Below, piece by piece: positions 1 through 64,000 of a stretch of 64,000 nt of DNA. How positions within the stretch are numbered: the stretch's first letter is position 1; each line of letters begins with the position of its first letter. The translations under genes and the position numbers were made by a program. The notes below the pieces were generated by a model. It had not been told where the DNA came from, searched no databases, and worked only from the letters and a program-made list of their open reading frames with translations. The stretch lies in contig CALVFO010000001.1 in assembly GCA_944326855.1 (NCBI GenBank), forward strand, positions 60,082-124,081, in the 5' to 3' direction. The stretch comes from an uncultured Alistipes sp. Its GTDB lineage: Bacteria; Bacteroidota; Bacteroidia; Bacteroidales; Rikenellaceae.

Positions 1-900
1 ATTCCCGTTCTGTGTAAAGTAGCACCCAACTCCCACTATCATATTCAGGACGTCAATCGGGCCGGTGGTATTCTGTCGATTCTGGGGCTGCTCGATCGGG
101 CCGGCCTGATCGACTCTTCGGTAAGACGGGTGGACTACCCTACCCTTAAAGACGCAATCCGAGACAACGATCTGTCGAGTCCCGAAGCAGGTCCCGCCGC
201 TTTGGAACGCGCATTGGCGGCTCCGGGCGAAACCTTCAACCTCGAATTGGGCTCTCAGAACCATCGCTACACCGAAACCGATACCGACCGGGCCAAAGGC
301 TGTATCCGGGATCTCGACCATCCCTATCTGCAGGATGGAGGTCTGGCCGTCCTCTTCGGTAACATCGCTCGCAACGGCTGCATTGTCAAGACGGCCGGTG
401 TCGATCCTTCGATCCTGCGTTTCGAAGGCAAAGCCCGTGTATTCGAGTCGCAAGAAGCCGCTTGTGCCGGCATTCTGGGAGGTAAGGTACAGGCCGGCGA
501 TGTAGTCATCATCCGCTACGAAGGACCCAAAGGCGGTCCGGGCATGCAGGAAATGCTCTATCCAACCTCCTACCTCAAGAGCGTCAAACTGGACAAAGCC
601 TGTGCGTTGGTCACCGACGGACGTTTTTCGGGAGGCACCTCGGGTCTCTCCATCGGACACGTCTCGCCCGAAGCAGCCGCCGGAGGCGCCATTGCCCTCA
701 TACAGGACGACGATACGATTCTCATCGATATTCCCAACCGCAGCATTGACGTGCTGCTATCCGATCAGGAACTGGAACTACGACGACTATCTGTGCTTCG
801 CTATGAACCGCAAAACAGAAACCGAGTCGTCAGCAAGGCCCTCAAAGCCTATGCAGCCATGGTCAGCTCGGCCGACAAAGGCGGTATTCGCGAAATTTAA
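1..900 (+). CDS. ilvD: Dihydroxy-acid dehydratase, C-terminal part (cut by window edge)
   Basis: Last 299 residues of dihydroxy-acid dehydratase, the [Fe-S] enzyme that makes the 2-oxo acid precursors of valine and isoleucine. The reading frame is open from base 1, well before the first ATG at 130. The visible start, [11 protein letters not shown] followed by [11 protein letters not shown], matches the conserved cluster-cysteine and DVxRAGGI region of IlvD/Edd proteins. The C-terminal half carries the conserved stretch [13 protein letters not shown] and then IGHVSPEAA. About half of the usual 600-residue protein lies upstream of the window. It is followed after 59 bases by ilvB, so it is the upstream gene of an ilvD-B-N-C operon. 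The family call is firm; the promoter and any leader are outside the window. Confidence 0.95.
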
Positions 901-959
901 TCGCCTCAAGCATCCATCCTCGTTCCGGTTTTATCTTTTCATCTTCAAAATTTTACATC

Positions 960-2660
960 ATGGCAAGAAAACAACGCGTCAAAGGAGCGGAAGCTCTGCT
1001 GCTATCCTTACTGGCAGAAGGGACCGACACCATATTCGGTTATCCGGGCGGTCAGGTGATCCCCGTTTACGACCATCTGTACGACTACAGGGACCGGCTG
1101 CACCACATCCTGACCCGTCATGAACAAGGAGCGGTACACGCCGCTCAAGGATATGCCCGGGCTACAGGCCGGGTAGGCGTTTGTCTGGCCACTTCGGGCC
1201 CCGGCGCCACGAATCTGGTCACCGGCATTGCCGATGCCATGCTCGATTCGACCCCTCTGGTCTGCATCACCGGACAGGTCCCCTCATCCCTGTTGGGTAC
1301 GGACGCCTTCCAGGAGGCCGACACCATCAGCATGACCATGCCGATTTCCAAATGGAACTTTCAGGTCACCAAAGCCAGTGAAATTCCGCGCGCCATCGCC
1401 AAAGCATTTTACATCGCCCGTTCGGGACGTCCCGGGCCGGTCGTGATCGACTTTACCAAAGACGCTCAGGTCGAAGAGGTCGATTTCAGTTATCAGCCCT
1501 GTCTCTACCTGAGAAGCTATCATCCCAAACCCGACCTCGACACCGAAGCGATCACCCGGGCCGTCGAAATGATCAATGCCTCCGAACGACCGTTACTGCT
1601 GGTGGGCCAGGGCGTTAAACTCTCGGGAGCCGAAACCGCCCTGATCGAACTGGCCGAAGCCGCCTCCATTCCGATGGGCGAAACCCTGATGGGTATTTCA
1701 GCCGTACCCAACGACCATCCGCTGTTCATCGGCAACTTGGGTATGCACGGCAACCTGGCCGCCAACGAAATGACCCAACAGAGCGACCTGATCATCGCTG
1801 TGGGCATGCGATTCAGCGATCGGGTTACCGGTGACGTCAATACGTACGCTCCCAAAGCCGAAATCATTCAAATCGATATCGACGCGGCCGAACTGGGTAA
1901 AAATCTTCCCGTAGCTCTCCCCATCCACGCCGACGCCCGTGAAGCCCTCGAAGCGCTCAAACGCGGGATTCGTCATTGCGAACGTCCGCAATGGATGGAG
2001 GTTGCCGTCCGCAAACAGGCCGAAGAACAACGCGAAGTAATCGATCCGGCGTTGGATCCCTCCCTGGAACATATCACCATGTGTCGCGCACTCCATGCGC
2101 TGGCCGAAGCCGAACAGGGTCAGGCCGTGATCGTCACCGACGTTGGCCAGAACCAAATGTTCAGCGCCCGCTATTCCCGTTTCAAAGAAACCCGCAGTTT
2201 CATCACCTCGGGAGGTTTGGGAACCATGGGGTTCGGACTTCCGGCCGCCATGGGCGCCAAATTGGGCGTCCCGGACAAAGAAGTTGTGGCCGTTTTGGGT
2301 GACGGCGGATTCCAGATGAGCATTCAGGAACTGGGAACGATCATGCAAAACAAAATCGGCCTGAAAATCATCGTTCTGAACAATACCTACCTGGGAATGG
2401 TCCGTCAATGGCAGCAACTTTTCTGGAACCGGCGCTACTCGTTCACCGAACTGGAAAATCCCGATTTCCCGGCCGTCGCCCGAGCTTACGGCATTCCGGC
2501 CGAACGGGTTTCCGATCCCAACGAACTGAATGCCGCCATCGAACGTTTAGTTCAGGCCCAAGGTGCCTATTTCCTGGAAATCGTCGTCCGGCCCGAAGAG
2601 AATGTCTTCCCGATGGTACCCGCCGGAGCCTCCCTGTCCAACATCATCTGTAAAGAGTAA
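960..2660 (+). CDS. ilvB: Acetolactate synthase, large catalytic subunit
   Basis: A 566-residue thiamine-diphosphate enzyme that condenses pyruvate with pyruvate or 2-oxobutyrate in the first common step of branched-chain amino acid synthesis. The N-terminal TPP domain has FGYPGGQVIPVYD and the catalytic glutamate in RHEQGAVHAAQGYARATG (Glu55). The C-terminal TPP domain has GDGGFQMSIQEL near residue 447 followed by NNTYLGMVRQWQ. Length is normal for IlvB/IlvI. The start ATG at 960 is the only one consistent with family length. It lies 59 bases after ilvD, and the regulatory subunit gene begins 5 bases after its stop, which indicates translational coupling. Several long reading frames on the opposite strand here are shadows. 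Confidence 0.97.
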   Translation: MARKQRVKGAEALLLSLLAEGTDTIFGYPGGQVIPVYDHLYDYRDRLHHILTRHEQGAVHAAQGYARATGRVGVCLATSGPGATNLVTGIADAMLDSTPLVCITGQVPSSLLGTDAFQEADTISMTMPISKWNFQVTKASEIPRAIAKAFYIARSGRPGPVVIDFTKDAQVEEVDFSYQPCLYLRSYHPKPDLDTEAITRAVEMINASERPLLLVGQGVKLSGAETALIELAEAASIPMGETLMGISAVPNDHPLFIGNLGMHGNLAANEMTQQSDLIIAVGMRFSDRVTGDVNTYAPKAEIIQIDIDAAELGKNLPVALPIHADAREALEALKRGIRHCERPQWMEVAVRKQAEEQREVIDPALDPSLEHITMCRALHALAEAEQGQAVIVTDVGQNQMFSARYSRFKETRSFITSGGLGTMGFGLPAAMGAKLGVPDKEVVAVLGDGGFQMSIQELGTIMQNKIGLKIIVLNNTYLGMVRQWQQLFWNRRYSFTELENPDFPAVARAYGIPAERVSDPNELNAAIERLVQAQGAYFLEIVVRPEENVFPMVPAGASLSNIICKE

Positions 2661-2665
2661 TCGCC

Positions 2666-3190
2666 ATGGTCAAAGAATACATCGTCATCGCTTTTACCGA
2701 GAACCAAATCGGAGTTCTCAACCGAATCACGGCCCTCTATCTGCGACGAAAGATCAACATCGAAAGCCTGAAGGTTTCCGAATCCTCGATCAAAGGAATC
2801 AGCATGTTCGTTATTTCGGCCTTTACCAGCTCGGAAACCATCGATAAACTGGTCAAACAACTGCGTAACATCATTGACGTCATTCAGGTGGAATACTATA
2901 CCAACGAAGAACTTATTACGCAGGAAATTGCTCTGTATAAGATTTCGACCAAACTGTTCCGACAAAACGGCGCTACCGACCGTATCGTACGGGAATGGAA
3001 CGCCCGCATCATCGAGATCAACCCTTCCTTCGTCGTGGTGGAAAAAACCGGCACCCGGGAAGAAATCGAACAAATGCGTCAAGAGTTCGAACGCCAACAG
3101 CTCTTGCAGGAATTCACCCGTTCGGGTACCGTCGTCCTGCACCGCGAGCCTTGGGTCCAAGCCCTTCCGAATCAAATTATTTCACAATAA
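2666..3190 (+). CDS. ilvN: Acetolactate synthase, small regulatory subunit
   Basis: A 174-residue regulatory subunit that binds the IlvB catalytic subunit and gives feedback inhibition by branched-chain amino acids. Residues 4 to about 80 form an ACT domain: VIAFTENQIGVLNRITALY, then the IESLKVSES strand. The second half, ELITQEIALYKISTK and onward, matches the C-terminal domain of IlvN/IlvH proteins. It starts 5 bases after the ilvB stop and ends 22 bases before ilvC. Length is typical of the longer IlvH/IlvN class, so it should be able to activate as well as inhibit. The exact effector is not visible from sequence. Confidence 0.95.
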   Translation: MVKEYIVIAFTENQIGVLNRITALYLRRKINIESLKVSESSIKGISMFVISAFTSSETIDKLVKQLRNIIDVIQVEYYTNEELITQEIALYKISTKLFRQNGATDRIVREWNARIIEINPSFVVVEKTGTREEIEQMRQEFERQQLLQEFTRSGTVVLHREPWVQALPNQIISQ

Positions 3191-3212
3191 CCGATTTTAA
3201 AATCCAATCATT

Positions 3213-4265
3213 ATGGCAAAGATGAATTTTGGGGGTGTAGAAGAAAATGTAGTCACCCGCGACGAATTCCCCCTGAGCCAAGCGCTCGACACACTCAAAG
3301 GTGAAACCATCGCCGTGATCGGCTATGGTGTTCAGGGTCCCGGACAATCCCTGAACCTCAAGGATAACGGTTTCAAGGTGATCGTCGGCCAACGTAAAAA
3401 CTCCAAGAGCTGGGACAAAGCCGTTGCCGACGGCTGGGTGCCGGGTGAAACCCTTTTCGAAATCGAAGAAGCCTGCCAGCGCGGGACCATCATTCAATAC
3501 CTGCTTTCGGATGCCGCACAAATTACCCTGTGGCCTACCGTCAAAAAACACCTGACGGCCGGGAAAGCCCTCTATTTTTCCCACGGTTTCGGAGCCACTT
3601 ATGCCGAACGAACCGGCATCATCCCGCCTAAAGACGTGGATGTGATCCTCGTGGCTCCCAAAGGATCGGGCACATCGCTGCGCCGTCTGTTCCTCGAAGG
3701 ACGCGGACTGAACTCCAGCTATGCCATTCTGCAAGACGCCACGGGCAAAGCCTGGGATCGTGTGATCGCCCTGGGAATCGGGATCGGATCGGGTTATCTG
3801 TTCGAAACGACATTCGAAAAAGAAGTATATTCCGACCTGACCGGAGAACGTGGTACTCTGATGGGAGCGATCCAAGGTTTGTTTGCCGCCCAGTATCAGG
3901 TATTGCGCGAAAACGGACACACTCCTTCGGAAGCCTTCAATGAAACCATCGAAGAACTGACTCAAAGTCTGATGCCGCTGGTTGCCGAAAACGGGATGGA
4001 CTGGATGTATGCCAACTGTTCGACCACCGCACAGCGCGGAGCCCTGGATTGGTGGAAACCGTTCCGTGACGCCACCTTACCGGTATTCCGGAAACTCTAT
4101 GCCGAAGTAGCCTGCGGCAACGAAGCCCAACGTTCCATCGACTCGAACAGCAAACCCGATTATCGCGCAGGTCTGGAAGCCGAACTGAAAGAACTGCGGG
4201 AAAGCGAAATGTGGCAGGCCGGAGCCACCGTCCGCGAACTCCGTCCGGAACGCAGCAAAAAGTAA
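3213..4265 (+). CDS. ilvC: Ketol-acid reductoisomerase
   Basis: A 350-residue NADPH- and Mg-dependent enzyme that isomerises and reduces acetolactate to the dihydroxy acid used by IlvD. The Rossmann motif GYGVQG is at residues 37-42, followed by the cofactor-specificity loop VGQRKNSKSW. The metal-binding segment SDLTGERGTLMG lies near residues 206-217. The protein is slightly longer than the common 330-residue class I enzymes, as is usual in Bacteroidetes. It is the last gene of the ilv operon, 22 bases after ilvN, and is followed by a clear terminator at 4291-4326. Together with ilvD, ilvB and ilvN it completes the shared valine/isoleucine steps. Confidence 0.96.
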   Translation: MAKMNFGGVEENVVTRDEFPLSQALDTLKGETIAVIGYGVQGPGQSLNLKDNGFKVIVGQRKNSKSWDKAVADGWVPGETLFEIEEACQRGTIIQYLLSDAAQITLWPTVKKHLTAGKALYFSHGFGATYAERTGIIPPKDVDVILVAPKGSGTSLRRLFLEGRGLNSSYAILQDATGKAWDRVIALGIGIGSGYLFETTFEKEVYSDLTGERGTLMGAIQGLFAAQYQVLRENGHTPSEAFNETIEELTQSLMPLVAENGMDWMYANCSTTAQRGALDWWKPFRDATLPVFRKLYAEVACGNEAQRSIDSNSKPDYRAGLEAELKELRESEMWQAGATVRELRPERSKK

Positions 4266-4290
4266 AAACAATATCTCTCTTAAATGTGCA

Positions 4291-4326
4291 AAAAGAGAAC
4301 CTTCCTGTGAGAAGGTTCTCTTTTTT
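4291..4326 (+). terminator. Rho-independent terminator of the ilv operon
   Basis: A perfect 10-bp stem, GAGAACCTTC (4295-4304) with GAAGGTTCTC (4311-4320), loop CTGTGA, flanked by A4 and followed by T6. It starts 26 bases after the ilvC stop. Confidence 0.92.
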
Positions 4327-4422
4327 ATGGAGAGGAAGGGGATCATCTCGCCGATCCCCTCAGTTTCCCGGCATGTCGGTTCGCGTCCCGCCTTTTCGCG
4401 AAAAAAGGCAACGAGGCCGCAT

Positions 4423-5217
4423 TTAATCGAAAGAAGGTTTCAAATGTTTCTTCCAGAAAGAAACCGCTTTCCGTTTGTTAAACCCATGGCAGCCAAAAGG
4501 CAACTGGCGTCCGTTAAGCCGGTAGCATAACGCAGGATAGGTATCGAAGGCAAAAGCCAATGCCTCTTCCAAGGCCGGGATTTTAAATTCGGGATTCAAC
4601 AAAGGAGCTTCCACGGCAAAAAATACATCTTCGTAATAGCGGGCATACGAAGAACGCTCCACATAATACGCCGCCCGATCGGCATGTCGGGACAACAGCT
4701 CATAAATCGTCTTCGTACGCCGCAGGGAAAAGCCTCCGTTTCCTACCCGTCGTCCCCGATGAGCGTGACGACCATCGACCGTTTTGTCCGACGACATCAA
4801 GCGAGTTTTCAGGGCCGACCCGATTTTATAGAGCGGATGGCGGTAAATGGCCCGGATCGGCCAGGGAGCGCCGATGTAATCATACCCTTTCTCCATCCAG
4901 ACCTGCAAATCGTCCCGGAAGACCCAGGCATCCAACTGATACAGCAACAAATAGTCCCACGCCAGAAACCGAGCGTAAAATTCCGGAGAAAGCATCAGGG
5001 CATTGTACGAAATCTTACTGGCAAAATAAGTCGCTGCAAAGCGTTCGATACGAGCCGGAGGAAAAGTTCCCGTCAATGAGGTAAGATCCAAGCCCTCCGG
5101 AGCCATGTAAACAATCGGATAGTTCCGCAAAACCGAAAAACAACGAGCCAATGAAGCCCGCTCATCTTCTGAAAGGGTGGTTTTATAAACCGGAATGACA
5201 ATAACCGCGGTAGCCAT
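4423..5217 (-). CDS. DUF5672 family protein (probable glycosyltransferase-like)
   Basis: A 264-residue protein with the hallmark of the DUF5672 family: LLYQLDAWVF followed by GYDYIGAPW (about residues 92-120), and later GRRVGNGGFSLRR. DUF5672 proteins resemble nucleotide-sugar-dependent glycosyltransferases and often sit among polysaccharide genes; the substrate cannot be told from sequence. There is no signal peptide or membrane segment, so it should act in the cytoplasm. It stands alone downstream of cdaA on the same strand, with its own promoter candidate at 5278-5307. It ends about 100 bases from the ilvC terminator, convergent with the ilv operon. Family call good, function uncertain. 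Confidence 0.75.
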   Translation of the reverse strand: MATAVIVIPVYKTTLSEDERASLARCFSVLRNYPIVYMAPEGLDLTSLTGTFPPARIERFAATYFASKISYNALMLSPEFYARFLAWDYLLLYQLDAWVFRDDLQVWMEKGYDYIGAPWPIRAIYRHPLYKIGSALKTRLMSSDKTVDGRHAHRGRRVGNGGFSLRRTKTIYELLSRHADRAAYYVERSSYARYYEDVFFAVEAPLLNPEFKIPALEEALAFAFDTYPALCYRLNGRQLPFGCHGFNKRKAVSFWKKHLKPSFD

Positions 5218-5277
5218 AAAATTTCACAGGGAATCGGTCGGATCGATGAAAGAACTTCTCACGTCGCCGTTTCGCCA

Positions 5278-5307
5278 CAAAGATAGCAATTCGAGGGAAG
5301 GTACAAA
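5278..5307 (-). promoter_or_regulatory. Bacteroidetes-type promoter for the DUF5672 gene
   Basis: On the minus strand, TATCTTTG (complement of 5278-5285) fits the -7 element TAnnTTTG. TTTG (complement of 5304-5307) lies 18 bases upstream, close to the usual 19-20 spacing. It is 61 bases from the ATG at 5217. Confidence 0.55.
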
Positions 5308-5335
5308 TCCAAAACCGATTGGTTTCACGCTTTCC

Positions 5336-6115
5336 TTACGACATAGAGATGATTTTCCGCAGATGAGAACGCAACTGCATGGGCGTCAAGTCTTGCCGGA
5401 TATGGCCTTTTCGAGCCACCGACACGGTTCCCCGTTCTTCGGAAACGACGATCACCAGGGCATCGGTAATTTCCGAGATCCCCAGTGCCGCCCGGTGTCG
5501 AGTTCCGAACTCAGCCGGAACCATCTCCCTTTCCGTTGAAGGCAACATACATTTAGCGGCAACGATCCGTTCATTCGCCAAAACGATCGCCCCGTCATGC
5601 AGAGGCGAATTTTTAAAGAAGATATTTTTGATTAATGCCGCGGAAATTTTGGCATCGATATAGACGCCCCGATCGGTAAAAGGCGTCAGGTTGACCGACC
5701 GCTGAATCACGATCAAAGCTCCGGTAAAAGTCGCCGCCATATCGCTGCAGGCATCCACCACCGGATCGATCCATTCCAAACGGACCTCCGGATCCCGGGA
5801 CTTGAAAAAACGGCCGAAAATCGTATTTTTTCGGCGGGCGTACTGAGTTCCCAGCAACAACAAAAAACGGCGTACTTCCGGCTGGAAAACCACGATCAGG
5901 GCAATCACCCCCACCCCGATGATCTGTCCCAGGATCATGCTCAACAACTCCATTTTGAGCAGGCGCACCAAGATCCACAACAGATACACCATCAGGATCC
6001 CCACCACAATCCGCAGGGCATTCGTCCCCCGGGTGAGGCGATAAATCTGAAACAGAATCGCCGCCACCACCACTATATCGATCAAGTCGATCAATGTCAT
6101 GTGGATAAAACCCAT
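5336..6115 (-). CDS. cdaA: Diadenylate cyclase (DisA_N domain, CdaA type)
   Basis: A 259-residue membrane-anchored enzyme that makes the second messenger cyclic di-AMP from two ATP. Three N-terminal transmembrane helices (about residues 8-28, 33-52 and 57-78) are followed by the DisA_N catalytic domain with both signature motifs: DGA at 174-176 (context SPLHDGAIVLA) and RHR at 206-208 (context GTRHRAALG). The frame is open further upstream, but that stretch encodes the secDF terminator hairpin (6156-6190), so I place the start at the ATG at 6113-6115 (MGFIHMTL); MTL five codons on is an alternative. It is downstream of secDF on the same strand. No c-di-AMP phosphodiesterase is nearby. Confidence 0.92.
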   Translation of the reverse strand: MGFIHMTLIDLIDIVVVAAILFQIYRLTRGTNALRIVVGILMVYLLWILVRLLKMELLSMILGQIIGVGVIALIVVFQPEVRRFLLLLGTQYARRKNTIFGRFFKSRDPEVRLEWIDPVVDACSDMAATFTGALIVIQRSVNLTPFTDRGVYIDAKISAALIKNIFFKNSPLHDGAIVLANERIVAAKCMLPSTEREMVPAEFGTRHRAALGISEITDALVIVVSEERGTVSVARKGHIRQDLTPMQLRSHLRKIISMS

Positions 6116-6155
6116 AAGCCGGAGAATTGATCGTAACAAAGGTAATAAAAGTAAT

Positions 6156-6190
6156 GAAAAACGGCAATCGCAAATGCGATTGCCGTTTTC
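6156..6190 (-). terminator. Terminator after secDF
   Basis: AAAACGGCAATCGC (6158-6171) pairs perfectly with GCGATTGCCGTTTT (6176-6189) around a 4-base loop. Read on the minus strand it ends in T5, 22 bases after the secDF stop. It lies inside the apparent upstream extension of cdaA and argues that the extension is not coding. Confidence 0.88.
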
Positions 6191-6211
6191 GTTACCGGAC
6201 TCAGCCGCCAA

Positions 6212-9211
6212 TTAAGCTTTCTTTTCGTCCTGTTCTTTGGTGCGTTTCATCAGGTCGTAAGCCACCGGCGTAGCGACAAAGATCGTCGAGAACGAACCGG
6301 CGATTACCCCGAACAACAAGGCGCATACAAACCCGCGGATCACTTCACCCCCGAAGAGGAAGATCGCCAACAGAACCACCACCGTCGTACCGGTCGTATT
6401 CACCGTACGGGCCAAGGTACTGTTGATGGCGTTATTGATATTATCGCGCATGCGACGTTTCGGATACAACTGCTGGTATTCACGGATACGGTCGAAGATA
6501 ACCACCGTATCGTTGATCGAGTACCCGATGATGGTCAGAATGGCTGCAATGAACGACTGGTCGACATCCATATTAAAGGGCAGAATGCCATGGAATACCG
6601 AGAACAAACCGATCGTCAACAGAGCATCGTGCGACAGGGCAACCACACTACCCACACCCCACTGCCAACGTTTGAAACGTACCACAATGTAAAGTGCGAT
6701 AGCCAACAAACTGAACAGTACGGCGATCACCGAATTAACCTTGATGTCGTGTGCCACGCTCGGACCCACCTTGTCAGAACTGATAATCCCATAAGGACTG
6801 TCCTGAGTCGTCATAAACTGATCGGCAGTCAGACGGCTAGCCATCAACGGTTCCAAGGCTTTGTAGAACATTTCATTGATTTCGGCCGTTACATTGTCCC
6901 CGTCATCCTGGTATTTATACTGGGTCACGATACGCATCTGGTTATCGCGTCCGAACTGTTTCACTTCGTAACCGCTGCCTTCAAATACGGGTTCCAGGGC
7001 TTCACGCACTTGAGTAGCCGTCACCGGTTGATCGAAACGGATCACATAGGCACGACCACCCGAGAAATCAACCCCGTAGCTCATACCGCGAACGCCCAAC
7101 GAAATGAAGGTAATCAACAACAGAGTCCCCGATACCACATAGGTGTAACGACGCATGCCGATAAAGTCGAAATGGGTGTTCGACAGGAAGTTTTCGGTCA
7201 GACGGCTCGAGAAGCGGATCTTCCGTTCCTTGGCCAGCATCGAAGCGAAGATGATACGGGTAATGAAGATCGAAGTGAACAACGAGGTAACGATACCGAT
7301 GATCAACGTAGTGGCAAACCCTTGTACCGGACCCGTCCCGAAGATGAACAACACGATCCCGGTAATCAAGGTCGTCACGTTACCGTCGATAATGGCGGAC
7401 ATGGCGTTCTTATACCCTTCCGCTATGGATAGCGACAAACCTTTGCCCGCTCGCAACTCTTCCTTGACGCGTTCATAAATAATAACGTTGGCATCCACGG
7501 CCATCCCCATGGTCAACACGATCCCGGCGATACCCGGCAGGGTCAAAACAGCCCCGAAGGAAACCAGCACCCCTAACAGGAAGAAGAGGTTGCAGATCAA
7601 GGCAACCGAAGCGACAAACCCGGCCGTATGGTAGAAGAAGATCATATAGATCAGCACCAGCACGAAAGCCAACAGGAAAGAACTCATCCCGGCATTGATC
7701 GATTCCTGACCCAGAGAGGGACCTACCACGGTATCCTGAATAATACGGGCCGGAGCCGGCAGTTTACCGGATTTCAACACGTTGGCCAAGTCGCGGGCTT
7801 CGTTGATGGTAAAGTTTCCCGAGATCGACGAACGACCGCCGGTGATTTCCTGATTGACCCGAGGAGCCGAATATACATAACCATCCAAAACGATGGCAAT
7901 GCTTCGACCCACGTTGTCGGCCGTCATACGGGCCCAGGTACGGGCACCGGCAGCACTCATCACCATGCTGACTTCAGCCGAAGCACCTTGCTGTGCATAC
8001 TCTTCGCGAGCTTCCACCACAACACCCCCGTCCAGAGGAGCTTTCCCGTCACGGGTATTGGCCTTGATGGCATAGAGTTCATAGATGGTTTCTGCCGGAT
8101 CGATGGGTTTGATCCCCCACATCAGTTTGATATCGCGCGGCAACAAGGCACGCACCTGCGGCAGATTCAGGTATTTGTTCACGGCCGAGGTATCGAACGA
8201 CAGGGCGTGTCCGATCACCGGACCCGAACCGACCTGACCGCTCTGAGGATCGGCTACCGGACTCAGTTTCGCAAACAGCGGGAACTGGGCTTCCATAGCC
8301 GCCTGACCAGCGGATTCACCCGGTTGCAGACTGTCGAGCTGAGCCACCAGGGTATTTTCTTCCACCAACACCGAATCGGTACCCGGAACCGTTTCTTCGG
8401 TAACGACCGTATCCTCGATTATAACCTGACCGGCTTCGGCCAAATCGCGAATGACCGTATTGGCCTGCATCAGCACGGGATAGATTTCGGTATTGTCGTA
8501 GGTAGCCCAGAATTCCAGGCTGGCCGTTCCCTGCAACAATTTGCGGACACGTTCCGGTTCCTTGACACCCGGTAGTTCGACCAGAATACGGCCCGAATTT
8601 TCCAGACGCTGGATATTGGGCTGGGTAACCCCGAAACGGTCGATACGGCTACGCAATACATTGTAGGAGTTTTCGATGGCGCTGTCGGCCTGATCACGCA
8701 ACACCTTTACGACTTCTTCGTTGGTGCTGTTGGGCGTAATCAACTCCCGCAATTCGGGCGTATTGAAAATATAACTCAGGCGACCTCCGTTGGAGAGTTG
8801 TTCATAAGCCTCCACAAACAGCGTGATATAATCGCTGCTGCTGTTTTTCTGGGCTTCGCGAGCCTGAGCAAGCGCCTGGTTGAAGATCGGATCCTTGCTG
8901 TCATTGGACAGGGCGCGAACCACGTCTTCCACCGAAATTTCGAGCATGACGTTCATCCCGCCGCGCAGGTCCAGACCCAAATTGATCTCTTTTTCCTTGA
9001 CTTCCTTGTAATTGAACTTAATGAAGCCCAGGTTGTACACAGGCTGGGATTTGACCGAATCAAGGTAGTTCTGCTCCTTGATCGGATCCCCGGCCGCATA
9101 TTTGGCCGCCTGATTCTCGACGTGCCGCGTTACCAGCGTAAAAGAAAGCTGGTACGCACAGGCAATCGCCAAGACAATCGCCAAAAATTTGATTGCACCT
9201 TTATTCTGCAT
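6212..9211 (-). CDS. secDF: Protein translocase subunit SecDF (fused)
   Basis: A 999-residue fusion of SecD and SecF, the proton-driven accessory part of the Sec translocon that pulls proteins out of the membrane on the periplasmic side. The SecD start motif LGLDLRGGMNVML is at about residues 78-90. Two long periplasmic regions alternate with two blocks of about six membrane helices. The SecF half begins with the GVDFSGG motif near residue 710. Fusion and length are typical of Bacteroidetes; E. coli has two separate genes. A long periplasmic insertion rich in Glu, Val and Thr (about residues 250-310) is seen in this phylum too. It has its own promoter candidate (9277-9306) and terminator (6156-6190), so it is probably monocistronic. 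The start MQNKGAIKFL leads directly into the first helix. Confidence 0.96.
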   Translation of the reverse strand: MQNKGAIKFLAIVLAIACAYQLSFTLVTRHVENQAAKYAAGDPIKEQNYLDSVKSQPVYNLGFIKFNYKEVKEKEINLGLDLRGGMNVMLEISVEDVVRALSNDSKDPIFNQALAQAREAQKNSSSDYITLFVEAYEQLSNGGRLSYIFNTPELRELITPNSTNEEVVKVLRDQADSAIENSYNVLRSRIDRFGVTQPNIQRLENSGRILVELPGVKEPERVRKLLQGTASLEFWATYDNTEIYPVLMQANTVIRDLAEAGQVIIEDTVVTEETVPGTDSVLVEENTLVAQLDSLQPGESAGQAAMEAQFPLFAKLSPVADPQSGQVGSGPVIGHALSFDTSAVNKYLNLPQVRALLPRDIKLMWGIKPIDPAETIYELYAIKANTRDGKAPLDGGVVVEAREEYAQQGASAEVSMVMSAAGARTWARMTADNVGRSIAIVLDGYVYSAPRVNQEITGGRSSISGNFTINEARDLANVLKSGKLPAPARIIQDTVVGPSLGQESINAGMSSFLLAFVLVLIYMIFFYHTAGFVASVALICNLFFLLGVLVSFGAVLTLPGIAGIVLTMGMAVDANVIIYERVKEELRAGKGLSLSIAEGYKNAMSAIIDGNVTTLITGIVLFIFGTGPVQGFATTLIIGIVTSLFTSIFITRIIFASMLAKERKIRFSSRLTENFLSNTHFDFIGMRRYTYVVSGTLLLITFISLGVRGMSYGVDFSGGRAYVIRFDQPVTATQVREALEPVFEGSGYEVKQFGRDNQMRIVTQYKYQDDGDNVTAEINEMFYKALEPLMASRLTADQFMTTQDSPYGIISSDKVGPSVAHDIKVNSVIAVLFSLLAIALYIVVRFKRWQWGVGSVVALSHDALLTIGLFSVFHGILPFNMDVDQSFIAAILTIIGYSINDTVVIFDRIREYQQLYPKRRMRDNINNAINSTLARTVNTTGTTVVVLLAIFLFGGEVIRGFVCALLFGVIAGSFSTIFVATPVAYDLMKRTKEQDEKKA

Positions 9212-9276
9212 GTTGGTAAAAATTTGTATATTATGTTATTCTTTCAAGTCTAAATCAGCGAATTGTATTTGGAGTG

Positions 9277-9306
9277 CAAATCTACACATTTTTTCAAGAA
9301 TAACAA
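9277..9306 (-). promoter_or_regulatory. Bacteroidetes-type promoter for secDF
   Basis: On the minus strand, TTG (complement of 9304-9306), a 19-base spacer and TAGATTTG (complement of 9277-9284). This fits the TTTG/TAnnTTTG consensus, with 65 bases to the secDF ATG. Confidence 0.62.
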
Positions 9307-9383
9307 CAGATTCAAAGCCTTAAATATCCCCTTTTTTTTCGTGTTCCACCCCGTTTCTTTTTCCCCGAAGCACAAAATTGCCC

Positions 9384-9391
9384 TATATTTG
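9384..9391 (+). promoter_or_regulatory. Promoter -7 element for the mechanosensitive channel gene
   Basis: TATATTTG matches TAnnTTTG, 51 bases before the ATG at 9443. The -33 region is T-rich (about 9355-9363) but has no clean TTTG. Confidence 0.5.
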
Positions 9392-9442
9392 CATCAGTCC
9401 GTAAAGAGACACTCCCTGAAATCCAGTTAATCGACTCCCACC

Positions 9443-10753
9443 ATGGAAACTATCTCCGGCGCCAAATTCTTCGTCTTGCAACACATCGAAAACTACCTGA
9501 TCGGTCTGGGCGCCTCCCAATCCATTTCCGATTTGGTCACTTTTATAATCGCCTGCTGCATCGTCGGTTTACTGGCCTGGATCCTCAAACGACTCGGCAC
9601 GAAACTGCTCTCCTCGGTCATCCACCTGGCCGTCAAACGCACCAAAACCCTTTGGGACGACTTCCTGCTGCGTCGGAAATTCTTCAGCCGACTGATCCTC
9701 ATGGTAATCGGGGGTGTGCTGCTGGGTACGGCCCGTATCATTTTTGCCGGCTATGCCCCGATGATCATCGATACCCTGCAACTGATTCTGAGAATCTACC
9801 TGGTCGTCATGAGCACCCTGCTGTTCGGTTCGTTCATGGAGGCCCTGCACGATATCTATAACACCAAGCCCGCCGCCAAACGAAAATCGATCAAAAGCAT
9901 CATCCAGGCAATCATGATCGTCGTTTATGTCATCGCCGGCATCATCGTCATCTCCATCATCATCCGGAAAGATCCCACCCAACTGCTGGTCGGCTTGGGG
10001 GCTTCAGCCGCTATTCTCACCTTAGTATTTAAAGATACGATTTTGGGATTCGTCGCTTCGATCCAGATATCGGCTCAAGATATGATCCGTCCCGGAGACT
10101 GGATCGAAATGCCCTCGAAAGGGGCCGACGGCGTGGTGGCCGAAATCAACGTCAACAGCGTGAAGGTAGAAAACTGGAACAAGACCGTCACCATGATTCC
10201 GATCTATTCCCTGGTATCGGAATCCTTCACCAACTGGCGCCACATGGAAGAGGGTTCGGGTCGTCGGTTCAAACGCCCTCTGCTGATCGACCTGCATTCG
10301 ATTCGGGAACTCGATACAGCACGTATCGATGCCATCTGCCAACACCCCTGGATCGCACCGCTCGCCGAAACAATGCTGGCCATTTCTGAACGCACCAATA
10401 CCAGTCCCTTCGTCAACAACATCGGGCTGTTCCGCTGTTATATCGAAGCCTATCTGCATGCACATCGGAAAGTCGCTCAACACATGCCGCTGGTCGTCCG
10501 CTACCTGAACCCCGATGAAAACGGAATCTCCATCGAATTGTACGGATTTTCGACCGAAAAAAGTTTCGCCCCGTTCGAAGAGGTGGTCGCCGATATTTTC
10601 AATCATCTGCTGAGCGTAGCCCCAGTTTTCTCCATTCGGCTTTACCAACGGCCCGCCACGCCCACCGTATCCACACCGACTGAACCGTTCGCCGACCGAG
10701 GGACCGTGATTCCCGAGGGAACATCGCAACCTCCCCTTTCAGCGAAACCATAA
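9443..10753 (+). CDS. MscS-family mechanosensitive ion channel (YbdG/MscM-like)
   Basis: A 436-residue inner-membrane channel of the MscS superfamily that should open under membrane tension during osmotic down-shock. About five transmembrane helices (around residues 28-48, 75-97, 108-130, 153-175 and 180-206) end in the pore-lining segment GLGASAAILTLVFKDTILG. The MscS beta domain follows (RPGDWIEMPSKGADGVVAEI, then NWNKTVTMIPIYSLVSESF). The motif IPIYSLVSESFTNWR and the long cytoplasmic C-terminus match E. coli YbdG (415 residues) better than the small MscS proteins. It stands alone, divergent from secDF. The Pro/Thr-rich tail from about residue 405 looks disordered. Confidence 0.88.
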   Translation: METISGAKFFVLQHIENYLIGLGASQSISDLVTFIIACCIVGLLAWILKRLGTKLLSSVIHLAVKRTKTLWDDFLLRRKFFSRLILMVIGGVLLGTARIIFAGYAPMIIDTLQLILRIYLVVMSTLLFGSFMEALHDIYNTKPAAKRKSIKSIIQAIMIVVYVIAGIIVISIIIRKDPTQLLVGLGASAAILTLVFKDTILGFVASIQISAQDMIRPGDWIEMPSKGADGVVAEINVNSVKVENWNKTVTMIPIYSLVSESFTNWRHMEEGSGRRFKRPLLIDLHSIRELDTARIDAICQHPWIAPLAETMLAISERTNTSPFVNNIGLFRCYIEAYLHAHRKVAQHMPLVVRYLNPDENGISIELYGFSTEKSFAPFEEVVADIFNHLLSVAPVFSIRLYQRPATPTVSTPTEPFADRGTVIPEGTSQPPLSAKP

Positions 10754-10932
10754 ACCGGCTTTCCCGAAAAATACCGGCATCGGTAAACCTGTTTCTGTAT
10801 CGGATGGGGCCGCTTATTACACCCGGCCCGACCCATATAATATTATAGTGGTTCTATCCGCGATCGATCCGACACTTTCCGAGGAATTTCCGACCATAGA
10901 AATTCTGGAACTCCCGTTTCCATCGAAAGCAC

Positions 10933-10974
10933 AAAAAAACGAGGAGAATCTGAATCAGCATCGATTCTCCCCGT
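10933..10974 (-). terminator. Terminator after the small DNA-binding gene
   Basis: On the minus strand, ACGGGGAGAATC (complement of 10963-10974) pairs over 12 bp, with one G-U, to GATTCTCCTCGT (complement of 10939-10950), followed by a T7 run (complement of 10933-10939). It is 33 bases after the stop of the gene at 11007. Confidence 0.88.
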
Positions 10975-11006
10975 CATTTGGTTTGACCATAAATTGCGGC
11001 GCCGGG

Positions 11007-11267
11007 TCAGCAACTCGGCGGAGTATTTTCCGCCAGAATATCCATTGCCTTTTGTAAAATCGTAACATCGTCCAGCGTGACCACGCCTCCGTCCGGACCC
11101 TTTTCAAAATGCACGCCCACCGGCTCGCCTCCCTGGCCGAAATGACGACCGCCGAAGTAATTGCGTACCACATCTACATTCAGACCCAATTCATCTGCAA
11201 TACGCTGCATGCTGCCGCTGGGCAATTTGTCCTTGATCCGGCGCAACTCATTAAATGTAATTACCAT
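11007..11267 (-). CDS. Small helix-turn-helix DNA-binding protein
   Basis: An 86-residue protein beginning MVITFNELRRIKDKLP. The segment SMQRIADELGLNVDVVRNYFGG (residues 18-39) has the spacing of a helix-turn-helix, and the following GRHFGQGGEPVGVHFEKG looks like a short wing. Similar short proteins annotated only as DNA-binding are common in Bacteroidales; no target is known to me. The frame is open to 11384, but the start at 11267 places the family-like sequence first and leaves a GC-rich hairpin (about 11294-11310) in the leader. It is followed by a strong terminator, so it is probably a single-gene unit, divergent from dnaK. The function is inference. Confidence 0.7.
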   Translation of the reverse strand: MVITFNELRRIKDKLPSGSMQRIADELGLNVDVVRNYFGGRHFGQGGEPVGVHFEKGPDGGVVTLDDVTILQKAMDILAENTPPSC

Positions 11268-11435
11268 AATAGCGTAGTTTAAGTTTATAGGTTCACCGGC
11301 CGGGGCCGGCACTGTTTCGTTCTGTTTTAAAATTACGTTAAAAAATCGGGATTTCAAAAAAAACCGACAAAAAAACGTCTTCATACCCCTTTCCCGAGGC
11401 CGATCCGGACGAAATGTCAGCCCCCGATGACACAG

Positions 11436-11450
11436 CGTCTGTCACAGACG
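11436..11450. promoter_or_regulatory. Inverted repeat upstream of dnaK
   Basis: CGTCTG-TCA-CAGACG is a perfect 6-bp inverted repeat, overlapped by a second one (TGACA to TGTCA, about 11428-11444). It lies directly before CAACTTTG (11452-11459), an imperfect TAnnTTTG element, and 115 bases before the dnaK ATG, where an operator could sit. It does not resemble the CIRCE heat-shock element. Role unknown. Confidence 0.35.
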
Positions 11451-11564
11451 GCAACTTTGGCAGAAAAAATCAAGAACAATTCCTTCGTTCAGACTTGGCA
11501 CAATGCTTGTGAAAACCATCTGCAACAAAACAATGCATAAACAAACTAAAAAATAACTCGAATT

Positions 11565-13484
11565 ATGGAAAAGATTATTGGTATCGACTTGGGTACGACC
11601 AACTCCTGCGTAGCCGTGATGGAAGGCAACGAACCGGTGGTAATTCCCAACAGCGAAGGACGACGCACAACGCCTTCGATCGTAGCCTTCGTAGATAATA
11701 ACGAACGAAAAGTGGGTGACCCGGCCAAACGACAGGCCATCACCAACCCCAAACGCACCATCACCTCGATCAAACGTTTCATGGGGGAAACTTACGATCA
11801 GGTACAGGGCGAAATCAGCCGTATGACCTATCCCGTCGTCAGAGGGGACAACAACACCCCGCGGGTAGAGATCGACGGACGTATGTATACGCCGCAGGAA
11901 ATTTCGGCCATCATCCTGCAAAAAATGAAAAAAACGGCCGAAGATTACCTGGGCACCGAAGTAACCGAAGCGGTGATCACCGTACCGGCCTACTTCTCGG
12001 ATTCGCAGCGTCAGGCCACCAAGGAAGCCGGTGAAATCGCCGGGCTGAAAGTCCGTCGTATCATCAACGAACCGACGGCTGCTGCCTTGGCCTACGGGTT
12101 GGACAAAGCCAACAAGGATATGAAAATCGCCGTATATGACCTCGGTGGCGGTACGTTCGATATTTCCATTCTGGAATTGGGTGACGGCGTCTTCGAAGTG
12201 AAATCGACCAACGGGGATACCCACCTGGGCGGTGACGACTTCGACCATGTCATCATCGACTGGTTGGCCGAAGAGTTCCAGAAACAACACAACATCGACC
12301 TGCGTAAAGACCCCATGGCCATGCAGCGTCTGAAAGAAGCCGCCGAAAAGGCCAAGATCGAATTGTCGAGCTCGACCTCTACGGAAATCAACCTGCCGTA
12401 CATCATGCCGGTGGACGGGATTCCGCAGCACCTGGTAACCACCCTGACCCGGGCCAAATTCGAACAACTGGCCGACGGACTGATCCGTGCTACCATCGAA
12501 CCGTGTAAAAAAGCACTGGCCGATGCCGGTATGACCAACAAGGATATCGACGAAGTGATCCTGGTCGGAGGGTCTACCCGTATTCCCGCCATCCAGAAGA
12601 TCGTGGAAGATTTCTTCGGCAAAGCGCCTTCGAAAGGGGTCAATCCCGACGAAGTGGTGGCTATCGGGGCCGCTATCCAGGGCGGTGTGCTGACCGGGGA
12701 AGTCAAAGACGTATTGTTGCTGGATGTCACCCCGCTGTCGCTGGGTATCGAAACCATGGGCGGTGTGTTCACCCGTCTGATCGACGCCAACACCACCATC
12801 CCGACCCGTAAGAGCGAAGTCTTCTCGACCGCTTCGGACAACCAGCCTTCGGTGGAAATCCACGTCCTGCAAGGCGAACGTCCGATGGCACGCGACAACA
12901 AGACCATCGGTCGTTTCCACCTGGACGGCATTCCGGCCGCACCGCGTGGAGTGCCTCAGATCGAAGTGACCTTCGATATCGACGCCAACGGTATTCTGAA
13001 CGTATCGGCCAAGGACAAAGGTACCGGCAAGGAACAGAACATCCGGATCGAAGCCTCTTCGGGGCTGACCGAACAGGAAATCCAGCGGATGCGTGACGAA
13101 GCTAAAGCCAACGAAGCCAAGGATAAGGAAGAACGTGAAAAAGTCGACAAAATCAACGCTGCCGACAGCATGATCTTCACGACCGAAAAACAGCTCAAAG
13201 AGTACGGCGACAAGATCCCGGCCGATAAGAAGAGCGCCATCGAAGCCGCTCTCGGCAAACTGAAAGACGCACACAAGTCTCAGAATCTGACCGAGATCGA
13301 CAATGCCACGAAAGCCCTCAACGACGCTTGGCAGGCTGCTTCTCAGGACATGTATAATGCTCAGAATGCTGCAGGAGCCAATGCCGGACAGGCTCAGAAC
13401 AATGCTGGAGCCAACGCTTCCTCGAACAACGCTTCGGGTTCGAGCGACAACGTAACCGACGTAGATTTCGAGGAAGTCAAATAA
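11565..13484 (+). CDS. dnaK: Chaperone DnaK (Hsp70)
   Basis: A 639-residue ATP-dependent Hsp70 chaperone. It opens with the phosphate-1 motif [16 protein letters not shown] and has the phosphate-2 motif [14 protein letters not shown] near residue 190. The adenosine loop [11 protein letters not shown] is near residue 330, the substrate-binding domain begins around residue 385 ([17 protein letters not shown]), and the helical lid ends in a Gly/Ala/Asn-rich tail closing with EEVK, the co-chaperone-binding end. No dnaJ, grpE or hrcA is adjacent, as is usual in Bacteroidetes. A terminator follows. The leader is about 100 bases or more and holds an inverted repeat (11436-11450) that may be regulatory. 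Confidence 0.98.
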
Positions 13485-13498
13485 TGACTCTCCCTTAT

Positions 13499-13532
13499 AA
13501 AAAAGGCGGACTTGCATAGTCCGCCTTTTTTT
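13499..13532 (+). terminator. Terminator of dnaK
   Basis: AAGGCGGACT (13503-13512) pairs perfectly with AGTCCGCCTT (13518-13527), 5-base loop, flanked by A and T runs on the two sides. It may also stop leftward transcripts from 13593. Confidence 0.92.
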
Positions 13533-13592
13533 ATGTCTGCACAGGCTTGTGGTTCTACAATCTCACCGGTTTGGAGGGAATTGATCCAAGGA

Positions 13593-15095
13593 TCAGACCA
13601 ACTCCAATTCTTCTTCCAAAGCCGGTTCCTGGTCGGAAGCGGGAAGCTCATGGCCCTCCATATCGATGTAATACGAGCGTCCTTGCAGGCAGACCAGCGC
13701 CTTGCCCTGTTGATCGAAATCATACGCATCCTCGTACTGCAACGGTATCGCCAATTCGCCGTTGGGACGGATGTATCCGCACAAGCCCTCCCGTCGAACC
13801 AAAACCAATGGGCCCATCGGTCCCAGCCAGTCATAATACATCGGTAAAATCTCATGACCGTCCCGATCGTACAGACCGACTTTCCCGTCATAGGCAACTT
13901 GTACGACTCCGTATTCCGGGAACCAGTCCATCGATTCGAAAACCGCCGGCAACACCTCTGTTCCCTCTTTATCCAAGAGCGCAAAATTGTCATCCAGGCG
14001 AACCACGGCTCTGCCTTCCCTAAAATCATCGGCCCAATCGTACCGCAAGGGAACCACCTCCCGACCTTCGCTGTCGACATACCCCCAGAAACCGTTCAGT
14101 CCGACGGCCCGCATCGCCTCTGAAAGAGGAGCCACCTCTTCATACCGATTCAAATCGGTGGAGGATTTCATGGTTTCGGATCGGAATCCCCGAAAATCCT
14201 GCAAGCGGCCGAAAACTTCCGCTACCCGTTCCGGGGCAATGATCGTCAGATCCTCCGCCAGATCGTCCAGGGCCGTCATCAAGGTTCTGCGTTGCCGCAA
14301 ACGATAATTGCTGCTCATGAGCAAATCCACAATCCGACGCATGGGGCGACAATCCGTTTCATCGGCCAAAGTCGCGAATACGGGCAACAGGGTCGATCTC
14401 AGCACCGGCGTCCGGAAAATCGAATTGCCGTTCAAAGCCCGGAAAGCGGAAGGTGCCACAGCCAACACTTTCAAGCCCAAAGCCAGATTGGCCACCGCGA
14501 TATTATCTTCGTTCACCTTGTCCCGGAACGTATCCATCGAGGGCACCTGCATCCGTTCGTAATTCAGCAGCTTGAGTGCCCCGGAAGTCGACACCAATAC
14601 ATTGGACGGTTTTAAAAATCCATGGACCACATCGGCCCCCAACAACCAGGCTCCCAACTTGCAGAACGAACGCATCACCCGTTCAATGCTCCGTATATCC
14701 TGACGATCGGAAGCCTCGGCCAGAAAACGACTGAGCAATACGCCTTCGGGACGTTCCATGAGCACCACATCGATATATCGGCACTGGTCCAAATCGTCGA
14801 AAATCAACATCTCTTCGCCCCGATACTGATAATCGACCAGATAAGGCGTATCCATAGCCATCACCTGAGCGGACACGTGACGCAACGCAACATCCGAAAT
14901 CCCGCTCCGGTTCAAAAAACACTTCAACCAATAGGGTTTGTTCTTCCACCAGACCTTGAAACTGACGATCGCTCCGCCGTAACTGAATACCGGATCATAA
15001 ATCTGGGTATCTTCCAGGGTCAGATCCGTCAGTGTACGAAAACGTCCTTCTGGATTATAGAGCGTCTCGATAATGTTGTTAACCGTACAAACCAT
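13593..15095 (-). CDS. Pseudokinase with C-terminal WG repeats
   Basis: A 500-residue protein with a degenerate protein-kinase-like domain (about residues 15-290) and four WG-type beta repeats (about 330-485, units such as GFWGYVDSEGREVVPLRYDW). It is related to the kinase at 16024: both share an RFRT/LFRT-L start and the ATP lysine (Lys58 in YWLKC). Here the catalytic-loop motif is HGFLKPSN (158-165), with Phe160 where the active partner has Asp, and the metal-binding DFD is NYE (178-180). Both catalytic aspartates are gone, so it is probably a pseudokinase, perhaps an adaptor or allosteric subunit. The start is supported by a purine-rich ribosome-binding site (GGGGGGAAG) 4 bases before the ATG. 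It lies 11 bases after the vWA gene. No signal peptide. Confidence 0.72.
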   Translation of the reverse strand: MVCTVNNIIETLYNPEGRFRTLTDLTLEDTQIYDPVFSYGGAIVSFKVWWKNKPYWLKCFLNRSGISDVALRHVSAQVMAMDTPYLVDYQYRGEEMLIFDDLDQCRYIDVVLMERPEGVLLSRFLAEASDRQDIRSIERVMRSFCKLGAWLLGADVVHGFLKPSNVLVSTSGALKLLNYERMQVPSMDTFRDKVNEDNIAVANLALGLKVLAVAPSAFRALNGNSIFRTPVLRSTLLPVFATLADETDCRPMRRIVDLLMSSNYRLRQRRTLMTALDDLAEDLTIIAPERVAEVFGRLQDFRGFRSETMKSSTDLNRYEEVAPLSEAMRAVGLNGFWGYVDSEGREVVPLRYDWADDFREGRAVVRLDDNFALLDKEGTEVLPAVFESMDWFPEYGVVQVAYDGKVGLYDRDGHEILPMYYDWLGPMGPLVLVRREGLCGYIRPNGELAIPLQYEDAYDFDQQGKALVCLQGRSYYIDMEGHELPASDQEPALEEELELV

Positions 15096-15106
15096 AATCT
15101 TCCCCC

Positions 15107-15970
15107 CTAATTATCCATCAAATTCACGCTCACCGAACCGATGTTCATCATACTGATCAAATCCGTCATGGCCGCATTATAACTCATGCCCCGGAAATTT
15201 TCTCCGCCCGGGACCCCTCTCAATCGGCGAATATTCTCGTGATAGACCGGAGGCATCGGGCTCGACATCCGATACAACAACCGGGCATAACGTTGATCCG
15301 GCAGTTCCTCTTCCGAGACCGCGAAAATCACCGGCCGAGTCGTCTGATCGGACGAAATATGCATGTTCATCAACAACACCTGTCCATCCCCCGTAGAGAG
15401 TCCCTTGATTTGATCGGAAAGTTCTGTCAGCATGGTCTCGTTACCGTCCGAGGCCTCGCCGTCGGTAATGTTGAAAATCACCGGAGGATAGGAATTCTGG
15501 TGATTTTTCTGACGGCACCAGCGTTTCACCTCCTCGTACGCCTTCAACAAAGCGGCATACATCGGTGTTTTGTCCCCGGCATAAGGTTTGATCCAGACCC
15601 GTTGATCCACCACCGAAATCATCGTCCGCCCATCCGGCATCCGACGTTCTTTCTCCAACTTTACCCGTCCCAGTTCCGAAGCGGCCAGCTCCGAAGGACG
15701 CATAAACAAATGTTCCGCATCACCGATCATCGGCACCACCTGCTGGCCGTGATAACCCAGCACCGCTATTTCGAAATAATCGCGATACCCCTCTTCCCGA
15801 CGACTCCGGTAGAGCAATTCCGAAATGAGGATATTCACCGTCATGGCGACAGCCTCCGATTTGGGGATCAACTTTCCATTGAAGCAGGTCAGTTCCTCCA
15901 TCGAACCCGACTGGTCGATCAGAACAACGAACAATATCGGATTACTACGACTAATTCTGGCTGAGTACAT
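15107..15970 (-). CDS. vWA domain protein, TerY-like
   Basis: A 287-residue von Willebrand factor A domain protein. The MIDAS metal site is complete: DQSGS (Asp19, Ser21, Ser23), the threonine in DKTPMYAAL and the aspartate in FNITDGEASDGN. The layout of one vWA domain in the cytoplasm with no signal peptide matches TerY-type proteins, which in other bacteria sit with a PP2C phosphatase and a protein kinase (the TerY-P triad). The frame opens 21 bases earlier, but AAAGGAGA 5 bases before the ATG at 15970 fixes the start at MYSARISRSN. It lies between two kinase-like WG proteins on the same strand (gaps of 53 and 11 bases). Function is inferred from neighbours. Confidence 0.78.
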   Translation of the reverse strand: MYSARISRSNPILFVVLIDQSGSMEELTCFNGKLIPKSEAVAMTVNILISELLYRSRREEGYRDYFEIAVLGYHGQQVVPMIGDAEHLFMRPSELAASELGRVKLEKERRMPDGRTMISVVDQRVWIKPYAGDKTPMYAALLKAYEEVKRWCRQKNHQNSYPPVIFNITDGEASDGNETMLTELSDQIKGLSTGDGQVLLMNMHISSDQTTRPVIFAVSEEELPDQRYARLLYRMSSPMPPVYHENIRRLRGVPGGENFRGMSYNAAMTDLISMMNIGSVSVNLMDN

Positions 15971-16023
15971 AAATCTCTCCTTTCCGTTCAATGAGACACT
16001 TTAGTTTGGGTTTTTGCTCCGGA

Positions 16024-17658
16024 TCATTCGCCGTTTGTGGCTTCGGGTCTCCGGCATCCCGATTTATCGATACAAAACACATGGTCGGCCTGCACCACCC
16101 GGGCCCGGCCGGCCCGAAAATTCCGAGCCGAATCATATACGGCCTCGATGACCAATACGCCCTGACGATTGATATAACCGTATTTTCCTCCGACCCTGAC
16201 CACCGAAAGACCTTCCCGGAAAGCCGTGGCAAACCCATAACGAACCGGTATCACTTCCCGACCCCGGGTATCGATGAACCCATAGCTTTCCCCGCGACGA
16301 ACCCGCGCCCGACCTTCCCGAAACGAATCGGCACTGTCATACCCTCCGGCATCGATCACACATCGTCCCGTCCGATCGACGTATTGACAACGGCCGCCCA
16401 GACGTACCGCCGCCAATCCTTCGCTGAAAGGAGAGGCCGCCTCGTACACCGGCTCGAACAACAGTCGTCCGCTGCTCAAATCGGCATATCCGTATAAGCC
16501 ATGCATCCGAATCACCGCACACGTTTCATCCTGCGGATCGATCACCTCATAATCCGCTCCGATCGGCGACACTTCAGGTCCGTACAAATCCGGCATCGGG
16601 CACGAACTCCCGGTAGCGGCAACCGGAACGGGCTCCCGATCCGGAGCCAACTCTTTCGGAGCTTGTTGATGACCGGCCGAAGGCTCTGCCAACATATCAC
16701 GATCCGGGGACGGAAGCGGTAAAGCCTCCGTTTTCCTGGCGGCAGTTCTTTGCTGCGTTCCGTCCTGCGCCAACAGAGCCAGCACCCGAGCCAATCCCTC
16801 CACCTCCGGAGTCTGGGTCCGCAACATCCGACACAAGGAGAGCAGGGTACCCGCACCTTGTGCGGTCCACTGTGCTTCGAGACGATTCAACAAGGCGGAA
16901 GAACCCATGGCGGTTTCTGCGGCATTCAAGATCAGATTTTCCTTGTCGTTATAGCGGGCAAACAGCGACGGATCTTCTTGCAGAGCGTGTAAGCTCAGCG
17001 CAATGACCGCCAGCGGATAATCGTCGATGTGTTTATTGAAAAAATATTCGTCCCGGGCCGGATGCTGATACGCCGGTGAACCGATCAGCGAGGTCCGCTT
17101 TCCGGCCAACGAAGGCAGGTACATGCCGTCGAAATCGATCAGGCACAACCGTCCGTCTTCCCGGACCAAAATATTATCGTGTTTGATATCGCCATGAGCA
17201 AAATCCTGATCCAGCAACCACAGGGCCATCCGATCGAAACGGGAAGCCAGATTGCCGAGTTCCTGCCGATCTTCCTGCTGAGCCAGACGGGCCACCCGAC
17301 GCCCGAGGGTTTCCCCTTCGACCCACTCCATCCACATCACCGGATAATAATGGCCCTGATCGTGCTCATCATAGACATAAATCTCTTCGGGCAACCAACG
17401 ACCCCCAACTACATAGTCGGAATCAGGCGATTCCAGAAAGCGGAATAAACGCGCATCGAAATTCGGTTCCCGGATATAGCATTTCAAGGCATAGGGTTTT
17501 CCTTGGAGACGTACCCGAAAAATCACGGAAAAATTACCGACCCAGAACAACGGTTCTCCGTACAGATCCCGATCGGGAACCATTCCCTCGAGCGTACGGA
17601 ACAAACCCTGAACATGATTCAGGGTTTCAAGGTATTGGGTAATGGTCGGACAACTCAT
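16024..17658 (-). CDS. Serine/threonine-like protein kinase with C-terminal WG repeats
   Basis: A 544-residue protein with an N-terminal kinase domain (about residues 20-290), a variable Pro/Ala/Glu-rich linker (about 305-360) and four or five WG repeats (about 370-535, units such as GYGFIDTRGREVIPVRY). The catalytic residues are present: Lys59 (YALKC), HGDIKHDN at 155-162 with Asp157, and DFDG with Asp175. The GSPAYQHPARDEYF segment near 193 resembles an activation-loop end. The fold looks like the atypical HGDIKxxN kinases that accompany TerY-type vWA proteins. First gene of a three-gene leftward unit (kinase, vWA, pseudokinase). The ATG at 17658 is only 13 bases after a terminator hairpin, and a promoter candidate lies just upstream of that hairpin. 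Substrate unknown. Confidence 0.78.
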   Translation of the reverse strand: MSCPTITQYLETLNHVQGLFRTLEGMVPDRDLYGEPLFWVGNFSVIFRVRLQGKPYALKCYIREPNFDARLFRFLESPDSDYVVGGRWLPEEIYVYDEHDQGHYYPVMWMEWVEGETLGRRVARLAQQEDRQELGNLASRFDRMALWLLDQDFAHGDIKHDNILVREDGRLCLIDFDGMYLPSLAGKRTSLIGSPAYQHPARDEYFFNKHIDDYPLAVIALSLHALQEDPSLFARYNDKENLILNAAETAMGSSALLNRLEAQWTAQGAGTLLSLCRMLRTQTPEVEGLARVLALLAQDGTQQRTAARKTEALPLPSPDRDMLAEPSAGHQQAPKELAPDREPVPVAATGSSCPMPDLYGPEVSPIGADYEVIDPQDETCAVIRMHGLYGYADLSSGRLLFEPVYEAASPFSEGLAAVRLGGRCQYVDRTGRCVIDAGGYDSADSFREGRARVRRGESYGFIDTRGREVIPVRYGFATAFREGLSVVRVGGKYGYINRQGVLVIEAVYDSARNFRAGRARVVQADHVFCIDKSGCRRPEATNGE

Positions 17659-17670
17659 AACCGATGCGAC

Positions 17671-17702
17671 AAAAAAAGGAAACAGTCCGCGAACTATTTC
17701 CT
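17671..17702 (-). terminator. Terminator of the aromatic operon, directly before the kinase gene
   Basis: On the minus strand, AGGAAATAGT pairs over 10 bp (one U-G) with ACTGTTTCCT around TCGCGG, followed by six T (complement of 17671-17676). It is 40 bases after the stop of the DAHP synthase gene and only 13 bases before the kinase ATG. Confidence 0.8.
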
Positions 17703-17732
17703 AAAGATAAACGATAATTTCGGATTTAACAA
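17702..17732 (-). promoter_or_regulatory. Promoter candidate for the kinase-vWA-pseudokinase unit
   Basis: On the minus strand, TTG (complement of 17730-17732), a 20-base spacer and TATCTTTA (complement of 17702-17709), one mismatch from TAnnTTTG. Transcription would start at or inside the terminator hairpin, giving a short structured leader of about 40 bases. Confidence 0.45.
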
Positions 17733-17741
17733 GGCCGACAA

Positions 17742-18803
17742 TTATTCGTTCATGATTTTATTTTGCAGGTTAATGCTCTCCAAATGAATCGCTTCCAGAA
17801 CCGTCTTCAAAAATTCCTCGCTGACGCCCAGTTGTGGAGCCTGCGAAACGACCTTTTCGACGATGCTGTTCCAACGACCACCCTGCAAGATAGCCACGTT
17901 GTTTTCACGTTTGACCCGTCCGATCTGTTCAGCCACCCGCATCCGTTTGCTCAGCAACTCGAACGTTTCGGCATCGATCTGATCGATCTGACGACGCAAG
18001 GCACTCAGTTTATCGTTATACTCGGGATTATCGGTGGTCGATTGACGCCATACGATACTACGCAACAGGGTTTCCAGATTGTCGGGGGTCACCTGCTGTG
18101 CCGCATCGCTGAGCGCCTGATCGGGACAGATATGACTTTCGATGATCAGTCCGTCAAAATAAAGATCGGCCCCTTTTTGCGCCACTTCACGCAGATATTC
18201 CCGTTTCCCGGCGATGTGAGAGGGATCGCAGATCATCGGCAGTTCAGGCATGCGACTGCGCATCTCGATGGCCAGATGCCACATCGGATTGTTGCGGTAA
18301 CGCGACACCCCATAGGCCGAAAAACCACGATGAATCAGCCCCAATTTCCGGATTCCGGCATTCTGCAGGCGGGCAACCGCCCCGGCCCACAAATCGATGT
18401 CGGGGTTCATCGGGTTTTTGACCAATACCGTCACATCGGCCCCCCGCAACGCGTCGGCAATATCCTGTACGCTGAACGGATTACCGGTCGTGCGGGCTCC
18501 GACCCACAACACATCGGCTCCGAACTCCAGCGCCGCTTCCACATGCTTGGGCGTAGCCACTTCCACCCCGAAAGGCAAACCCGTTTCCTGACGGGCTTCG
18601 TTCATCCACACCAGTCCTTTCATCCCGACTCCTTCGAACGAGCCCGGTTTCGTACGGGGTTTCCACACCCCGGCCCGCAGGATATGCACCAGACCGGTTG
18701 CAGCAATCCGACGACAGGTTTCCAAGGTCTGTTCCCGGGTTTCGGCACTGCAAGGTCCCGAAATAATCAAAGGTCGTTTGGCTTTCAAATCGATCGTTTC
18801 CAT
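17742..18803 (-). CDS. Bifunctional DAHP synthase / chorismate mutase
   Basis: A 353-residue fusion. Residues 1 to about 260 are a 3-deoxy-7-phosphoheptulonate synthase of the KDO8P-synthase-like type (PLIISGPCSAETREQ at the start, then LRAGVWKPRTKPGSFEG and later CDPSHIAGKREYL). Residues about 265-353 are an AroQ-type chorismate mutase (LSALRRQIDQIDAETFELLSKRM). It therefore performs the first step of the shikimate route and the branch step to prephenate. The fusion is characteristic of Bacteroidetes, and it explains why pheA at 20974 carries no mutase domain. Last gene of the aromatic operon, 106 bases after tyrA, followed by a terminator at 17671-17702. Confidence 0.93.
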   Translation of the reverse strand: METIDLKAKRPLIISGPCSAETREQTLETCRRIAATGLVHILRAGVWKPRTKPGSFEGVGMKGLVWMNEARQETGLPFGVEVATPKHVEAALEFGADVLWVGARTTGNPFSVQDIADALRGADVTVLVKNPMNPDIDLWAGAVARLQNAGIRKLGLIHRGFSAYGVSRYRNNPMWHLAIEMRSRMPELPMICDPSHIAGKREYLREVAQKGADLYFDGLIIESHICPDQALSDAAQQVTPDNLETLLRSIVWRQSTTDNPEYNDKLSALRRQIDQIDAETFELLSKRMRVAEQIGRVKRENNVAILQGGRWNSIVEKVVSQAPQLGVSEEFLKTVLEAIHLESINLQNKIMNE

Positions 18804-18909
18804 CTTTTCTTCTTTCTAACCGGGGCAATTGTCGGACTAATCTTCCAAATCGCCCTTATCATTTATCCGATTGTCCGGTTCCCGGCTTTCACCCGGAGCC
18901 GAACCTTTC

Positions 18910-19767
18910 TTATTTCAAAATTCGTTTAATCGTATTGGCTTTGGTCATGGTAGCACGAAGCCCGGCCACATCGTCACGCTCAAGCATCTTGCGAAAAATC
19001 TGCAACTGATGGATGTGTTCACGCAACACATCCAGAATATTGTACTTGTTCTGCATGAAAATCGGCAACCACATCTCGGGCGAGCTCTTGGCCAGGCGGA
19101 CCGTACTTTCAAACCCCCCGCCGGCCAGATCGAAGATATGCTCTTCTTCCCGTTCCTTTTCCAGAACGGTCAACGCCAACGCAAAAGAGGTGATGTGCGA
19201 AATATGGCTCACATAGGCCGTATGCAGATCCTGCTCCTCGGCACTCATATATTTGACGGGCATACCCAAGAGCGTATAAATATGTTCCACCAGCGCCAGC
19301 GCATCGGCATCGCTCCGTTCGCGTTCACAGATTACCACCGTACGTCCGGCAAAAGCCCCGTGTTCGGCCGCCTCCGGACCGCTGAATTCGGTCCCCCACA
19401 TCGGGTGGGTCGCCACGAAACGCCCCCGACGGGGGTGTTGAGCGATCACTTCGCACAATTCCTGTTTGGTCGAACCCATGTCGATAACAACCTGTTTGTC
19501 GGTACGGTTGAGCGCCTTGACCGCCAACAGCGGAATGGAACTGACCGGCGTGGCCAGCACCACCAGATCGACCTGAGGAACCGCTTCTTCCAGCGTCTCG
19601 AAGCGATCCACCAGACCCAACGAAAGCGCCTTGTTGCGATTGGCTTCGGACTGATCCACTCCGATCAACTCGGCAGCCACTCCCTGATCCCGCAGGCCCA
19701 GGGCGAACGATCCCCCGATCAACCCTACACCTACGACCGCCACTTTGATTCGTTTATCGTTTTCCAT
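18910..19767 (-). CDS. tyrA: Prephenate dehydrogenase
   Basis: A 285-residue NAD(P)-dependent enzyme that converts prephenate to 4-hydroxyphenylpyruvate on the tyrosine branch. The Rossmann motif GVGLIGGSFALGLRDQG is near residues 13-29. THPMWGTEFSGPEAA, around residue 157, is the conserved prephenate/catalytic-histidine segment. No mutase or ACT domain is attached. It lies 10 bases after the aminotransferase gene on the same strand, so it is co-transcribed in the pheA-aminotransferase-tyrA-DAHPS/CM operon. Start MENDKRIKVAVVGVG is natural: nothing extends upstream without overlapping the previous gene. Confidence 0.93.
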   Translation of the reverse strand: MENDKRIKVAVVGVGLIGGSFALGLRDQGVAAELIGVDQSEANRNKALSLGLVDRFETLEEAVPQVDLVVLATPVSSIPLLAVKALNRTDKQVVIDMGSTKQELCEVIAQHPRRGRFVATHPMWGTEFSGPEAAEHGAFAGRTVVICERERSDADALALVEHIYTLLGMPVKYMSAEEQDLHTAYVSHISHITSFALALTVLEKEREEEHIFDLAGGGFESTVRLAKSSPEMWLPIFMQNKYNILDVLREHIHQLQIFRKMLERDDVAGLRATMTKANTIKRILK

Positions 19768-19777
19768 CTTTTTCCCT

Positions 19778-20938
19778 TTATAAACACGTTTTCACGCGAT
19801 CGATCGCCTCGCGCAGGGTCGCTTCGGGCGAACACAAACTAATTCGGATATAATCGTTCCCTTCGGAACCAAAAATCCCTCCGGGAGTCATAAATACCCC
19901 GCAACCGTATAAAAACTTGTCGGAACATTGAAATCCATCGCCCAAGGCCTCCGGCAAACGTCCCCAAACGAACAGTCCGGCCTGTTGCGGCACATAGGTA
20001 CAACCCAACAAATCGAGCAGCTCGAAGCCCAGTTTTTCACGACTCCGATACACTTCATTCAGCGAACGATACCAGTCGTCACCCAGATCGAGCGCCTCGG
20101 CCGCTGCGGCCTGCAAGGGATAGAACATCCCCGAGTCCATGTTGCTCTTGAAACGAATCACCTCGTCGATCCGTTCCCGAGCAGCGGCCATCATCCCGAT
20201 GCGCCAGCCCGCCATGCTGTGACTTTTGCTCAACGAATTGAGTTCAATCGCCACCTCCATGGCCCCATCCGTGGCCAACAGACTCTCCGGCTTGGGGTTC
20301 CGGATAAAACTGTACGGATTGTCGTGCACCAGCAAAATGCCATGTTTGTGGGCGAAGTCCACCAGTCGACGGAACAAGCCCTGCCGGGGAATCGTCCCGG
20401 TCGGCATGTGCGGAAAGTTGACGATCATCATCTTGACATCCTGCATACTCTCCCGTTCGATCTGGTCGAAATCGGGCATCCAGTCATTTTCGGCCCGCAG
20501 GCGGTAATCGACCGTCTGTCCGCCGGAAATCGTCACCGCCGAACGATAAGTAGGATAACCCGGATTGGGAACCAACACCCTATCTCCCGGATCCAGGTAA
20601 CTCATACAGATGTGCATCAACCCCTCCTTGGAGCCGATCAGCGGCAGAATTTCCTGAACCGGATCGAGTTCGACCCCATAATAACGGGCATACCACCGCG
20701 CAAAAGCCTCCCGCAAAATCGCCGTTCCTTTATAGGGTTGATAAGAGTGCGTGTTGGGCTTGGCCGCCTCTTCGGCCAACCGGGCGATCACCCGCGGATG
20801 GGGAGGCTGATCGGGTCCCCCGACCCCCAAACTGATGATCGACTGTCCCTGAGCGCGCATCTGATCGATCTCGCGCAACTTTTTGGAGAAATAGTATTCT
20901 CCCACCGACCCCAACCGGTCGGCCACCTTTATCGTCAT
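19778..20938 (-). CDS. PLP-dependent aminotransferase, class I/II (aromatic operon)
   Basis: A 386-residue fold-type I aminotransferase. GSKEGLMHI and DPGDRVLVPNPGYPTY lie in the first half, DNPYSFI near the middle, and the PLP lysine in ELNSLSKSHSMAGWR. Its place between pheA and tyrA suggests it transaminates phenylpyruvate and hydroxyphenylpyruvate, or prephenate; sequence alone cannot distinguish these from aspartate aminotransferase. The frame offers ATGs at 20959, 20953 and 20938. I chose 20938 (MTIKVADRLGSV) because GGAAAG lies 7 bases upstream and homologues begin near this sequence. It follows pheA by 35 bases and precedes tyrA by 10. Confidence 0.87.
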   Translation of the reverse strand: MTIKVADRLGSVGEYYFSKKLREIDQMRAQGQSIISLGVGGPDQPPHPRVIARLAEEAAKPNTHSYQPYKGTAILREAFARWYARYYGVELDPVQEILPLIGSKEGLMHICMSYLDPGDRVLVPNPGYPTYRSAVTISGGQTVDYRLRAENDWMPDFDQIERESMQDVKMMIVNFPHMPTGTIPRQGLFRRLVDFAHKHGILLVHDNPYSFIRNPKPESLLATDGAMEVAIELNSLSKSHSMAGWRIGMMAAARERIDEVIRFKSNMDSGMFYPLQAAAAEALDLGDDWYRSLNEVYRSREKLGFELLDLLGCTYVPQQAGLFVWGRLPEALGDGFQCSDKFLYGCGVFMTPGGIFGSEGNDYIRISLCSPEATLREAIDRVKTCL

Positions 20939-20973
20939 CGGATTTCTTTCCATAATCAATTTCTGTTCTGGGT

Positions 20974-21810
20974 TTAAGCGTGTTCATTCAATCCGCGCGG
21001 ATAGACCCCATACACATGCAGTTCCTGCGAGGCCTGCTCCATGAGATGTACTACCCGGGTATAATCCTCCAGCGTATCGAACTCCATATCGACGTGAAAC
21101 ATATAATGCCAGGGTTCGCTGGGAATGGGGAACGATTGCAGTTTGGTCATATTGATCGTACTGTCCTCCATTTCTCGCAGGACCTTCATCAACGAACCGT
21201 GTTTATGATCGGTTTTGAAATAGAGCGAAGCCTTGTTCGCCCCCTGAGGCATGGGATCGCCGGCCGGCCGCAAAATCAAAAACCGGGTATAATTATTCTT
21301 GATGGAATGAATGTCGGGGGCAATGATTTTCAAACCGAACAACTTGGCCGCCAGATCCCCGGCAATGGCTGCCGCATTGCGGATACCGCGTTCGGCGATG
21401 TGACGGGCACTGAGTGCCGTGTCCTCGGTTTCGATCAATTTCCAGTGATGAGCATCCAGAAAATCGACGCATTGCAACAAGGCCATGGGATGGGAATGCA
21501 CCTCTTCGATCTCTTCGAGACGCACATCGGGCAAGGCCATCAGATTCTGCCGAATCCGCAGGTAATATTCGCCCACCGCCTGCAAACCATCCTTTTGCAG
21601 GATACCCAGATTGGCCAAAATGCTCCCTGCAATGGAATTTTCCACGGCCATCACACCATAGTCGGCCTCTCCGCTTTCGACCTGACGGGCCACTTCACGG
21701 AAGGTGGCACATGGATGTATCTCGATATTCTCACCCAGGCACCGATGTGCTACAATCTGATGAAAACTGCCTTCATAGCCCTGAATGGCCACTTTTTTTC
21801 GCTCGTTCAT
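20974..21810 (-). CDS. pheA: Prephenate dehydratase
   Basis: A 278-residue monofunctional prephenate dehydratase, converting prephenate to phenylpyruvate. The catalytic domain runs from VAIQGYEGSFHQIVAHR to about residue 185. The conserved region YGVMAVENSIAGSILANL is at about residues 61-78, and TRFLILRP near 173. A C-terminal ACT domain (about 190-270) contains KASLYFKTDHKHGSLMKVL and should bind phenylalanine for feedback inhibition. The frame opens at 21831, but those codons fall on the attenuator hairpin, so the ATG at 21810 (MNERKKVAIQG) is preferred. First structural gene of the aromatic operon, with a Phe/Tyr-rich leader peptide encoded 89 bases upstream. Confidence 0.93.
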   Translation of the reverse strand: MNERKKVAIQGYEGSFHQIVAHRCLGENIEIHPCATFREVARQVESGEADYGVMAVENSIAGSILANLGILQKDGLQAVGEYYLRIRQNLMALPDVRLEEIEEVHSHPMALLQCVDFLDAHHWKLIETEDTALSARHIAERGIRNAAAIAGDLAAKLFGLKIIAPDIHSIKNNYTRFLILRPAGDPMPQGANKASLYFKTDHKHGSLMKVLREMEDSTINMTKLQSFPIPSEPWHYMFHVDMEFDTLEDYTRVVHLMEQASQELHVYGVYPRGLNEHA

Positions 21811-21830
21811 ACTCGCTCGCTCTTTAACCA

Positions 21831-21864
21831 AAGAATCCCGATCCTACCAAGGACCGGGATTCTT
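21831..21864 (-). terminator. Attenuator hairpin in the leader of the aromatic operon
   Basis: On the minus strand, AAGAATCCCGGTCC pairs over 14 bp (one G-U) with GGATCGGGATTCTT, loop TTGGTA, 20 bases before the pheA ATG. The tail after the stem is only modestly T-rich (TGGTT). The loop and left arm CCCGGTCCTTGG (complement of 21847-21858) can pair instead with CCAAAGCGGACGGGG (complement of 21912-21926) inside the leader peptide gene, a classical antiterminator arrangement. The same hairpin read on the plus strand has a better T tail, but no rightward gene ends here. Confidence 0.65.
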
Positions 21865-21898
21865 TTATTTGGATTTCCAAGTTATTTATTCGTCAAAT

Positions 21899-21979
21899 TC
21901 AGTCAAGCAACCCCCGTCCGCTTTGGTTTTCAAAGTAGAAATAAAAATAATAACCAAAAAAGGGCGAAAGTAAAGCCAT
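21899..21979 (-). CDS. Phe/Tyr-rich leader peptide of the aromatic operon
   Basis: A 26-codon reading frame, ATG at 21977-21979, TGA at 21899-21901, preceded by the ribosome-binding site GAGGAAG 2 bases before the ATG. It starts MALLSP and then has FFGYYFYFYF (residues 7-16), nine aromatic residues in ten, five Phe and four Tyr, using both TTT/TTC and TAT/TAC codons. It ends in ENQSGRGLLD. It lies 89 bases upstream of pheA. Ribosome stalling at these codons when charged tRNA-Phe or tRNA-Tyr is scarce would free the following segment (21912-21926) to pair with the left arm of the hairpin at 21831-21864 and let transcription continue. The codon run is seen directly; the mechanism is inference from classical attenuators. 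Confidence 0.78.
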   Translation of the reverse strand: MALLSPFFGYYFYFYFENQSGRGLLD

Positions 21980-22009
21980 TGCTTCCTCGTGTACTTTTAA
22001 TGAACGTTG

Positions 22010-22017
22010 CAAATGTA
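22010..22017 (-). promoter_or_regulatory. Promoter -7 element for the aromatic operon
   Basis: TACATTTG on the minus strand (complement of 22010-22017) fits TAnnTTTG. It would start transcription about 25 bases before the leader peptide ATG. There is no clear -33 TTTG, so the call is tentative. Confidence 0.42.
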
Positions 22018-22096
22018 GCAAAAAATATGGGACATCGTTCGTTTTTTCTCGTTTTTTTGCGTATCTTATGTGATTTCCCTATTAAAAATTACCCCG

Positions 22097-23371
22097 TCAA
22101 GGCATCTCATCCCCCTCATAATCGGACAGTTGCTGCGGCAATTTTTTCGCCGCACGAATACCCAGTTCCCGCAGGCGTTCGGTGCGGCGCACCAGATTTC
22201 CACTACCGGTCTTGAGCTGATTCATGGCCTTGTCATATTTCTCGGAAGCTCCCTGCAAACTCTTTCCCAGATCGAGCAGCGTGTCGGCAAAACCCATGAA
22301 CTTATCATACAGTTTAGCCCCCTCCTCGGCGATCGCCTGCGCGTTTTTGCTCTGATCGGCCCGCTTCCACAAATCGTAGACAATCTTCAACAAAGCAAAC
22401 AGATTGGTCGGGCTGCTGATGATCACTTTCTTATTATAGGCTTCACTCCACAGCGAAGGCTCCTGCTGCAAGGCCAGCAAAAAGGCCGGTTCATTGGGAA
22501 TGAACATGATCACAAAATCGGGAGAATCGACTTGGGACTGATAACTCTTGCGCCCCAGCTCCTCGACATGGGCCCGCACCGAACGCAAATGGTTCTTGAT
22601 CGCCCGATCGATCTCTTCGGGCGTTTCACTCTCGGTATAGGCCACATAAGCCGTCAACGAAACCTTCGAGTCGATGATCACCTGCTTGCCTTCGGGCAAG
22701 TTCAGAATAACATCCGGACGCAGGTTCGCTCCGCTCTCATCCTTGATGTTTTCCTGTGTCCGGTAATGGATTCCCTTCACCAGATGAGAACTGTCGAGAA
22801 TGGTTTCAAGAATCATTTCACCCCAGTCGCCCTGCGTTTTGCTGTTGCCCTTGAGCGCCGCAGTCAGGTTATTGGCCTCTTCACTCATACGACGGTTCAT
22901 TTCGCTGAGGCGATGAATCTCCTCCTTGAGCGAAAAGCGCTGTTGCGCCTCCTGCACATACACCTCCTCTACCTTTTTACGAAAACCGTCGATATTTTCC
23001 CGGAAAGGCCGCAATAAGGCATTCAAAGACTCCTGGTTGGCCTGCTTGAACTGAGCGCTTTTTTCCTCCAGAATTTCAGCCGCCAAATTCTTGAAAGCCA
23101 ACACCTGACGCTGCTGCAAAGCCTCAGTTTCCTCCTTCTGGCGCGCCAACTGTTCCTGCTGGGCGGTCAGTTTTTCCTCCAGAACCGCCTCACGAGCCGC
23201 CCGTTCACTCAACTGACGACTCTGTTCCAAAAGCTGATCGTTTTTCCCGGACAACTCGGAGCGCATCTCTTCTTCCGCGCGTTGAGCCCTCTTCAGCAAA
23301 GGACGATATATCAATACCCCCAATAAAACACCCGCCGCCAAAGCGACCAACGTCAATAACACAAACTCCAT
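22097..23371 (-). CDS. rmuC: DNA recombination protein RmuC
   Basis: A 424-residue RmuC-family protein, thought to limit recombination at inverted repeats; the family has a nuclease-like C-terminal domain. A single N-terminal membrane helix (residues 2-22, EFVLLTLVALAAGVLLGVLI) is followed by a long Glu/Gln/Arg-rich coiled coil to about residue 160. The RmuC domain follows, with GDWGEMILETILDSSHLVKG, then RPDVILNLPEGKQVIIDSKVSL and FMIPNEP-like FVIMFIPNEPAF. The frame is open 120 bases further up, but AAGGAGAAT just before the ATG at 23371 fixes the start at the membrane helix. It stands alone between pheA and the divergent rpe operon. Confidence 0.93.
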   Translation of the reverse strand: MEFVLLTLVALAAGVLLGVLIYRPLLKRAQRAEEEMRSELSGKNDQLLEQSRQLSERAAREAVLEEKLTAQQEQLARQKEETEALQQRQVLAFKNLAAEILEEKSAQFKQANQESLNALLRPFRENIDGFRKKVEEVYVQEAQQRFSLKEEIHRLSEMNRRMSEEANNLTAALKGNSKTQGDWGEMILETILDSSHLVKGIHYRTQENIKDESGANLRPDVILNLPEGKQVIIDSKVSLTAYVAYTESETPEEIDRAIKNHLRSVRAHVEELGRKSYQSQVDSPDFVIMFIPNEPAFLLALQQEPSLWSEAYNKKVIISSPTNLFALLKIVYDLWKRADQSKNAQAIAEEGAKLYDKFMGFADTLLDLGKSLQGASEKYDKAMNQLKTGSGNLVRRTERLRELGIRAAKKLPQQLSDYEGDEMP

Positions 23372-23377
23372 ATTATT

Positions 23378-23696
23378 CTCCTTAATATCCTCGTCCGAAC
23401 GACCGGTCATCCATCGGCAAAATTTCCCAGGCCCACGCTCTCCCGAAACAATCGGTTTCCCCACCCTCTCCCGGCCTTCGGCCCTTGCCATTTCAGATGC
23501 GGCCCGGTCCGAACGGCCCGGAAACCTTCATTGAACAAAAATAATGATAAATTTTGACAAATTTTGATGTACCTTTGTCCTTAATCCCTTGCCCGGATCC
23601 TGCGTCCCGAAGCAAGAAGGATCGTCTTTTCCCGTCCATAGCCGACCGAGAAAAAGACGTTCAGAGTATTATCAATTTCAGACAAACCACGAACCG
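23378..23696. other. Divergent intergenic region between rmuC and rpe
   Basis: About 320 bases without a gene. It holds a -7-like element for rpe (TACCTTTG, 23570-23577, plus strand), one for rmuC (TATTTTTG, complement of 23536-23543), and a short direct repeat AAATTTTGA (two copies within 23549-23567) between them. Neither promoter has a well-spaced -33 box. The rest (about 23578-23696) would be a 115-base leader of rpe with no structure that I recognise. Confidence 0.5.
23570..23577 (+). promoter_or_regulatory. Promoter -7 element of the rpe-argH gene string
   Basis: TACCTTTG fits TAnnTTTG, 120 bases before the rpe ATG. Upstream is the AT-rich direct repeat AAATTTTGA. No clean -33 at 19-20 bases. 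Confidence 0.45.
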
Positions 23697-24347
23697 ATGA
23701 CCCGAATCATATCGCCCTCCATCCTTTCGGCCGATTTCATGCACCTGGGCCGAGCCATCGAAATGCTGAACGCCAGCCGTGCCGAATGGATCCATATCGA
23801 CGTCATGGACGGGGTGTTCGTTCCCAACATCTCGTTCGGCTTTCCGGTGCTGAGCGCCGCCCGAAAAGTGACCTCCAAAGTGTTGGATACCCACCTGATG
23901 ATCGTCGAACCCGAACGCTATATCGAACGCTTTGCCCGCGCAGGCGCCGACCTGATCACCATCCACGAAGAAGCAACTGAAAATCTGGAAGCGGCTTTGC
24001 GACAAATTCAGGCAGCCGGCGTTCGCACCGGGGTTTCGATCAAACCGGCCACTCCGGTCGACCGCATTGTGCCCTACCTCCCGATGTTGGACCTGGTTCT
24101 GATCATGAGTGTCGAACCCGGATTCGGCGGACAGGCATTCATCGACGGTTCCCTGGACAAAGTGCGCCAACTGCGCGAAGCCATTACCCGGGCCGGATGT
24201 TCTACGCTGATCGAAATCGACGGAGGCATCACGGTCGAAAACGCCGGAGCCGCCTTTGAAGCCGGTTGCGACATTCTGGTGGCCGGCAATACGGTTTTCG
24301 GATCGGGAAACCCGACCCGAACCATCGAACAACTCTTAAACGCATAG
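23697..24347 (+). CDS. rpe: Ribulose-phosphate 3-epimerase
   Basis: A 216-residue TIM-barrel enzyme interconverting ribulose 5-phosphate and xylulose 5-phosphate. Family motifs in order: SPSILSADF near the start, WIHIDVMDGVFVPNISFG (about 29-46), DTHLMIVEPERYI, VEPGFGGQAF and IEIDGGITVENA. Length is normal. The frame opens at 23589, but homologues start at MTRIISPSILSADF, and no ribosome site supports the longer form. First gene of a close-packed rightward string (ABC-F 10 bases on, then rlmB, M20 deacetylase, argH). It also supplies the pentose phosphate step that the xylose and arabinose genes downstream need. Confidence 0.95.
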   Translation: MTRIISPSILSADFMHLGRAIEMLNASRAEWIHIDVMDGVFVPNISFGFPVLSAARKVTSKVLDTHLMIVEPERYIERFARAGADLITIHEEATENLEAALRQIQAAGVRTGVSIKPATPVDRIVPYLPMLDLVLIMSVEPGFGGQAFIDGSLDKVRQLREAITRAGCSTLIEIDGGITVENAGAAFEAGCDILVAGNTVFGSGNPTRTIEQLLNA

Positions 24348-24357
24348 TTTCACCCGC

Positions 24358-26334
24358 ATGATCTCGATCGACAACCTGACCGTCAGCTTCGGAGGCTGGG
24401 ACCTGTTCAACGACATATCCTTTCTGATCAACCCCAAAGACCGGATCGGTCTGGTAGGAAAAAACGGAGCCGGCAAATCGACTCTGCTGAAGGTCATTAC
24501 CGGAGAACAACCCGCTACCCGCGGAGGCGTATCGCGCAACGGCGACTGCACGATCGGTTATCTGCCCCAACAGATGAAGGTGGCCGACACGACCACGCTG
24601 TTCGCCGAAACCGAAAAGGCTTTCGACGAAGTGCTCTCCCTGGAGCGGCAGATCGCCGAACTGACCGAACAGATCACCGTACGCACCGATTACGAAAGTC
24701 CCCAATACGAACAACTGCTGCACCGGCTCAACGACTGCACCGACCGCTATCACATCCTGGGCGGAGACGGACGTCAGGCCGAAATCGAGCGTACCCTCAT
24801 CGGGTTAGGCTTCGAGCGAAAGGATTTCGAACGTCCCACCAGCCAGTTCAGCGGCGGCTGGAGAATGCGCATCGAGTTGGCGAAATTGTTGCTGAAACGT
24901 CCCTCCCTGTTTTTGCTGGACGAACCCACCAACCACCTCGACATCGAAAGTATCCAGTGGCTGGAAAACTACCTCAAAGAGTACAACGGTGCCGTCGTGC
25001 TGATTTCCCACGACCGGGCTTTTCTGGATAATGTCACCACCCGTACCATCGAACTCTCGTTGGGCAAGGTCTACGATTATAAAGTTCCCTACAGCCGTTA
25101 TGTCGAACTGCGACGCGAACGGCGCGAACAGCAACTGGCCGCCTACGCCAACCAGCAGAAGATGATCGAACAGACCGAAGAGTTCATCGAACGCTTCCGC
25201 TACAAGCCCACCAAATCGAATCAGGTGCAATCACGCATCAAACAGCTCGAAAAGATCGAACGCATCGAAGTGGACGAAGAGGATGTAGCGACCCTCAACA
25301 TCAAATTCCCGCCGGCTCCTCGCTCGGGCCAGATCGTGGTCGAAGTCAAGGAAGTGGGAAAAAGTTTCGGAGAGAAACGGGTCTTTTCGGGCGCCTCATT
25401 AGTGATCGAACGGGGTGAGAAAGTAGCCTTGGTCGGCCGCAACGGCGAAGGAAAAACCACGTTTGCCCGCATGGTGATCGGTCAACTCGACCCCACCGAA
25501 GGGGAACTGCGGGTCGGTCATAATGTCCACATCGGCTATTTCGCCCAGAATCAGGACGACCTGATGGAGGGCGACTTCACGGTCTTCGACACCCTCGATC
25601 GGGTGGCCGTCGGAGATGTTCGAACTCGTCTGCGCGATATTCTGGGGGCCTTTCTGTTCCGGGGTGAAGACATCGACAAGAAAGTCCGCGTCCTTTCCGG
25701 GGGGGAACGCTCCCGGCTGGCCATGGCTCGTCTGATGCTCGAACCCTATAACTTGTTGGTATTGGACGAACCCACCAACCACATGGACATGCGTTCGAAA
25801 GACATTCTCAAAAACGCGCTCCAGAAATACGACGGTACGGTGATCGTCGTCTCTCACGACCGTGAGTTTCTCGATGGGCTGGTCGACAAAGTCTATGAGT
25901 TCCGGGACGGCCAGGTTAAAGAACATCTGGGCGGCATATACGATTTTCTGCGGGCCCGCCAACTCAGTTCGATGCGCGAACTCGAACAGAAAGAGAAAAG
26001 CGCTCCCGGGGCCGAAGACAAATCCACAACTTCCGGGAACGGCGGAAAAACGCTGTCCGGAAAGGAAGAGTATGCTCGCCGCCGGGAGATGGAAAAACAG
26101 CTGCGCAAAGCCGAACGCGAAGTAGAAAAGGCTGAAGAGCAGATCATGGCCCTCGAAAAACAAATTGCCGAGATGGATCGTCAGATGGCCGACCCGACCG
26201 CCTATGGCATCGACCTGAGCGACGGCACGCTCTACGCCCAGTACAACCACCTCAAGGAAGAGCTCACCCGACTCACCTACCGTTGGGAAGAACTCAGCAT
26301 CGAACTCGACAACCTCCGGGAGTCGCAACAATAA
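24358..26334 (+). CDS. ABC-F family ATPase (ribosome-associated type)
   Basis: A 658-residue soluble protein with two ABC nucleotide-binding domains and no membrane segments. First Walker A GLVGKNGAGKST near residue 31, signature FSGGWRMRIELAK near 166, and LLDEPTNHLD. Second Walker A ALVGRNGEGKTT near 355, signature LSGGERSRLAMARL and LVLDEPTNHMD. Between the domains is the linker with YSRYVELRRERREQ (PtIM-type), and after the second domain a charged coiled coil (about 570-650). This is the layout of ABC-F proteins such as Uup/YheS, which act on the ribosome. A role in translation is likely; antibiotic resistance is not indicated. It follows rpe by 10 bases and precedes rlmB by 7. Confidence 0.9.
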   Translation: MISIDNLTVSFGGWDLFNDISFLINPKDRIGLVGKNGAGKSTLLKVITGEQPATRGGVSRNGDCTIGYLPQQMKVADTTTLFAETEKAFDEVLSLERQIAELTEQITVRTDYESPQYEQLLHRLNDCTDRYHILGGDGRQAEIERTLIGLGFERKDFERPTSQFSGGWRMRIELAKLLLKRPSLFLLDEPTNHLDIESIQWLENYLKEYNGAVVLISHDRAFLDNVTTRTIELSLGKVYDYKVPYSRYVELRRERREQQLAAYANQQKMIEQTEEFIERFRYKPTKSNQVQSRIKQLEKIERIEVDEEDVATLNIKFPPAPRSGQIVVEVKEVGKSFGEKRVFSGASLVIERGEKVALVGRNGEGKTTFARMVIGQLDPTEGELRVGHNVHIGYFAQNQDDLMEGDFTVFDTLDRVAVGDVRTRLRDILGAFLFRGEDIDKKVRVLSGGERSRLAMARLMLEPYNLLVLDEPTNHMDMRSKDILKNALQKYDGTVIVVSHDREFLDGLVDKVYEFRDGQVKEHLGGIYDFLRARQLSSMRELEQKEKSAPGAEDKSTTSGNGGKTLSGKEEYARRREMEKQLRKAEREVEKAEEQIMALEKQIAEMDRQMADPTAYGIDLSDGTLYAQYNHLKEELTRLTYRWEELSIELDNLRESQQ

Positions 26335-26341
26335 CCGCACT

Positions 26342-27082
26342 ATGGAGAAGAAAAATCTGATTTTCGGGCTGCGTCCCCTGATCGAAGCGATCGAAGCTGG
26401 CAAAACGTTCGAAAAAATCTACCTGAAAAAAGGTGCCGACGGGGTGCTGTTCAACGAACTGGTCGCTCTGTGCAAACAGCATCGTATCCGGGAACAATGG
26501 GTCCCGGTCGAAAAACTCAACTACCTGACCCGCGGCAATCACCAGGGGGCCGTAGGTGTCACCTCGGCCATCGAGTACGTCGACGTTCATGAAATGCTCG
26601 CATCGGTTCCCGAAGGCGAAACCCCGCTGATCGTGCTCTTCGACGGGGTAACCGATGTCCGCAACTTCGGAGCCATCGCCCGCAGCGCCGAATGCGCCGG
26701 AGCCCACGGACTGATCCTGCCCCTGAAAAACTCGGCGCCGGTCAACGCCGAAGCCATGAAAAGTTCGGCCGGAGCCCTGAGTCTGATTCCGGTCTGTCGG
26801 GTAGGCAGTCTGCGCAACACCCTGCGAATGCTTCAGGCCGAAGGTCTGCAGGTGGTCGGAGCCTCGGAAAAAAGCAGCACCCTGCTCTATGATGCCGACC
26901 TGACCGGTCCTACGGTGCTGGTCATGGGCAGCGAAGATACGGGAATCTCCAAAGAGGTGCTCAAACTGTGCGACCAACAGGTGTCGATCCCCATGTCGGG
27001 GACGATCGAATCGCTGAACGTCAGCGCCGCCGCTGCGGTGCTGTTGTTCGAAGTGGTTCGCCAACGAAAAGAAACGATGTAA
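26342..27082 (+). CDS. rlmB: 23S rRNA 2'-O-methyltransferase, SpoU/TrmH family (RlmB-like)
   Basis: A 246-residue SPOUT methyltransferase. The N-terminal RNA-binding domain (NLIFGLRPLIEAIEAGKTF) is followed by the SpoU catalytic domain with DGVTDVRNFGAIARSAECAG, VMGSEDTGIS and the knot motif IPMSGTIESLNVSAAAAVLLFE. This matches RlmB, which methylates G2251 (E. coli numbering) in 23S rRNA; other TrmH-family targets cannot be excluded. It lies 7 bases after the ABC-F gene, consistent with a translation-related pair, and 43 bases before the M20 gene. Confidence 0.88.
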   Translation: MEKKNLIFGLRPLIEAIEAGKTFEKIYLKKGADGVLFNELVALCKQHRIREQWVPVEKLNYLTRGNHQGAVGVTSAIEYVDVHEMLASVPEGETPLIVLFDGVTDVRNFGAIARSAECAGAHGLILPLKNSAPVNAEAMKSSAGALSLIPVCRVGSLRNTLRMLQAEGLQVVGASEKSSTLLYDADLTGPTVLVMGSEDTGISKEVLKLCDQQVSIPMSGTIESLNVSAAAAVLLFEVVRQRKETM

Positions 27083-27125
27083 CCGCCGGAGAGTCGACCC
27101 CCTCCGGAACCGATTTATACACACC

Positions 27126-28181
27126 ATGGAAAAAAGATATACCGAAGCGGTCGAGTTGCTGCGCCAGATGATCCGCATTCCCTCGATCAGCAAACAGGAA
27201 GAAGGCACGGCCGACTTGTTGGCCTCCTTTCTGAGTGAACGCGGCGTGAGCGTACACCGGAAGAAAAACAATGTCTGGGCTTTCAACCGCCATTATGATC
27301 CGGCCCGGCCGACCATTCTGCTCAACTCCCACCACGACACCGTAAAGCCCAACAGCGGCTATACGCGTGATCCCTTTTCGCCCGACATTGAAGGAGACCT
27401 CCTGTATGGACTGGGCAGCAACGACGCCGGTGCCAGCGGAGTATCCCTGCTGGAAACATTCCTCCATTTTTATGATCGCAGCGATCTGAAATACAACCTC
27501 TGCGTAGCCATCACCGCCGAAGAGGAAAACAGCGGAGCCGACGGGTTGGAGTTGATCATCCCGGAACTGGGTCCGATCGAGTTCGCCATCGTGGGGGAAC
27601 CGACCCAGATGCAGCTGGCCATCGCCGAACGGGGTCTGATGGTCATCGACTGCACGGCCCATGGCAAGGCGGGTCACGCTGCCCGCGAAGAGGGGGACAA
27701 CGCTATCTACAAAGCCCTGCGGGACATCGAATGGTTCCGCACCTATCGTTTCCCGAAAGTATCGGATCTATTCGGCGCCGTCAAAATGAGCGTAACGATC
27801 ATTCAGGCCGGCACCCAACACAATGTCGTTCCGGCCGAATGCCACTTCACGGTAGACGTCCGGGTCACGGACCGTTACACCAACGAAGAGGTGCTGGAAA
27901 TCATTCGGGAACATGTAGCCTGCGAAGTCAAACCCCGCTCGACCCGACTCAAACCCTCGAGCATCGATCCGGCCCACCCCATCGTACAGGCCGGACTGGC
28001 CCTGGGACGCACCACTTACGGATCGCCCACCACCTCGGATCAGGCCCTGCTGGACGTTCCCTCGCTCAAACTGGGAGTCGGCGACAGCGCCCGCAGCCAC
28101 ATGGCCGACGAGTACGTACACCTGAGCGAAATCCGCGAAGGAATCGACCTGTACATCCGGATGCTGTCGGCCATTCTGTAA
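27126..28181 (+). CDS. M20-family deacetylase (acetylornithine/acylcitrulline deacetylase-like)
   Basis: A 351-residue zinc-dependent M20 amidohydrolase. Metal-ligand motifs: LNSHHDTVKP near residue 64, YGLGSNDAGASG near 97, and EEENSG near 129 with the catalytic glutamate. It ends with a segment containing GVGDSARSHMADEYV near 320. Its place 69 bases before argH points to arginine biosynthesis. In Bacteroidetes the acyl group is commonly removed at the citrulline stage, so acetyl- or succinylcitrulline is a likely substrate rather than acetylornithine; this is family knowledge, not visible here. Cytoplasmic, no signal peptide. Confidence 0.85.
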   Translation: MEKRYTEAVELLRQMIRIPSISKQEEGTADLLASFLSERGVSVHRKKNNVWAFNRHYDPARPTILLNSHHDTVKPNSGYTRDPFSPDIEGDLLYGLGSNDAGASGVSLLETFLHFYDRSDLKYNLCVAITAEEENSGADGLELIIPELGPIEFAIVGEPTQMQLAIAERGLMVIDCTAHGKAGHAAREEGDNAIYKALRDIEWFRTYRFPKVSDLFGAVKMSVTIIQAGTQHNVVPAECHFTVDVRVTDRYTNEEVLEIIREHVACEVKPRSTRLKPSSIDPAHPIVQAGLALGRTTYGSPTTSDQALLDVPSLKLGVGDSARSHMADEYVHLSEIREGIDLYIRMLSAIL

Positions 28182-28250
28182 CTTCAGAGGCCGTCTTCAC
28201 ACTTATTTGATTGGAACATACCTCGAATTGATTGAAAAACCGACATACTT

Positions 28251-29582
28251 ATGAAACTCTGGCAAAAAAACAGCGACGCGAACCAGGCAGTGGATGCCTT
28301 CACCGTGGGACGCGACCGGGAAATGGACCTCTACCTGGCCGAAGCCGACGTACTCGGCTCGCTGGCCCATACCCGCATGCTCAACTCGATCGGCCTGCTC
28401 TCCGACGAGGACCTCGCTCAGGTACAACAGGGCCTCAAAACCATTTACCACGAAATCCGGGACGGACAATTCACCATCGCACCCGGGGTGGAAGACGTTC
28501 ATTCGCAGGTCGAGTTTCTGCTGACTGAACGGCTGGGCGAAGCCGGCAAAAAGATCCACAGCGGCCGCTCGCGCAACGACCAGGTTCTGGTCGATCTGCG
28601 CATTTTCCTGCGCTCCCAAATCCGGGATCTCGTCCATGACGTCAAAGAGCTGTTCGACACCCTGCAGGAACTGTCCGAAAAATACAAGGATGTACTGATG
28701 CCGGGTTACACCCATCTGCAGATCGCCATGCCCTCTTCGTTCGGGTTGTGGCTGGGCGCCTACGCCGAAAGTCTGGTGGACGACACCCAAATGCTGCATG
28801 CCGCCTACCGCATCTGTAACAAAAACCCGCTGGGGTCGGCCGCCGGTTACGGATCGTCGTTCCCGCTCAACCGCACGATGACCACACGTCTGTTGGGATT
28901 CGACACCCTCAGCTACAATGTGGTCTACGCCCAGATGGGTCGTGGCAAGAGTGAACGGATCATGGCCCAGGCCATGTCGTCGGTGGCCGCCACGTTGGCC
29001 AAACTGGCCATGGACAACACCCTGTTCCTCAACCAGAACTTCGGTTTCATCTCCTATCCGGCCGAACTGACGACCGGATCGAGCATCATGCCCCACAAGA
29101 AAAACCCGGACGTTTGGGAAATCATCCGCGGCAAATGCAACCTGATCGCCGGTCTGCCCAACCAGATCACCGTGATGACCACCAACCTGCCCGTAGGCTA
29201 TCACCGCGACCTGCAACTGCTCAAAGAAGTGCTGTTCCCGGCCATCGCCGATCTGCGCAGCTGTTTGCACATGGCCCGTTACATGCTCCAGAACCTGAGT
29301 GTCAAGACCGATATCCTCAACGACAGCAAATACGACTATCTGTTCAGCGTCGAAGTGGTCAACCGCATGGTACTCGACGGGGTTCCCTTCCGCGAAGCCT
29401 ACCGAAAAGTGGGACTCGACATTGAAAACGGAACGTTCCATGCCGAACATCAGGTACATCACACCCATGAAGGCAGCATCGGCAACCTGTGTACGGCCGA
29501 AATCCGTGCCCTGATGGAATCCCTGCTCGAACAGTTCCACTTCGAACAGGTGCTGAACGCCGAAGAAGCGCTGGTCAAGTAA
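28251..29582 (+). CDS. argH: Argininosuccinate lyase
   Basis: A 443-residue member of the fumarase/aspartase superfamily that releases arginine and fumarate from argininosuccinate. Motifs: LWQKNSDANQAVDAFTVGRD at the start, VEDVHSQVEFLLTERLGEAG near residue 83, HSGRSRNDQVLVDLR, and the family signature GSSIMPHKKNPDVWE near 277 with the catalytic serine loop. Length is slightly below the 450-460 of most ArgH. Last gene of the rpe string, followed by a 13-bp terminator stem at 29608-29639. Confidence 0.95.
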   Translation: MKLWQKNSDANQAVDAFTVGRDREMDLYLAEADVLGSLAHTRMLNSIGLLSDEDLAQVQQGLKTIYHEIRDGQFTIAPGVEDVHSQVEFLLTERLGEAGKKIHSGRSRNDQVLVDLRIFLRSQIRDLVHDVKELFDTLQELSEKYKDVLMPGYTHLQIAMPSSFGLWLGAYAESLVDDTQMLHAAYRICNKNPLGSAAGYGSSFPLNRTMTTRLLGFDTLSYNVVYAQMGRGKSERIMAQAMSSVAATLAKLAMDNTLFLNQNFGFISYPAELTTGSSIMPHKKNPDVWEIIRGKCNLIAGLPNQITVMTTNLPVGYHRDLQLLKEVLFPAIADLRSCLHMARYMLQNLSVKTDILNDSKYDYLFSVEVVNRMVLDGVPFREAYRKVGLDIENGTFHAEHQVHHTHEGSIGNLCTAEIRALMESLLEQFHFEQVLNAEEALVK

Positions 29583-29607
29583 CCGACTCCGATAGTTTCA
29601 CCACCCA

Positions 29608-29639
29608 ACACAGGACTTGTCTCGGGACAAGTCCTGTGT
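29608..29639 (+). terminator. Terminator after argH
   Basis: ACACAGGACTTGT (29608-29620) pairs perfectly over 13 bp with ACAAGTCCTGTGT (29627-29639), loop CTCGGG. The tail (ATTTGTAGATTTT) is only moderately T-rich. Confidence 0.78.
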
Positions 29640-29656
29640 ATTTGTAGATTTTATCC

Positions 29657-29664
29657 TATCTTTG
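29657..29664 (+). promoter_or_regulatory. Promoter -7 element for the GH3 gene
   Basis: TATCTTTG fits TAnnTTTG, 99 bases before the ATG. The -33 position overlaps the right arm of the argH terminator and has no clear TTTG. Confidence 0.5.
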
Positions 29665-29763
29665 GAAGAAATTCGCCGGCGGAGTATTTGGACCGACACT
29701 GAACACCGAATTTTCCCGCAACACAACGGCTTTACACACCTTTTAAACCAACACATTTCACCC

Positions 29764-31959
29764 ATGAGACAGACTCTGTTCGCCACTGCTTTGCTCGGTC
29801 TGAGCCTGCTGGGCAGAATCGGAACAACCGATGCAGCCCAGCCCACCGCAAAACCCGTATACCTCGATAAAAATCGTCCGGTCGAAGAACGGATCGAGGA
29901 TGCGCTCTCCCGCATGACTCTCGAAGAAAAAGTGGCGATCTGCCATGCCCAATCGAAATTCAGTTCGGCCGGTGTACCCCGCCTCGGCATTCCCGAGATC
30001 TGGATGACCGACGGTCCGCATGGAGTCCGCATGGAAAAAATGTGGGACGAATGGAGTGACGCCAAATGGACCAACGACTCTTGCACCGCCTTTCCGGCCC
30101 TGACCTGTCTGGCGGCCACCTGGAATCCCGCTATGGCCGACGCCTACGGTCAGGCCATCGGAGAAGAGGCTCGTTACCGCAACAAAGCCGTCCTGCTGGG
30201 TCCGGGTGTCAACATCTATCGGATTCCGCTCAATGGTCGCAATTTCGAATACATGGGCGAGGATCCCTACCTGGCCTCGAAAATGGTCGTTCCCTACATC
30301 CACGGGGTACAACGCAACGGGGTCGCCACCTGTGTCAAACATTTCGCCCTGAACAATCAGGAAATCGACCGTGAATACGTTAACGTCATCGTGGATGACC
30401 GCACCTTGCATGAAATTTACCTGCCCGCTTTCAAAGCCGCCGTTCAAGAAGGGGGAACGTGGGCGATCATGGGTGCCTACAACCGTTACAAAGACCAATT
30501 CTGCTGCCACAATCAATACCTGCTCAACGACATTCTCAAACAGGAATGGGGGTTCGACGGGGTCGTGATCTCGGACTGGGGCGGCACCCACGACACCCAT
30601 CAGGCCGCCTACAACGGGCTCGATATCGAAATGGGCACCTGGACCGACGGGCTGGCCTGGAACTGGAGCAATGCTTATGACAAATATTTTTTAGCAAAAC
30701 CTTTCCTGGCCGAGCTGCAAAACGGAAAGATCGACGAAAAAGTGTTGGATGAAAAAGTTCGTCGCATTTTGCGTTTGAGTTTCCGCACCACCCTGAATCC
30801 AGACCGGCCTTACGGTTCGTTCGCCACCGAAGAACACGCCCTGACCGCACGTCGAATTGCTCAGGAAGGGATCATTCTGCTGAAAAACGAAGACAATCTG
30901 CTGCCGCTCGACCCGAAACAGCCGCAAAAAATTCTGATCGTCGGGGAGAATGCCAAACAGATGATGACCTGCGGAGGCGGCAGTTCCGAACTGAAAGTCA
31001 AGCACGAAGTGTTGCCGATGGAAGGCATCGAAAACTATTTCGGCGATCACGCTCAAATTACCTATGTGGAAGGATACAGCAGCCATCCGGCCATCAATCG
31101 TCACGCTATCCGCCAGCAGGCCGTCGATGAAGCTGCCCAAGCCGACGTCGTCATCTTTGTGGGCGGGCTGAACAAAAAAGACAATCAGGACTGCGAAGCC
31201 TCCGACCGTCGCAGCTACAACCTTCCTTACGAACAGGATCAACTCATCGCCGAGCTGGCCCGGGCCAACCGCCGTCTGGTCGTGGTACTGGTCAGCGGCA
31301 ATGCCGTAGCCATGCCGTGGGTAGCGGACGTTCCGGCGATCGTACAAGCCTGGTACAGCGGTTCTGAAGCCGGGAATGCATTGGCCTCCATTCTCTCGGG
31401 CGAGGTGAATCCCTCGGGCAAACTGCCCTTCAGCTTCCCCGTTCGGCTCGAAGACAATGCGGCCATCGCCCTGGATGCCTACCCCGGCGACCGCAAGAAT
31501 GTCGAATACAAAGAAGGGATCTTCGTCGGATACCGCTGGCACGACAGCCGACAGATCGAACCGCTTTTCTGTTTCGGTCACGGCCTGAGCTATACCTCGT
31601 TCGAATACGGTTCGGCGAGCCTCGACCGTCAGGAGATGAAGACCGGAGATTCGATCACCCTGAGCATCCCGATCCGCAACAGCGGCTCACGCACCGGGGC
31701 CGAGATTGTCCAGTTGTACATCCACGACAAGAAGGCTTCGCTTCCCCGACCGGTCAAAGAACTGAAAGGTTTCCGAAAAGTGGTGCTGGAACCGGGAGAG
31801 GAACAGACCGTTACGTTCACGATCGACGCCCAGGCCCTGAGCTACTACGACGATGACAAACAGGCTTGGGTAGCCGAACCTGGGACTTTTGAAGCGTGGG
31901 TAGGAGCTTCTTCCAGAGATATTCGGAGTCAAGCCGCCTTCGAACTGCTGTCCGAATAA
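29764..31959 (+). CDS. Secreted glycoside hydrolase family 3 (beta-glucosidase/xylosidase type)
   Basis: A 731-residue exported enzyme. A signal peptide (MRQTLFATALLGLSLLGRIG, cleavage probably near DAAQ) is followed by the GH3 N-terminal barrel (RMTLEEKVAICHAQS, then DGPHGVR and VKHFALNNQE) with the catalytic nucleophile in VISDWGGTHD (Asp near residue 271). The C-terminal alpha/beta domain follows (LLKNEDNLLPL), then a fibronectin-III-like domain (about 640-730, GAEIVQLYIHDKKAS). The frame opens upstream at 29617, but those bases hold the promoter and terminator. The substrate could be glucosides or xylosides; the nearby xylose and arabinose genes favour plant cell-wall sugars. It stands alone, with a 291-base gap after it. 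Confidence 0.9.
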   Translation: MRQTLFATALLGLSLLGRIGTTDAAQPTAKPVYLDKNRPVEERIEDALSRMTLEEKVAICHAQSKFSSAGVPRLGIPEIWMTDGPHGVRMEKMWDEWSDAKWTNDSCTAFPALTCLAATWNPAMADAYGQAIGEEARYRNKAVLLGPGVNIYRIPLNGRNFEYMGEDPYLASKMVVPYIHGVQRNGVATCVKHFALNNQEIDREYVNVIVDDRTLHEIYLPAFKAAVQEGGTWAIMGAYNRYKDQFCCHNQYLLNDILKQEWGFDGVVISDWGGTHDTHQAAYNGLDIEMGTWTDGLAWNWSNAYDKYFLAKPFLAELQNGKIDEKVLDEKVRRILRLSFRTTLNPDRPYGSFATEEHALTARRIAQEGIILLKNEDNLLPLDPKQPQKILIVGENAKQMMTCGGGSSELKVKHEVLPMEGIENYFGDHAQITYVEGYSSHPAINRHAIRQQAVDEAAQADVVIFVGGLNKKDNQDCEASDRRSYNLPYEQDQLIAELARANRRLVVVLVSGNAVAMPWVADVPAIVQAWYSGSEAGNALASILSGEVNPSGKLPFSFPVRLEDNAAIALDAYPGDRKNVEYKEGIFVGYRWHDSRQIEPLFCFGHGLSYTSFEYGSASLDRQEMKTGDSITLSIPIRNSGSRTGAEIVQLYIHDKKASLPRPVKELKGFRKVVLEPGEEQTVTFTIDAQALSYYDDDKQAWVAEPGTFEAWVGASSRDIRSQAAFELLSE

Positions 31960-32012
31960 GCAGGAGAGTAGGACCCCGACGGGATTTCCGGATCTACCGA
32001 CGCCGAAAACGC

Positions 32013-32039
32013 GGGAATGCAGGGAATGCAGGAATGGGA
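32013..32039. repeat. Short tandem repeat, 9-base unit
   Basis: Two exact copies of GGGAATGCA (32013-32021, 32022-32030) followed by the degenerate GGAATGGGA, in the gene-free stretch after the GH3 gene. No role visible. Confidence 0.55.
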
Positions 32040-32177
32040 AAATAGAGCAACGATCCATCGCGATATTTCGTTTCCACTTCCCCCCCAACCGGTCTTCTGG
32101 CTACCTGACCCATAATCAGGATGGCGTGCGGAAGAGAGAAATGAGGCCCGGTCTGTTTCATCCCGTAAATGCGAAAC

Positions 32178-32207
32178 CGGTTTTCCGAGAAACGTTCGGG
32201 AAAACCG
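32178..32207. promoter_or_regulatory. Inverted repeat upstream of the arabinose-isomerase-like gene
   Basis: CGGTTTTCC (32178-32186) pairs with GGAAAACCG (32199-32207); the inner GA/TC extends the stem past a one-base bulge. It lies 44 bases before the ATG at 32251 with no T run, so a leader structure or operator is more likely than a terminator. The surrounding 31960-32250 has no gene or clear -7 element that I can support. Confidence 0.45.
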
Positions 32208-32250
32208 ACAAGCCAGCAAAACATATCATATCATAAATTTCGATAAAACC

Positions 32251-33672
32251 ATGAAAGACAACGTAAGAATAGGGCTATTCGGCATCGGACTGAATACTTA
32301 TTGGGGCCAGTTCGAGGGATTGCTCGATCGGCTGGAAGGGTATCGTCTCCGCATTGCCGAACGATTGGGCGGCATGCAGGCAGAAATCGTAGACGCCGGC
32401 ATGGTGGACGACCCTACCAAAGCGGAAGCGGCCGCCGACCGACTCAAAGCCAACGATGTAGAGTTGGTTTTCCTGTACATTTCGACCTATGCCCTGTCAT
32501 CCACCGTTCTGCCGGTCGTTCAACGACTGGATGTGCCGGTCATCATCCTGAACCTGCAACCCACGGCCGCCATCGACTACGACACCCTCAACGCCATGGG
32601 CGATCGGGGGCGCATGACCGGTGAATGGCTGGCCCATTGCCAGGCCTGTTCGGTTCCCGAAGTGGCCTGCGTATTCAACCGCCTGGGCCTCCGCTACGAA
32701 ATCGTAACCGGTTATCTGGAAGACCCGACCGCCTGGCAGGAAATCGAAGGCTGGGTCGAAGCCGCTCGAGTAGCCCATGCACTGCGCCATAACCGCATGG
32801 GGGTATTGGGTCACTATTACTGCGGAATGTTGGATGTCTACACCGATCTGACCCGCATGGCCGGAGCCTTCGGCACCCACTTCGAACTGTTGGAAATGTG
32901 CCAGCTCAAAGCCCTGCGCGATCAGGTAACGAAAGAAGAAGTGGCCGCCAAACTGGAAGAATTCCGCACGACATTCGACGTATCGCCCGAATGCGAACCC
33001 CAAGAGCTGGAACGGGCCGCCCTCACTTCAGTGGCTCTCGACAAACTGGTTGCCCAGAACGATCTGGGATCCATGGCCTACTACTATGAAGGGGTGAATG
33101 GAAACGACTACGAAAACATCGTCACCTCGGTAATCGCCGGCAATACCCTGCTCACGGGACGTAACATTCCGGTGGCCGGAGAATGCGAAGTCAAAAATGC
33201 CCAGGCCATGAAGATTATGGCCGAATTCGGCGCAGGAGGCTCTTTCTCGGAACCGTACGCCATGGATTTTGACGACGACGTGGTGCTGTGGGGACATGAC
33301 GGTCCGGCCCATTTCGCCATCGCTCAAGGACGTGTCGGTTTGGTGCCCCTGCCCGTTTATCACGGCAAACCGGGTAAGGGTCTTTCGATCCAGATGACCG
33401 TCAAACACGGTCCGGTCACCCTGCTGTCGGTCGTGGAAGGACACGACGGAATTTTCCTGCTGGTAGCCGAAGGCGAATCGGTACCGGGTAAAGTGTTGCA
33501 AATCGGCAATACCAACAGCCGATATCGGTTTTCGATCGGAGCCCGGGCCTTCATGGACGCCTGGTCCAAAGCCGGACCGGCCCACCATTGCGCCATCGGA
33601 ACCGGTCATCTGGCCCGTAAAATCGAAAAACTCGGTTTTCTGTTGTCGATTCCGGTCGTAAAAATATCCTGA
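32251..33672 (+). CDS. L-arabinose/L-fucose isomerase family protein
   Basis: A 473-residue cytoplasmic protein related to L-arabinose isomerase. It starts [20 protein letters not shown]; the first domain has the alternating beta-alpha pattern of the FucI/AraA fold ([19 protein letters not shown], about residues 71-89). The middle contains [13 protein letters not shown]. The C-terminal part has [16 protein letters not shown], with a likely metal-ligand glutamate, and [20 protein letters not shown], closing with [11 protein letters not shown], the usual position of a ligand histidine. Length is close to AraA (about 500). The substrate is uncertain: the family includes arabinose, fucose and unassigned isomerases. 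It has its own terminator. A Nudix/xylose operon about 4 kb on could use its product. Confidence 0.78.
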
Positions 33673-33703
33673 TTTTCCGATTCATTTTCAGGTCCGATTT
33701 TTG

Positions 33704-33742
33704 CAGGAGGTTTTACTGACAAGGTAAAACCTCCTGTTTTTT
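33704..33742 (+). terminator. Terminator after the arabinose-isomerase-like gene
   Basis: CAGGAGGTTTTAC (33704-33716) pairs perfectly over 13 bp with GTAAAACCTCCTG (33724-33736), 7-base loop, followed by T6. Confidence 0.93.
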
Positions 33743-33841
33743 AGTACAATACAAGGTTTTACTCCGGCCGAAACCACCGCATCATAATCTATTTATCAAT
33801 TTATCATTAATTTAACGTTTTCTTATCTCAAAATTCCATCG

Positions 33842-33849
33842 TACCTTTG
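33842..33849 (+). promoter_or_regulatory. Promoter -7 element for the envelope operon
   Basis: TACCTTTG fits TAnnTTTG, 22 bases before the ATG at 33872, with a T-rich TTTTC about 19 bases upstream. Confidence 0.55.
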
Positions 33850-33871
33850 CTTTCCCATTAAAAGTTCGTAT

Positions 33872-34399
33872 ATGAAAAGATTAGTATTATACGGCTGCCT
33901 ATTTTTGACGGTACTGGCAACATTCCCTCAAATCGGGAAAGCGCAAAATCTGATTGGATCCCATGTGAAACCGATCAACATCCGTGACGCTTCCGACAAC
34001 TCGATTCCCATTCCCAAACTCGGAGAAAAACATTTGCTGATCTTTTATGTGGATCCCGACCACGCCAACCAAAACGCCGAATTCATTGACCACCTCGAGA
34101 AGAATCACATTCTCAGCGACAATATTCATTCGTTCGGCATCGTTAACCTGAAAGATGCTCCGATGTTACCCAACGGTATCGTCCGGTCGATGGTTCGCAA
34201 AAAAATCAATCAAACCGGCGCCGATATCTATACCGATCCGGATCACCTTTTGCGCGACGGATGGAATCTGGGAGACGTCAACAATCAATTCACCCTGATA
34301 TTCGTTACGAAAGACCTTGAAATCAAATTTTTATCCAAAGGAGAATTAACTCAGGAACAAATCGAGGAATTCTATCGCGTCATCAACGAATACAAGTAA
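33872..34399 (+). CDS. Secreted thioredoxin-fold protein without active-site cysteines (YtfJ-like)
   Basis: A 175-residue exported protein. A signal peptide covers residues 1 to about 25 (YGCLFLTVLATFPQIGKAQ). The mature part has a peroxiredoxin/YtfJ-like order: SIPIPKLGEKHLLIFYVDPD, a helix, NIHSFGIVNLKDAP, then ADIYTDPDHLLRDGW and FTLIFVTKDLEIKFLSKG. It has no CxxC and no cysteine at all in the mature protein, so it is not a redox enzyme of the usual kind; a structural or binding role is more likely. First of three envelope genes; the BamA-like gene follows after 13 bases. Confidence 0.65.
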   Translation: MKRLVLYGCLFLTVLATFPQIGKAQNLIGSHVKPINIRDASDNSIPIPKLGEKHLLIFYVDPDHANQNAEFIDHLEKNHILSDNIHSFGIVNLKDAPMLPNGIVRSMVRKKINQTGADIYTDPDHLLRDGWNLGDVNNQFTLIFVTKDLEIKFLSKGELTQEQIEEFYRVINEYK

Positions 34400-34412
34400 T
34401 CCCTGCTCCCTC

Positions 34413-35783
34413 ATGAAATCAAAACCGCTCCTGCTGCTATTTGCGATGCTCGTCCTGATCGAGATCGCACCCGCTCAAAACAGGACAGAGAACTCTTCCG
34501 TGCAGACAGAAACGGCACAAACCTCGATCGAATCCCGAAAAGAGCGCAAAAAACACAAAAAAGCCCTCCGGGATCTATCGAAACAATCCGACCCGATCCT
34601 CGAAAACACCTGGGATCAACCGGACACCCTGATCGCAGACACCCTGCCGGTAAACACCTGGCAAACTTCCTCCGCAACCGAAGATTCCATACGGATCGAC
34701 TCGACACAAACCGATACCCTGGCCAAACGTCCGGGATTCTTCCGACGTTTCTACAACTATTTTGCCGACTCGAACGAAGACAAAACCTTAACCAAAAAGC
34801 TGGATTTCAGTATTATCGGAGGTCCTCACTACTCCTCATCCACGAAATTGGGGTTAGGCATCGTTGCGGCAGGTCTCTACCGGGTTGATCGCAACGACCT
34901 GAGTATTCCACCTTCGACCGTATCGCTGTTCGGCGATGTGACGACCTCCGGATTCTACCTGCTGGGAATCAGCGGCACGACCTTATTCAAAAGTGCCAAA
35001 TACCGGCTGAGTTTCAATACCTATTTCTTCTCCTTCCCGAGCGCATTCTGGGGCATCGGCTACGACAACGCCACCTATGGCAAGGCCGGGACCTACAAAC
35101 GATTGCAGAATCAGGTCAAAGTCGACTTTTCCTACCGCATCGCCAAGAACTTTTACATCGGCGCCAATGCCAGCTTCAATTATGTCGAAGGGGTCAAATT
35201 TTCCGATATCAGCATGCTGAACGGACAGGACAAAATGACGATCAATACCGGAGTCGGCGTATTCTTGGAATTCGACTCCCGCGACTTTATTCCCTCTCCG
35301 TTCCGTGGCGTATACTTGAAATTGGATCAGCGATTCTTCCCGACGTTTATGGGGAACAAATCGAACTTCACCCGTACGGAATTTACCGGCGACGTCTACA
35401 CTCGACTGTGGAAAGGCGCTATCCTGGCCTACGACCTGCACGGTATGTTCCACTCCGGAGACACACCCTGGACCATGTTGGCCCTGATGGGCGGTTCGAA
35501 ACGTATGCGCGGGTACTACGAAGGACGTTATCGCGACAAAAACCTGATCGAAACACAACTCGAACTGCGTCAGAAAATATATGGACGTAACGGTATCGCC
35601 GTATGGGTCGGAGCCGGGAACGTATTCCCCTCATTCCGGGAATTCAACTGGTCGCAAACACTGCCCAACTACGGGATCGGATACCGCTGGGAATTCAAAA
35701 AACGCGTGAATGTCCGTCTGGATTACGGGTTCGGAAAAAAAGGTCAGAACGGTTTCATGTTCAGCATCAACGAAGCATTTTAA
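34413..35783 (+). CDS. BamA/TamA-family outer-membrane beta-barrel protein
   Basis: A 456-residue protein with a signal peptide (MKSKPLLLLFAMLVLIEIAP, cleavage near AQ). A charged, low-complexity segment follows (about 22-125, rich in Ser, Thr, Lys), then a beta-barrel of the surface-antigen D15 family. Alternating aromatic strands such as YRLSFNTYFFSFPSAFWGIG lead to the conserved loop-6-like motif GGSKRMRGYYEGRYRDKN. The chain ends in phenylalanine (SINEAF), as outer-membrane barrels do. No POTRA domains are apparent, so it is more like the small Omp85-related porins or phospholipase-type barrels than true BamA. It sits between a secreted thioredoxin-fold protein and an EptA-like transferase. 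Confidence 0.8.
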   Translation: MKSKPLLLLFAMLVLIEIAPAQNRTENSSVQTETAQTSIESRKERKKHKKALRDLSKQSDPILENTWDQPDTLIADTLPVNTWQTSSATEDSIRIDSTQTDTLAKRPGFFRRFYNYFADSNEDKTLTKKLDFSIIGGPHYSSSTKLGLGIVAAGLYRVDRNDLSIPPSTVSLFGDVTTSGFYLLGISGTTLFKSAKYRLSFNTYFFSFPSAFWGIGYDNATYGKAGTYKRLQNQVKVDFSYRIAKNFYIGANASFNYVEGVKFSDISMLNGQDKMTINTGVGVFLEFDSRDFIPSPFRGVYLKLDQRFFPTFMGNKSNFTRTEFTGDVYTRLWKGAILAYDLHGMFHSGDTPWTMLALMGGSKRMRGYYEGRYRDKNLIETQLELRQKIYGRNGIAVWVGAGNVFPSFREFNWSQTLPNYGIGYRWEFKKRVNVRLDYGFGKKGQNGFMFSINEAF

Positions 35784-35810
35784 CATCACGGCAAACGAAA
35801 AAATCGAATC

Positions 35811-37520
35811 ATGTGGGAAAAGGATCGGACAAGTAGTAAGCAAATGAACTTCCAAGAGAAAGCTGCCCTGATGTTCGTCTTCATCATGCTGATGCCGAAT
35901 ATTCTGCTTGCCTGCACGGAAGACTATTCCGCAGCGGCGATTGCGGCGTCCCTGCTTCTGCCGGGAGCCTGCTATCTGTTATGGAGCATGATCTTGCGAC
36001 GTCCGGGCGCCATGATCTTGTGGGCCTTGCCGATGATGATTCTCGGAGCGTTCCAAATCGTCCTGATCTATCTGTTCGGAGGATCGATCATCGCCGTGGA
36101 CATGTTCACCAATCTGTTCACCACCAATGCCTCGGAAGCCGGAGAACTCTTAGGCAGTCTGTGGCCGTCGATACTGTTCGTCTGTCTGCTTTATATTCCG
36201 CTGATCGCGGTCGGTATCGTCTCCCTGCGCCGGAAAACCCACTATCGTCCGGCATTCCGACGTCGGAGCCTCTATACAGCCGTCGGCATGTTGTTGGGAG
36301 GTATTTTATGCTCCTGGCTGGCTGCTCAACGGCCTGATTACGGCATCCGATACCAGGTTTTTCCCGCCAATGTCATCTACAACATCAAACTGACGCTCGA
36401 CAAGTGGAACCGAAGCCTGCACTATCCCGAAACCTCCCGCGATTTCACGTTCCACGCCCATAAAGAACAAAAAAGTTCCCAACGTGAAATTTATGTACTG
36501 GTGATCGGCGAAGCCTCCCGGGCCGACAACTGGAGCCTGTTCGGATACGAACGCCAAACGACCCCGCGACTGGCCAAACGAGAAGGTTTGGTGCCGTTCA
36601 ACAACGTACTGACCCAATGCAATGCCACCCATAAAAGCGTTCCCATCATCCTGTCCCCGGTTTCGGCCAAAAATTTCAACGACATCTACAGCGAAAAAAG
36701 CCTGATTACGGCCTTTAAAGAAGCCGGATTCCGAACACTGTTCATCTCCAACCAGGTTCCGAACCGTTCGCTGATCGATTATTTTTCGGAAGAAGCCGAA
36801 GAACGGATCGACATCAGTCCCCGGGAAGGGACGCTAATCACCGACAACCGCCCGGACGGAGACATGTTGCCTTTTATCCGGGAAAAAATAGCCGATACCA
36901 CCCTCGGGAACCTGTTGATCGTCCTGCACACCTACGGGTCTCATTACAACTATTATCATCGTTATCCCCGCGAATTTGCCCTTTACCAACCCGATCTGGT
37001 CTCCTCGATCAACCGACGCAATCGCACCGAAGTCGTCAACGCCTACGACAACAGCGTCTATTATACCGATTTCGTACTCGACGAGATCATATCGACCCTG
37101 GAACAAAGCGGCGACTGTACGGCTCTGTTCTACATCTCGGATCACGGGGAAGATCTCATGGACGATCGTCGTCACCGTTTTCTGCACGCTTCCCCCACTC
37201 CGACGTACTATCAGCTGCACGTAGCTTGTTTCGGGTGGTTTTCGCCCTCCTACCGGGAAACATTCCCCGAAAAATACAAGGCGGCTCAAGAGAACGTCGC
37301 CAAACCAGCCACTACCGCTACCGCCTTCCATACGATAACCGATATGGCCTCGCTGCAGAGTCCCTATATCGTTCCGACCCGTTCCCTGGTTTCGGATCGC
37401 TACCGGCAGGGGCCGCGCATGTATCTCAACGATCATGACAAAGCGGTAGCCGTCACGGATGCCGGCCTCAAGAAACAAGATTTCGAGGTCTTCCAACAAC
37501 GGGGCCTGCTGACCGAATAA
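35811..37520 (+). CDS. Phosphoethanolamine transferase, EptA/sulfatase family
   Basis: A 569-residue inner-membrane enzyme. About five N-terminal helices (to about residue 175) precede a periplasmic sulfatase-like domain. EptA-family motifs: YVLVIGEASRADNWSLFGY near 225, the nucleophile region TQCNATHKSVP near 268 (the Thr is the likely phospho-acceptor), and YISDHGEDLMDDRRHRFLHA near 440 with metal ligands. The family transfers phosphoethanolamine to lipid A or other glycans; some homologues modify surface polymers. The first ATG is 35811; MNFQEKAALM at 35844 is equally possible. Last of three envelope genes, with a terminator at 37543-37573. Polymyxin resistance is conceivable but not shown. 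Confidence 0.83.
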   Translation: MWEKDRTSSKQMNFQEKAALMFVFIMLMPNILLACTEDYSAAAIAASLLLPGACYLLWSMILRRPGAMILWALPMMILGAFQIVLIYLFGGSIIAVDMFTNLFTTNASEAGELLGSLWPSILFVCLLYIPLIAVGIVSLRRKTHYRPAFRRRSLYTAVGMLLGGILCSWLAAQRPDYGIRYQVFPANVIYNIKLTLDKWNRSLHYPETSRDFTFHAHKEQKSSQREIYVLVIGEASRADNWSLFGYERQTTPRLAKREGLVPFNNVLTQCNATHKSVPIILSPVSAKNFNDIYSEKSLITAFKEAGFRTLFISNQVPNRSLIDYFSEEAEERIDISPREGTLITDNRPDGDMLPFIREKIADTTLGNLLIVLHTYGSHYNYYHRYPREFALYQPDLVSSINRRNRTEVVNAYDNSVYYTDFVLDEIISTLEQSGDCTALFYISDHGEDLMDDRRHRFLHASPTPTYYQLHVACFGWFSPSYRETFPEKYKAAQENVAKPATTATAFHTITDMASLQSPYIVPTRSLVSDRYRQGPRMYLNDHDKAVAVTDAGLKKQDFEVFQQRGLLTE

Positions 37521-37542
37521 AATGCGCCTTCCCGAATCGTTT

Positions 37543-37573
37543 GCCGGAATGTACTTGTCATTCCGGCTTTTTT
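37543..37573 (+). terminator. Terminator of the envelope operon
   Basis: GCCGGAATG (37543-37551) pairs perfectly with CATTCCGGC (37559-37567), loop TACTTGT, followed by T6. A second, 7-bp hairpin (CTCCCCG/CGGGGAG, 37597-37616) lies just beyond. Confidence 0.9.
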
Positions 37574-37726
37574 AGTCTCCATTCCCACACCCGCTGCTCC
37601 CCGGATATTCGGGGAGTCTTTCCGGGTAAACGTATCCGACACACCCCGTTAAAGCCCACTACAAATACTAATAATCAAATATTTACAGAAGCTATCAATC
37701 ACACTTAACGTATAAAATACAGTAAC

Positions 37727-37758
37727 TTTAGGTTTGCCGAAAAATAATTGTAACTTTG
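37727..37758 (+). promoter_or_regulatory. Promoter of the xylose operon
   Basis: TTTA (37727-37730), a 20-base spacer and TAACTTTG (37751-37758), a good TAnnTTTG fit, 25 bases before the ATG of the Nudix regulator. A second TAACTTTA lies just upstream (37723-37730). Confidence 0.6.
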
Positions 37759-37782
37759 TATAGAAGCAGTTCGGCAAGGCCC

Positions 37783-38529
37783 ATGGTTCCCCAGATCAAT
37801 CCTTCCTTATCGGTCGATTGCGTGGTTTTCGGCTTCGACGGTCGTTCGCTCAAAGTTCTGTTGATCGAACGCCGCTCCCCTCTGCGCAACGAAGAAGAGG
37901 AACCCGATTTCAAATTGCCCGGCAGTCTGATCTTCGAACACGAAACCGTCGACGAGGCCGCCCATCGGGTACTGAAACAATATACCGATCGTCAGGGGAT
38001 TTATCTGTGCCAACTGCATGTTTTCTCGGAGCCCGACCGTATCAAGGGGGAAGAGTTGGAATGGTTGCAGGCTCACTACCGGGTCACGACCTCCCGGGTG
38101 GTAACCGTAGCTTACTATATGCTGGTCAAACTGGATGATGCGCTGCAGACGGATGTCCGTACGCGCGGTGCCCGCTGGATCGACCTGGAGGCCATCCACC
38201 AGCTGGCTATGGACCACAAGCACATCCTGGCTCACGCCCTCGAAACCCTGAGCAAACAGTTGATGACCGAACCGATTGCCTTCGAATTGCTACCCCGGAA
38301 GTTCACGCTGCGGCAACTGCAGGATCTTTATGAAGGCATTTTGGGAATCGAAATCGACAACCGGAATTTCCGCAAAAAAGTGCTCTCCTCGGACTACATC
38401 GTCCCTACGGGCGAACGGGAAAAACAAGTGCCCCACAAACCGGCCATGTACTATACGTTCAACCGACAGAAGTTTCGCAAAGATACCCGGCAGAAATTCC
38501 GGCTCAATTTTATCAACTGGCAACTTTAA
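37783..38529 (+). CDS. Nudix-domain transcriptional regulator of pentose genes (AraR/NrtR type)
   Basis: A 248-residue protein: a Nudix-like N-terminal domain (about 5-150, LSVDCVVFGFDGRSLKVLL, then FKLPGSLIFEHETVDEAAHRVL) followed by a winged-helix domain (about 160-245, FTLRQLQDLYEGILGIEIDNRNFRKKVL). The canonical Nudix box is eroded: GSLIFEHETVDEAAHRVL lacks the REUXEE core, as in NrtR-like regulators that bind a sugar derivative instead of hydrolysing nucleotides. In Bacteroides the related AraR controls arabinose use. A TTG start at 37756 is possible but overlaps the promoter, so ATG 37783 is used. It is 14 bases before xylB, so it probably senses xylose or a phosphorylated pentose and controls this operon. 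Confidence 0.85.
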   Translation: MVPQINPSLSVDCVVFGFDGRSLKVLLIERRSPLRNEEEEPDFKLPGSLIFEHETVDEAAHRVLKQYTDRQGIYLCQLHVFSEPDRIKGEELEWLQAHYRVTTSRVVTVAYYMLVKLDDALQTDVRTRGARWIDLEAIHQLAMDHKHILAHALETLSKQLMTEPIAFELLPRKFTLRQLQDLYEGILGIEIDNRNFRKKVLSSDYIVPTGEREKQVPHKPAMYYTFNRQKFRKDTRQKFRLNFINWQL

Positions 38530-38543
38530 GTAACCCTGACTCT

Positions 38544-40037
38544 ATGTATACTTTAGGTATCGACATCGGCAGTTCGTCTGTCAAAGTCGCTTTGTTGGAT
38601 CTCGTTTCAGGCCAATGTGCCGAATCGGTCACCTTACCTCAACAGGAGATGCCCATCGACGCCCCTCAACCGGGCTGGGCCGAACAAGACCCTCAAATGT
38701 GGTGGCAGTATGCCGCTCAGGGGATCCGGACTCTGATGCGGGACCGCAAGCCGGACAGTGTCCGGGCCATCGGAATCACCTACCAAATGCACGGACTGGT
38801 CTGCCTCGACCGGGAGGGAAACCCGCTGCGCAAATCCATCATCTGGTGCGACAGTCGGGCCGTAGATCAGGGAAAACGAGCCCTGGAAGCCTTGGGGCGT
38901 CAACGATGTCTGGAGGAATTGCTCAACTACCCGGGCAACTTCACCGCCTCGAAACTGGCCTGGGTCAAAGAACACGAACCGGATGTATTTGCCCGGGTAG
39001 ATCGATTCATGTTGCCGGGCGACTATATCCTGTATCGTCTCTCCGGCGAAAAATCGACTACCTTCAGCGGATTGTCCGAACAGATTCTCTGGGACTTCAA
39101 ACACGACCGTCGGGCCGATTTTCTGATCGACTATTACGGGATCGATCCGCAGACGATCCCCGAGCCCGAACCTTCATTGGGCATTCAGGCCCGACTGAGT
39201 TCGGAGGCCGCTCACGAACTGGGACTCGCTCCCGACACGCCCATCGCCTACCGGGCCGGCGACCAACCCAACAACGCCTTCTCGCTGAATGTCATGGAAC
39301 CGGGCGAAGTAGCGGCCACCGGCGGTACGTCGGGGGTTATCTACGGGGTGACCGATCGTCCCGAAGCCGACCGTCTTTCCCGTGTAAACACCTTTCTGCA
39401 TGTGAACCACGCTCCTCAAACGCCTCGGTACGGCGTGTTGCTCTGTATCAACGGCACCGGTATTCTCAACGCCTGGATCAAACGGACAGTCTCCCCGGAG
39501 ATCAGTTACGATCAGGTCAACGAATTGGCCACCACGGTACCCGCCGGCAGCGATGGCATCACGATGCTTCCATTCGGTAACGGCGCCGAACGCATGCTGG
39601 AAAATCGCTATACGGGAGCCTGCCTGTCGGGAATCGACCTCAATCGCCACACCACGGCCCACCTGTTACGGGGAGCCCAGGAAGGGATCGCTTTTGCCTT
39701 CCGATACGGATTGGACATCATGCGGGAAATGGGTCTCGAAGCCCGGGTGATCCGGGCCGGGAAAGCCAATCTGTTCCTCAGTCCGCTGTTCCGACAAACC
39801 CTCTCCACGATCTGCGACGTCGACATCGAATTGTACAACACCGACGGTTCGCTGGGCGCCGCACGAGGAGCCGCCCTGGGGGCCGGGCTCTACCGGGATC
39901 GGACCGAAGCCTTCGCCTCGTTGAGCAAGCTCTCGGAAGTTCATCCCTGTCCGCAAGAGTCCGCATCCCTGGAAGAGGCCTACTCGCGCTGGAAAGCCGA
40001 ATTGCAGAACCGGCTCGACGCTTCCGTTTTATCGTAA
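38544..40037 (+). CDS. xylB: Xylulokinase
   Basis: A 497-residue FGGY-family sugar kinase that phosphorylates xylulose. The N-terminal ATP-binding motif is GIDIGSSSVKVALLD. IGITYQMHGLVCLDREG and IIWCDSRAVDQG lie in the first domain, as in XylB. The C-terminal domain has ATGGTSGVIYG and GAARGAALGAGLY near the end. Its neighbours decide the substrate: xylA 39 bases downstream, then a xylose-type symporter. Length is normal. The phosphorylated product enters the pentose phosphate route, in which Rpe (23697) also acts. Confidence 0.93.
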   Translation: MYTLGIDIGSSSVKVALLDLVSGQCAESVTLPQQEMPIDAPQPGWAEQDPQMWWQYAAQGIRTLMRDRKPDSVRAIGITYQMHGLVCLDREGNPLRKSIIWCDSRAVDQGKRALEALGRQRCLEELLNYPGNFTASKLAWVKEHEPDVFARVDRFMLPGDYILYRLSGEKSTTFSGLSEQILWDFKHDRRADFLIDYYGIDPQTIPEPEPSLGIQARLSSEAAHELGLAPDTPIAYRAGDQPNNAFSLNVMEPGEVAATGGTSGVIYGVTDRPEADRLSRVNTFLHVNHAPQTPRYGVLLCINGTGILNAWIKRTVSPEISYDQVNELATTVPAGSDGITMLPFGNGAERMLENRYTGACLSGIDLNRHTTAHLLRGAQEGIAFAFRYGLDIMREMGLEARVIRAGKANLFLSPLFRQTLSTICDVDIELYNTDGSLGAARGAALGAGLYRDRTEAFASLSKLSEVHPCPQESASLEEAYSRWKAELQNRLDASVLS

Positions 40038-40076
40038 GTCTTCTTTTCAAAATTAAACCATAAAAAATCAAACGCT

Positions 40077-41387
40077 ATGGAATCCATGTTCTCAAAAATC
40101 GGTAAAATCCCTTACGAAGGGCCCGAATCGAAAAATCCGCTGGCATTTCGCTGGTACGATGAAAACCGGCTGGTCGGCGGCAAGACCCTGAAAGAACACC
40201 TGCGTTTCGCCATCGCATACTGGCATTCGTTCTGTGCCGACGGCACCGATCAGTTCGGAGGCGGGACCCATCATTTCCCTTGGGAAGGCATCTCCGACCC
40301 GGTGGAACAGGCCAAAGCCAAAATGGATTCGGCTTTCGACTTCTTTGTCAAGATCGGCGCTCCCTACTATTGTTTTCACGATGTGGATCTGATTCGGGAA
40401 GGCTCCAACGTAGCCGCATACGAAAAAAACATGCAGGCCATTGTCGACTATGCCAAAGCCAAACAACAGGAAACCGGCGTCAAACTGCTGTGGGGAACGG
40501 CCAATGTTTTCGGTAACGCCCGCTACATGAACGGGGCCGCCACCAACCCCGATTTCAACGCCGTAGCCTATGCCGGCACGCAAATCAAAAACGCCATCGA
40601 CGCCACCATCGCTCTGGGCGGTGAAAACTACGTGTTCTGGGGCGGACGCGAAGGGTACATGTCGCTGCTGAACACCGACATGAAACGCGAAAAGGATCAT
40701 CTGGCCATGATGCTGACCATGGCCCGCGACTACGCCCGTCGCAACGGGTTCAAAGGCACCTTCCTGGTGGAACCCAAACCGATGGAACCGACCAAACACC
40801 AGTACGATTACGACACCGAAACGGTGATCGGTTTCCTGCGCCACTACGGACTGGATAAAGACTTCAAGGTCAACATCGAGGTAAACCACGCTACCCTGGC
40901 CGGCCACACCTTCGACCATGAATTGCAATGTGCCGCCGACGCCGGCATGCTGGGCAGCATCGACGCCAACCGCGGCGATGCCCAGAACGGCTGGGATACC
41001 GACCAGTTCCCCGTCAACCTGCAGGAAACCGTGGAAGCCATGCTGGTCATTCTCCGCAACGGCGGGTTGGGCACCGGCGGGATCAACTTCGACGCCAAAA
41101 CGCGACGCAACTCCACCGACGTGGAAGACCTGTTCATTGCCCATATTACCGGAATGGACACCTTTGCCCGTGGCCTGATCATCGCCGACGAGCTGTTGCG
41201 CAACTCCCCGTTGGAAAGTTGGCGCAAGGAACGTTACGCTTCGTTCGATGCCGGACAGGGCGCCCTGTTCGAACAGGGAAAACTGACCCTCGAAGCCCTG
41301 CGCGATGCAGCTGCCGCCCACGGCGAACCGGCCACCACGAGTGGTAAACAGGAAAAATACGAACAACTCCTGACGATGTACCTCTAA
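40077..41387 (+). CDS. xylA: Xylose isomerase
   Basis: A 436-residue class II xylose isomerase converting D-xylose to D-xylulose. Metal-site motifs in order: [10 protein letters not shown] near residue 98 (catalytic His), [16 protein letters not shown] near 183, [18 protein letters not shown] near 230, [17 protein letters not shown] and [10 protein letters not shown] near 297. The 436-residue length with the extended N-terminus marks class II enzymes, as in Bacteroides, Thermotoga and E. coli. Second enzyme gene of the operon, 39 bases after xylB, and followed by a hairpin terminator at 41398 that may only partly stop transcription before xylE. Confidence 0.97.
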
Positions 41388-41397
41388 CCGAATTCCA

Positions 41398-41440
41398 CCC
41401 CGGAATCAGGCCTCAATCCCTGTTCCGGGGTTTCTTCTTC
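41398..41440 (+). terminator. Terminator-like hairpin between xylA and xylE
   Basis: CCCCGGAA-T-CAGG (41398-41410) pairs with CCTG-TTCCGGGG (41419-41430) with one bulged base, followed by TTTCTTCTTC. It leaves only 15 bases to the xylE start, so partial read-through probably sets the ratio of transporter to enzymes. Confidence 0.75.
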
Positions 41441-41455
41441 CTAAAACCGACCTGA

Positions 41456-42865
41456 ATGAAAAACAATGCGAGTTATCTGATGTTCCTGACCCTGGTGGCC
41501 ACCCTGGGAGGATTGCTTTTCGGCTACGATACGGCGGTCATCTCGGGAACCGTAAAATACCTGGAAATCAATTTTGTTGCACCCCTTGCACTGGAAGAAA
41601 CAGCCGCCAGTTCGTTGTTAGGCTTCGCCGTATCGAGCGCCCTGATCGGATGTATTCTGGGGGGATTGGTGGGCGGCTACATGGCGAACCGGTTCGGACG
41701 CAAGCGCAGCCTGATGATTGCGGCCGTGCTGTTCATCGTCTCGGCCATCGGATCGGCCTACCCCGAAATGGGATTCGGATCGGGCGAAATGCATCGCTTC
41801 CTGACCCATTTCATCGTTTACCGCATCATCGGAGGCGTGGGCGTAGGAATGGCTTCGGTGCTCTCCCCCATGTATATTGCGGAAATGGCTCCGGCCGCCC
41901 GACGCGGAGGACTGGTCGCCTGGAACCAGTTTGCCATCATTTTCGGTATGCTGGTCGTCTATTTTGTCAATTATGCCATCGCCCTGAGCGGAGACGAAGC
42001 CTGGCTGACCACTACCGGCTGGCGTCTGATGTTCCTCTCGGAAGTCGTTCCGGCGGCCCTGTTGCTGATTCTGGTGACCCTGGTTCCTGAAAGTCCGCGC
42101 TGGCTGATCATGCGCGGTCGCGAAAACGACGCTCTTTCCGTACTGGAACGCATCAACGGCCCTCAAGGAGCCCAAACGGAAGCCGAAGCAATCCGAGCCT
42201 CATTCTCCCAAGTAGTACGCTCCAAACTGTTCACCTATGGGGTGACGGTGATTGTCGTGGGAATTCTGCTTTCGGTATTCCAGCAATTCATCGGCATCAA
42301 CGTCGTACTCTATTACGCACCCGAAATCTTCCGCAACATGGGCATGGGAACCAACGCAGCCCTCGCCCAAACGATCATCGTGGGCATCATCAACCTGTCG
42401 TTCACCGTACTGGCCATCTTCACGGTCGACCGTTTCGGACGCAAACCGCTGATGATTATCGGAAGCCTGGGAATGGCCGTGAGCATGTTCACGTTAGGAA
42501 TGGCCTTCTATACCCGCAGCATGGGTATCGTTGCCCTGCTGGCCATGCTCTGTTACGTGGCTTCATTCGCCATGTCATGGGGACCGATTTGCTGGGTACT
42601 GCTCTCGGAGATCTTTCCCAATTCGATCCGCAGTCAGGCCATGGCTTTGGCCGTAGCCGCCCAATGGATTGCCAACTACCTGGTATCATGGACCTTCCCG
42701 ATGATGGACAAATCGTCCTTCCTGACCGAACATTTCAACCACGGATTCGCCTACTGGATCTATGCCCTGATGGCCATCCTGTCGGCCCTGTTCATGTGGC
42801 GTTGCGTACCCGAAACCAAAGGCAAAAGCCTGGAAGAGATGGAAACCCTCTTTCCGAAAAAATAG
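41456..42865 (+). CDS. xylE: Sugar:proton symporter, MFS sugar-porter family (XylE-like)
   Basis: A 469-residue inner-membrane transporter with twelve predicted helices. Sugar-porter signatures: LFGYDTAVISGTVKYL in helix 1, NRFGRKRS after helix 2, RIIGGVGVGMASVLSPMYIAE around helix 4, PESPRWL before the central loop, QQFIGINVVLYYAPEI in helix 7, DRFGRKPL after helix 8, and PETKGKSLEEME at the C-terminus. It matches the E. coli XylE branch. The context (after xylB and xylA) makes D-xylose the likely substrate. The downstream bidirectional terminator at 42890-42924 closes the operon. Confidence 0.93.
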   Translation: MKNNASYLMFLTLVATLGGLLFGYDTAVISGTVKYLEINFVAPLALEETAASSLLGFAVSSALIGCILGGLVGGYMANRFGRKRSLMIAAVLFIVSAIGSAYPEMGFGSGEMHRFLTHFIVYRIIGGVGVGMASVLSPMYIAEMAPAARRGGLVAWNQFAIIFGMLVVYFVNYAIALSGDEAWLTTTGWRLMFLSEVVPAALLLILVTLVPESPRWLIMRGRENDALSVLERINGPQGAQTEAEAIRASFSQVVRSKLFTYGVTVIVVGILLSVFQQFIGINVVLYYAPEIFRNMGMGTNAALAQTIIVGIINLSFTVLAIFTVDRFGRKPLMIIGSLGMAVSMFTLGMAFYTRSMGIVALLAMLCYVASFAMSWGPICWVLLSEIFPNSIRSQAMALAVAAQWIANYLVSWTFPMMDKSSFLTEHFNHGFAYWIYALMAILSALFMWRCVPETKGKSLEEMETLFPKK

Positions 42866-42889
42866 AGTCTCACCTCGAGTTTCTTACCC

Positions 42890-42924
42890 AAAACGACCGA
42901 CTGCTGTCTGCAGTCGGTCGTTTT
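42890..42924. terminator. Bidirectional terminator between xylE and the YgjP-like gene
   Basis: AAAACGACCGACTGC (42890-42904) pairs perfectly over 15 bp with GCAGTCGGTCGTTTT (42910-42924), loop TGTCT, with A and T runs giving a tail in both directions. It serves the convergent genes on both sides. Confidence 0.94.
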
Positions 42925-42951
42925 CTTTTCTTCCATCCGGGTAGAACGGTT

Positions 42952-43656
42952 TTACCAACGTGTCGAATAGTTCTTCAACTGACGCCGCAGGATCAAATGA
43001 CCACCCTCGCACACTTTATCGAGCAAGGCATGAAAACGTGGCCCGTGATTTTTGTGCCGGGTATGACACAATTCGTGCAAGATCACGTAATCAATCAGCG
43101 GATCGGGCAGTTTCATCAGATGGAGACTCAATGAAATATCGTTATTGACCGAACAACTTCCCCATCGTGTATGGGTGTTCCGAATCGTTACATTGCCGCA
43201 ACGGAAACCGTTCTGTCGGGCCAGTTCCGCCACCCGCCCCGGCAAATAAGCCTTGGCCTCGATCCGCCAGGCCTCCTCGATACCGCGGTGAATCGCTTTC
43301 TGTACCCGATCCTCTTCAGGCGCCCAGGCTGCCGGATAACGTACCACGACCGTCTCCGCCACGACCCGAATGCGAATCTCATCGTTGTCGGAGGGTTCGA
43401 GACTCAGATGATGCGAACGTGTCTCATAAGGAGGCAGAATCACCCGGGGCCGATACCGTTCCGCCATCCGTTGACGTGCCCGCAATACCCATTCTTGTTT
43501 TTCTTCCAAAAAATGCAGGGCCTCCTGACGACTCATCCGACGAGGAATGGTCAGACGTACTTCTCCTCCCGGCCGCACACTGATCGACAGTCGACGGGCA
43601 CGCACACTCGGATGAATCGTAATCTCGCCCAAAACGGGATGAAGATAGGTACTCAT
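42952..43656 (-). CDS. YgjP-like zinc metallopeptidase domain protein
   Basis: A 234-residue protein of the YgjP/DUF45 (M48-related) family. The zinc motif HELCHTRHKNHGPRF is near residue 191 (HExxH with two further histidines), preceded by RNTHTRWGSCSVNNDISLS, the second family hallmark. No signal peptide or membrane segment. Function is unknown in general; some family members are linked to restriction-modification genes, but none is here. The ATG lies 2 bases after the stop of the glycosidase lipoprotein, so it is probably translated from the same message and may be an accidental passenger of that operon. Confidence 0.85.
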   Translation of the reverse strand: MSTYLHPVLGEITIHPSVRARRLSISVRPGGEVRLTIPRRMSRQEALHFLEEKQEWVLRARQRMAERYRPRVILPPYETRSHHLSLEPSDNDEIRIRVVAETVVVRYPAAWAPEEDRVQKAIHRGIEEAWRIEAKAYLPGRVAELARQNGFRCGNVTIRNTHTRWGSCSVNNDISLSLHLMKLPDPLIDYVILHELCHTRHKNHGPRFHALLDKVCEGGHLILRRQLKNYSTRW

Positions 43657-43658
43657 GG

Positions 43659-44759
43659 TTAACGGGCTTTTTCGCCGACGAAAGTAGCCTTCAGACTCAA
43701 TTTGCTCAATGTCCCGAACCTTCCCTGTGTATCGTCTTTAAAAGCCGTGAAAAACATCGTATAGGTCCCATCCTCTTCCGGAATCAACGACAGCGGGGTA
43801 CGCATCATCCGCCACCATTTCGTCACCGCAGGTTCCAGTTCGAAATGACGCAACGGGCACCAGTTCACTCCATCCCAGGAAAGCGTGTAACCCATCTTAT
43901 TCACCCAGGGGCCTCCATCCACGATGGCAATATAGACCCCATTGTCCAGTTGCGAGACGATGGGATTTTCGGCAAAGCTACGCAAATCGACCGGATTCCG
44001 ATCGCTCATCCGGCTCCAGGGTCCCTCGATCCGATCGGCCTGCGCCAACCCCACCTGCCATTGACAGGTCGACAGTTGCTGGGTCGTGGCACTGCCGTAA
44101 AAACCATACCAACGATCTCCGATCTGATAGGGGAAAAACGAATCTACGCCCTGATGTCCTTCCCAGGGATCGGGATCGACGTCATAACGCAAAATGATTT
44201 CCCGGTCGGTGTAAGGACCGCCGAAACCGTCGATCCCTTCCGTATCCGACACTGCGTGCTGAATCACGCCGTCGAACCCGGCATTGCTTACATCGGGTTC
44301 CGAAGGTTTGCCCTTGTAACAAACATAAAACAAATGCCAGCGGTTATCCTCCGGGTGAAACACCGGCATCGGGCCCCAAACCGCCGCCCGCTGCGACGTA
44401 CCCGTAAAATCGCCATCCGACTGACGAATCGTTCCTACCCGTTCCCAGGCAAGACCATCCATCGAACGCCAATGCCCCAACCGCATATTGACACAATAAG
44501 GTTCATCCACCATTTCGGCCGTCATCATGTGGTACCATGCCCCCAGTTTGACCACCCGACCCCCTTCCAACCCGTAGCGGATATCTTCGGTTCCGGGCGA
44601 ACCGCGATGAATCACCGTATCGGCACAAGCCACCACCTCAAAGCGAACGATCGTATCCTGTTCGCCGATCAATCGGGGGGTCTTTTCTCCGGAGTGACAA
44701 CTTACTCCCATCAGGGTCCAGAATACGACCCCCAGTTTTATCCATCCATATCTTTTCAT
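43659..44759 (-). CDS. Lipoprotein with five-bladed beta-propeller glycosidase-like domain (GH43/GH117-like)
   Basis: A 366-residue lipoprotein: signal peptide with lipobox-like LMGVSC, so exported and probably lipid-anchored. The rest has the repeating pattern of GH43-clan beta-propellers: WYHMMTAEMVDEPY, GLAWERVGTIRQSD, WHLFYVCYKG, RWYGFYGSAT, GVYIAIVDGG and YTMFFTAF, with acidic residues at blade starts. I recognise the fold but not the exact family. The frame opens at 44825, but the start at 44759 places the signal peptide first. It follows the 1032-residue glycosidase by 69 bases containing a 10-bp hairpin; both probably degrade the same glycan. Confidence 0.7.
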   Translation of the reverse strand: MKRYGWIKLGVVFWTLMGVSCHSGEKTPRLIGEQDTIVRFEVVACADTVIHRGSPGTEDIRYGLEGGRVVKLGAWYHMMTAEMVDEPYCVNMRLGHWRSMDGLAWERVGTIRQSDGDFTGTSQRAAVWGPMPVFHPEDNRWHLFYVCYKGKPSEPDVSNAGFDGVIQHAVSDTEGIDGFGGPYTDREIILRYDVDPDPWEGHQGVDSFFPYQIGDRWYGFYGSATTQQLSTCQWQVGLAQADRIEGPWSRMSDRNPVDLRSFAENPIVSQLDNGVYIAIVDGGPWVNKMGYTLSWDGVNWCPLRHFELEPAVTKWWRMMRTPLSLIPEEDGTYTMFFTAFKDDTQGRFGTLSKLSLKATFVGEKAR

Positions 44760-44777
44760 AGGCTCTGTTTTTAATGC

Positions 44778-44807
44778 AGGAGGGCGTCCAACCGGGAACG
44801 CCCTCCT
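44778..44807 (-). promoter_or_regulatory. Intercistronic hairpin between the two glycosidase genes
   Basis: AGGAGGGCGT (44778-44787) pairs perfectly with ACGCCCTCCT (44798-44807), 10-base loop, no T run. It sits 18 bases before the lipoprotein ATG and could affect mRNA stability or partial termination. Confidence 0.5.
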
Positions 44808-44828
44808 ATAATCCTTCGTCACCAACCG

Positions 44829-47800
44829 TTACCGTTCCGCTTCATAGAATCCGAAACGGCTCTTCAGGCCAAACGGTGTCAGGCAATACTCCGAAGCCTT
44901 GCGTCCGGGTGCCACATTTTGCCAGCGATCGGGACCCGTATACCCGTCATAGGCCCGGAAATGCGGTCCCATCAGATTCTGCAAACTCCCGACTACCCGT
45001 ACTTCCACCCGGTTAGCCCCTTTCTGCACATAAGGCGTCACATCCAAGGCATAAGGTTCGGCAAAAATCACCCCGGCCTTGCGATCATTGATCCATACCT
45101 GCACCAGCGAACCGTTCCAGTCATCGACCTTAATAATATGGCGTTTATCCGGATTCCGTACGTCATAGAATTCGGTGTAACGCATTTCCCAAGGATAGAA
45201 CGGAGCTCCCAACGCCTGCCAATCCTGGAGTGAGTTGTCCTTCTTTTCGGGAACAATCACCCAACGATCCTCGCGATTGACCACATCGAAATGACCCAGT
45301 ACATAAACGGCAGCCAATTCGGTGAATACGGTCGGATGTTCGGCACTGATTTCCACAACGTTTTCGCCCACTTTCACGTGCGGGCCGATCGTAATGCGTT
45401 TGAAATCTTCATCCACCATGAAATAATAGCCTCCTCGAACGACCTGACCGTTGATCTTAATGGTATACAGGTTGGGGTTTTCCACCACCATGACCATCGA
45501 AGCCATATCGACCTGAGGATCGGCTACCGTAAAACGATAAGTAGCCGTAAATCCGGGAGCTTTCGACAAATCGAGGTCTACGATATTACGACCGTACTGT
45601 ACGGCACGATACCAGGGATTCCCCGTCAAGCCGGCTTTTTGGAACACCTTATCACAGGCATCGGTCCAATACAGATTCTGATACGTATCGCCTCCGCAGC
45701 TCAAATCCATGAAGTCGAGGAGCAAAACGTTTTCTTTCAGCCGTTCGATCTTCATCGGACGCATCGGTTCCAACACGGTGAGGGTACCCGGATCGCTGAC
45801 GGTTTCAGCGGCAATCGGCGTATCGGAAATACGCAGCAGCACACTCCCGGCCGGTTCCACCCGAGCAGTCACCGTTACCCGACCATTCGTAACCGTATAA
45901 GGAACTTCATATGTTTTTCCATCCATGGCATCCATACGAACCACATATTTGCCCGGCAAAGCAACCGTTACCTCCGAAGCCTCATCCATCGAAGCATTGG
46001 TCAGCAACAGAATCTGTCCGTCGGTGAACTGACGACGGTGATGATAGAGATCGCCTCCCTGTATCTGCTGGAAATCGATCTTCGCCTTATCTCGCAAATA
46101 GCTGTCGATCAAAGCATCATCACATTTTTCAGCCCGAATCACGTTTTCCGTATTCCAGAATGCTTCGGCTTCGGGGCTGTAGGCTCCGTCAATCAGAGTC
46201 GGAGTACCCAACGCTATAATCTGTCCGCCGGCAGCGGCAAAAGATTGCAACAACGCAAACGTTTCGCTTTCCAGATTTTCCGTCAAAGCCGGAACGACAA
46301 ATGTCCCGTACGAACGCTGTCCCACGACAAAACGCCCATCCTGTACCGAACCATGATCTTTGAAAATCGCCTCACAACCCAGATCGTATTCTACCTGAGC
46401 CTTTTCCAGCCGAGTGACCAGATCCTGAAAAGCCTGACCGATCCGTTGAGCCTGGTTATCCTCTTTCTGCCCCTCATACTGGTTATACAACCAGGCCGAA
46501 GTCGTGGGTTCCAGCACCAGGATATCGTTGATCTGATCCCCCATGCTCATCGCGGCACTCATACGGCCGTTGTAGTCGTTGAGCAGGTGATAATCGCTCC
46601 ACCAGGTAGCGGCCCGGCTGAATTCGGGCGGATAATCGGTCTTACGCGATCCCAACATACTCATATGCGACAGATGCTGGTTCACAAAATTGACACCCAG
46701 CACATATTGCCAGTCCCCCAGGCGTTTGAAATCCTTGAACGTCGCATTCCATCCGGCCCCGCCGTAAGTTTCGCTCAATACACGCTGACGCCCCAACTGA
46801 TTGGCGACACTGCGCACCTCTTTCACCGAACGGATATTTCCGAACTGGGCATTGGGCGAAGTTTCGTCGAACTGATTGAACAACATATCGATACCCGGCA
46901 TCTGCTGCCAAGCGGCCATGGCCATGTTGTCGGGTACCCCCGTCGTCTTGGGCCACAGGTGTTCCCAATAATGTCCGGTCCAGACGATTCCTTTATCGGC
47001 ACAGTATTCATACCAAGGTTTGGCCCAACGTTCCACGAAAAGTCGGGACAACAATTCGAAATAGTCGTGACGCACCTTTTTCCAATCCCCGATCTCTTCG
47101 TGCAAGGCCGGCAATTGGGCACTCAGGTCATATCCGTAAGTCTGTTCGAAGACTTCGAACAGATCGGGCGTCCAACGAACCCCTCCCGGAGAAACGATTT
47201 CGGGTTCATCCGTAAAAATACCCTCTACGCTCAAATTCAAATCCCCTTCCAGGTTCTTTTCGTAACCACTCATGGTCACCTTCATGAACTGCTGCGTCAC
47301 GCCCGGTTTCAGCAAATCGACATACGACGTACCGCCCATCCAGGGAGAAGGCTGATAATAAGTCTTTGTGTACAAATAGAATTTTCCCTTTTTACCGGCC
47401 ATTTTAGCGGCTTTGTCGGTCACATTGGTCAATTTTCCCTTTTTCTCACTGACAATCACCGTATAAGGAGATACATCTTCCGGCATCACCTCCACGACCG
47501 TCGGTTTCAACCCCTGCCCCTGGTTATAAGACTCGGGCATGGTGCGAGGCACATGACCCCCCGCAAAACCACTGGGGTAGGAATTTTCGTCATACAGCCA
47601 GACATTCAATCCGAATTCGTGCCCTCGGCGAACGGTATAAGCGACCAGATCGAACCACTCCTGAGAGAGATATTCGGTCGACAAACCCGGACGAGGATGG
47701 ATAAAAACCCCTCCGCATCCTTGTTCGCGGAATTCACGCAGCATATTATCAATCTGATACTGAGAAACCTGTGCATTCCAGACCATGAACGGAGCCGTCC

Positions 47801-47927
47801 GATAATTCTTTCCGGGATCCGGAAACTCTTCCAACAGACCGTTCATCGATTGTTTGGGTTGCGGCTGAGCCGAAGCCGTGACGCAAAAAGTCGCCGCAGC
47901 CAACAAAGCCGTGAAAAGACATTTCAT
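44829..47927 (-). CDS. Large secreted glycoside hydrolase (alpha-L-rhamnosidase-like, GH106-type layout)
   Basis: A 1032-residue exported protein. Signal peptide MKCLFTALLAAATFCVTASA; the mature start QPQPKQSMNGLLEEFPDP is followed by a TIM-barrel-like domain with GCGGVFIHPRPGLSTEYLS near residue 68, LNVWLYDENSYPSGFAGGH, GIFTDEPEIVSPGGVRWTPD near 240 (acidic pair in a likely active site) and WTGHYWEHLWPKT. The C-terminal third has beta-sandwich modules (YRFTVADPQVDMASMVMV, WNGSLVQVWINDRKAGVIF) of the galactose-binding type. The layout resembles GH106 rhamnosidases and related unclassified glycosidases; substrate unknown. The frame opens to 48200, but the signal peptide fixes the start. No susC/susD pair is nearby. 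Confidence 0.75.
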   Translation of the reverse strand: MKCLFTALLAAATFCVTASAQPQPKQSMNGLLEEFPDPGKNYRTAPFMVWNAQVSQYQIDNMLREFREQGCGGVFIHPRPGLSTEYLSQEWFDLVAYTVRRGHEFGLNVWLYDENSYPSGFAGGHVPRTMPESYNQGQGLKPTVVEVMPEDVSPYTVIVSEKKGKLTNVTDKAAKMAGKKGKFYLYTKTYYQPSPWMGGTSYVDLLKPGVTQQFMKVTMSGYEKNLEGDLNLSVEGIFTDEPEIVSPGGVRWTPDLFEVFEQTYGYDLSAQLPALHEEIGDWKKVRHDYFELLSRLFVERWAKPWYEYCADKGIVWTGHYWEHLWPKTTGVPDNMAMAAWQQMPGIDMLFNQFDETSPNAQFGNIRSVKEVRSVANQLGRQRVLSETYGGAGWNATFKDFKRLGDWQYVLGVNFVNQHLSHMSMLGSRKTDYPPEFSRAATWWSDYHLLNDYNGRMSAAMSMGDQINDILVLEPTTSAWLYNQYEGQKEDNQAQRIGQAFQDLVTRLEKAQVEYDLGCEAIFKDHGSVQDGRFVVGQRSYGTFVVPALTENLESETFALLQSFAAAGGQIIALGTPTLIDGAYSPEAEAFWNTENVIRAEKCDDALIDSYLRDKAKIDFQQIQGGDLYHHRRQFTDGQILLLTNASMDEASEVTVALPGKYVVRMDAMDGKTYEVPYTVTNGRVTVTARVEPAGSVLLRISDTPIAAETVSDPGTLTVLEPMRPMKIERLKENVLLLDFMDLSCGGDTYQNLYWTDACDKVFQKAGLTGNPWYRAVQYGRNIVDLDLSKAPGFTATYRFTVADPQVDMASMVMVVENPNLYTIKINGQVVRGGYYFMVDEDFKRITIGPHVKVGENVVEISAEHPTVFTELAAVYVLGHFDVVNREDRWVIVPEKKDNSLQDWQALGAPFYPWEMRYTEFYDVRNPDKRHIIKVDDWNGSLVQVWINDRKAGVIFAEPYALDVTPYVQKGANRVEVRVVGSLQNLMGPHFRAYDGYTGPDRWQNVAPGRKASEYCLTPFGLKSRFGFYEAER

Positions 47928-47980
47928 AAATTCGTTTATTTTTAGGTTAGTGATAACATAAGGTGCCTCTCTCGACAACT

Positions 47981-48010
47981 CAAAGATACGATTATTTTTG
48001 ATTGCGCAAA
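47981..48010 (-). promoter_or_regulatory. Promoter for the glycosidase operon
   Basis: On the minus strand, TTTG (complement of 48007-48010), an 18-base spacer and TATCTTTG (complement of 47981-47988), a full TAnnTTTG fit. The leader to the ATG is about 50 bases. Confidence 0.58.
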
Positions 48011-48028
48011 ACAAGTATTCTCCCCCAA

Positions 48029-48060
48029 TTTGCAAATCCGGGAAGCATTCTCTACCTTTG
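48029..48060 (+). promoter_or_regulatory. Promoter for the corrinoid-activator gene
   Basis: TTTG (48029-48032), a 20-base spacer and TACCTTTG (48053-48060), an almost ideal Bacteroidetes promoter, 51 bases before the ATG. It is divergent from the promoter at 47981-48010. Confidence 0.75.
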
Positions 48061-48111
48061 ATCGGCCCGGACGAACGGGTTACAACCACCCTATAACCGA
48101 CATTTCCGATC

Positions 48112-49620
48112 ATGACCGAACATTCGACCTGCCATATCACACTGGTCCCGCTGGGACGTACCTTAACCGTTCCCCGGGGATCGAACCTCGGCGATGCCAT
48201 TCACGAACTGGGATTGGAATTTCCCTGTGGGGGCAAAGGCACCTGTGGAAACTGCAAAGTGCGCGTACTGGCAGGACATATCGCTCTGGATCCCGTCCAC
48301 GAAGCGGTTCTGAAACGCAAAAAACTGGACGACGAATGGCGTCTGGCCTGTCTGAGTCAGGTCAATGACGACATCACCATCGAGGTGGCCCAATTCGAAA
48401 GCATCGTACTGGCCGACGAAACACCGTTCCGGTTTACCCCCCGGAACCAATGCGGCATTGCCGTCGACCTGGGTTCGACGACCCTAGTCTCGCAACTGCT
48501 CGACATGGAAAACGGACAGGTTCTCGCCGTACAAACCGCCCTCAACCCGCAGGCCGTCTACGGAGCCGACATCATGTCCCGTATCGGATATGCCATGCAA
48601 AGTCCGGAAAATGCCGCCCGACTCACTTCGCTGATCCGACAAACGGTCGGCGCTCAGGTCGAAACCCTGGCCCGACAGGCAACGCGTCCGATCGGTCGGG
48701 TACGCATCGTGGGCAACAGTGTCATGCACCATCTGTTCTGCGGACTGGATGTCACACCCCTGTCGGCCTATCCGTTCGAATCGCCCCGCAACGGCATGGT
48801 CCATTTCGGCCCGGCCGATCTGGGATGGAACATCGACCCGAATATAGATATCACCTTTCTGCCCAACATCGGCAGTTTTGTCGGCAGTGACATTCTGGCC
48901 GGCATTTACGCCGCCGGAATGTTTTCGAGCGAAGCACCTCGGGTTCTGGTCGATCTGGGCACCAACGGAGAGATCGCCGTGGGCAACCGCAAGGGTATCG
49001 CCTGTGCCTCCACCGCTGCCGGTCCGGCTTTCGAAGGCAGCAACATCTCCTGCGGCATGCGGGCCAGCACCGGTGCCATCTCCTCCATCGAAATGGAAGG
49101 CGGACAGCAGAAAATCCATGTCATCGGTTCCGGAAAAGCCAAAGGCATCTGTGGCAGCGGGCTGATCGACGCCATCTACCTGGGCGTGACCCGGGGCGAC
49201 ATCGACGAACAGGGCGTCATTCTCCACGACCCCAAAGTGTTGCCACTGACCGACGAGGTACACCTCGAACAACAGGACATTCGGGAATTTCAACTGGCCA
49301 AAGCGGCCGTCGCCACCGGCGTCGAACTGTTGCTGCATGATGCCAACCTGACTCACGAGGGCATCGACAAGATGTTCATTGCCGGAGGGTTCGGTAATTA
49401 CATCAACTTGGATCACGCCACCCGACTGGGATTGTTGGAATTCACGCCGGCCCAAATCGTCAAACTGAGCAACAGCGCCCTGATCGGCGCCAAAATGTTC
49501 CTGTTCCAGGACGACGACTTCATCAACGGCCTGTTGCCGTTCACCCATCACATCTCGCTGGAAAGCGATCCCGCCTTTTTGGATACTTTCTGTCAGAAAA
49601 TCCTCTTCACGACCCGATAA
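48112..49620 (+). CDS. Ferredoxin/ASKHA-domain corrinoid-protein activator (RACo/DUF4445 family)
   Basis: A 502-residue protein. Residues 1-90 are a plant-type 2Fe-2S ferredoxin domain with cysteines 39, 45, 48 and 80 in the canonical spacing (FPCGGKGTCGNCKV, then LACLSQV). From about 105 a DUF4445/ASKHA ATPase follows: GIAVDLGSTTLVSQLL near 105, RVLVDLGTNGEIAVGNRKG near 280 and MFIAGGFGNYINLDHA near 420. The layout is that of RACo, the ATP-driven reductive activator of corrinoid iron-sulfur protein, and of related activators of cobalamin-dependent methyltransferases. No corrinoid protein or methyltransferase is encoded nearby, so the partner must lie elsewhere. Single gene with an excellent promoter and a terminator. 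Confidence 0.88.
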   Translation: MTEHSTCHITLVPLGRTLTVPRGSNLGDAIHELGLEFPCGGKGTCGNCKVRVLAGHIALDPVHEAVLKRKKLDDEWRLACLSQVNDDITIEVAQFESIVLADETPFRFTPRNQCGIAVDLGSTTLVSQLLDMENGQVLAVQTALNPQAVYGADIMSRIGYAMQSPENAARLTSLIRQTVGAQVETLARQATRPIGRVRIVGNSVMHHLFCGLDVTPLSAYPFESPRNGMVHFGPADLGWNIDPNIDITFLPNIGSFVGSDILAGIYAAGMFSSEAPRVLVDLGTNGEIAVGNRKGIACASTAAGPAFEGSNISCGMRASTGAISSIEMEGGQQKIHVIGSGKAKGICGSGLIDAIYLGVTRGDIDEQGVILHDPKVLPLTDEVHLEQQDIREFQLAKAAVATGVELLLHDANLTHEGIDKMFIAGGFGNYINLDHATRLGLLEFTPAQIVKLSNSALIGAKMFLFQDDDFINGLLPFTHHISLESDPAFLDTFCQKILFTTR

Positions 49621-49637
49621 TCGGATACCCCCTAAAA

Positions 49638-49669
49638 CAGAAAGGGTGCCCTTGAGGACACCCTTTCTG
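49638..49669. terminator. Bidirectional terminator between the corrinoid activator and heparinase genes
   Basis: CAGAAAGGGTG (49638-49648) pairs perfectly with CACCCTTTCTG (49659-49669), 10-base loop. On the minus strand the tail is TTTTAGG; on the plus strand the T run is poor. It lies between two convergent genes. Confidence 0.8.
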
Positions 49670-49695
49670 ACTATGTATAAGCGGAAACTCTCCGC

Positions 49696-51603
49696 CTATT
49701 CGAACTTCGCAAAATCATACGGGATCTTTCCCTCTTCTCGCATCTGTCCCGGCATCAACCACACCGTGATATCCGACGTGGCATTCAGCGGCAATTCGGC
49801 CTCGAAGCCCACGAATTGAGTTCCCGGATTGGGGGAATTGAAACTGTAATCGGGCTCGGTGCTCCAGGTCCTCAACTTCACCGGGAAAGGAGCCTGCACC
49901 CGCATATAAAGGACTTTACCGTCTTTTTCGAGACGAGCGGTCGTATCCGACAGGAAAGTAATGCGATCGGCCGCAGTCACCATATTCCAGCGCATCGCCG
50001 TAAAGCGATTGGTCGTGAGCCGATCCTGTATGACGGCATACTGACCGTTCACCAGCGACACGGCCCGCAAAGCCCGGGCGATCTGAGGCGCATAAACCGC
50101 ACTCAAATCCGAAGCCACACACATCAAACCTTCCTCACGCACCACATCATCGATCTCGGCACGGGTGGTAATCTTCTGCGGTTTATCGTTAAAGGTCAAG
50201 GTATTGTGAGCCTGATTCCGATAACGGAACACATCCCAGCGCTGCGATTCCTGTTCCCGCAGCCAGAGATCCACCCCGCGGCTTTCCAACTGATTATACA
50301 TTTCGCCGCCCAAATCCAAGGCCCAACGCACCCCTTCGGCTTCCAGGAAGAAAGAGCCGACATCCATGTGAGCATGGTTCAAACCGGCCTGTCCGGCTTT
50401 GAAAGCCAGGTAAACGGCTCCCGGTTCATCCCACGAAGAGCGCATGATCGCCACCGGAGAACCGCCCCGACCCATATAGAAGCAATCGGAAGGCACCTCC
50501 GGATTCGACAACGGAGCTTCGGATCCGGCACCCCATAACATGACGACAGGCAGCACCCGGTTCGTCAGATAGCTGCATGCGGTATCGGTCTCGAAGAGTC
50601 TTTTCTGCTGATACAACAGAGCCGGATCGCCCGTCTTACCGTAAAACCAGAAAACCGTGGGATTGAACAGCGGGCGCGGACCGTTGTCCGAAAAATTAAA
50701 CTGGCTCAGCGCCGGAGTGATCATCACCTGAGAGAACAAACCGGTCTGCATGAAACCCGGTGTTTTGGAAAGGTCGAAATCGGTGCCGAACGCCTTTTCC
50801 AACGCCGACAGGAACAACACATTGTAGGTCGTACCGTAATCCCAGTAATCGATTCCTTCCGGATAGGCTCCGTCCGGACCGTATTCATGCATCGGCTTTT
50901 GGATGGTGGCAATCGCCCGGTTGATATACGGAATCACAGCCTTCGGGTCGCGATCGTATAAAGCCAAAGCCGCATAGGTTACCCCTGCATTGCAGACCTG
51001 ATTCCAGTTATGTTCGGCCGTCAGCCACCAGTTCGAATCATCGGCCGTATCCAGTCCCTTTTCTTTCAGGGCCCGGGCGATGGTTTCACGCGATTCCGGC
51101 GAGAGATAATCATAAAACCAGTCGTATCCGATAGCCAATGCGGTCATCATCTCACCCACATCCAGGTAGTGGGACGGATTCCAGTCGACAAACGACGAGG
51201 CCTTGAGCATCTCCCGCTCGGCCCGTTCGGCGTATTTATCGTCACCGGTCATCCGCCAGGCATAGCCCAGATACAAAATCCGGCGCAAATCTTCCCGGCA
51301 GGTGGTCAGCAAACGCATTCCGATCTTGACCCGTTCATTGACCGGCAATTCGACAATGCGATCGGCTTCCTGCAAAATCAATTCATGCAACCGACTCCAA
51401 TACGTATCGGCTTTAATTTTCTTTTTCAGAGCTTTCTCTTCACCCTTGAACCACAACAGTCGCGGATGAGCCGGCAGCGTCATGTCGGCCGTCACCGGAC
51501 CGGAAACCGTCGCCAGGGTTGGCACTTGTTCCTGCGCCGCCAACGGTCCACCTACAAACAGAGCCGCCAAAACGGCACAACACCATAATCGGATACTTTT
51601 CAT
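49696..51603 (-). CDS. Secreted heparinase II/III-like protein
   Basis: A 635-residue exported protein with signal peptide MKSIRLWCCAVLAALFVGG (cleavage near AAQ). An alpha-helical toroid domain (about 60-330) includes HYLDVGEMMTALAIGYDWFY and WWLTAEHNWNQVCNAGVTYA. A beta-sandwich heparinase II/III domain follows, with AFKAGQAGLNHAHMDVGSFF near 412, the likely catalytic and metal histidines, and YRNQAHNTLTFNDKPQ near 468. This is the layout of polysaccharide lyases of the PL12/PL15/PL21 type and of alginate/uronan lyases; the substrate is not determinable. It follows kdsD by 72 bases, which hold a 7-bp hairpin (51630-51655). No sulfatase or SusCD pair is nearby. Confidence 0.85.
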   Translation of the reverse strand: MKSIRLWCCAVLAALFVGGPLAAQEQVPTLATVSGPVTADMTLPAHPRLLWFKGEEKALKKKIKADTYWSRLHELILQEADRIVELPVNERVKIGMRLLTTCREDLRRILYLGYAWRMTGDDKYAERAEREMLKASSFVDWNPSHYLDVGEMMTALAIGYDWFYDYLSPESRETIARALKEKGLDTADDSNWWLTAEHNWNQVCNAGVTYAALALYDRDPKAVIPYINRAIATIQKPMHEYGPDGAYPEGIDYWDYGTTYNVLFLSALEKAFGTDFDLSKTPGFMQTGLFSQVMITPALSQFNFSDNGPRPLFNPTVFWFYGKTGDPALLYQQKRLFETDTACSYLTNRVLPVVMLWGAGSEAPLSNPEVPSDCFYMGRGGSPVAIMRSSWDEPGAVYLAFKAGQAGLNHAHMDVGSFFLEAEGVRWALDLGGEMYNQLESRGVDLWLREQESQRWDVFRYRNQAHNTLTFNDKPQKITTRAEIDDVVREEGLMCVASDLSAVYAPQIARALRAVSLVNGQYAVIQDRLTTNRFTAMRWNMVTAADRITFLSDTTARLEKDGKVLYMRVQAPFPVKLRTWSTEPDYSFNSPNPGTQFVGFEAELPLNATSDITVWLMPGQMREEGKIPYDFAKFE

Positions 51604-51675
51604 GAAGCATTCAGGTTTTATCGGTTAACGGGTCGGCACGTTCGGACCCCGACCCCCAAGATGTAACTCAACAAA

Positions 51676-52632
51676 TTATCCGGCCAGCGAAACGTTGAAA
51701 AATTCCACGATCCCCACCACCTCGTTGGCTTCGTTCACCACCACAATCGAATGAATCTTATGGTTGCGCATCATCTCTTCGGCCACCACGATCCGCTGAT
51801 CCGGCAAGATGGTCTTCGGGGTACGGGTCATCACTTCCTGAGCCTGAATATTAAAGAACTCGGCCTTGTATTTGGCCATCGCCCGACGCACGTCGCCATC
51901 GGTAATAACCCCGATCAGTTTCCCGTCTTCTACAACGGCCGCAATACCCAAGCGGGCATCGCTGATGGCAATGATCACATCCCCCAGGGTCGTGGTCTTG
52001 TCCACCAGAGGCAGGTTATCGCGGCGCATCACATCCTGCACCCGGGTCAACAAACGGCGTCCGAGACTCCCGCCCGGATGGAATACCGCATAGTCTTCGG
52101 CTTTGAAATTGCGTTCGGTCAGCAAGGCCACGGCCAACGCATCGCCCATCACCAAGGTGGTCGTCGTGGAGGAAGTAGGGGCCAGATTCAACGGACAAGC
52201 CTCGCGTTCCACCCCGATATTAAGATGATAATGTGCATGTTTGGCCAGGGTCGATTCCGGGTTTCCGGTCATGGCGATCACCACGTTCTTATTGTGTTCG
52301 AAAAAAGGTATCAGCTTCAGGATTTCGTCGGTCTGTCCCGAGTTGGCAATGGCGATCACCACGTCCCGCGATTCGATCATTCCCAAATCACCGTGATAGG
52401 CCTCGCCCGGATGCATAAAAAAAGAAGGGGTACCGGTACTGGCCAGCGTAGCGGCAATTTTTTTGCCGATGATACCCGATTTCCCCATGCCCGTCACGAT
52501 TACTTTCCCGTCACTGGCCAAAATAGCCTTAACGGCTTTTTCAAAATCATCTGTCAATTCGTTGACCAAATTGCGAACCGCATCGGCTTCGGTATTGATC
52601 GTATGAATGGCACTCGCTTTAATATCGCTCAT
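51676..52632 (-). CDS. kdsD: D-arabinose 5-phosphate isomerase, KpsF/GutQ family
   Basis: A 318-residue enzyme converting ribulose 5-phosphate to arabinose 5-phosphate, the first step toward KDO of lipopolysaccharide. The SIS sugar-isomerase domain (about 30-165) contains VTGMGKSGIIGKKIAATLAS and the active-site segment SFFMHPGEAYHGDLGMI. Two CBS domains follow (about 195-318, VQDVMRRDNLPLVDKTTTL and IGVITDGDVRRAMAKY), as in KdsD/KpsF. Length is normal. Between a GntR regulator gene (198 bases upstream) and a heparinase-like gene, both on the same strand. Confidence 0.95.
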   Translation of the reverse strand: MSDIKASAIHTINTEADAVRNLVNELTDDFEKAVKAILASDGKVIVTGMGKSGIIGKKIAATLASTGTPSFFMHPGEAYHGDLGMIESRDVVIAIANSGQTDEILKLIPFFEHNKNVVIAMTGNPESTLAKHAHYHLNIGVEREACPLNLAPTSSTTTTLVMGDALAVALLTERNFKAEDYAVFHPGGSLGRRLLTRVQDVMRRDNLPLVDKTTTLGDVIIAISDARLGIAAVVEDGKLIGVITDGDVRRAMAKYKAEFFNIQAQEVMTRTPKTILPDQRIVVAEEMMRNHKIHSIVVVNEANEVVGIVEFFNVSLAG

Positions 52633-52830
52633 AAATTTTCCAATATTATTATTAAGTCATTCCGGGCTCGGCCCGGCTTTCGTAGTCTTCACGCAAGCCT
52701 AAAAACACGCGGCTATTTCCCGACCCGATTTTGTTTTTTTCCGAACCTTCGGCCCTCATACGCCTCCGACAAACTTCCGAATATCGGGACGCATTTCCGA
52801 AAAAACGGAATCGTCGGGCATCCAAATTTA

Positions 52831-53538
52831 CTAAAAAGTTCCGATAAGCCCATACTTCCGCGTCGAACAGAAAACCTGACTGTAAATATGGAACCCGGGA
52901 CGAGAGGTTTCGATCTTGCGATTGAGTTGCAAGATGGGTGACCCGGACTTCACATGCAGGTATTCACGTTGACGTTTATCGGCCCGGATGGCCAACAATT
53001 GCTGGGTTCCCCCCGTCACCGTAATCTGATACTGGGTCCGCAAAAAGTTGAACAACGAAGCGTTCTCCAGGTTATAGGCCGTAAAATTCGGCAGGCCGAT
53101 GTTGGGCAACATGGTAATATCCAAAAATACGGGAGCATCGTCCAGCACCCTCAACCGTTCGAAATAGATGCAGCCGGCCTGTTGTTCGAGGGCATTGATC
53201 GGAAATCCGAACGCCTCGGTCCAGGGCCTGAGTTCGGGTTTCAGAATAATGCGGGTAAAAAAATCGGGGCGCCCTACGGCCGAGGTCGTTCCCGTCAACG
53301 ACAAGATTCCGATTCCTCGCGGAGCTCCTTTGACAATACTTCCCTTGCCCTGATGTTTCTGGATATAACCGTCAGCGACCAGTTGATCGAGCGCTTTGCG
53401 AACCGTCGGACGGGCCAGGGCATACTCCTGACACAGGTCATGTTCCGAAGGCAGCAGATCGCCCGGCACATAACGTCCATCGGCAATCGCCCGACGCAAT
53501 GTTTCGTACACTTGTCTATAACGAGGCAATTCCTCCAT
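52831..53538 (-). CDS. GntR-family transcriptional regulator, HutC subfamily (UTRA domain)
   Basis: A 235-residue regulator. The winged helix (about 5-70) contains RYVPGDLLPSEHDLCQEYALARPTVRKALDQLV, cut into the usual GntR recognition-helix pattern. A UTRA effector domain follows (about 90-230), with FERLRVLDDAPVFLDITMLPN in the centre. UTRA domains bind small ligands, often phosphosugars, fatty acids or histidine derivatives; the ligand here is unknown. The frame is open to 53724, but the ATG at 53538 (MEELPRYRQVYETL) starts where GntR proteins do. A palindrome with the GntR/HutC core GTATATAC lies at 53653-53671 between this gene and the divergent dehydrogenase operon, suggesting that it regulates itself and perhaps that operon. 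Confidence 0.87.
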   Translation of the reverse strand: MEELPRYRQVYETLRRAIADGRYVPGDLLPSEHDLCQEYALARPTVRKALDQLVADGYIQKHQGKGSIVKGAPRGIGILSLTGTTSAVGRPDFFTRIILKPELRPWTEAFGFPINALEQQAGCIYFERLRVLDDAPVFLDITMLPNIGLPNFTAYNLENASLFNFLRTQYQITVTGGTQQLLAIRADKRQREYLHVKSGSPILQLNRKIETSRPGFHIYSQVFCSTRKYGLIGTF

Positions 53539-53652
53539 GATTCGTTTCGTATTTCGGGGGCAACCCCCACGCGGCGAGATTTTTCCAGCCGGTCGAGCGC
53601 CTTCTCCCAGACCAAAAATAAAGAAAGATTCCGGCGCCTGCAAATTTTCCGC

Positions 53653-53671
53653 ATACAAATTTGTATATACA
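53653..53671. promoter_or_regulatory. Probable GntR/HutC operator
   Basis: Two overlapping perfect palindromes: ATACAAATTTGTAT (53653-53666) and TGTATATACA (53662-53671). The second contains GTATATAC, the core recognised by many HutC-type GntR regulators. It lies 115 bases before the gntR ATG and 77 bases before the -33 box of the dehydrogenase operon. The match is family knowledge; binding is inference. Confidence 0.58.
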
Positions 53672-53747
53672 GGTTTCCAACTTGTAAACCCAACAAAATT
53701 TGCTATCTTACTGATTATGTGCAAATATTAATTTTTTGTAAAAAAAC

Positions 53748-53778
53748 TTGTTCATCTGAAGTTAAAAATGTATTTTTG
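53748..53778 (+). promoter_or_regulatory. Promoter of the 2-oxoacid dehydrogenase operon
   Basis: TTG (53748-53750), a 20-base spacer and TATTTTTG (53771-53778), fitting TAnnTTTG, 50 bases before the ATG of the E2 gene. Confidence 0.65.
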
Positions 53779-53828
53779 TGATATTCCGTTTTCAGCAACT
53801 AAACCTTAAACAGTATAAAACCTAATTT

Positions 53829-55181
53829 ATGGCTACCGTAGTAATCATGCCTAAACAGGGTCAGTCCGTAGAAAGCTGCATCCTGACCGAATTCAAAAAG
53901 AAAAAAGGTGACACCGTCGCCGAGGGCGATATTCTGTTCTCGTATGAAACCGACAAAGCCTCGTTCGAAGAAGAAGCCAAAGTCAGCGGAACGGTGTTGG
54001 AGATATTTTTCGATGACGGGGATGAAATTCCCGTGCTGACCAATGTCATGGTCATCGGCAACCCGGGCGAAAGTACCGAAGAGTTCCGTCCGGGCGGTGA
54101 AGCCCCCGCCGCAGCGGACACTCCGGCTGCTGCACCGGCCGCCAACGCCACCCCGGTAACGACGGCTCCGGCAACGGCTGCCGCACCGGCTCCCTCGACT
54201 CCGGCCGCTGCCCCTGCTACGCCCGCCTCGGGCATTTCCCCTCGGGCCCGCATACTGGCCGAAAAAGAAGCCGTAAATGTAAGCGCCCTCAACGGGACCG
54301 GTCCCAAAGGACGTATCATCGAACGGGACGTACGCACCGCCATGGCCGCTACGCCCAAGCTCACGCCGCTGGCCAAAGAGATCGCCAAAAAAACCGGAGC
54401 AGCTGTTCCCGCCACGGGAAGCGGTCTGGCCGGCATGGTCAAGGGAGCCGATCTGGGTGCTCTGAAAAATGCCGTTTACAGCAGCGACAACGAAATCAAA
54501 CCGCTGACCAACATGCGTAAACTGATCGCCAAGGCCATGCACGCCTCGCTGCAGAACTCGGCCCAGCTGACCCACCACCTCAGCGCCGATGCCCGCCGCA
54601 TCCTCGAACTGCGCGAAAAGGTGAAAAAAGCCATGGCCAACGGTTACCCGACCAACATCACTCTCAACGACATGGTTTGCCTGGCCGTGATCAAGGCCCT
54701 CAAACAGTTCCCGCAGGTCAACTCCCACTTCCTGGGCGATAGCATGCGCCTCTTCTCGAAAGTACATCTGGGGCTGGCCGTCGACACCGAACGCGGGCTG
54801 ATGGTTCCCACCGTCAAGAACGCCGACGATCTCTCGATTCAGGGACTTTCCAACCAGCTCAAAGAGGTGGCTGCCGCCTGCAAGAAGGGCGCTATCGATC
54901 CCGACCTGCTCTCCCCCGAAGCCGCTTCATTCACCGTATCGAACCTGGGCAACTACGGCGTGGAAATCTTTACGCCGGTCATCAACCTGCCTCAATCGGC
55001 CATTCTGGGTGTGAACACCATCGTACCGCGGCCTAAGGATCTGGGCGGCGGCGTCTACGGGTTCGTTCCCCACATCGGATTGAGCCTTACTTACGACCAC
55101 CGGGCTCTGGACGGCGGTGAAGCTACCCGTTTCCTCAAACAGATCGCCATCGAAATCGAAAACCTCGACTTCGATATTTAA
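53829..55181 (+). CDS. Dihydrolipoamide acyltransferase, E2 of a 2-oxoacid dehydrogenase complex
   Basis: A 450-residue E2 enzyme that moves the acyl group from lipoamide to coenzyme A and forms the core of the complex. One lipoyl domain (1-80) has the lipoylated lysine in SYETDKASFEEEA (Lys43). A long Ala/Pro/Thr linker (about 90-135) is followed by the E3/E1-binding domain (ISPRARILAEKEAV, then GTGPKGRIIERDV, about 137-172). The catalytic domain runs from about 215 to 450 with the active site YDHRALDGGEA (His near 424). Pyruvate or branched-chain acids are both possible. First gene of E2-E3-E1; 40 bases before lpdA. Confidence 0.93.
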   Translation: MATVVIMPKQGQSVESCILTEFKKKKGDTVAEGDILFSYETDKASFEEEAKVSGTVLEIFFDDGDEIPVLTNVMVIGNPGESTEEFRPGGEAPAAADTPAAAPAANATPVTTAPATAAAPAPSTPAAAPATPASGISPRARILAEKEAVNVSALNGTGPKGRIIERDVRTAMAATPKLTPLAKEIAKKTGAAVPATGSGLAGMVKGADLGALKNAVYSSDNEIKPLTNMRKLIAKAMHASLQNSAQLTHHLSADARRILELREKVKKAMANGYPTNITLNDMVCLAVIKALKQFPQVNSHFLGDSMRLFSKVHLGLAVDTERGLMVPTVKNADDLSIQGLSNQLKEVAAACKKGAIDPDLLSPEAASFTVSNLGNYGVEIFTPVINLPQSAILGVNTIVPRPKDLGGGVYGFVPHIGLSLTYDHRALDGGEATRFLKQIAIEIENLDFDI

Positions 55182-55221
55182 TCTACGAACAACGCATAAA
55201 ACAAACACGAACCATAAATAA

Positions 55222-56583
55222 ATGATTGATTTAGCGATTATCGGCGGCGGGCCTGCCGGCTATGTGGCCGCCGAACGCGCCGGAGCCAAAGGGCTCAGCG
55301 TCGTGCTTTTCGAAAAGAAAGAACTGGGCGGAGTCTGCCTCAACGAAGGCTGCATTCCCACCAAAACCCTGCTCTACGGAGCCAAGGTGTACGATACGGC
55401 CGTTCACGGTGACAAATACGGCGTATCGGTACAGGGCGCCACGTTCGACTTCAAAAAAATGATGGATCGCAAAAACAAGGTGATCCGCAAACTGGTCGGT
55501 GGCGTGGGAGCCAAGATGAAAGCCCATCAGGTCACCGTGATCAAAGGAGCCGCTCAGATCATGGGTCGCAGTGCCGAAGGCATCGAAATCCAGTGCAACG
55601 GTCAAAGCTACAAGGCCGCCAACCTGCTGATCTGCACCGGATCGGAAGCCTTTGTACCGCCCATTCCGGGTCTCAAGGAAGCCGGTGACGTCATTCTCAC
55701 CAACCGCGAAATTCTCGCCCTGAAAGAACAGCCCAAGAAACTGGTTATCATCGGCGGGGGTGTGATCGGGATGGAGTTTGCCAGCTTCTTCAACAGCCTG
55801 GGCACCGAAGTGACCGTCATCGAAATGCTGCCCGAAATTCTGGGCGGTCTGGATGGCGAGATCAGCCACATGCTTCAGGAAATCTACGCGAAAAAAGGTG
55901 TACAGTTCCACCTCTCCTGCCGCGTGACCGAAATCAAGGGCAACGAGGTGATCTATACGACCCCCGACGGCAAGAGTGAATCGGCTTCGGGCGACAAGAT
56001 TCTGGTGAGCGTTGGCCGCCGGGCCGTCACTCAAGGCTTCGGACTGGAAACCCTGGGCGTGGAACTCAACCGGGGCGGCATCAAAGTCGACAACAAGATG
56101 CGCACCAACGTGCCGGGCGTTTATGCCGCCGGAGACGTAACGGGCTTCTCGTTGCTGGCCCATACGGCCAGCCGGGAAGGCGAAGTGGTGGTCAACAACC
56201 TCACCGGCCGGGCCGACCAGATGCGGTACGACGCCATCCCGGGCGTTGTCTACACCAATCCCGAAGTAGCCGGTGTGGGTCTGACCGAAGAAGCCGCCCA
56301 GAAAAAAGGCATCGCCTATCGGGTTGCCAAACTGCCGATGGCCTATGCCGGACGTTTCGTCGCCGAAAACGAAGGCGGTACGGGTCTGTGCAAAGTCCTC
56401 GTGGGCGAACAATACGGCGAAGTGCTGGGTGTACACATGCTGGGCAACCCGTGCAGCGAAATGATCTACGGCGCCTGCATGGCCATCGAACAGGAAATGA
56501 CCCTCGAAGCCATGCAAGAGGTGGTATTTCCCCACCCGACCGTTTCGGAAATTTTCAAAGAGACGATTTTCTCGTTCGAATAA
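55222..56583 (+). CDS. lpdA: Dihydrolipoyl dehydrogenase (E3)
   Basis: A 453-residue flavoprotein that reoxidises the lipoyl groups of the E2 protein using NAD+. The FAD motif AIIGGGPAGYVAAERAG opens the protein. The redox-active disulfide is CLNEGC (Cys39, Cys44) followed by IPTKTL. The NAD motif VIIGGGVIGMEFASFFNSLG is near 175, and the second FAD motif VPGVYAAGDVTG is near 297. The C-terminal dimer interface has the catalytic HPTVSE near 440. Length is normal. Between the E2 gene (40 bases) and the fused E1 gene (51 bases), so this E3 belongs to this complex. Confidence 0.96.
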   Translation: MIDLAIIGGGPAGYVAAERAGAKGLSVVLFEKKELGGVCLNEGCIPTKTLLYGAKVYDTAVHGDKYGVSVQGATFDFKKMMDRKNKVIRKLVGGVGAKMKAHQVTVIKGAAQIMGRSAEGIEIQCNGQSYKAANLLICTGSEAFVPPIPGLKEAGDVILTNREILALKEQPKKLVIIGGGVIGMEFASFFNSLGTEVTVIEMLPEILGGLDGEISHMLQEIYAKKGVQFHLSCRVTEIKGNEVIYTTPDGKSESASGDKILVSVGRRAVTQGFGLETLGVELNRGGIKVDNKMRTNVPGVYAAGDVTGFSLLAHTASREGEVVVNNLTGRADQMRYDAIPGVVYTNPEVAGVGLTEEAAQKKGIAYRVAKLPMAYAGRFVAENEGGTGLCKVLVGEQYGEVLGVHMLGNPCSEMIYGACMAIEQEMTLEAMQEVVFPHPTVSEIFKETIFSFE

Positions 56584-56634
56584 CCTTTCCGCTGATCCTG
56601 AAACCTAATTTAATAAACCGAAATTTCAACCAAA

Positions 56635-59109
56635 ATGCCTAAATCACAATACGTCGATCCTAAAGAGATCCGCAAAGCCGGAGAGATCACCTTCCAGCCG
56701 ATCCCGGTCAACCAGTACAACAAAAGCGTCAAAGACGAACTCAAAGCCAAAAATTTCACCGAAGAAGAGCTGAAGAACATCTACCACGACATGGTGGTGA
56801 TCCGCGAGTTCGAAACCATGCTCAACCTGGTGAAAACCACCGGCGGCTATAACGGCATCGCCTACAACAACCCGGGCCCCGCCCACCTGTCGGCCGGTCA
56901 GGAAGCCGCAGCCGTCGGGATGGCCTATACGCTCACCACAGACGACTTCATCTTCGGTTCTCACCGCAGCCACGGCGAAATTCTCGCCAAAGGGCTCCGT
57001 TCGATCGCCATCCTCAGCGATGCCGAACTGAAAAAAATCATGAACGAATTCTGGGACGGTGCCACGGTCAAAGTAGCCAAGATGGGCTTCCAGGGCACGA
57101 CCAAACAACTCGCCCGCCGATTCCTGCTTTACGGTGCCATGGCCGAAATCTTCGCCCGCGTCACCGGATTCAACAAAGGGTTGGGCGGCAGTATGCACAC
57201 GTTCTTCATCCCGTTCGGGATTTTCCCCAACAACGCCATCGTGGGCGGTAGCGGCGACATCGCCGTCGGTGCAGCCCTCTACAAGAAAATCAACCGAAAA
57301 CCGGGGCTGGTCGTAGCCAACATCGGCGACGCCTCCATGGCCTGCGGTCCGGTATGGGAAGGATTGGTATTCGCCGCCATGGACCAGTTCAAACAGCTCT
57401 GGGAAGGTGACATGAAAGGAGGTCTGCCGGTGATCATCAACATCATGGACAACCAGTACGGCATGGGCGGTCAAACCCGTGGCGAAACCATGGGCTATGA
57501 CTTCGCTGCCCGCATCGGCGCCGGGGTCAATCCCGAACAGATGCACGCCGAACGAGTTGACGGTTACAACCCGCTGGCCGTGATCGACGCCTATCGTCGC
57601 AAACGCGCCGTCATCGAACAAAAAGACGGCCCCGTCCTGCTGGATGTCGTCACCTATCGTTACAGCGGTCACTCGCCCTCCGACGCTTCGTCGTACCGCA
57701 CCAAAGAAGAAGTGGAAGCCTGGATGGCCGAAGACTGTATCGAAGCCTACGGCAAACAATTGATCGAAGCCGGTATCGTTAAACAGTCCGATCTGGATGC
57801 CGTATGGACCGATGTGAAAGAAGTCATGACCGACATCTTCAAACTGGCCATCGACGAAGAGTTGTCTCCGCGCATGGACCTGCACAAAGAACCCGAGCTG
57901 CTGGGCGGTATGATCTTCTCGAACGGCTCGGTCGATTCGATGTCCGACGCCACACCCGAAGTCAACCATCCGATGGCTGAAAATCCTCGGGTACAGCAAA
58001 TCGCCAAAAAGGAACGTTTCGCTACGGACAAAGACGGCAAACCCGTTTCGAAGATGAAACAATTCCAGTTGCGCGACGGGATTTTCGAAGCCATCATCGA
58101 CCGCTTCTACAAGGACGCCTCACTGGTCGCTTACGGAGAAGAAAACCGCGACTGGGGCGGAGCTTTCGCCGTCTATCGCGGTCTGACCGAAGCACTGCCC
58201 TATCACCGTCTGTTCAACTCGCCCATTTCGGAAGCCTCGATCATCGGAACGGCCATCGGGTACGCCATGTGCGGCGGCCGGGTTATTCCCGAAATCATGT
58301 ACTGCGACTTTCTGGGCCGTTGCGGGGATGAAGTCTTCAACCAACTGCCCAAATGGCAGGCCATGAGCGGCAACATCCTCAAGATGCCGGTCGTTGTCCG
58401 TGTATCGGTCGGTTCGAAATACGGTGCTCAGCACTCGCAAGACTGGACTTCGTTGTGCGCCCACATCCCGGGACTGAAAGTGGTCTTCCCCGTTACGCCT
58501 TATGATGCCAAAGGGTTGATGAACGCCGCCTTGCAAGGCACCGACCCGGTAATCTTCTTCGAAAGTCAGCGCATTTACGATATCGGCGAACAATTCCACG
58601 AAGGAGGTGTTCCCGAAGGTTACTACGAAATTCCGATCGGCGAACCCGACATCAAACGCGAAGGGAAGGATATTACGATCCTGACCATCGGAGCTACGCT
58701 TTACCGGGCTCTGGAAGCCGCCAAAATGTTGGAAGAAAAATACGGCATGAGCGCCGAAGTGATCGATGCCCGTTCGCTGGTTCCGTTTAACTACGAAAAA
58801 GTGCTGGCTTCGATTAAAAAGACCGGCCGCATCGTCATCGCCAGCGATGCCAGCAGCCGCGGTTCGTTCCTCAACGACCTGGCCCGCAACATCACCGAAC
58901 TGGCCTTCGACGAACTGGATGCACCTCCCGCCGTATTGGGTTCGCGCAACTGGATCACACCGGCCTACGAGCTCGAATATGCCTTCTTCCCGCAGCCGTC
59001 GGACTTCATCGACATCATCCACGAAAAGATCGTCCCGCTTCAGGGCCACGTTCCGACCGCCAACTTCACCGATGCCGAACAAATCCGCCGCGCCAAAGAA
59101 GGCGTTTAA
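56635..59109 (+). CDS. 2-oxoacid dehydrogenase E1, alpha and beta fused
   Basis: An 824-residue thiamine-diphosphate enzyme joining E1-alpha (about 1-430) and E1-beta (about 470-824), usually two genes. The alpha half has GSHRSHGEILAKGL, GLGGSMHTFF, and the TPP-binding stretch GDASMACGPVWEGLVF ending in MDNQYGMGGQ. The spacing is longer than in human or Bacillus PdhA because of an extra segment (QLWEGDMKGGL). The beta half has EASIIGTAIGYAMCGGRVIPE and the end motif NWITPAYELEYAFFPQ. Similar fused proteins occur in other Bacteroidetes and are annotated as pyruvate or 2-oxoisovalerate dehydrogenase; I cannot decide. Followed by a 19-bp hairpin. Confidence 0.9.
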   Translation: MPKSQYVDPKEIRKAGEITFQPIPVNQYNKSVKDELKAKNFTEEELKNIYHDMVVIREFETMLNLVKTTGGYNGIAYNNPGPAHLSAGQEAAAVGMAYTLTTDDFIFGSHRSHGEILAKGLRSIAILSDAELKKIMNEFWDGATVKVAKMGFQGTTKQLARRFLLYGAMAEIFARVTGFNKGLGGSMHTFFIPFGIFPNNAIVGGSGDIAVGAALYKKINRKPGLVVANIGDASMACGPVWEGLVFAAMDQFKQLWEGDMKGGLPVIINIMDNQYGMGGQTRGETMGYDFAARIGAGVNPEQMHAERVDGYNPLAVIDAYRRKRAVIEQKDGPVLLDVVTYRYSGHSPSDASSYRTKEEVEAWMAEDCIEAYGKQLIEAGIVKQSDLDAVWTDVKEVMTDIFKLAIDEELSPRMDLHKEPELLGGMIFSNGSVDSMSDATPEVNHPMAENPRVQQIAKKERFATDKDGKPVSKMKQFQLRDGIFEAIIDRFYKDASLVAYGEENRDWGGAFAVYRGLTEALPYHRLFNSPISEASIIGTAIGYAMCGGRVIPEIMYCDFLGRCGDEVFNQLPKWQAMSGNILKMPVVVRVSVGSKYGAQHSQDWTSLCAHIPGLKVVFPVTPYDAKGLMNAALQGTDPVIFFESQRIYDIGEQFHEGGVPEGYYEIPIGEPDIKREGKDITILTIGATLYRALEAAKMLEEKYGMSAEVIDARSLVPFNYEKVLASIKKTGRIVIASDASSRGSFLNDLARNITELAFDELDAPPAVLGSRNWITPAYELEYAFFPQPSDFIDIIHEKIVPLQGHVPTANFTDAEQIRRAKEGV

Positions 59110-59121
59110 TACCACCCGGAC

Positions 59122-59164
59122 CTTTTCACAAGTATGACCCCTCGCGGGTCATACTTGTGAAAAG
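59122..59164. repeat. Perfect 19-bp inverted repeat after the E1 gene
   Basis: CTTTTCACAAGTATGACCC (59122-59140) pairs without mismatch to GGGTCATACTTGTGAAAAG (59146-59164) around the loop CTCGC. No T run follows on either strand, so it is an unusual terminator if it is one. It lies 12 bases after the E1 stop and 35 bases before the PHP gene. Confidence 0.85.
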
Positions 59165-59199
59165 CGATCCGATCCCTACTGAACCTAAAACCTGAACCC

Positions 59200-60387
59200 A
59201 TGTGCGAATTTTGCAACAATAACTCTTTGGAGGTGAACGTCAACGCTCACCTGCATACGCCTTATTCGTTCAGCTCTTTCGAGACGCTGACCGACGCTTT
59301 GGACCGTGCCCTTCGGGAAAACGTCCAAATAGTCGGTATCAACGATTTTTACACCACCCGCGGATATGAACAATGGGATCACGAATGCCGTCGCCGACGG
59401 TTGTACCCGCTGTTCAACATCGAATTCATCAGCCTCAACAAGGAAGATCAGGCTGTGGGGATCCGCGTGAACGACCCCAACAACCCGGGACGCACCTACC
59501 TCAGCGGCAAAGGACTCTACTGCCCGCCGGTATTGCCCGAACCCTATGCCAGCCAACTGGCCGAAGTCGTGGCCGAAACCGACAAACAGGTCCGGCAAAT
59601 GTGCGGCAAGCTCAACGATCTGCTTCGTGAGCACGAGGCCGGTTTCGAACTGGATATCGACTGGATCGAAAAGAACCTGACTCAAGGTTCGATCCGCGAA
59701 CGGCACCTGGCCAAGGCCCTGCGGTTGAAGGCGACCGAACATTTCGGCGGCGATACGGACCGGATCACCTCGTTTTTCGAACGAATCTTCGGAGGACGTC
59801 CCCTGCAGGCTGACCTGAACAATGTGGCCGCTGTGGAAAATGAGATCCGCAGCAAACTGCTCAAGGCGGGAGGTCCGGCTTTTGTAGCCGAAGATCCCAA
59901 AGCCTTCCTGCCCATGGAAGATGTACGACGCATTATCCTGGCTGCGGGTGGTATTCCTACCTATCCGTTCCTGGCCGACGATGCCAAGGGCGGTTTCACC
60001 GATTTCGAACAGGACGTCAAGAAAACGGCACAAATTCTCAAAGAACGACGCATCTACTCGGTGGAATTCATCACCACCCGTAACAGCATCGAAGTGCTGG
60101 AGGCCTATGCCGGATACCTGCACGAACAGGGATTCGTCGTAACGTTCGGATCGGAACACAACACCCCGGCCATGGAACCCATTTTGCTGTCGGCCCGGGG
60201 AGGTCGCCCCTTAACCCCCAAGCTCAAAGCGATCAACTATGCCGGAGCCTGCGTCATTGCGGCCCATCAGGAAGCGCTCAACCGCGGTTTCGAAGGATAC
60301 ACCAGCCATGAAGGAATGCCTTCGCTGGCCAAACGCAACCTGTTCATTCAGGAAGGCAATCGACTGATCCGTTCCCTGATCCGGTAA
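59200..60387 (+). CDS. PHP-domain metal-dependent phosphoesterase
   Basis: A 395-residue protein with PHP-family features: the HxH motif AHLHTPYSF (His17, His19), VGINDFYTTRGYEQW near 46, FNIEFISL near 71, and GSEHNTPAMEP near 320 with another likely metal histidine. It starts MCEFC, a cysteine pair of unknown meaning. PHP domains bind three metal ions and hydrolyse phosphoester bonds, as in histidinol phosphatase or DNA polymerase III. The family of this long, helical-insert version is not known to me. It is 32 bases before the aldolase/SDR gene on the same strand, so a phosphatase step for a sugar phosphate or a phosphonate is a reasonable guess. Confidence 0.68.
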   Translation: MCEFCNNNSLEVNVNAHLHTPYSFSSFETLTDALDRALRENVQIVGINDFYTTRGYEQWDHECRRRRLYPLFNIEFISLNKEDQAVGIRVNDPNNPGRTYLSGKGLYCPPVLPEPYASQLAEVVAETDKQVRQMCGKLNDLLREHEAGFELDIDWIEKNLTQGSIRERHLAKALRLKATEHFGGDTDRITSFFERIFGGRPLQADLNNVAAVENEIRSKLLKAGGPAFVAEDPKAFLPMEDVRRIILAAGGIPTYPFLADDAKGGFTDFEQDVKKTAQILKERRIYSVEFITTRNSIEVLEAYAGYLHEQGFVVTFGSEHNTPAMEPILLSARGGRPLTPKLKAINYAGACVIAAHQEALNRGFEGYTSHEGMPSLAKRNLFIQEGNRLIRSLIR

Positions 60388-60419
60388 TTCAACATTCATT
60401 TTAAACAAGCGAACACATT

Positions 60420-62381
60420 ATGAAAGAGATAGAACAACTGATCGCCATTTCACAACACTACGGCCAGGACAGCCGCTATGTCATTGCCGGCGGAGGCAAC
60501 ACCTCCTTCAAGACCGCCGACAAGTTGTGGGTCAAGGCCAGCGGACATGCCCTGGCCACCATCACCGAAGAAGGCTTTGCGGTACTCGACCGGGCCAAAC
60601 TAAACGTCATTTCCGAAAAAGAGTACCCGACCGATTCGGCCGCCCGCGAAGAAGAGGTCAAAAACGATCTGGCAGCCGCCTGCATCACCAAGGATCGTCG
60701 TCCGAGCGTCGAAACTTCCCTGCATAATGCCCTTCAGGCTCCGTTCATCGTTCATCTTCATCCCACGATGGTCAATGCGCTGATGTGTGCCCAGGATGTG
60801 GAAGCCGTCACCCAAAAACTCTTCGGTGACAGTGTACTGTATATTCCCTACATCGACCCGGGTTATATCCTGTTCAAAGAGGTCGAAAAACGCATTCGGG
60901 CTTATGCCGCCGCACACGGTCATGAACCCGCCGTTATTCTGTTGCAAAACCATGGGATTTTTGTAGGCGCCGAATCGCCCGAAAACGTGCAGGCCCTCTA
61001 CGACGAGGTATTGGGTAAAATCGAACAGGCGCTGAGCGTAACGCTGCCCACCGGCGAAAAAGAAGTATGCTCGTGTGTGGCCGAAGTGATTCCCGCTCTC
61101 CGCATCTGGTGCAGCGCCGGGGGTCCCGACAAAACCCTCAAGGTCGTCAACAACGAACTGATCGACTACTTCAGCGCGTCGGCCGAAAACTTTGCAAAAA
61201 TTTCGAAACCCTTCTCGCCGGATATCATCGTATACTGCAAGTCGAAATATATCTATATCGACGCCCAGGGTCCCGAAGCCATCCGCGAAGCCGCCCAGAA
61301 AAAAATCGCGGACTACATCGCTCAAAACGGATATGCCCCCAAAGCCATCCTGATCAAGGGAGTGGGTCTGGTTGCCGTGGGCGACAACGCCGCCGGAGCG
61401 AATATCATTCAGGAAGTCTATCAGGACATGATGAAGATCGCTTACCTGTCGGCCTCGTTCGGGGGCGAACACCCCATGACCCAAGCCCAAATCGATTTTA
61501 TCGACAACTGGGAAGTGGAAAACTACCGTCGTAAGGTCAGTGCCGGAGGGGCTGCCGGACGGGTCGAAAACAAGATCATCATCGTGACGGGAGCCGCTCA
61601 AGGTTTCGGGGAAGGCATTGCCCGCTGCCTGATCGCTCAGGGTGCCAACATCGTCGTCGCCGACCTGAACGACACCGTAGGGATGCAAACCGCCGCCAAC
61701 CTCAATACGTTGGCCAAAAGCAATCGGGCCATTTTCGTCAAAACGAATGTGGCCGATCTGGACAGCCTGCGCAATCTGGTTCATGAAACGGTCTGCGCCT
61801 TCGGCGGACTGGACGTCTTTGTCAGCAACGCCGGGGTATTGCGGGCCGGAGGTATCGACGTGATGACTCCCGAAAACTTCGAATTCGTCACCAAGATCAA
61901 CTACAACGCCTATTTCTACTGCGTGAAAACCGTCACCCCGGTGATGAAACTCCAGAACAGCTGCGATCCTCAGCGTTACGCCGACATCATCCAGATCAAC
62001 TCCAAGAGCGGTCTGCGCGGATCGAAAGCCAACTTCGCCTATGCCGGCGGCAAATTCGGCGGCATAGGACTCACCCAGTCCTTCGCACTGGAACTGGCCC
62101 CCGCCCGCATCAAGGTCAATTCGATCTGCCCGGGCAACTTCTATGAAGGACCGCTGTGGAGCGATCCGGTCAACGGACTGTTCTTACAGTACCTCAAAGC
62201 CGGTAAAGTTCCGGGCGCCCAGACCGTCGAAGACGTCCGCAAATACTACATGGCCCAGGTTCCGATGCAGAAAGGAACCGGTCCCGAAGATGTGACCAAA
62301 GCCGTGTTGTATCTGATCGAACAGACCTGCGAAACGGGGCAGGCCGTACCCGTCACCGGAGGCCAGGTCATGCTCAGCTAA
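60420..62381 (+). CDS. Bifunctional class II aldolase / short-chain dehydrogenase
   Basis: A 653-residue fusion. The N-terminal class II aldolase/adducin domain (about 1-215) has DKLWVKASGHALA near 37, the zinc motif IVHLHPTMVNALMCA near 112, and LLQNHGIFVGAES near 180. A middle region (about 220-380) is followed by an SDR domain (about 388-653) with TGAAQGFGEGIARCL and the active-site pair YAGGK (Tyr and Lys) near 540. The layout matches proteins that cleave a deoxysugar phosphate and oxidise the product lactaldehyde, such as the RhaEW-type fusion. Rhamnulose-1-P or fuculose-1-P are possible substrates. It sits in a catabolic cluster (PHP protein, zinc dehydrogenase, second aldolase). Confidence 0.85.
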   Translation: MKEIEQLIAISQHYGQDSRYVIAGGGNTSFKTADKLWVKASGHALATITEEGFAVLDRAKLNVISEKEYPTDSAAREEEVKNDLAAACITKDRRPSVETSLHNALQAPFIVHLHPTMVNALMCAQDVEAVTQKLFGDSVLYIPYIDPGYILFKEVEKRIRAYAAAHGHEPAVILLQNHGIFVGAESPENVQALYDEVLGKIEQALSVTLPTGEKEVCSCVAEVIPALRIWCSAGGPDKTLKVVNNELIDYFSASAENFAKISKPFSPDIIVYCKSKYIYIDAQGPEAIREAAQKKIADYIAQNGYAPKAILIKGVGLVAVGDNAAGANIIQEVYQDMMKIAYLSASFGGEHPMTQAQIDFIDNWEVENYRRKVSAGGAAGRVENKIIIVTGAAQGFGEGIARCLIAQGANIVVADLNDTVGMQTAANLNTLAKSNRAIFVKTNVADLDSLRNLVHETVCAFGGLDVFVSNAGVLRAGGIDVMTPENFEFVTKINYNAYFYCVKTVTPVMKLQNSCDPQRYADIIQINSKSGLRGSKANFAYAGGKFGGIGLTQSFALELAPARIKVNSICPGNFYEGPLWSDPVNGLFLQYLKAGKVPGAQTVEDVRKYYMAQVPMQKGTGPEDVTKAVLYLIEQTCETGQAVPVTGGQVMLS

Positions 62382-62407
62382 ACCTTCCGGAGAGAGAAAA
62401 TCGGCAC

Positions 62408-62431
62408 TTTTCCGGATAAGATGCCGGAAAA
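62408..62431 (+). terminator. Weak terminator-like hairpin after the aldolase/SDR gene
   Basis: TTTTCCGG (62408-62415) pairs with CCGGAAAA (62424-62431), 8-base loop, no T run. It lies 26 bases after the stop and just before a -7 element at 62445. Confidence 0.4.
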
Positions 62432-62444
62432 CAGAATTAATCCG

Positions 62445-62452
62445 TATATTTG
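62445..62452 (+). promoter_or_regulatory. Promoter -7 element for the zinc dehydrogenase gene
   Basis: TATATTTG fits TAnnTTTG, 38 bases before the ATG at 62491; no -33 TTTG at the usual distance. Confidence 0.45.
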
Positions 62453-62490
62453 CGCCAGCAACGGGCGTGAATATCTTAACGCTTCATTTT

Positions 62491-63771
62491 ATGAAAACAA
62501 AAGCTGTAAGATTATATGGCAAGAACGACCTCCGGTTGGAGGAGTTCCAGTTGCCGCCCATTCAGGACGACGAAATTTTGGCTAAGGTGGTCTGCGACAG
62601 CATCTGCATGTCCTCCTACAAGGCCTCTCACGAAGCCGACGTCCACAAACGCGTTCCGCGCGACATCGCTTCCAATCCGGTGATCATCGGGCATGAGTTT
62701 TCCGGCGAACTGGTGGAAGTAGGTGCCAAATGGCAATCCCAATTCAAACCCGGATTCAAGTTTTCCATCCAGCCCGCCCTGAACTATGAAAAAGGACCTG
62801 TCGGCGTACTGAGTGCTCCGGGCTACTCCTATCGGTTTATCGGCGGAGACGCCACCTATGTGATCATCCCCAACGAGGTAATGGAACAGGGTTGCCTGCT
62901 GGAATACAAAGGCCGCGGATACTATCCCGGTGCACTGTCCGAACCGCTTTCATGCGTCATCGGCGCCATGCACGCCAACTACCACACCACCCCGGGCTCC
63001 TATGTTCACCAGATGGAGATCAAACAGGGCGGAAACATGGCCATTCTGGCCGGCGTGGGCCCCATGGGGCTGGCCGCCATCAATTATGCCATCCACCGCA
63101 CCGACCGCAAACCCAAACTGCTGATCGTCACCGATATCGATCAGACCCGTTTGGATCGTGCAGCCACACTGTACTCGCCCGAAGAAGCCGCCAAAAACGG
63201 TATTGAACTCCAATATATCAATACGGGGGCTTCGGCCGATCCCGTAGCCGATCTCCGTGCCCTTACGGGCGGTCGGGGGTACGACGACGTATTCGTGTTC
63301 GCTCCGGTGGCTCCGGTCGTTCAGCAAGCCGATGCCATTCTGGCTTTCGACGGCTGCCTGAACTTCTTCGCGGGCCCGGCCAAAACCGATTTTACGGCCC
63401 CGTTGAATTTTTACAACGTACACTACGCCTTCACGCACATCGTGGGCACCAGCGGCGGCAATACGGCCGACATGCAGGAAGCCATCCACATGATGGGCGA
63501 AGGGCTCGATCCGGCCGGTCTGGTCACCCACATCGGAGGCCTGAACGCCGTGATCGACACCACCCTGAACCTGCCCTCGATTCCGGGCGGCAAGAAATTG
63601 ATCTATACGCATATCGACATGCCGTTGACGCCGATTGCCGAATTTGCCGAACGGGGTAAAACCCATCCGGTTTTCCAGGCACTGGCTGAGATTTGCGACC
63701 GTCACAACGGACTCTGGAGTGTGGAAGCGGAAGAATATATGCTCGCCCATGCCGCCGAAATAAACGGCTAA
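62491..63771 (+). CDS. Zinc-dependent alcohol dehydrogenase (medium-chain, sorbitol-dehydrogenase-like)
   Basis: A 426-residue MDR-family dehydrogenase. VVCDSICMSSYKASHEAD near 37 replaces the usual CGTDxH catalytic zinc segment, followed by VIIGHEFSGELVEVGAKW near 66. The NAD-binding motif ILAGVGPMGLAAINYA is near 190. The protein is longer than typical sorbitol dehydrogenases (about 350). No structural-zinc cysteine cluster is visible. The frame opens at 62467 with GTG, but MKTKAVRLYGKNDL at 62491 is the family-like start. It is 109 bases after the aldolase/SDR gene and 124 before another aldolase gene, in the same orientation. It probably oxidises a sugar alcohol or sugar intermediate in this pathway. 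Confidence 0.83.
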   Translation: MKTKAVRLYGKNDLRLEEFQLPPIQDDEILAKVVCDSICMSSYKASHEADVHKRVPRDIASNPVIIGHEFSGELVEVGAKWQSQFKPGFKFSIQPALNYEKGPVGVLSAPGYSYRFIGGDATYVIIPNEVMEQGCLLEYKGRGYYPGALSEPLSCVIGAMHANYHTTPGSYVHQMEIKQGGNMAILAGVGPMGLAAINYAIHRTDRKPKLLIVTDIDQTRLDRAATLYSPEEAAKNGIELQYINTGASADPVADLRALTGGRGYDDVFVFAPVAPVVQQADAILAFDGCLNFFAGPAKTDFTAPLNFYNVHYAFTHIVGTSGGNTADMQEAIHMMGEGLDPAGLVTHIGGLNAVIDTTLNLPSIPGGKKLIYTHIDMPLTPIAEFAERGKTHPVFQALAEICDRHNGLWSVEAEEYMLAHAAEING

Positions 63772-63895
63772 GCAAACGAAGGGATGAAGGATCGGTGACC
63801 GTGATTTTGAAAAGAAACTATAATAACTGATTGAACCCAACAATAAATACAACCATCCGACCGTAAGGCGGATAAAAACTCAATCAAAAACAGTC

Positions 63896-64000
63896 ATGAA
63901 GCAACTAGACACGAAACTGATGCATCCCGCAGAGCAGATCAAAGTGATCATCGGGCGTATCTACCGCAGCGGGATGACCACCACCTCGGGCGGTAACGTC
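63896..64000 (+). CDS. Class II aldolase/adducin family protein, N-terminal part (cut by window edge)
   Basis: The first 35 residues of a protein beginning MKQLDTKLMHPAEQIKVIIG and containing MTTTSGGNV at residues 27-35, the TSGGNxS start of the class II aldolase/adducin fold. The rest lies beyond the window. It is a second aldolase next to the aldolase/SDR fusion, 124 bases after the zinc dehydrogenase. Substrate unknown. Confidence 0.7.
   Translation, partial: MKQLDTKLMHPAEQIKVIIGRIYRSGMTTTSGGNV

Follow-up and report, generated by a model that had tools for sequence, protein, structure and literature searches.

A mixed phenylalanine/tyrosine leader peptide and a probable attenuator before the pheA operon of Alistipes, with candidate counterparts across Bacteroidia

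Upstream of pheA in the genome of an uncultured Alistipes sp. lies a short frame in which nine of ten consecutive codons specify Phe or Tyr. What does such a frame do before a gene of phenylalanine synthesis, and to which amino acids does it answer? Here we describe this locus within the window, by which we mean the whole stretch of 64,000 nucleotides that was analysed, and compare it with the corresponding loci of related bacteria. Judging by sequence comparison and folding models, the frame and the hairpin behind it quite probably form a ribosome-mediated transcription attenuator, which would sense charged tRNA-Phe and tRNA-Tyr before the operon; that they form an attenuator, of whatever specificity, is very likely indeed. 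The mechanism is an ordinary one; its mixed specificity is unusual, and it is widely distributed.

The operon lies on the minus strand, as do all elements of the leader described below. It begins with pheA (prephenate dehydratase, PF00800, 20974-21810) and continues with a class I/II aminotransferase (PF00155, 19778-20959), tyrA (prephenate dehydrogenase, PF02153 and PF20463, 18910-19767) and a DAHP synthase fused to chorismate mutase (DAHPS/chorismate mutase, PF00793 and PF01817, 17742-18803), all assigned by Pfam. Together these enzymes cover Phe, Tyr and the entry to the shared aromatic pathway. A first-pass annotation of this DNA rightly placed the leader ahead of pheA, but the ATG of the gene begins at 21810, and the boundary of 21811 given there misses it by one base. 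The operon is followed by a gene (16024-17658) for a kinase-like protein with WG repeats.

For comparison we used 52 pheA loci of relatives, and scanned the 46 that belong to Bacteroidota (L002-L048 without L034, whose contig starts within pheA and which was therefore excluded). The closest PheA relative, from a metagenome-assembled Alistipes (L037), has 94% identity, and most of the others are titled Alistipes, Tidjanibacter or Rikenellaceae. The order aminotransferase, tyrA, DAHPS/chorismate mutase after pheA is kept in 36 of the 46 Bacteroidota loci; L005, L010 and L020 are cut by contig ends. The gene scan of these 46 loci detected no tyrA in L013, L015 and L039 and no aminotransferase in L045, and the gene order after pheA differs in the three loci from Algoriphagus. 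In 12 of the 46, a WG-repeat kinase-like gene follows the operon in the same orientation.

The leader frame has 26 codons (MALLSPFFGYYFYFYFENQSGRGLLD, with 5 Phe and 4 Tyr) and occupies 21899-21979, from an ATG at 21979 to a stop codon ending at 21899; 169 bases separate its ATG from that of pheA. Codons 7-16 (21932-21961) form the regulatory run FFGYYFYFYF, and a Shine-Dalgarno-like GAGGAAG is found at 21982-21988. The frame, its GAGGAAG and its codon run are present in the sequence as first described, and the frame has equivalents in relatives. Further upstream, at 22010-22017 and 38 nt from the leader ATG, is the putative promoter element TACATTTG, which fits TAnnTTTG, a pattern that we take to be the Bacteroidota -7 promoter motif. 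Of 35 loci, 32, the window's included, have this motif in the 75 nt that precede the leader, where about one would be expected from a background rate of 0.028 per 75-nt stretch, and the transcript is therefore expected to include the leader and not to start downstream of 21899. A chance frame was considered and dropped: in a scan of all six frames the leader is the single place in the 64-kb window with at least 7 Phe/Tyr per 10 codons, and none of 40 order-1 Markov windows holds a stretch with at least 8 in 10. Frames of related kinds are rare elsewhere in the fetched loci, where the 450 bases upstream of other long frames hold a frame with at least 6 Phe/Tyr/Trp in 10 in 7 of 515 cases, and a Tyr-rich frame (3 in 7) in 6 of 515. 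The leader peptide of the window matches no family in NCBIfam.

Behind the leader, at 21830-21865, follows a hairpin of 16 bp with a 4-base loop and one G-U pair. It had been reported at first pass as a stem of 14 bp at 21831-21864; its presence behind the leader is borne out, and its size is not. The left arm (region 3, 21850-21865), which is also the partner of region 2 described below, is defined by folding, relatives' loci and pairing tests, and the right arm (region 4, 21830-21845), which is followed by a weak T tail, by folding, relatives' loci and covariation. The RNA from 22000 to 21820 folds better than 200 of 200 dinucleotide shuffles (z -3.4). In helix 3:4 on 29 loci, 88% of the cells are paired and 8 of the 12 pairs have changed on both sides, which 4 of 500 shuffles reach; the covariation score is reached by none of 500 shuffles, and the number of further pair types by 23 of 500.

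The left terminator arm has an alternative partner in the last leader codons, which had been proposed to lie at 21912-21926 and is contained within the antiterminator arm that we define by shuffle and re-pairing tests and by folding (region 2, 21904-21928). In the window the 2:3 duplex reaches -22.4 kcal/mol, and none of 200 shuffles does as well. Across loci, regions 2 and 3 change together: the words that pair are GGACTGGG with CCCGGTCC in L002, GGTCGGG with CCCGACC in L018, GGTCAGG with CCTGACC in L022, GTGGGCGG with CCGCCCAC in L009, and GGGGAGCGG with CCGTTCCC in L036. At one fixed register of a MAFFT alignment, 2:3 is 63% paired, weakly above shuffles, and 73% paired when slid by one; this support is weak because the spacing is shifted by one base between clades. 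We therefore let a register-free re-pairing test carry the claim, asking whether region 2 of each locus pairs better with the region 3 of that locus than in 20,000 permutations of partners. The cognate duplex energies of the 35 near loci sum to -668, against a mean of -468 when re-paired, and those of 19 class-wide loci to -291 against -218, with 0 of 20,000 permutations as low in either set. The class-wide set consists of 22 loci, the window's own included, minus the near kin L067, L076 and L082. In the near locus L038 the left terminator arm (region 3) was set by hand, the automatic pick being a wrong hairpin. Taken locus by locus, no more than 10 of 200 region-2 shuffles pair as well in 27 of the 35 near loci; those that fail are L006, L007, L012, L014, L020, L039, L045 and L048, of which L039 has a region 2 cut off by the definition used, because its stop codon comes early. 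The same test is passed by 17 of the 22 class-wide loci, while in L060, L071, L074, L080 and L082 between 21 and 67 of 200 shuffles pair as well as region 2.

Region 1 (21948-21971) is assigned by folding as the partner of region 2 in the free leader (including UUUGGUU with AACCAAA); the pairing belongs to the best fold of the window leader and is also seen in several relatives. Compared with codon shuffles, the 1:2 fold of the window has a z of -1.6, short of the 2-sd level, and five of the 35 leaders (L008, L009, L010, L018 and L045) fall below z -2. The states of the leader were modelled for the window, with the ribosome assumed to cover 15 bases from the A-site codon. In the ribosome-free leader, pairs form between regions 1 and 2 and between regions 3 and 4; when the ribosome is stalled at any of the 7 run codons tested, 2:3 is the best fold before region 4 is made; and when it sits at the stop codon, the RNA folds into the terminator. 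The folding is consistent with each state that an attenuator would adopt.

The ribosome-stalling logic put forward at first pass is well supported by comparison, through the relatives' leaders and their co-changing arms, and would run as follows. Transcription would start about 25 bases before the leader. When Phe or Tyr is short, the ribosome would stall in FFGYYFYFYF and cover region 1, leaving region 2 free to pair with region 3 once this is made; the terminator would then be blocked, and pheA, the aminotransferase, tyrA and DAHPS/chorismate mutase would be transcribed. When Phe and Tyr are both plentiful, the ribosome would reach the stop codon and cover region 2, so that region 3 would pair with region 4 and transcription would end before pheA. 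Without translation, region 1 would pair with region 2 and the terminator would also form.

If this is how the operon is run, relatives should keep the parts, and the first-pass annotation had proposed a search for aromatic codon runs and covarying stems upstream of their pheA genes. An aromatic leader followed by a hairpin, with co-changing arms, is indeed found in 34 of the 46 Bacteroidota pheA loci and in 21 of 29 class-wide relatives. The other 12 of the 46 have no leader, three of these being from Algoriphagus, and there is none in L049-L053 (titled Bacillota, Oscillospiraceae, Lachnospiraceae, Clostridiales and Clostridia). Seven loci (L021, L023, L024, L025, L030, L033 and L041) are leaderless yet have aminotransferase, tyrA and DAHPS in order, and leaderless loci with the full gene order apparently represent losses or replaced control. 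A covariance model was built from 29 of the 35 loci (L035, L036, L038, L039, L040 and L045 were left out as divergent), and of 150 genomes of the family, 69 contain a match to it, always a single one. The best 30 of these 69 matches all lie upstream of pheA, and the leader frame is in place in 29 of the 30; at the exception, L108, the contig begins too near for the position filter. Many of the matched peptides are identical to those of the training loci, so this search shows specificity more than independent reach.

Beyond the family, PF00800 was found in 31 of 119 genomes of the class Bacteroidia, and a leader is present at 22 of the 30 class-wide pheA loci fetched, the window's own included. 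These 22 loci span 15 families, and what they have in common is the aromatic run, not the peptide sequence. No leader precedes pheA in L056, L057, L059, L063, L068, L077, L079 and L085; the genome of L059 has a leader before a DAHPS gene instead of pheA. Searched class-wide, the covariance model matches in 15 of the 119 genomes, 9 of them at pheA, finding 9 of the 22 class-wide pheA leaders and missing most. At the matches in G010 and G020 (L129 and L130) there is no aromatic leader, and G030 and G064 have 1 and 5 matches respectively. The match in G083 lies ahead of phenylalanine hydroxylase, and that in G095 (L122 / L179) ahead of a DAHP synthase/chorismate mutase gene; the G095 leader contains FTFFYFYF, and about 3.6 kb separate that gene from the pheA downstream of it.

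We infer that both amino acids count, and the reading that bears most directly on this point keeps the same attenuator and lets Phe alone matter, the Tyr codons being bystanders that keep the RNA U-rich and unstructured. Such an attenuator would suit the first gene, whose pathway makes Phe, and it has a precedent in C. glutamicum, where aroR, the leader of aroF, contains Phe-Tyr-Phe and responds under Phe limitation and not under Tyr limitation (Neshat 2014, as reported in the passage on aroR of the review PMC11802643). The gene content across the class also lends it something. Among 20 class-wide stretches examined, all leaders are mixed Phe/Tyr; tyrA was detected in 11 of them and not detected in 9, so the presence of Tyr codons is not simply tied to that of tyrA. 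Against it, each of the 35 leaders, window included, keeps at least 2 Tyr codons along with at least 2 Phe codons (164 Phe and 133 Tyr in total), and the window's operon holds tyrA as well as DAHP synthase/chorismate mutase, the latter feeding both products. DAHPS/chorismate mutase is present in 19 of the 20 class-wide stretches, the remaining one being short.

A further argument against Phe as the sole signal comes from phenylalanine hydroxylase (PF00351), which converts Phe to Tyr and was found in 55 of 198 class genomes. In 12 of the best 30 loci fetched, this gene is preceded by a Tyr-rich leader and a hairpin (L160, L145, L159, L142, L154, L158, L144, L133, L155, L143, L132 and L136), and no Phe-run frame was seen before it among the frames with four Phe/Tyr/Trp in 7 that were listable at the 30 loci. 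The 12 leaders together contain 7 Phe, 53 Tyr and 4 Trp codons; the Phe:Tyr ratio of 7:53, compared with 164:133 in the pheA leaders, gives a Fisher p of 2e-10, in a test that treats codons as independent even though the leaders share ancestry. Of the 12, 8 pass the single-locus pairing test (L145, L154, L155 and L159 do not), and in re-pairing on 11 loci (L136 dropped) 1 of 20,000 permutations is as low as observed. These leaders are the best evidence, as read from sequence, that Tyr codons may be chosen as sensors, and we consider it unlikely that Phe alone is sensed before pheA. The Tyr-rich leaders are themselves a possible tyrosine-specific attenuator; among the matches listed, the literature holds no tyrosine-specific ribosome-mediated attenuator, and the Tyr form, if true, would be one. 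One genome, G083, has a leader with YYYY before its phenylalanine hydroxylase gene (L125:1517-1573, the same place as L160), and its pheA has a Phe/Tyr leader of its own (L084).

Control by transcription termination, as preferred here, would have to be given up if the hairpin acted on pheA translation by sequestering the start site. The weak T tail pointed out at first pass is real: the longest T run after the window hairpin is 3, a consensus terminator scan called no terminator there, and the hairpin ends only 19 bases from the pheA ATG. The pheA start nevertheless lies outside the hairpin, and across loci anything between about 8 and 210 bases separates the hairpin from the pheA match, as would fit a terminator better than a hairpin that blocks the start site. 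The T tail is also stronger in most other loci, the longest run being 3 in the window, L037 and L035, 4 in L008, L009, L011 and L017, and five or more consecutive T at the hairpin end in 28 of the 34 relatives. On these distances and T tails we dropped translational sequestration, which we hold to be highly improbable. We give barely any weight to the reading in which the short frame encodes a small working peptide and the hairpin is the ordinary terminator of that small gene: the peptides of near relatives are alike, but the class shares the aromatic run and not the sequence, the stop codon is not fixed in position (L039), and joint changes preserve the pairing of the last codons with the terminator arm. 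A T-box riboswitch or other catalogued RNA was set aside, with no Rfam T-box match; nothing reached the Rfam gathering threshold in the window, in five other pheA loci or in the hisG locus of the same genome, and below threshold there were weak matches to non-leader families only.

The nearest textbook counterparts of the proposed attenuator are found in enterobacteria. The pheL-pheA and pheST leaders of E. coli are Phe runs. They are like the window leader in combining a leader of regulatory codons with attenuation before a Phe gene; the window leader differs in mixing Phe with Tyr and in having no Rfam leader match, and its operon goes further, covering Tyr synthesis and the entry to the shared pathway as well. 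The thr and ilv attenuators of enterobacteria show that one leader can sense more than one amino acid; they are alike in this respect and concern other amino acids and other genes. A 2010 study by Lopatovskaya (Mol Biol 44:128) may cover Bacteroidota. For E. coli pheL-pheA, the review section describes leader-peptide attenuation with pheA as the controlled gene (PMC11802643). In the same source, aroR of C. glutamicum resembles the window leader in having Phe and Tyr codons before a DAHP synthase operon; the account names Phe-Tyr-Phe, as against nine Phe/Tyr in the window leader, and the organism belongs to another phylum. Passages of PMC1262725 put Phe under attenuators and Tyr under T-boxes, and a 2010 survey, in the part cited here, names leader peptides from Proteobacteria and Actinobacteria only, before adding its own Firmicutes case (PMC2965389).

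Hints for the phylum itself come from Flavobacterium psychrophilum, for which strong signs of attenuation by leader peptides in front of amino acid operons were described, along with a structured 5' element upstream of pheA without Rfam hits (PMC9723704, sections on these elements). That element shares phylum and gene with the window leader, and the sections concerned neither report a peptide or a Phe/Tyr reading nor follow the element outside Flavobacteriaceae. For Bacteroides thetaiotaomicron, the section on 5' UTRs mentions short frames reminiscent of leader peptides (PMC7366714), and the corresponding passages of PMC4833913 and PMC8305728 add nothing on pheA. The literature searched holds general hints for the phylum, and we therefore claim novelty modestly. 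On balance, we favour the view that aromatic attenuators are widespread in Bacteroidia and that the run spells the product, with Phe and Tyr before pheA or DAHPS/chorismate mutase and Tyr before phenylalanine hydroxylase. This suggests that Bacteroidia, a large group in the human gut, commonly run their aromatic amino acid genes by a form of control that has been studied mainly in Proteobacteria. The mixed Phe/Tyr and the Tyr-rich runs would offer a natural set for asking how leaders combine two amino acid signals, and leaders with no match in Rfam or, for the window peptide, in NCBIfam would become annotatable.

Other biosynthetic genes of the window's genome were considered as well. Its hisG is preceded by a His-rich leader, MYRTINIHHVHHHPYLLG (L054:1330-1386), with a terminator-like hairpin and a T run behind it, judged by eye, so attenuation of this kind appears to serve more than one operon in this lineage. 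In the same genome there is no Ile/Val/Leu leader within 900 bases of ilvD, the three aspartate kinase genes that scored above the cut-off have no evident Thr/Ile leader ahead of them, and trpE was not found. A Trp codon lies in or beside the Phe/Tyr run in L003, L005, L061, L062, L065, L075 and L078, and may, as a suggestion only, make the shared pathway responsive to Phe, Tyr and Trp alike. In L080, two aromatic leader frames stand in tandem before one pheA.
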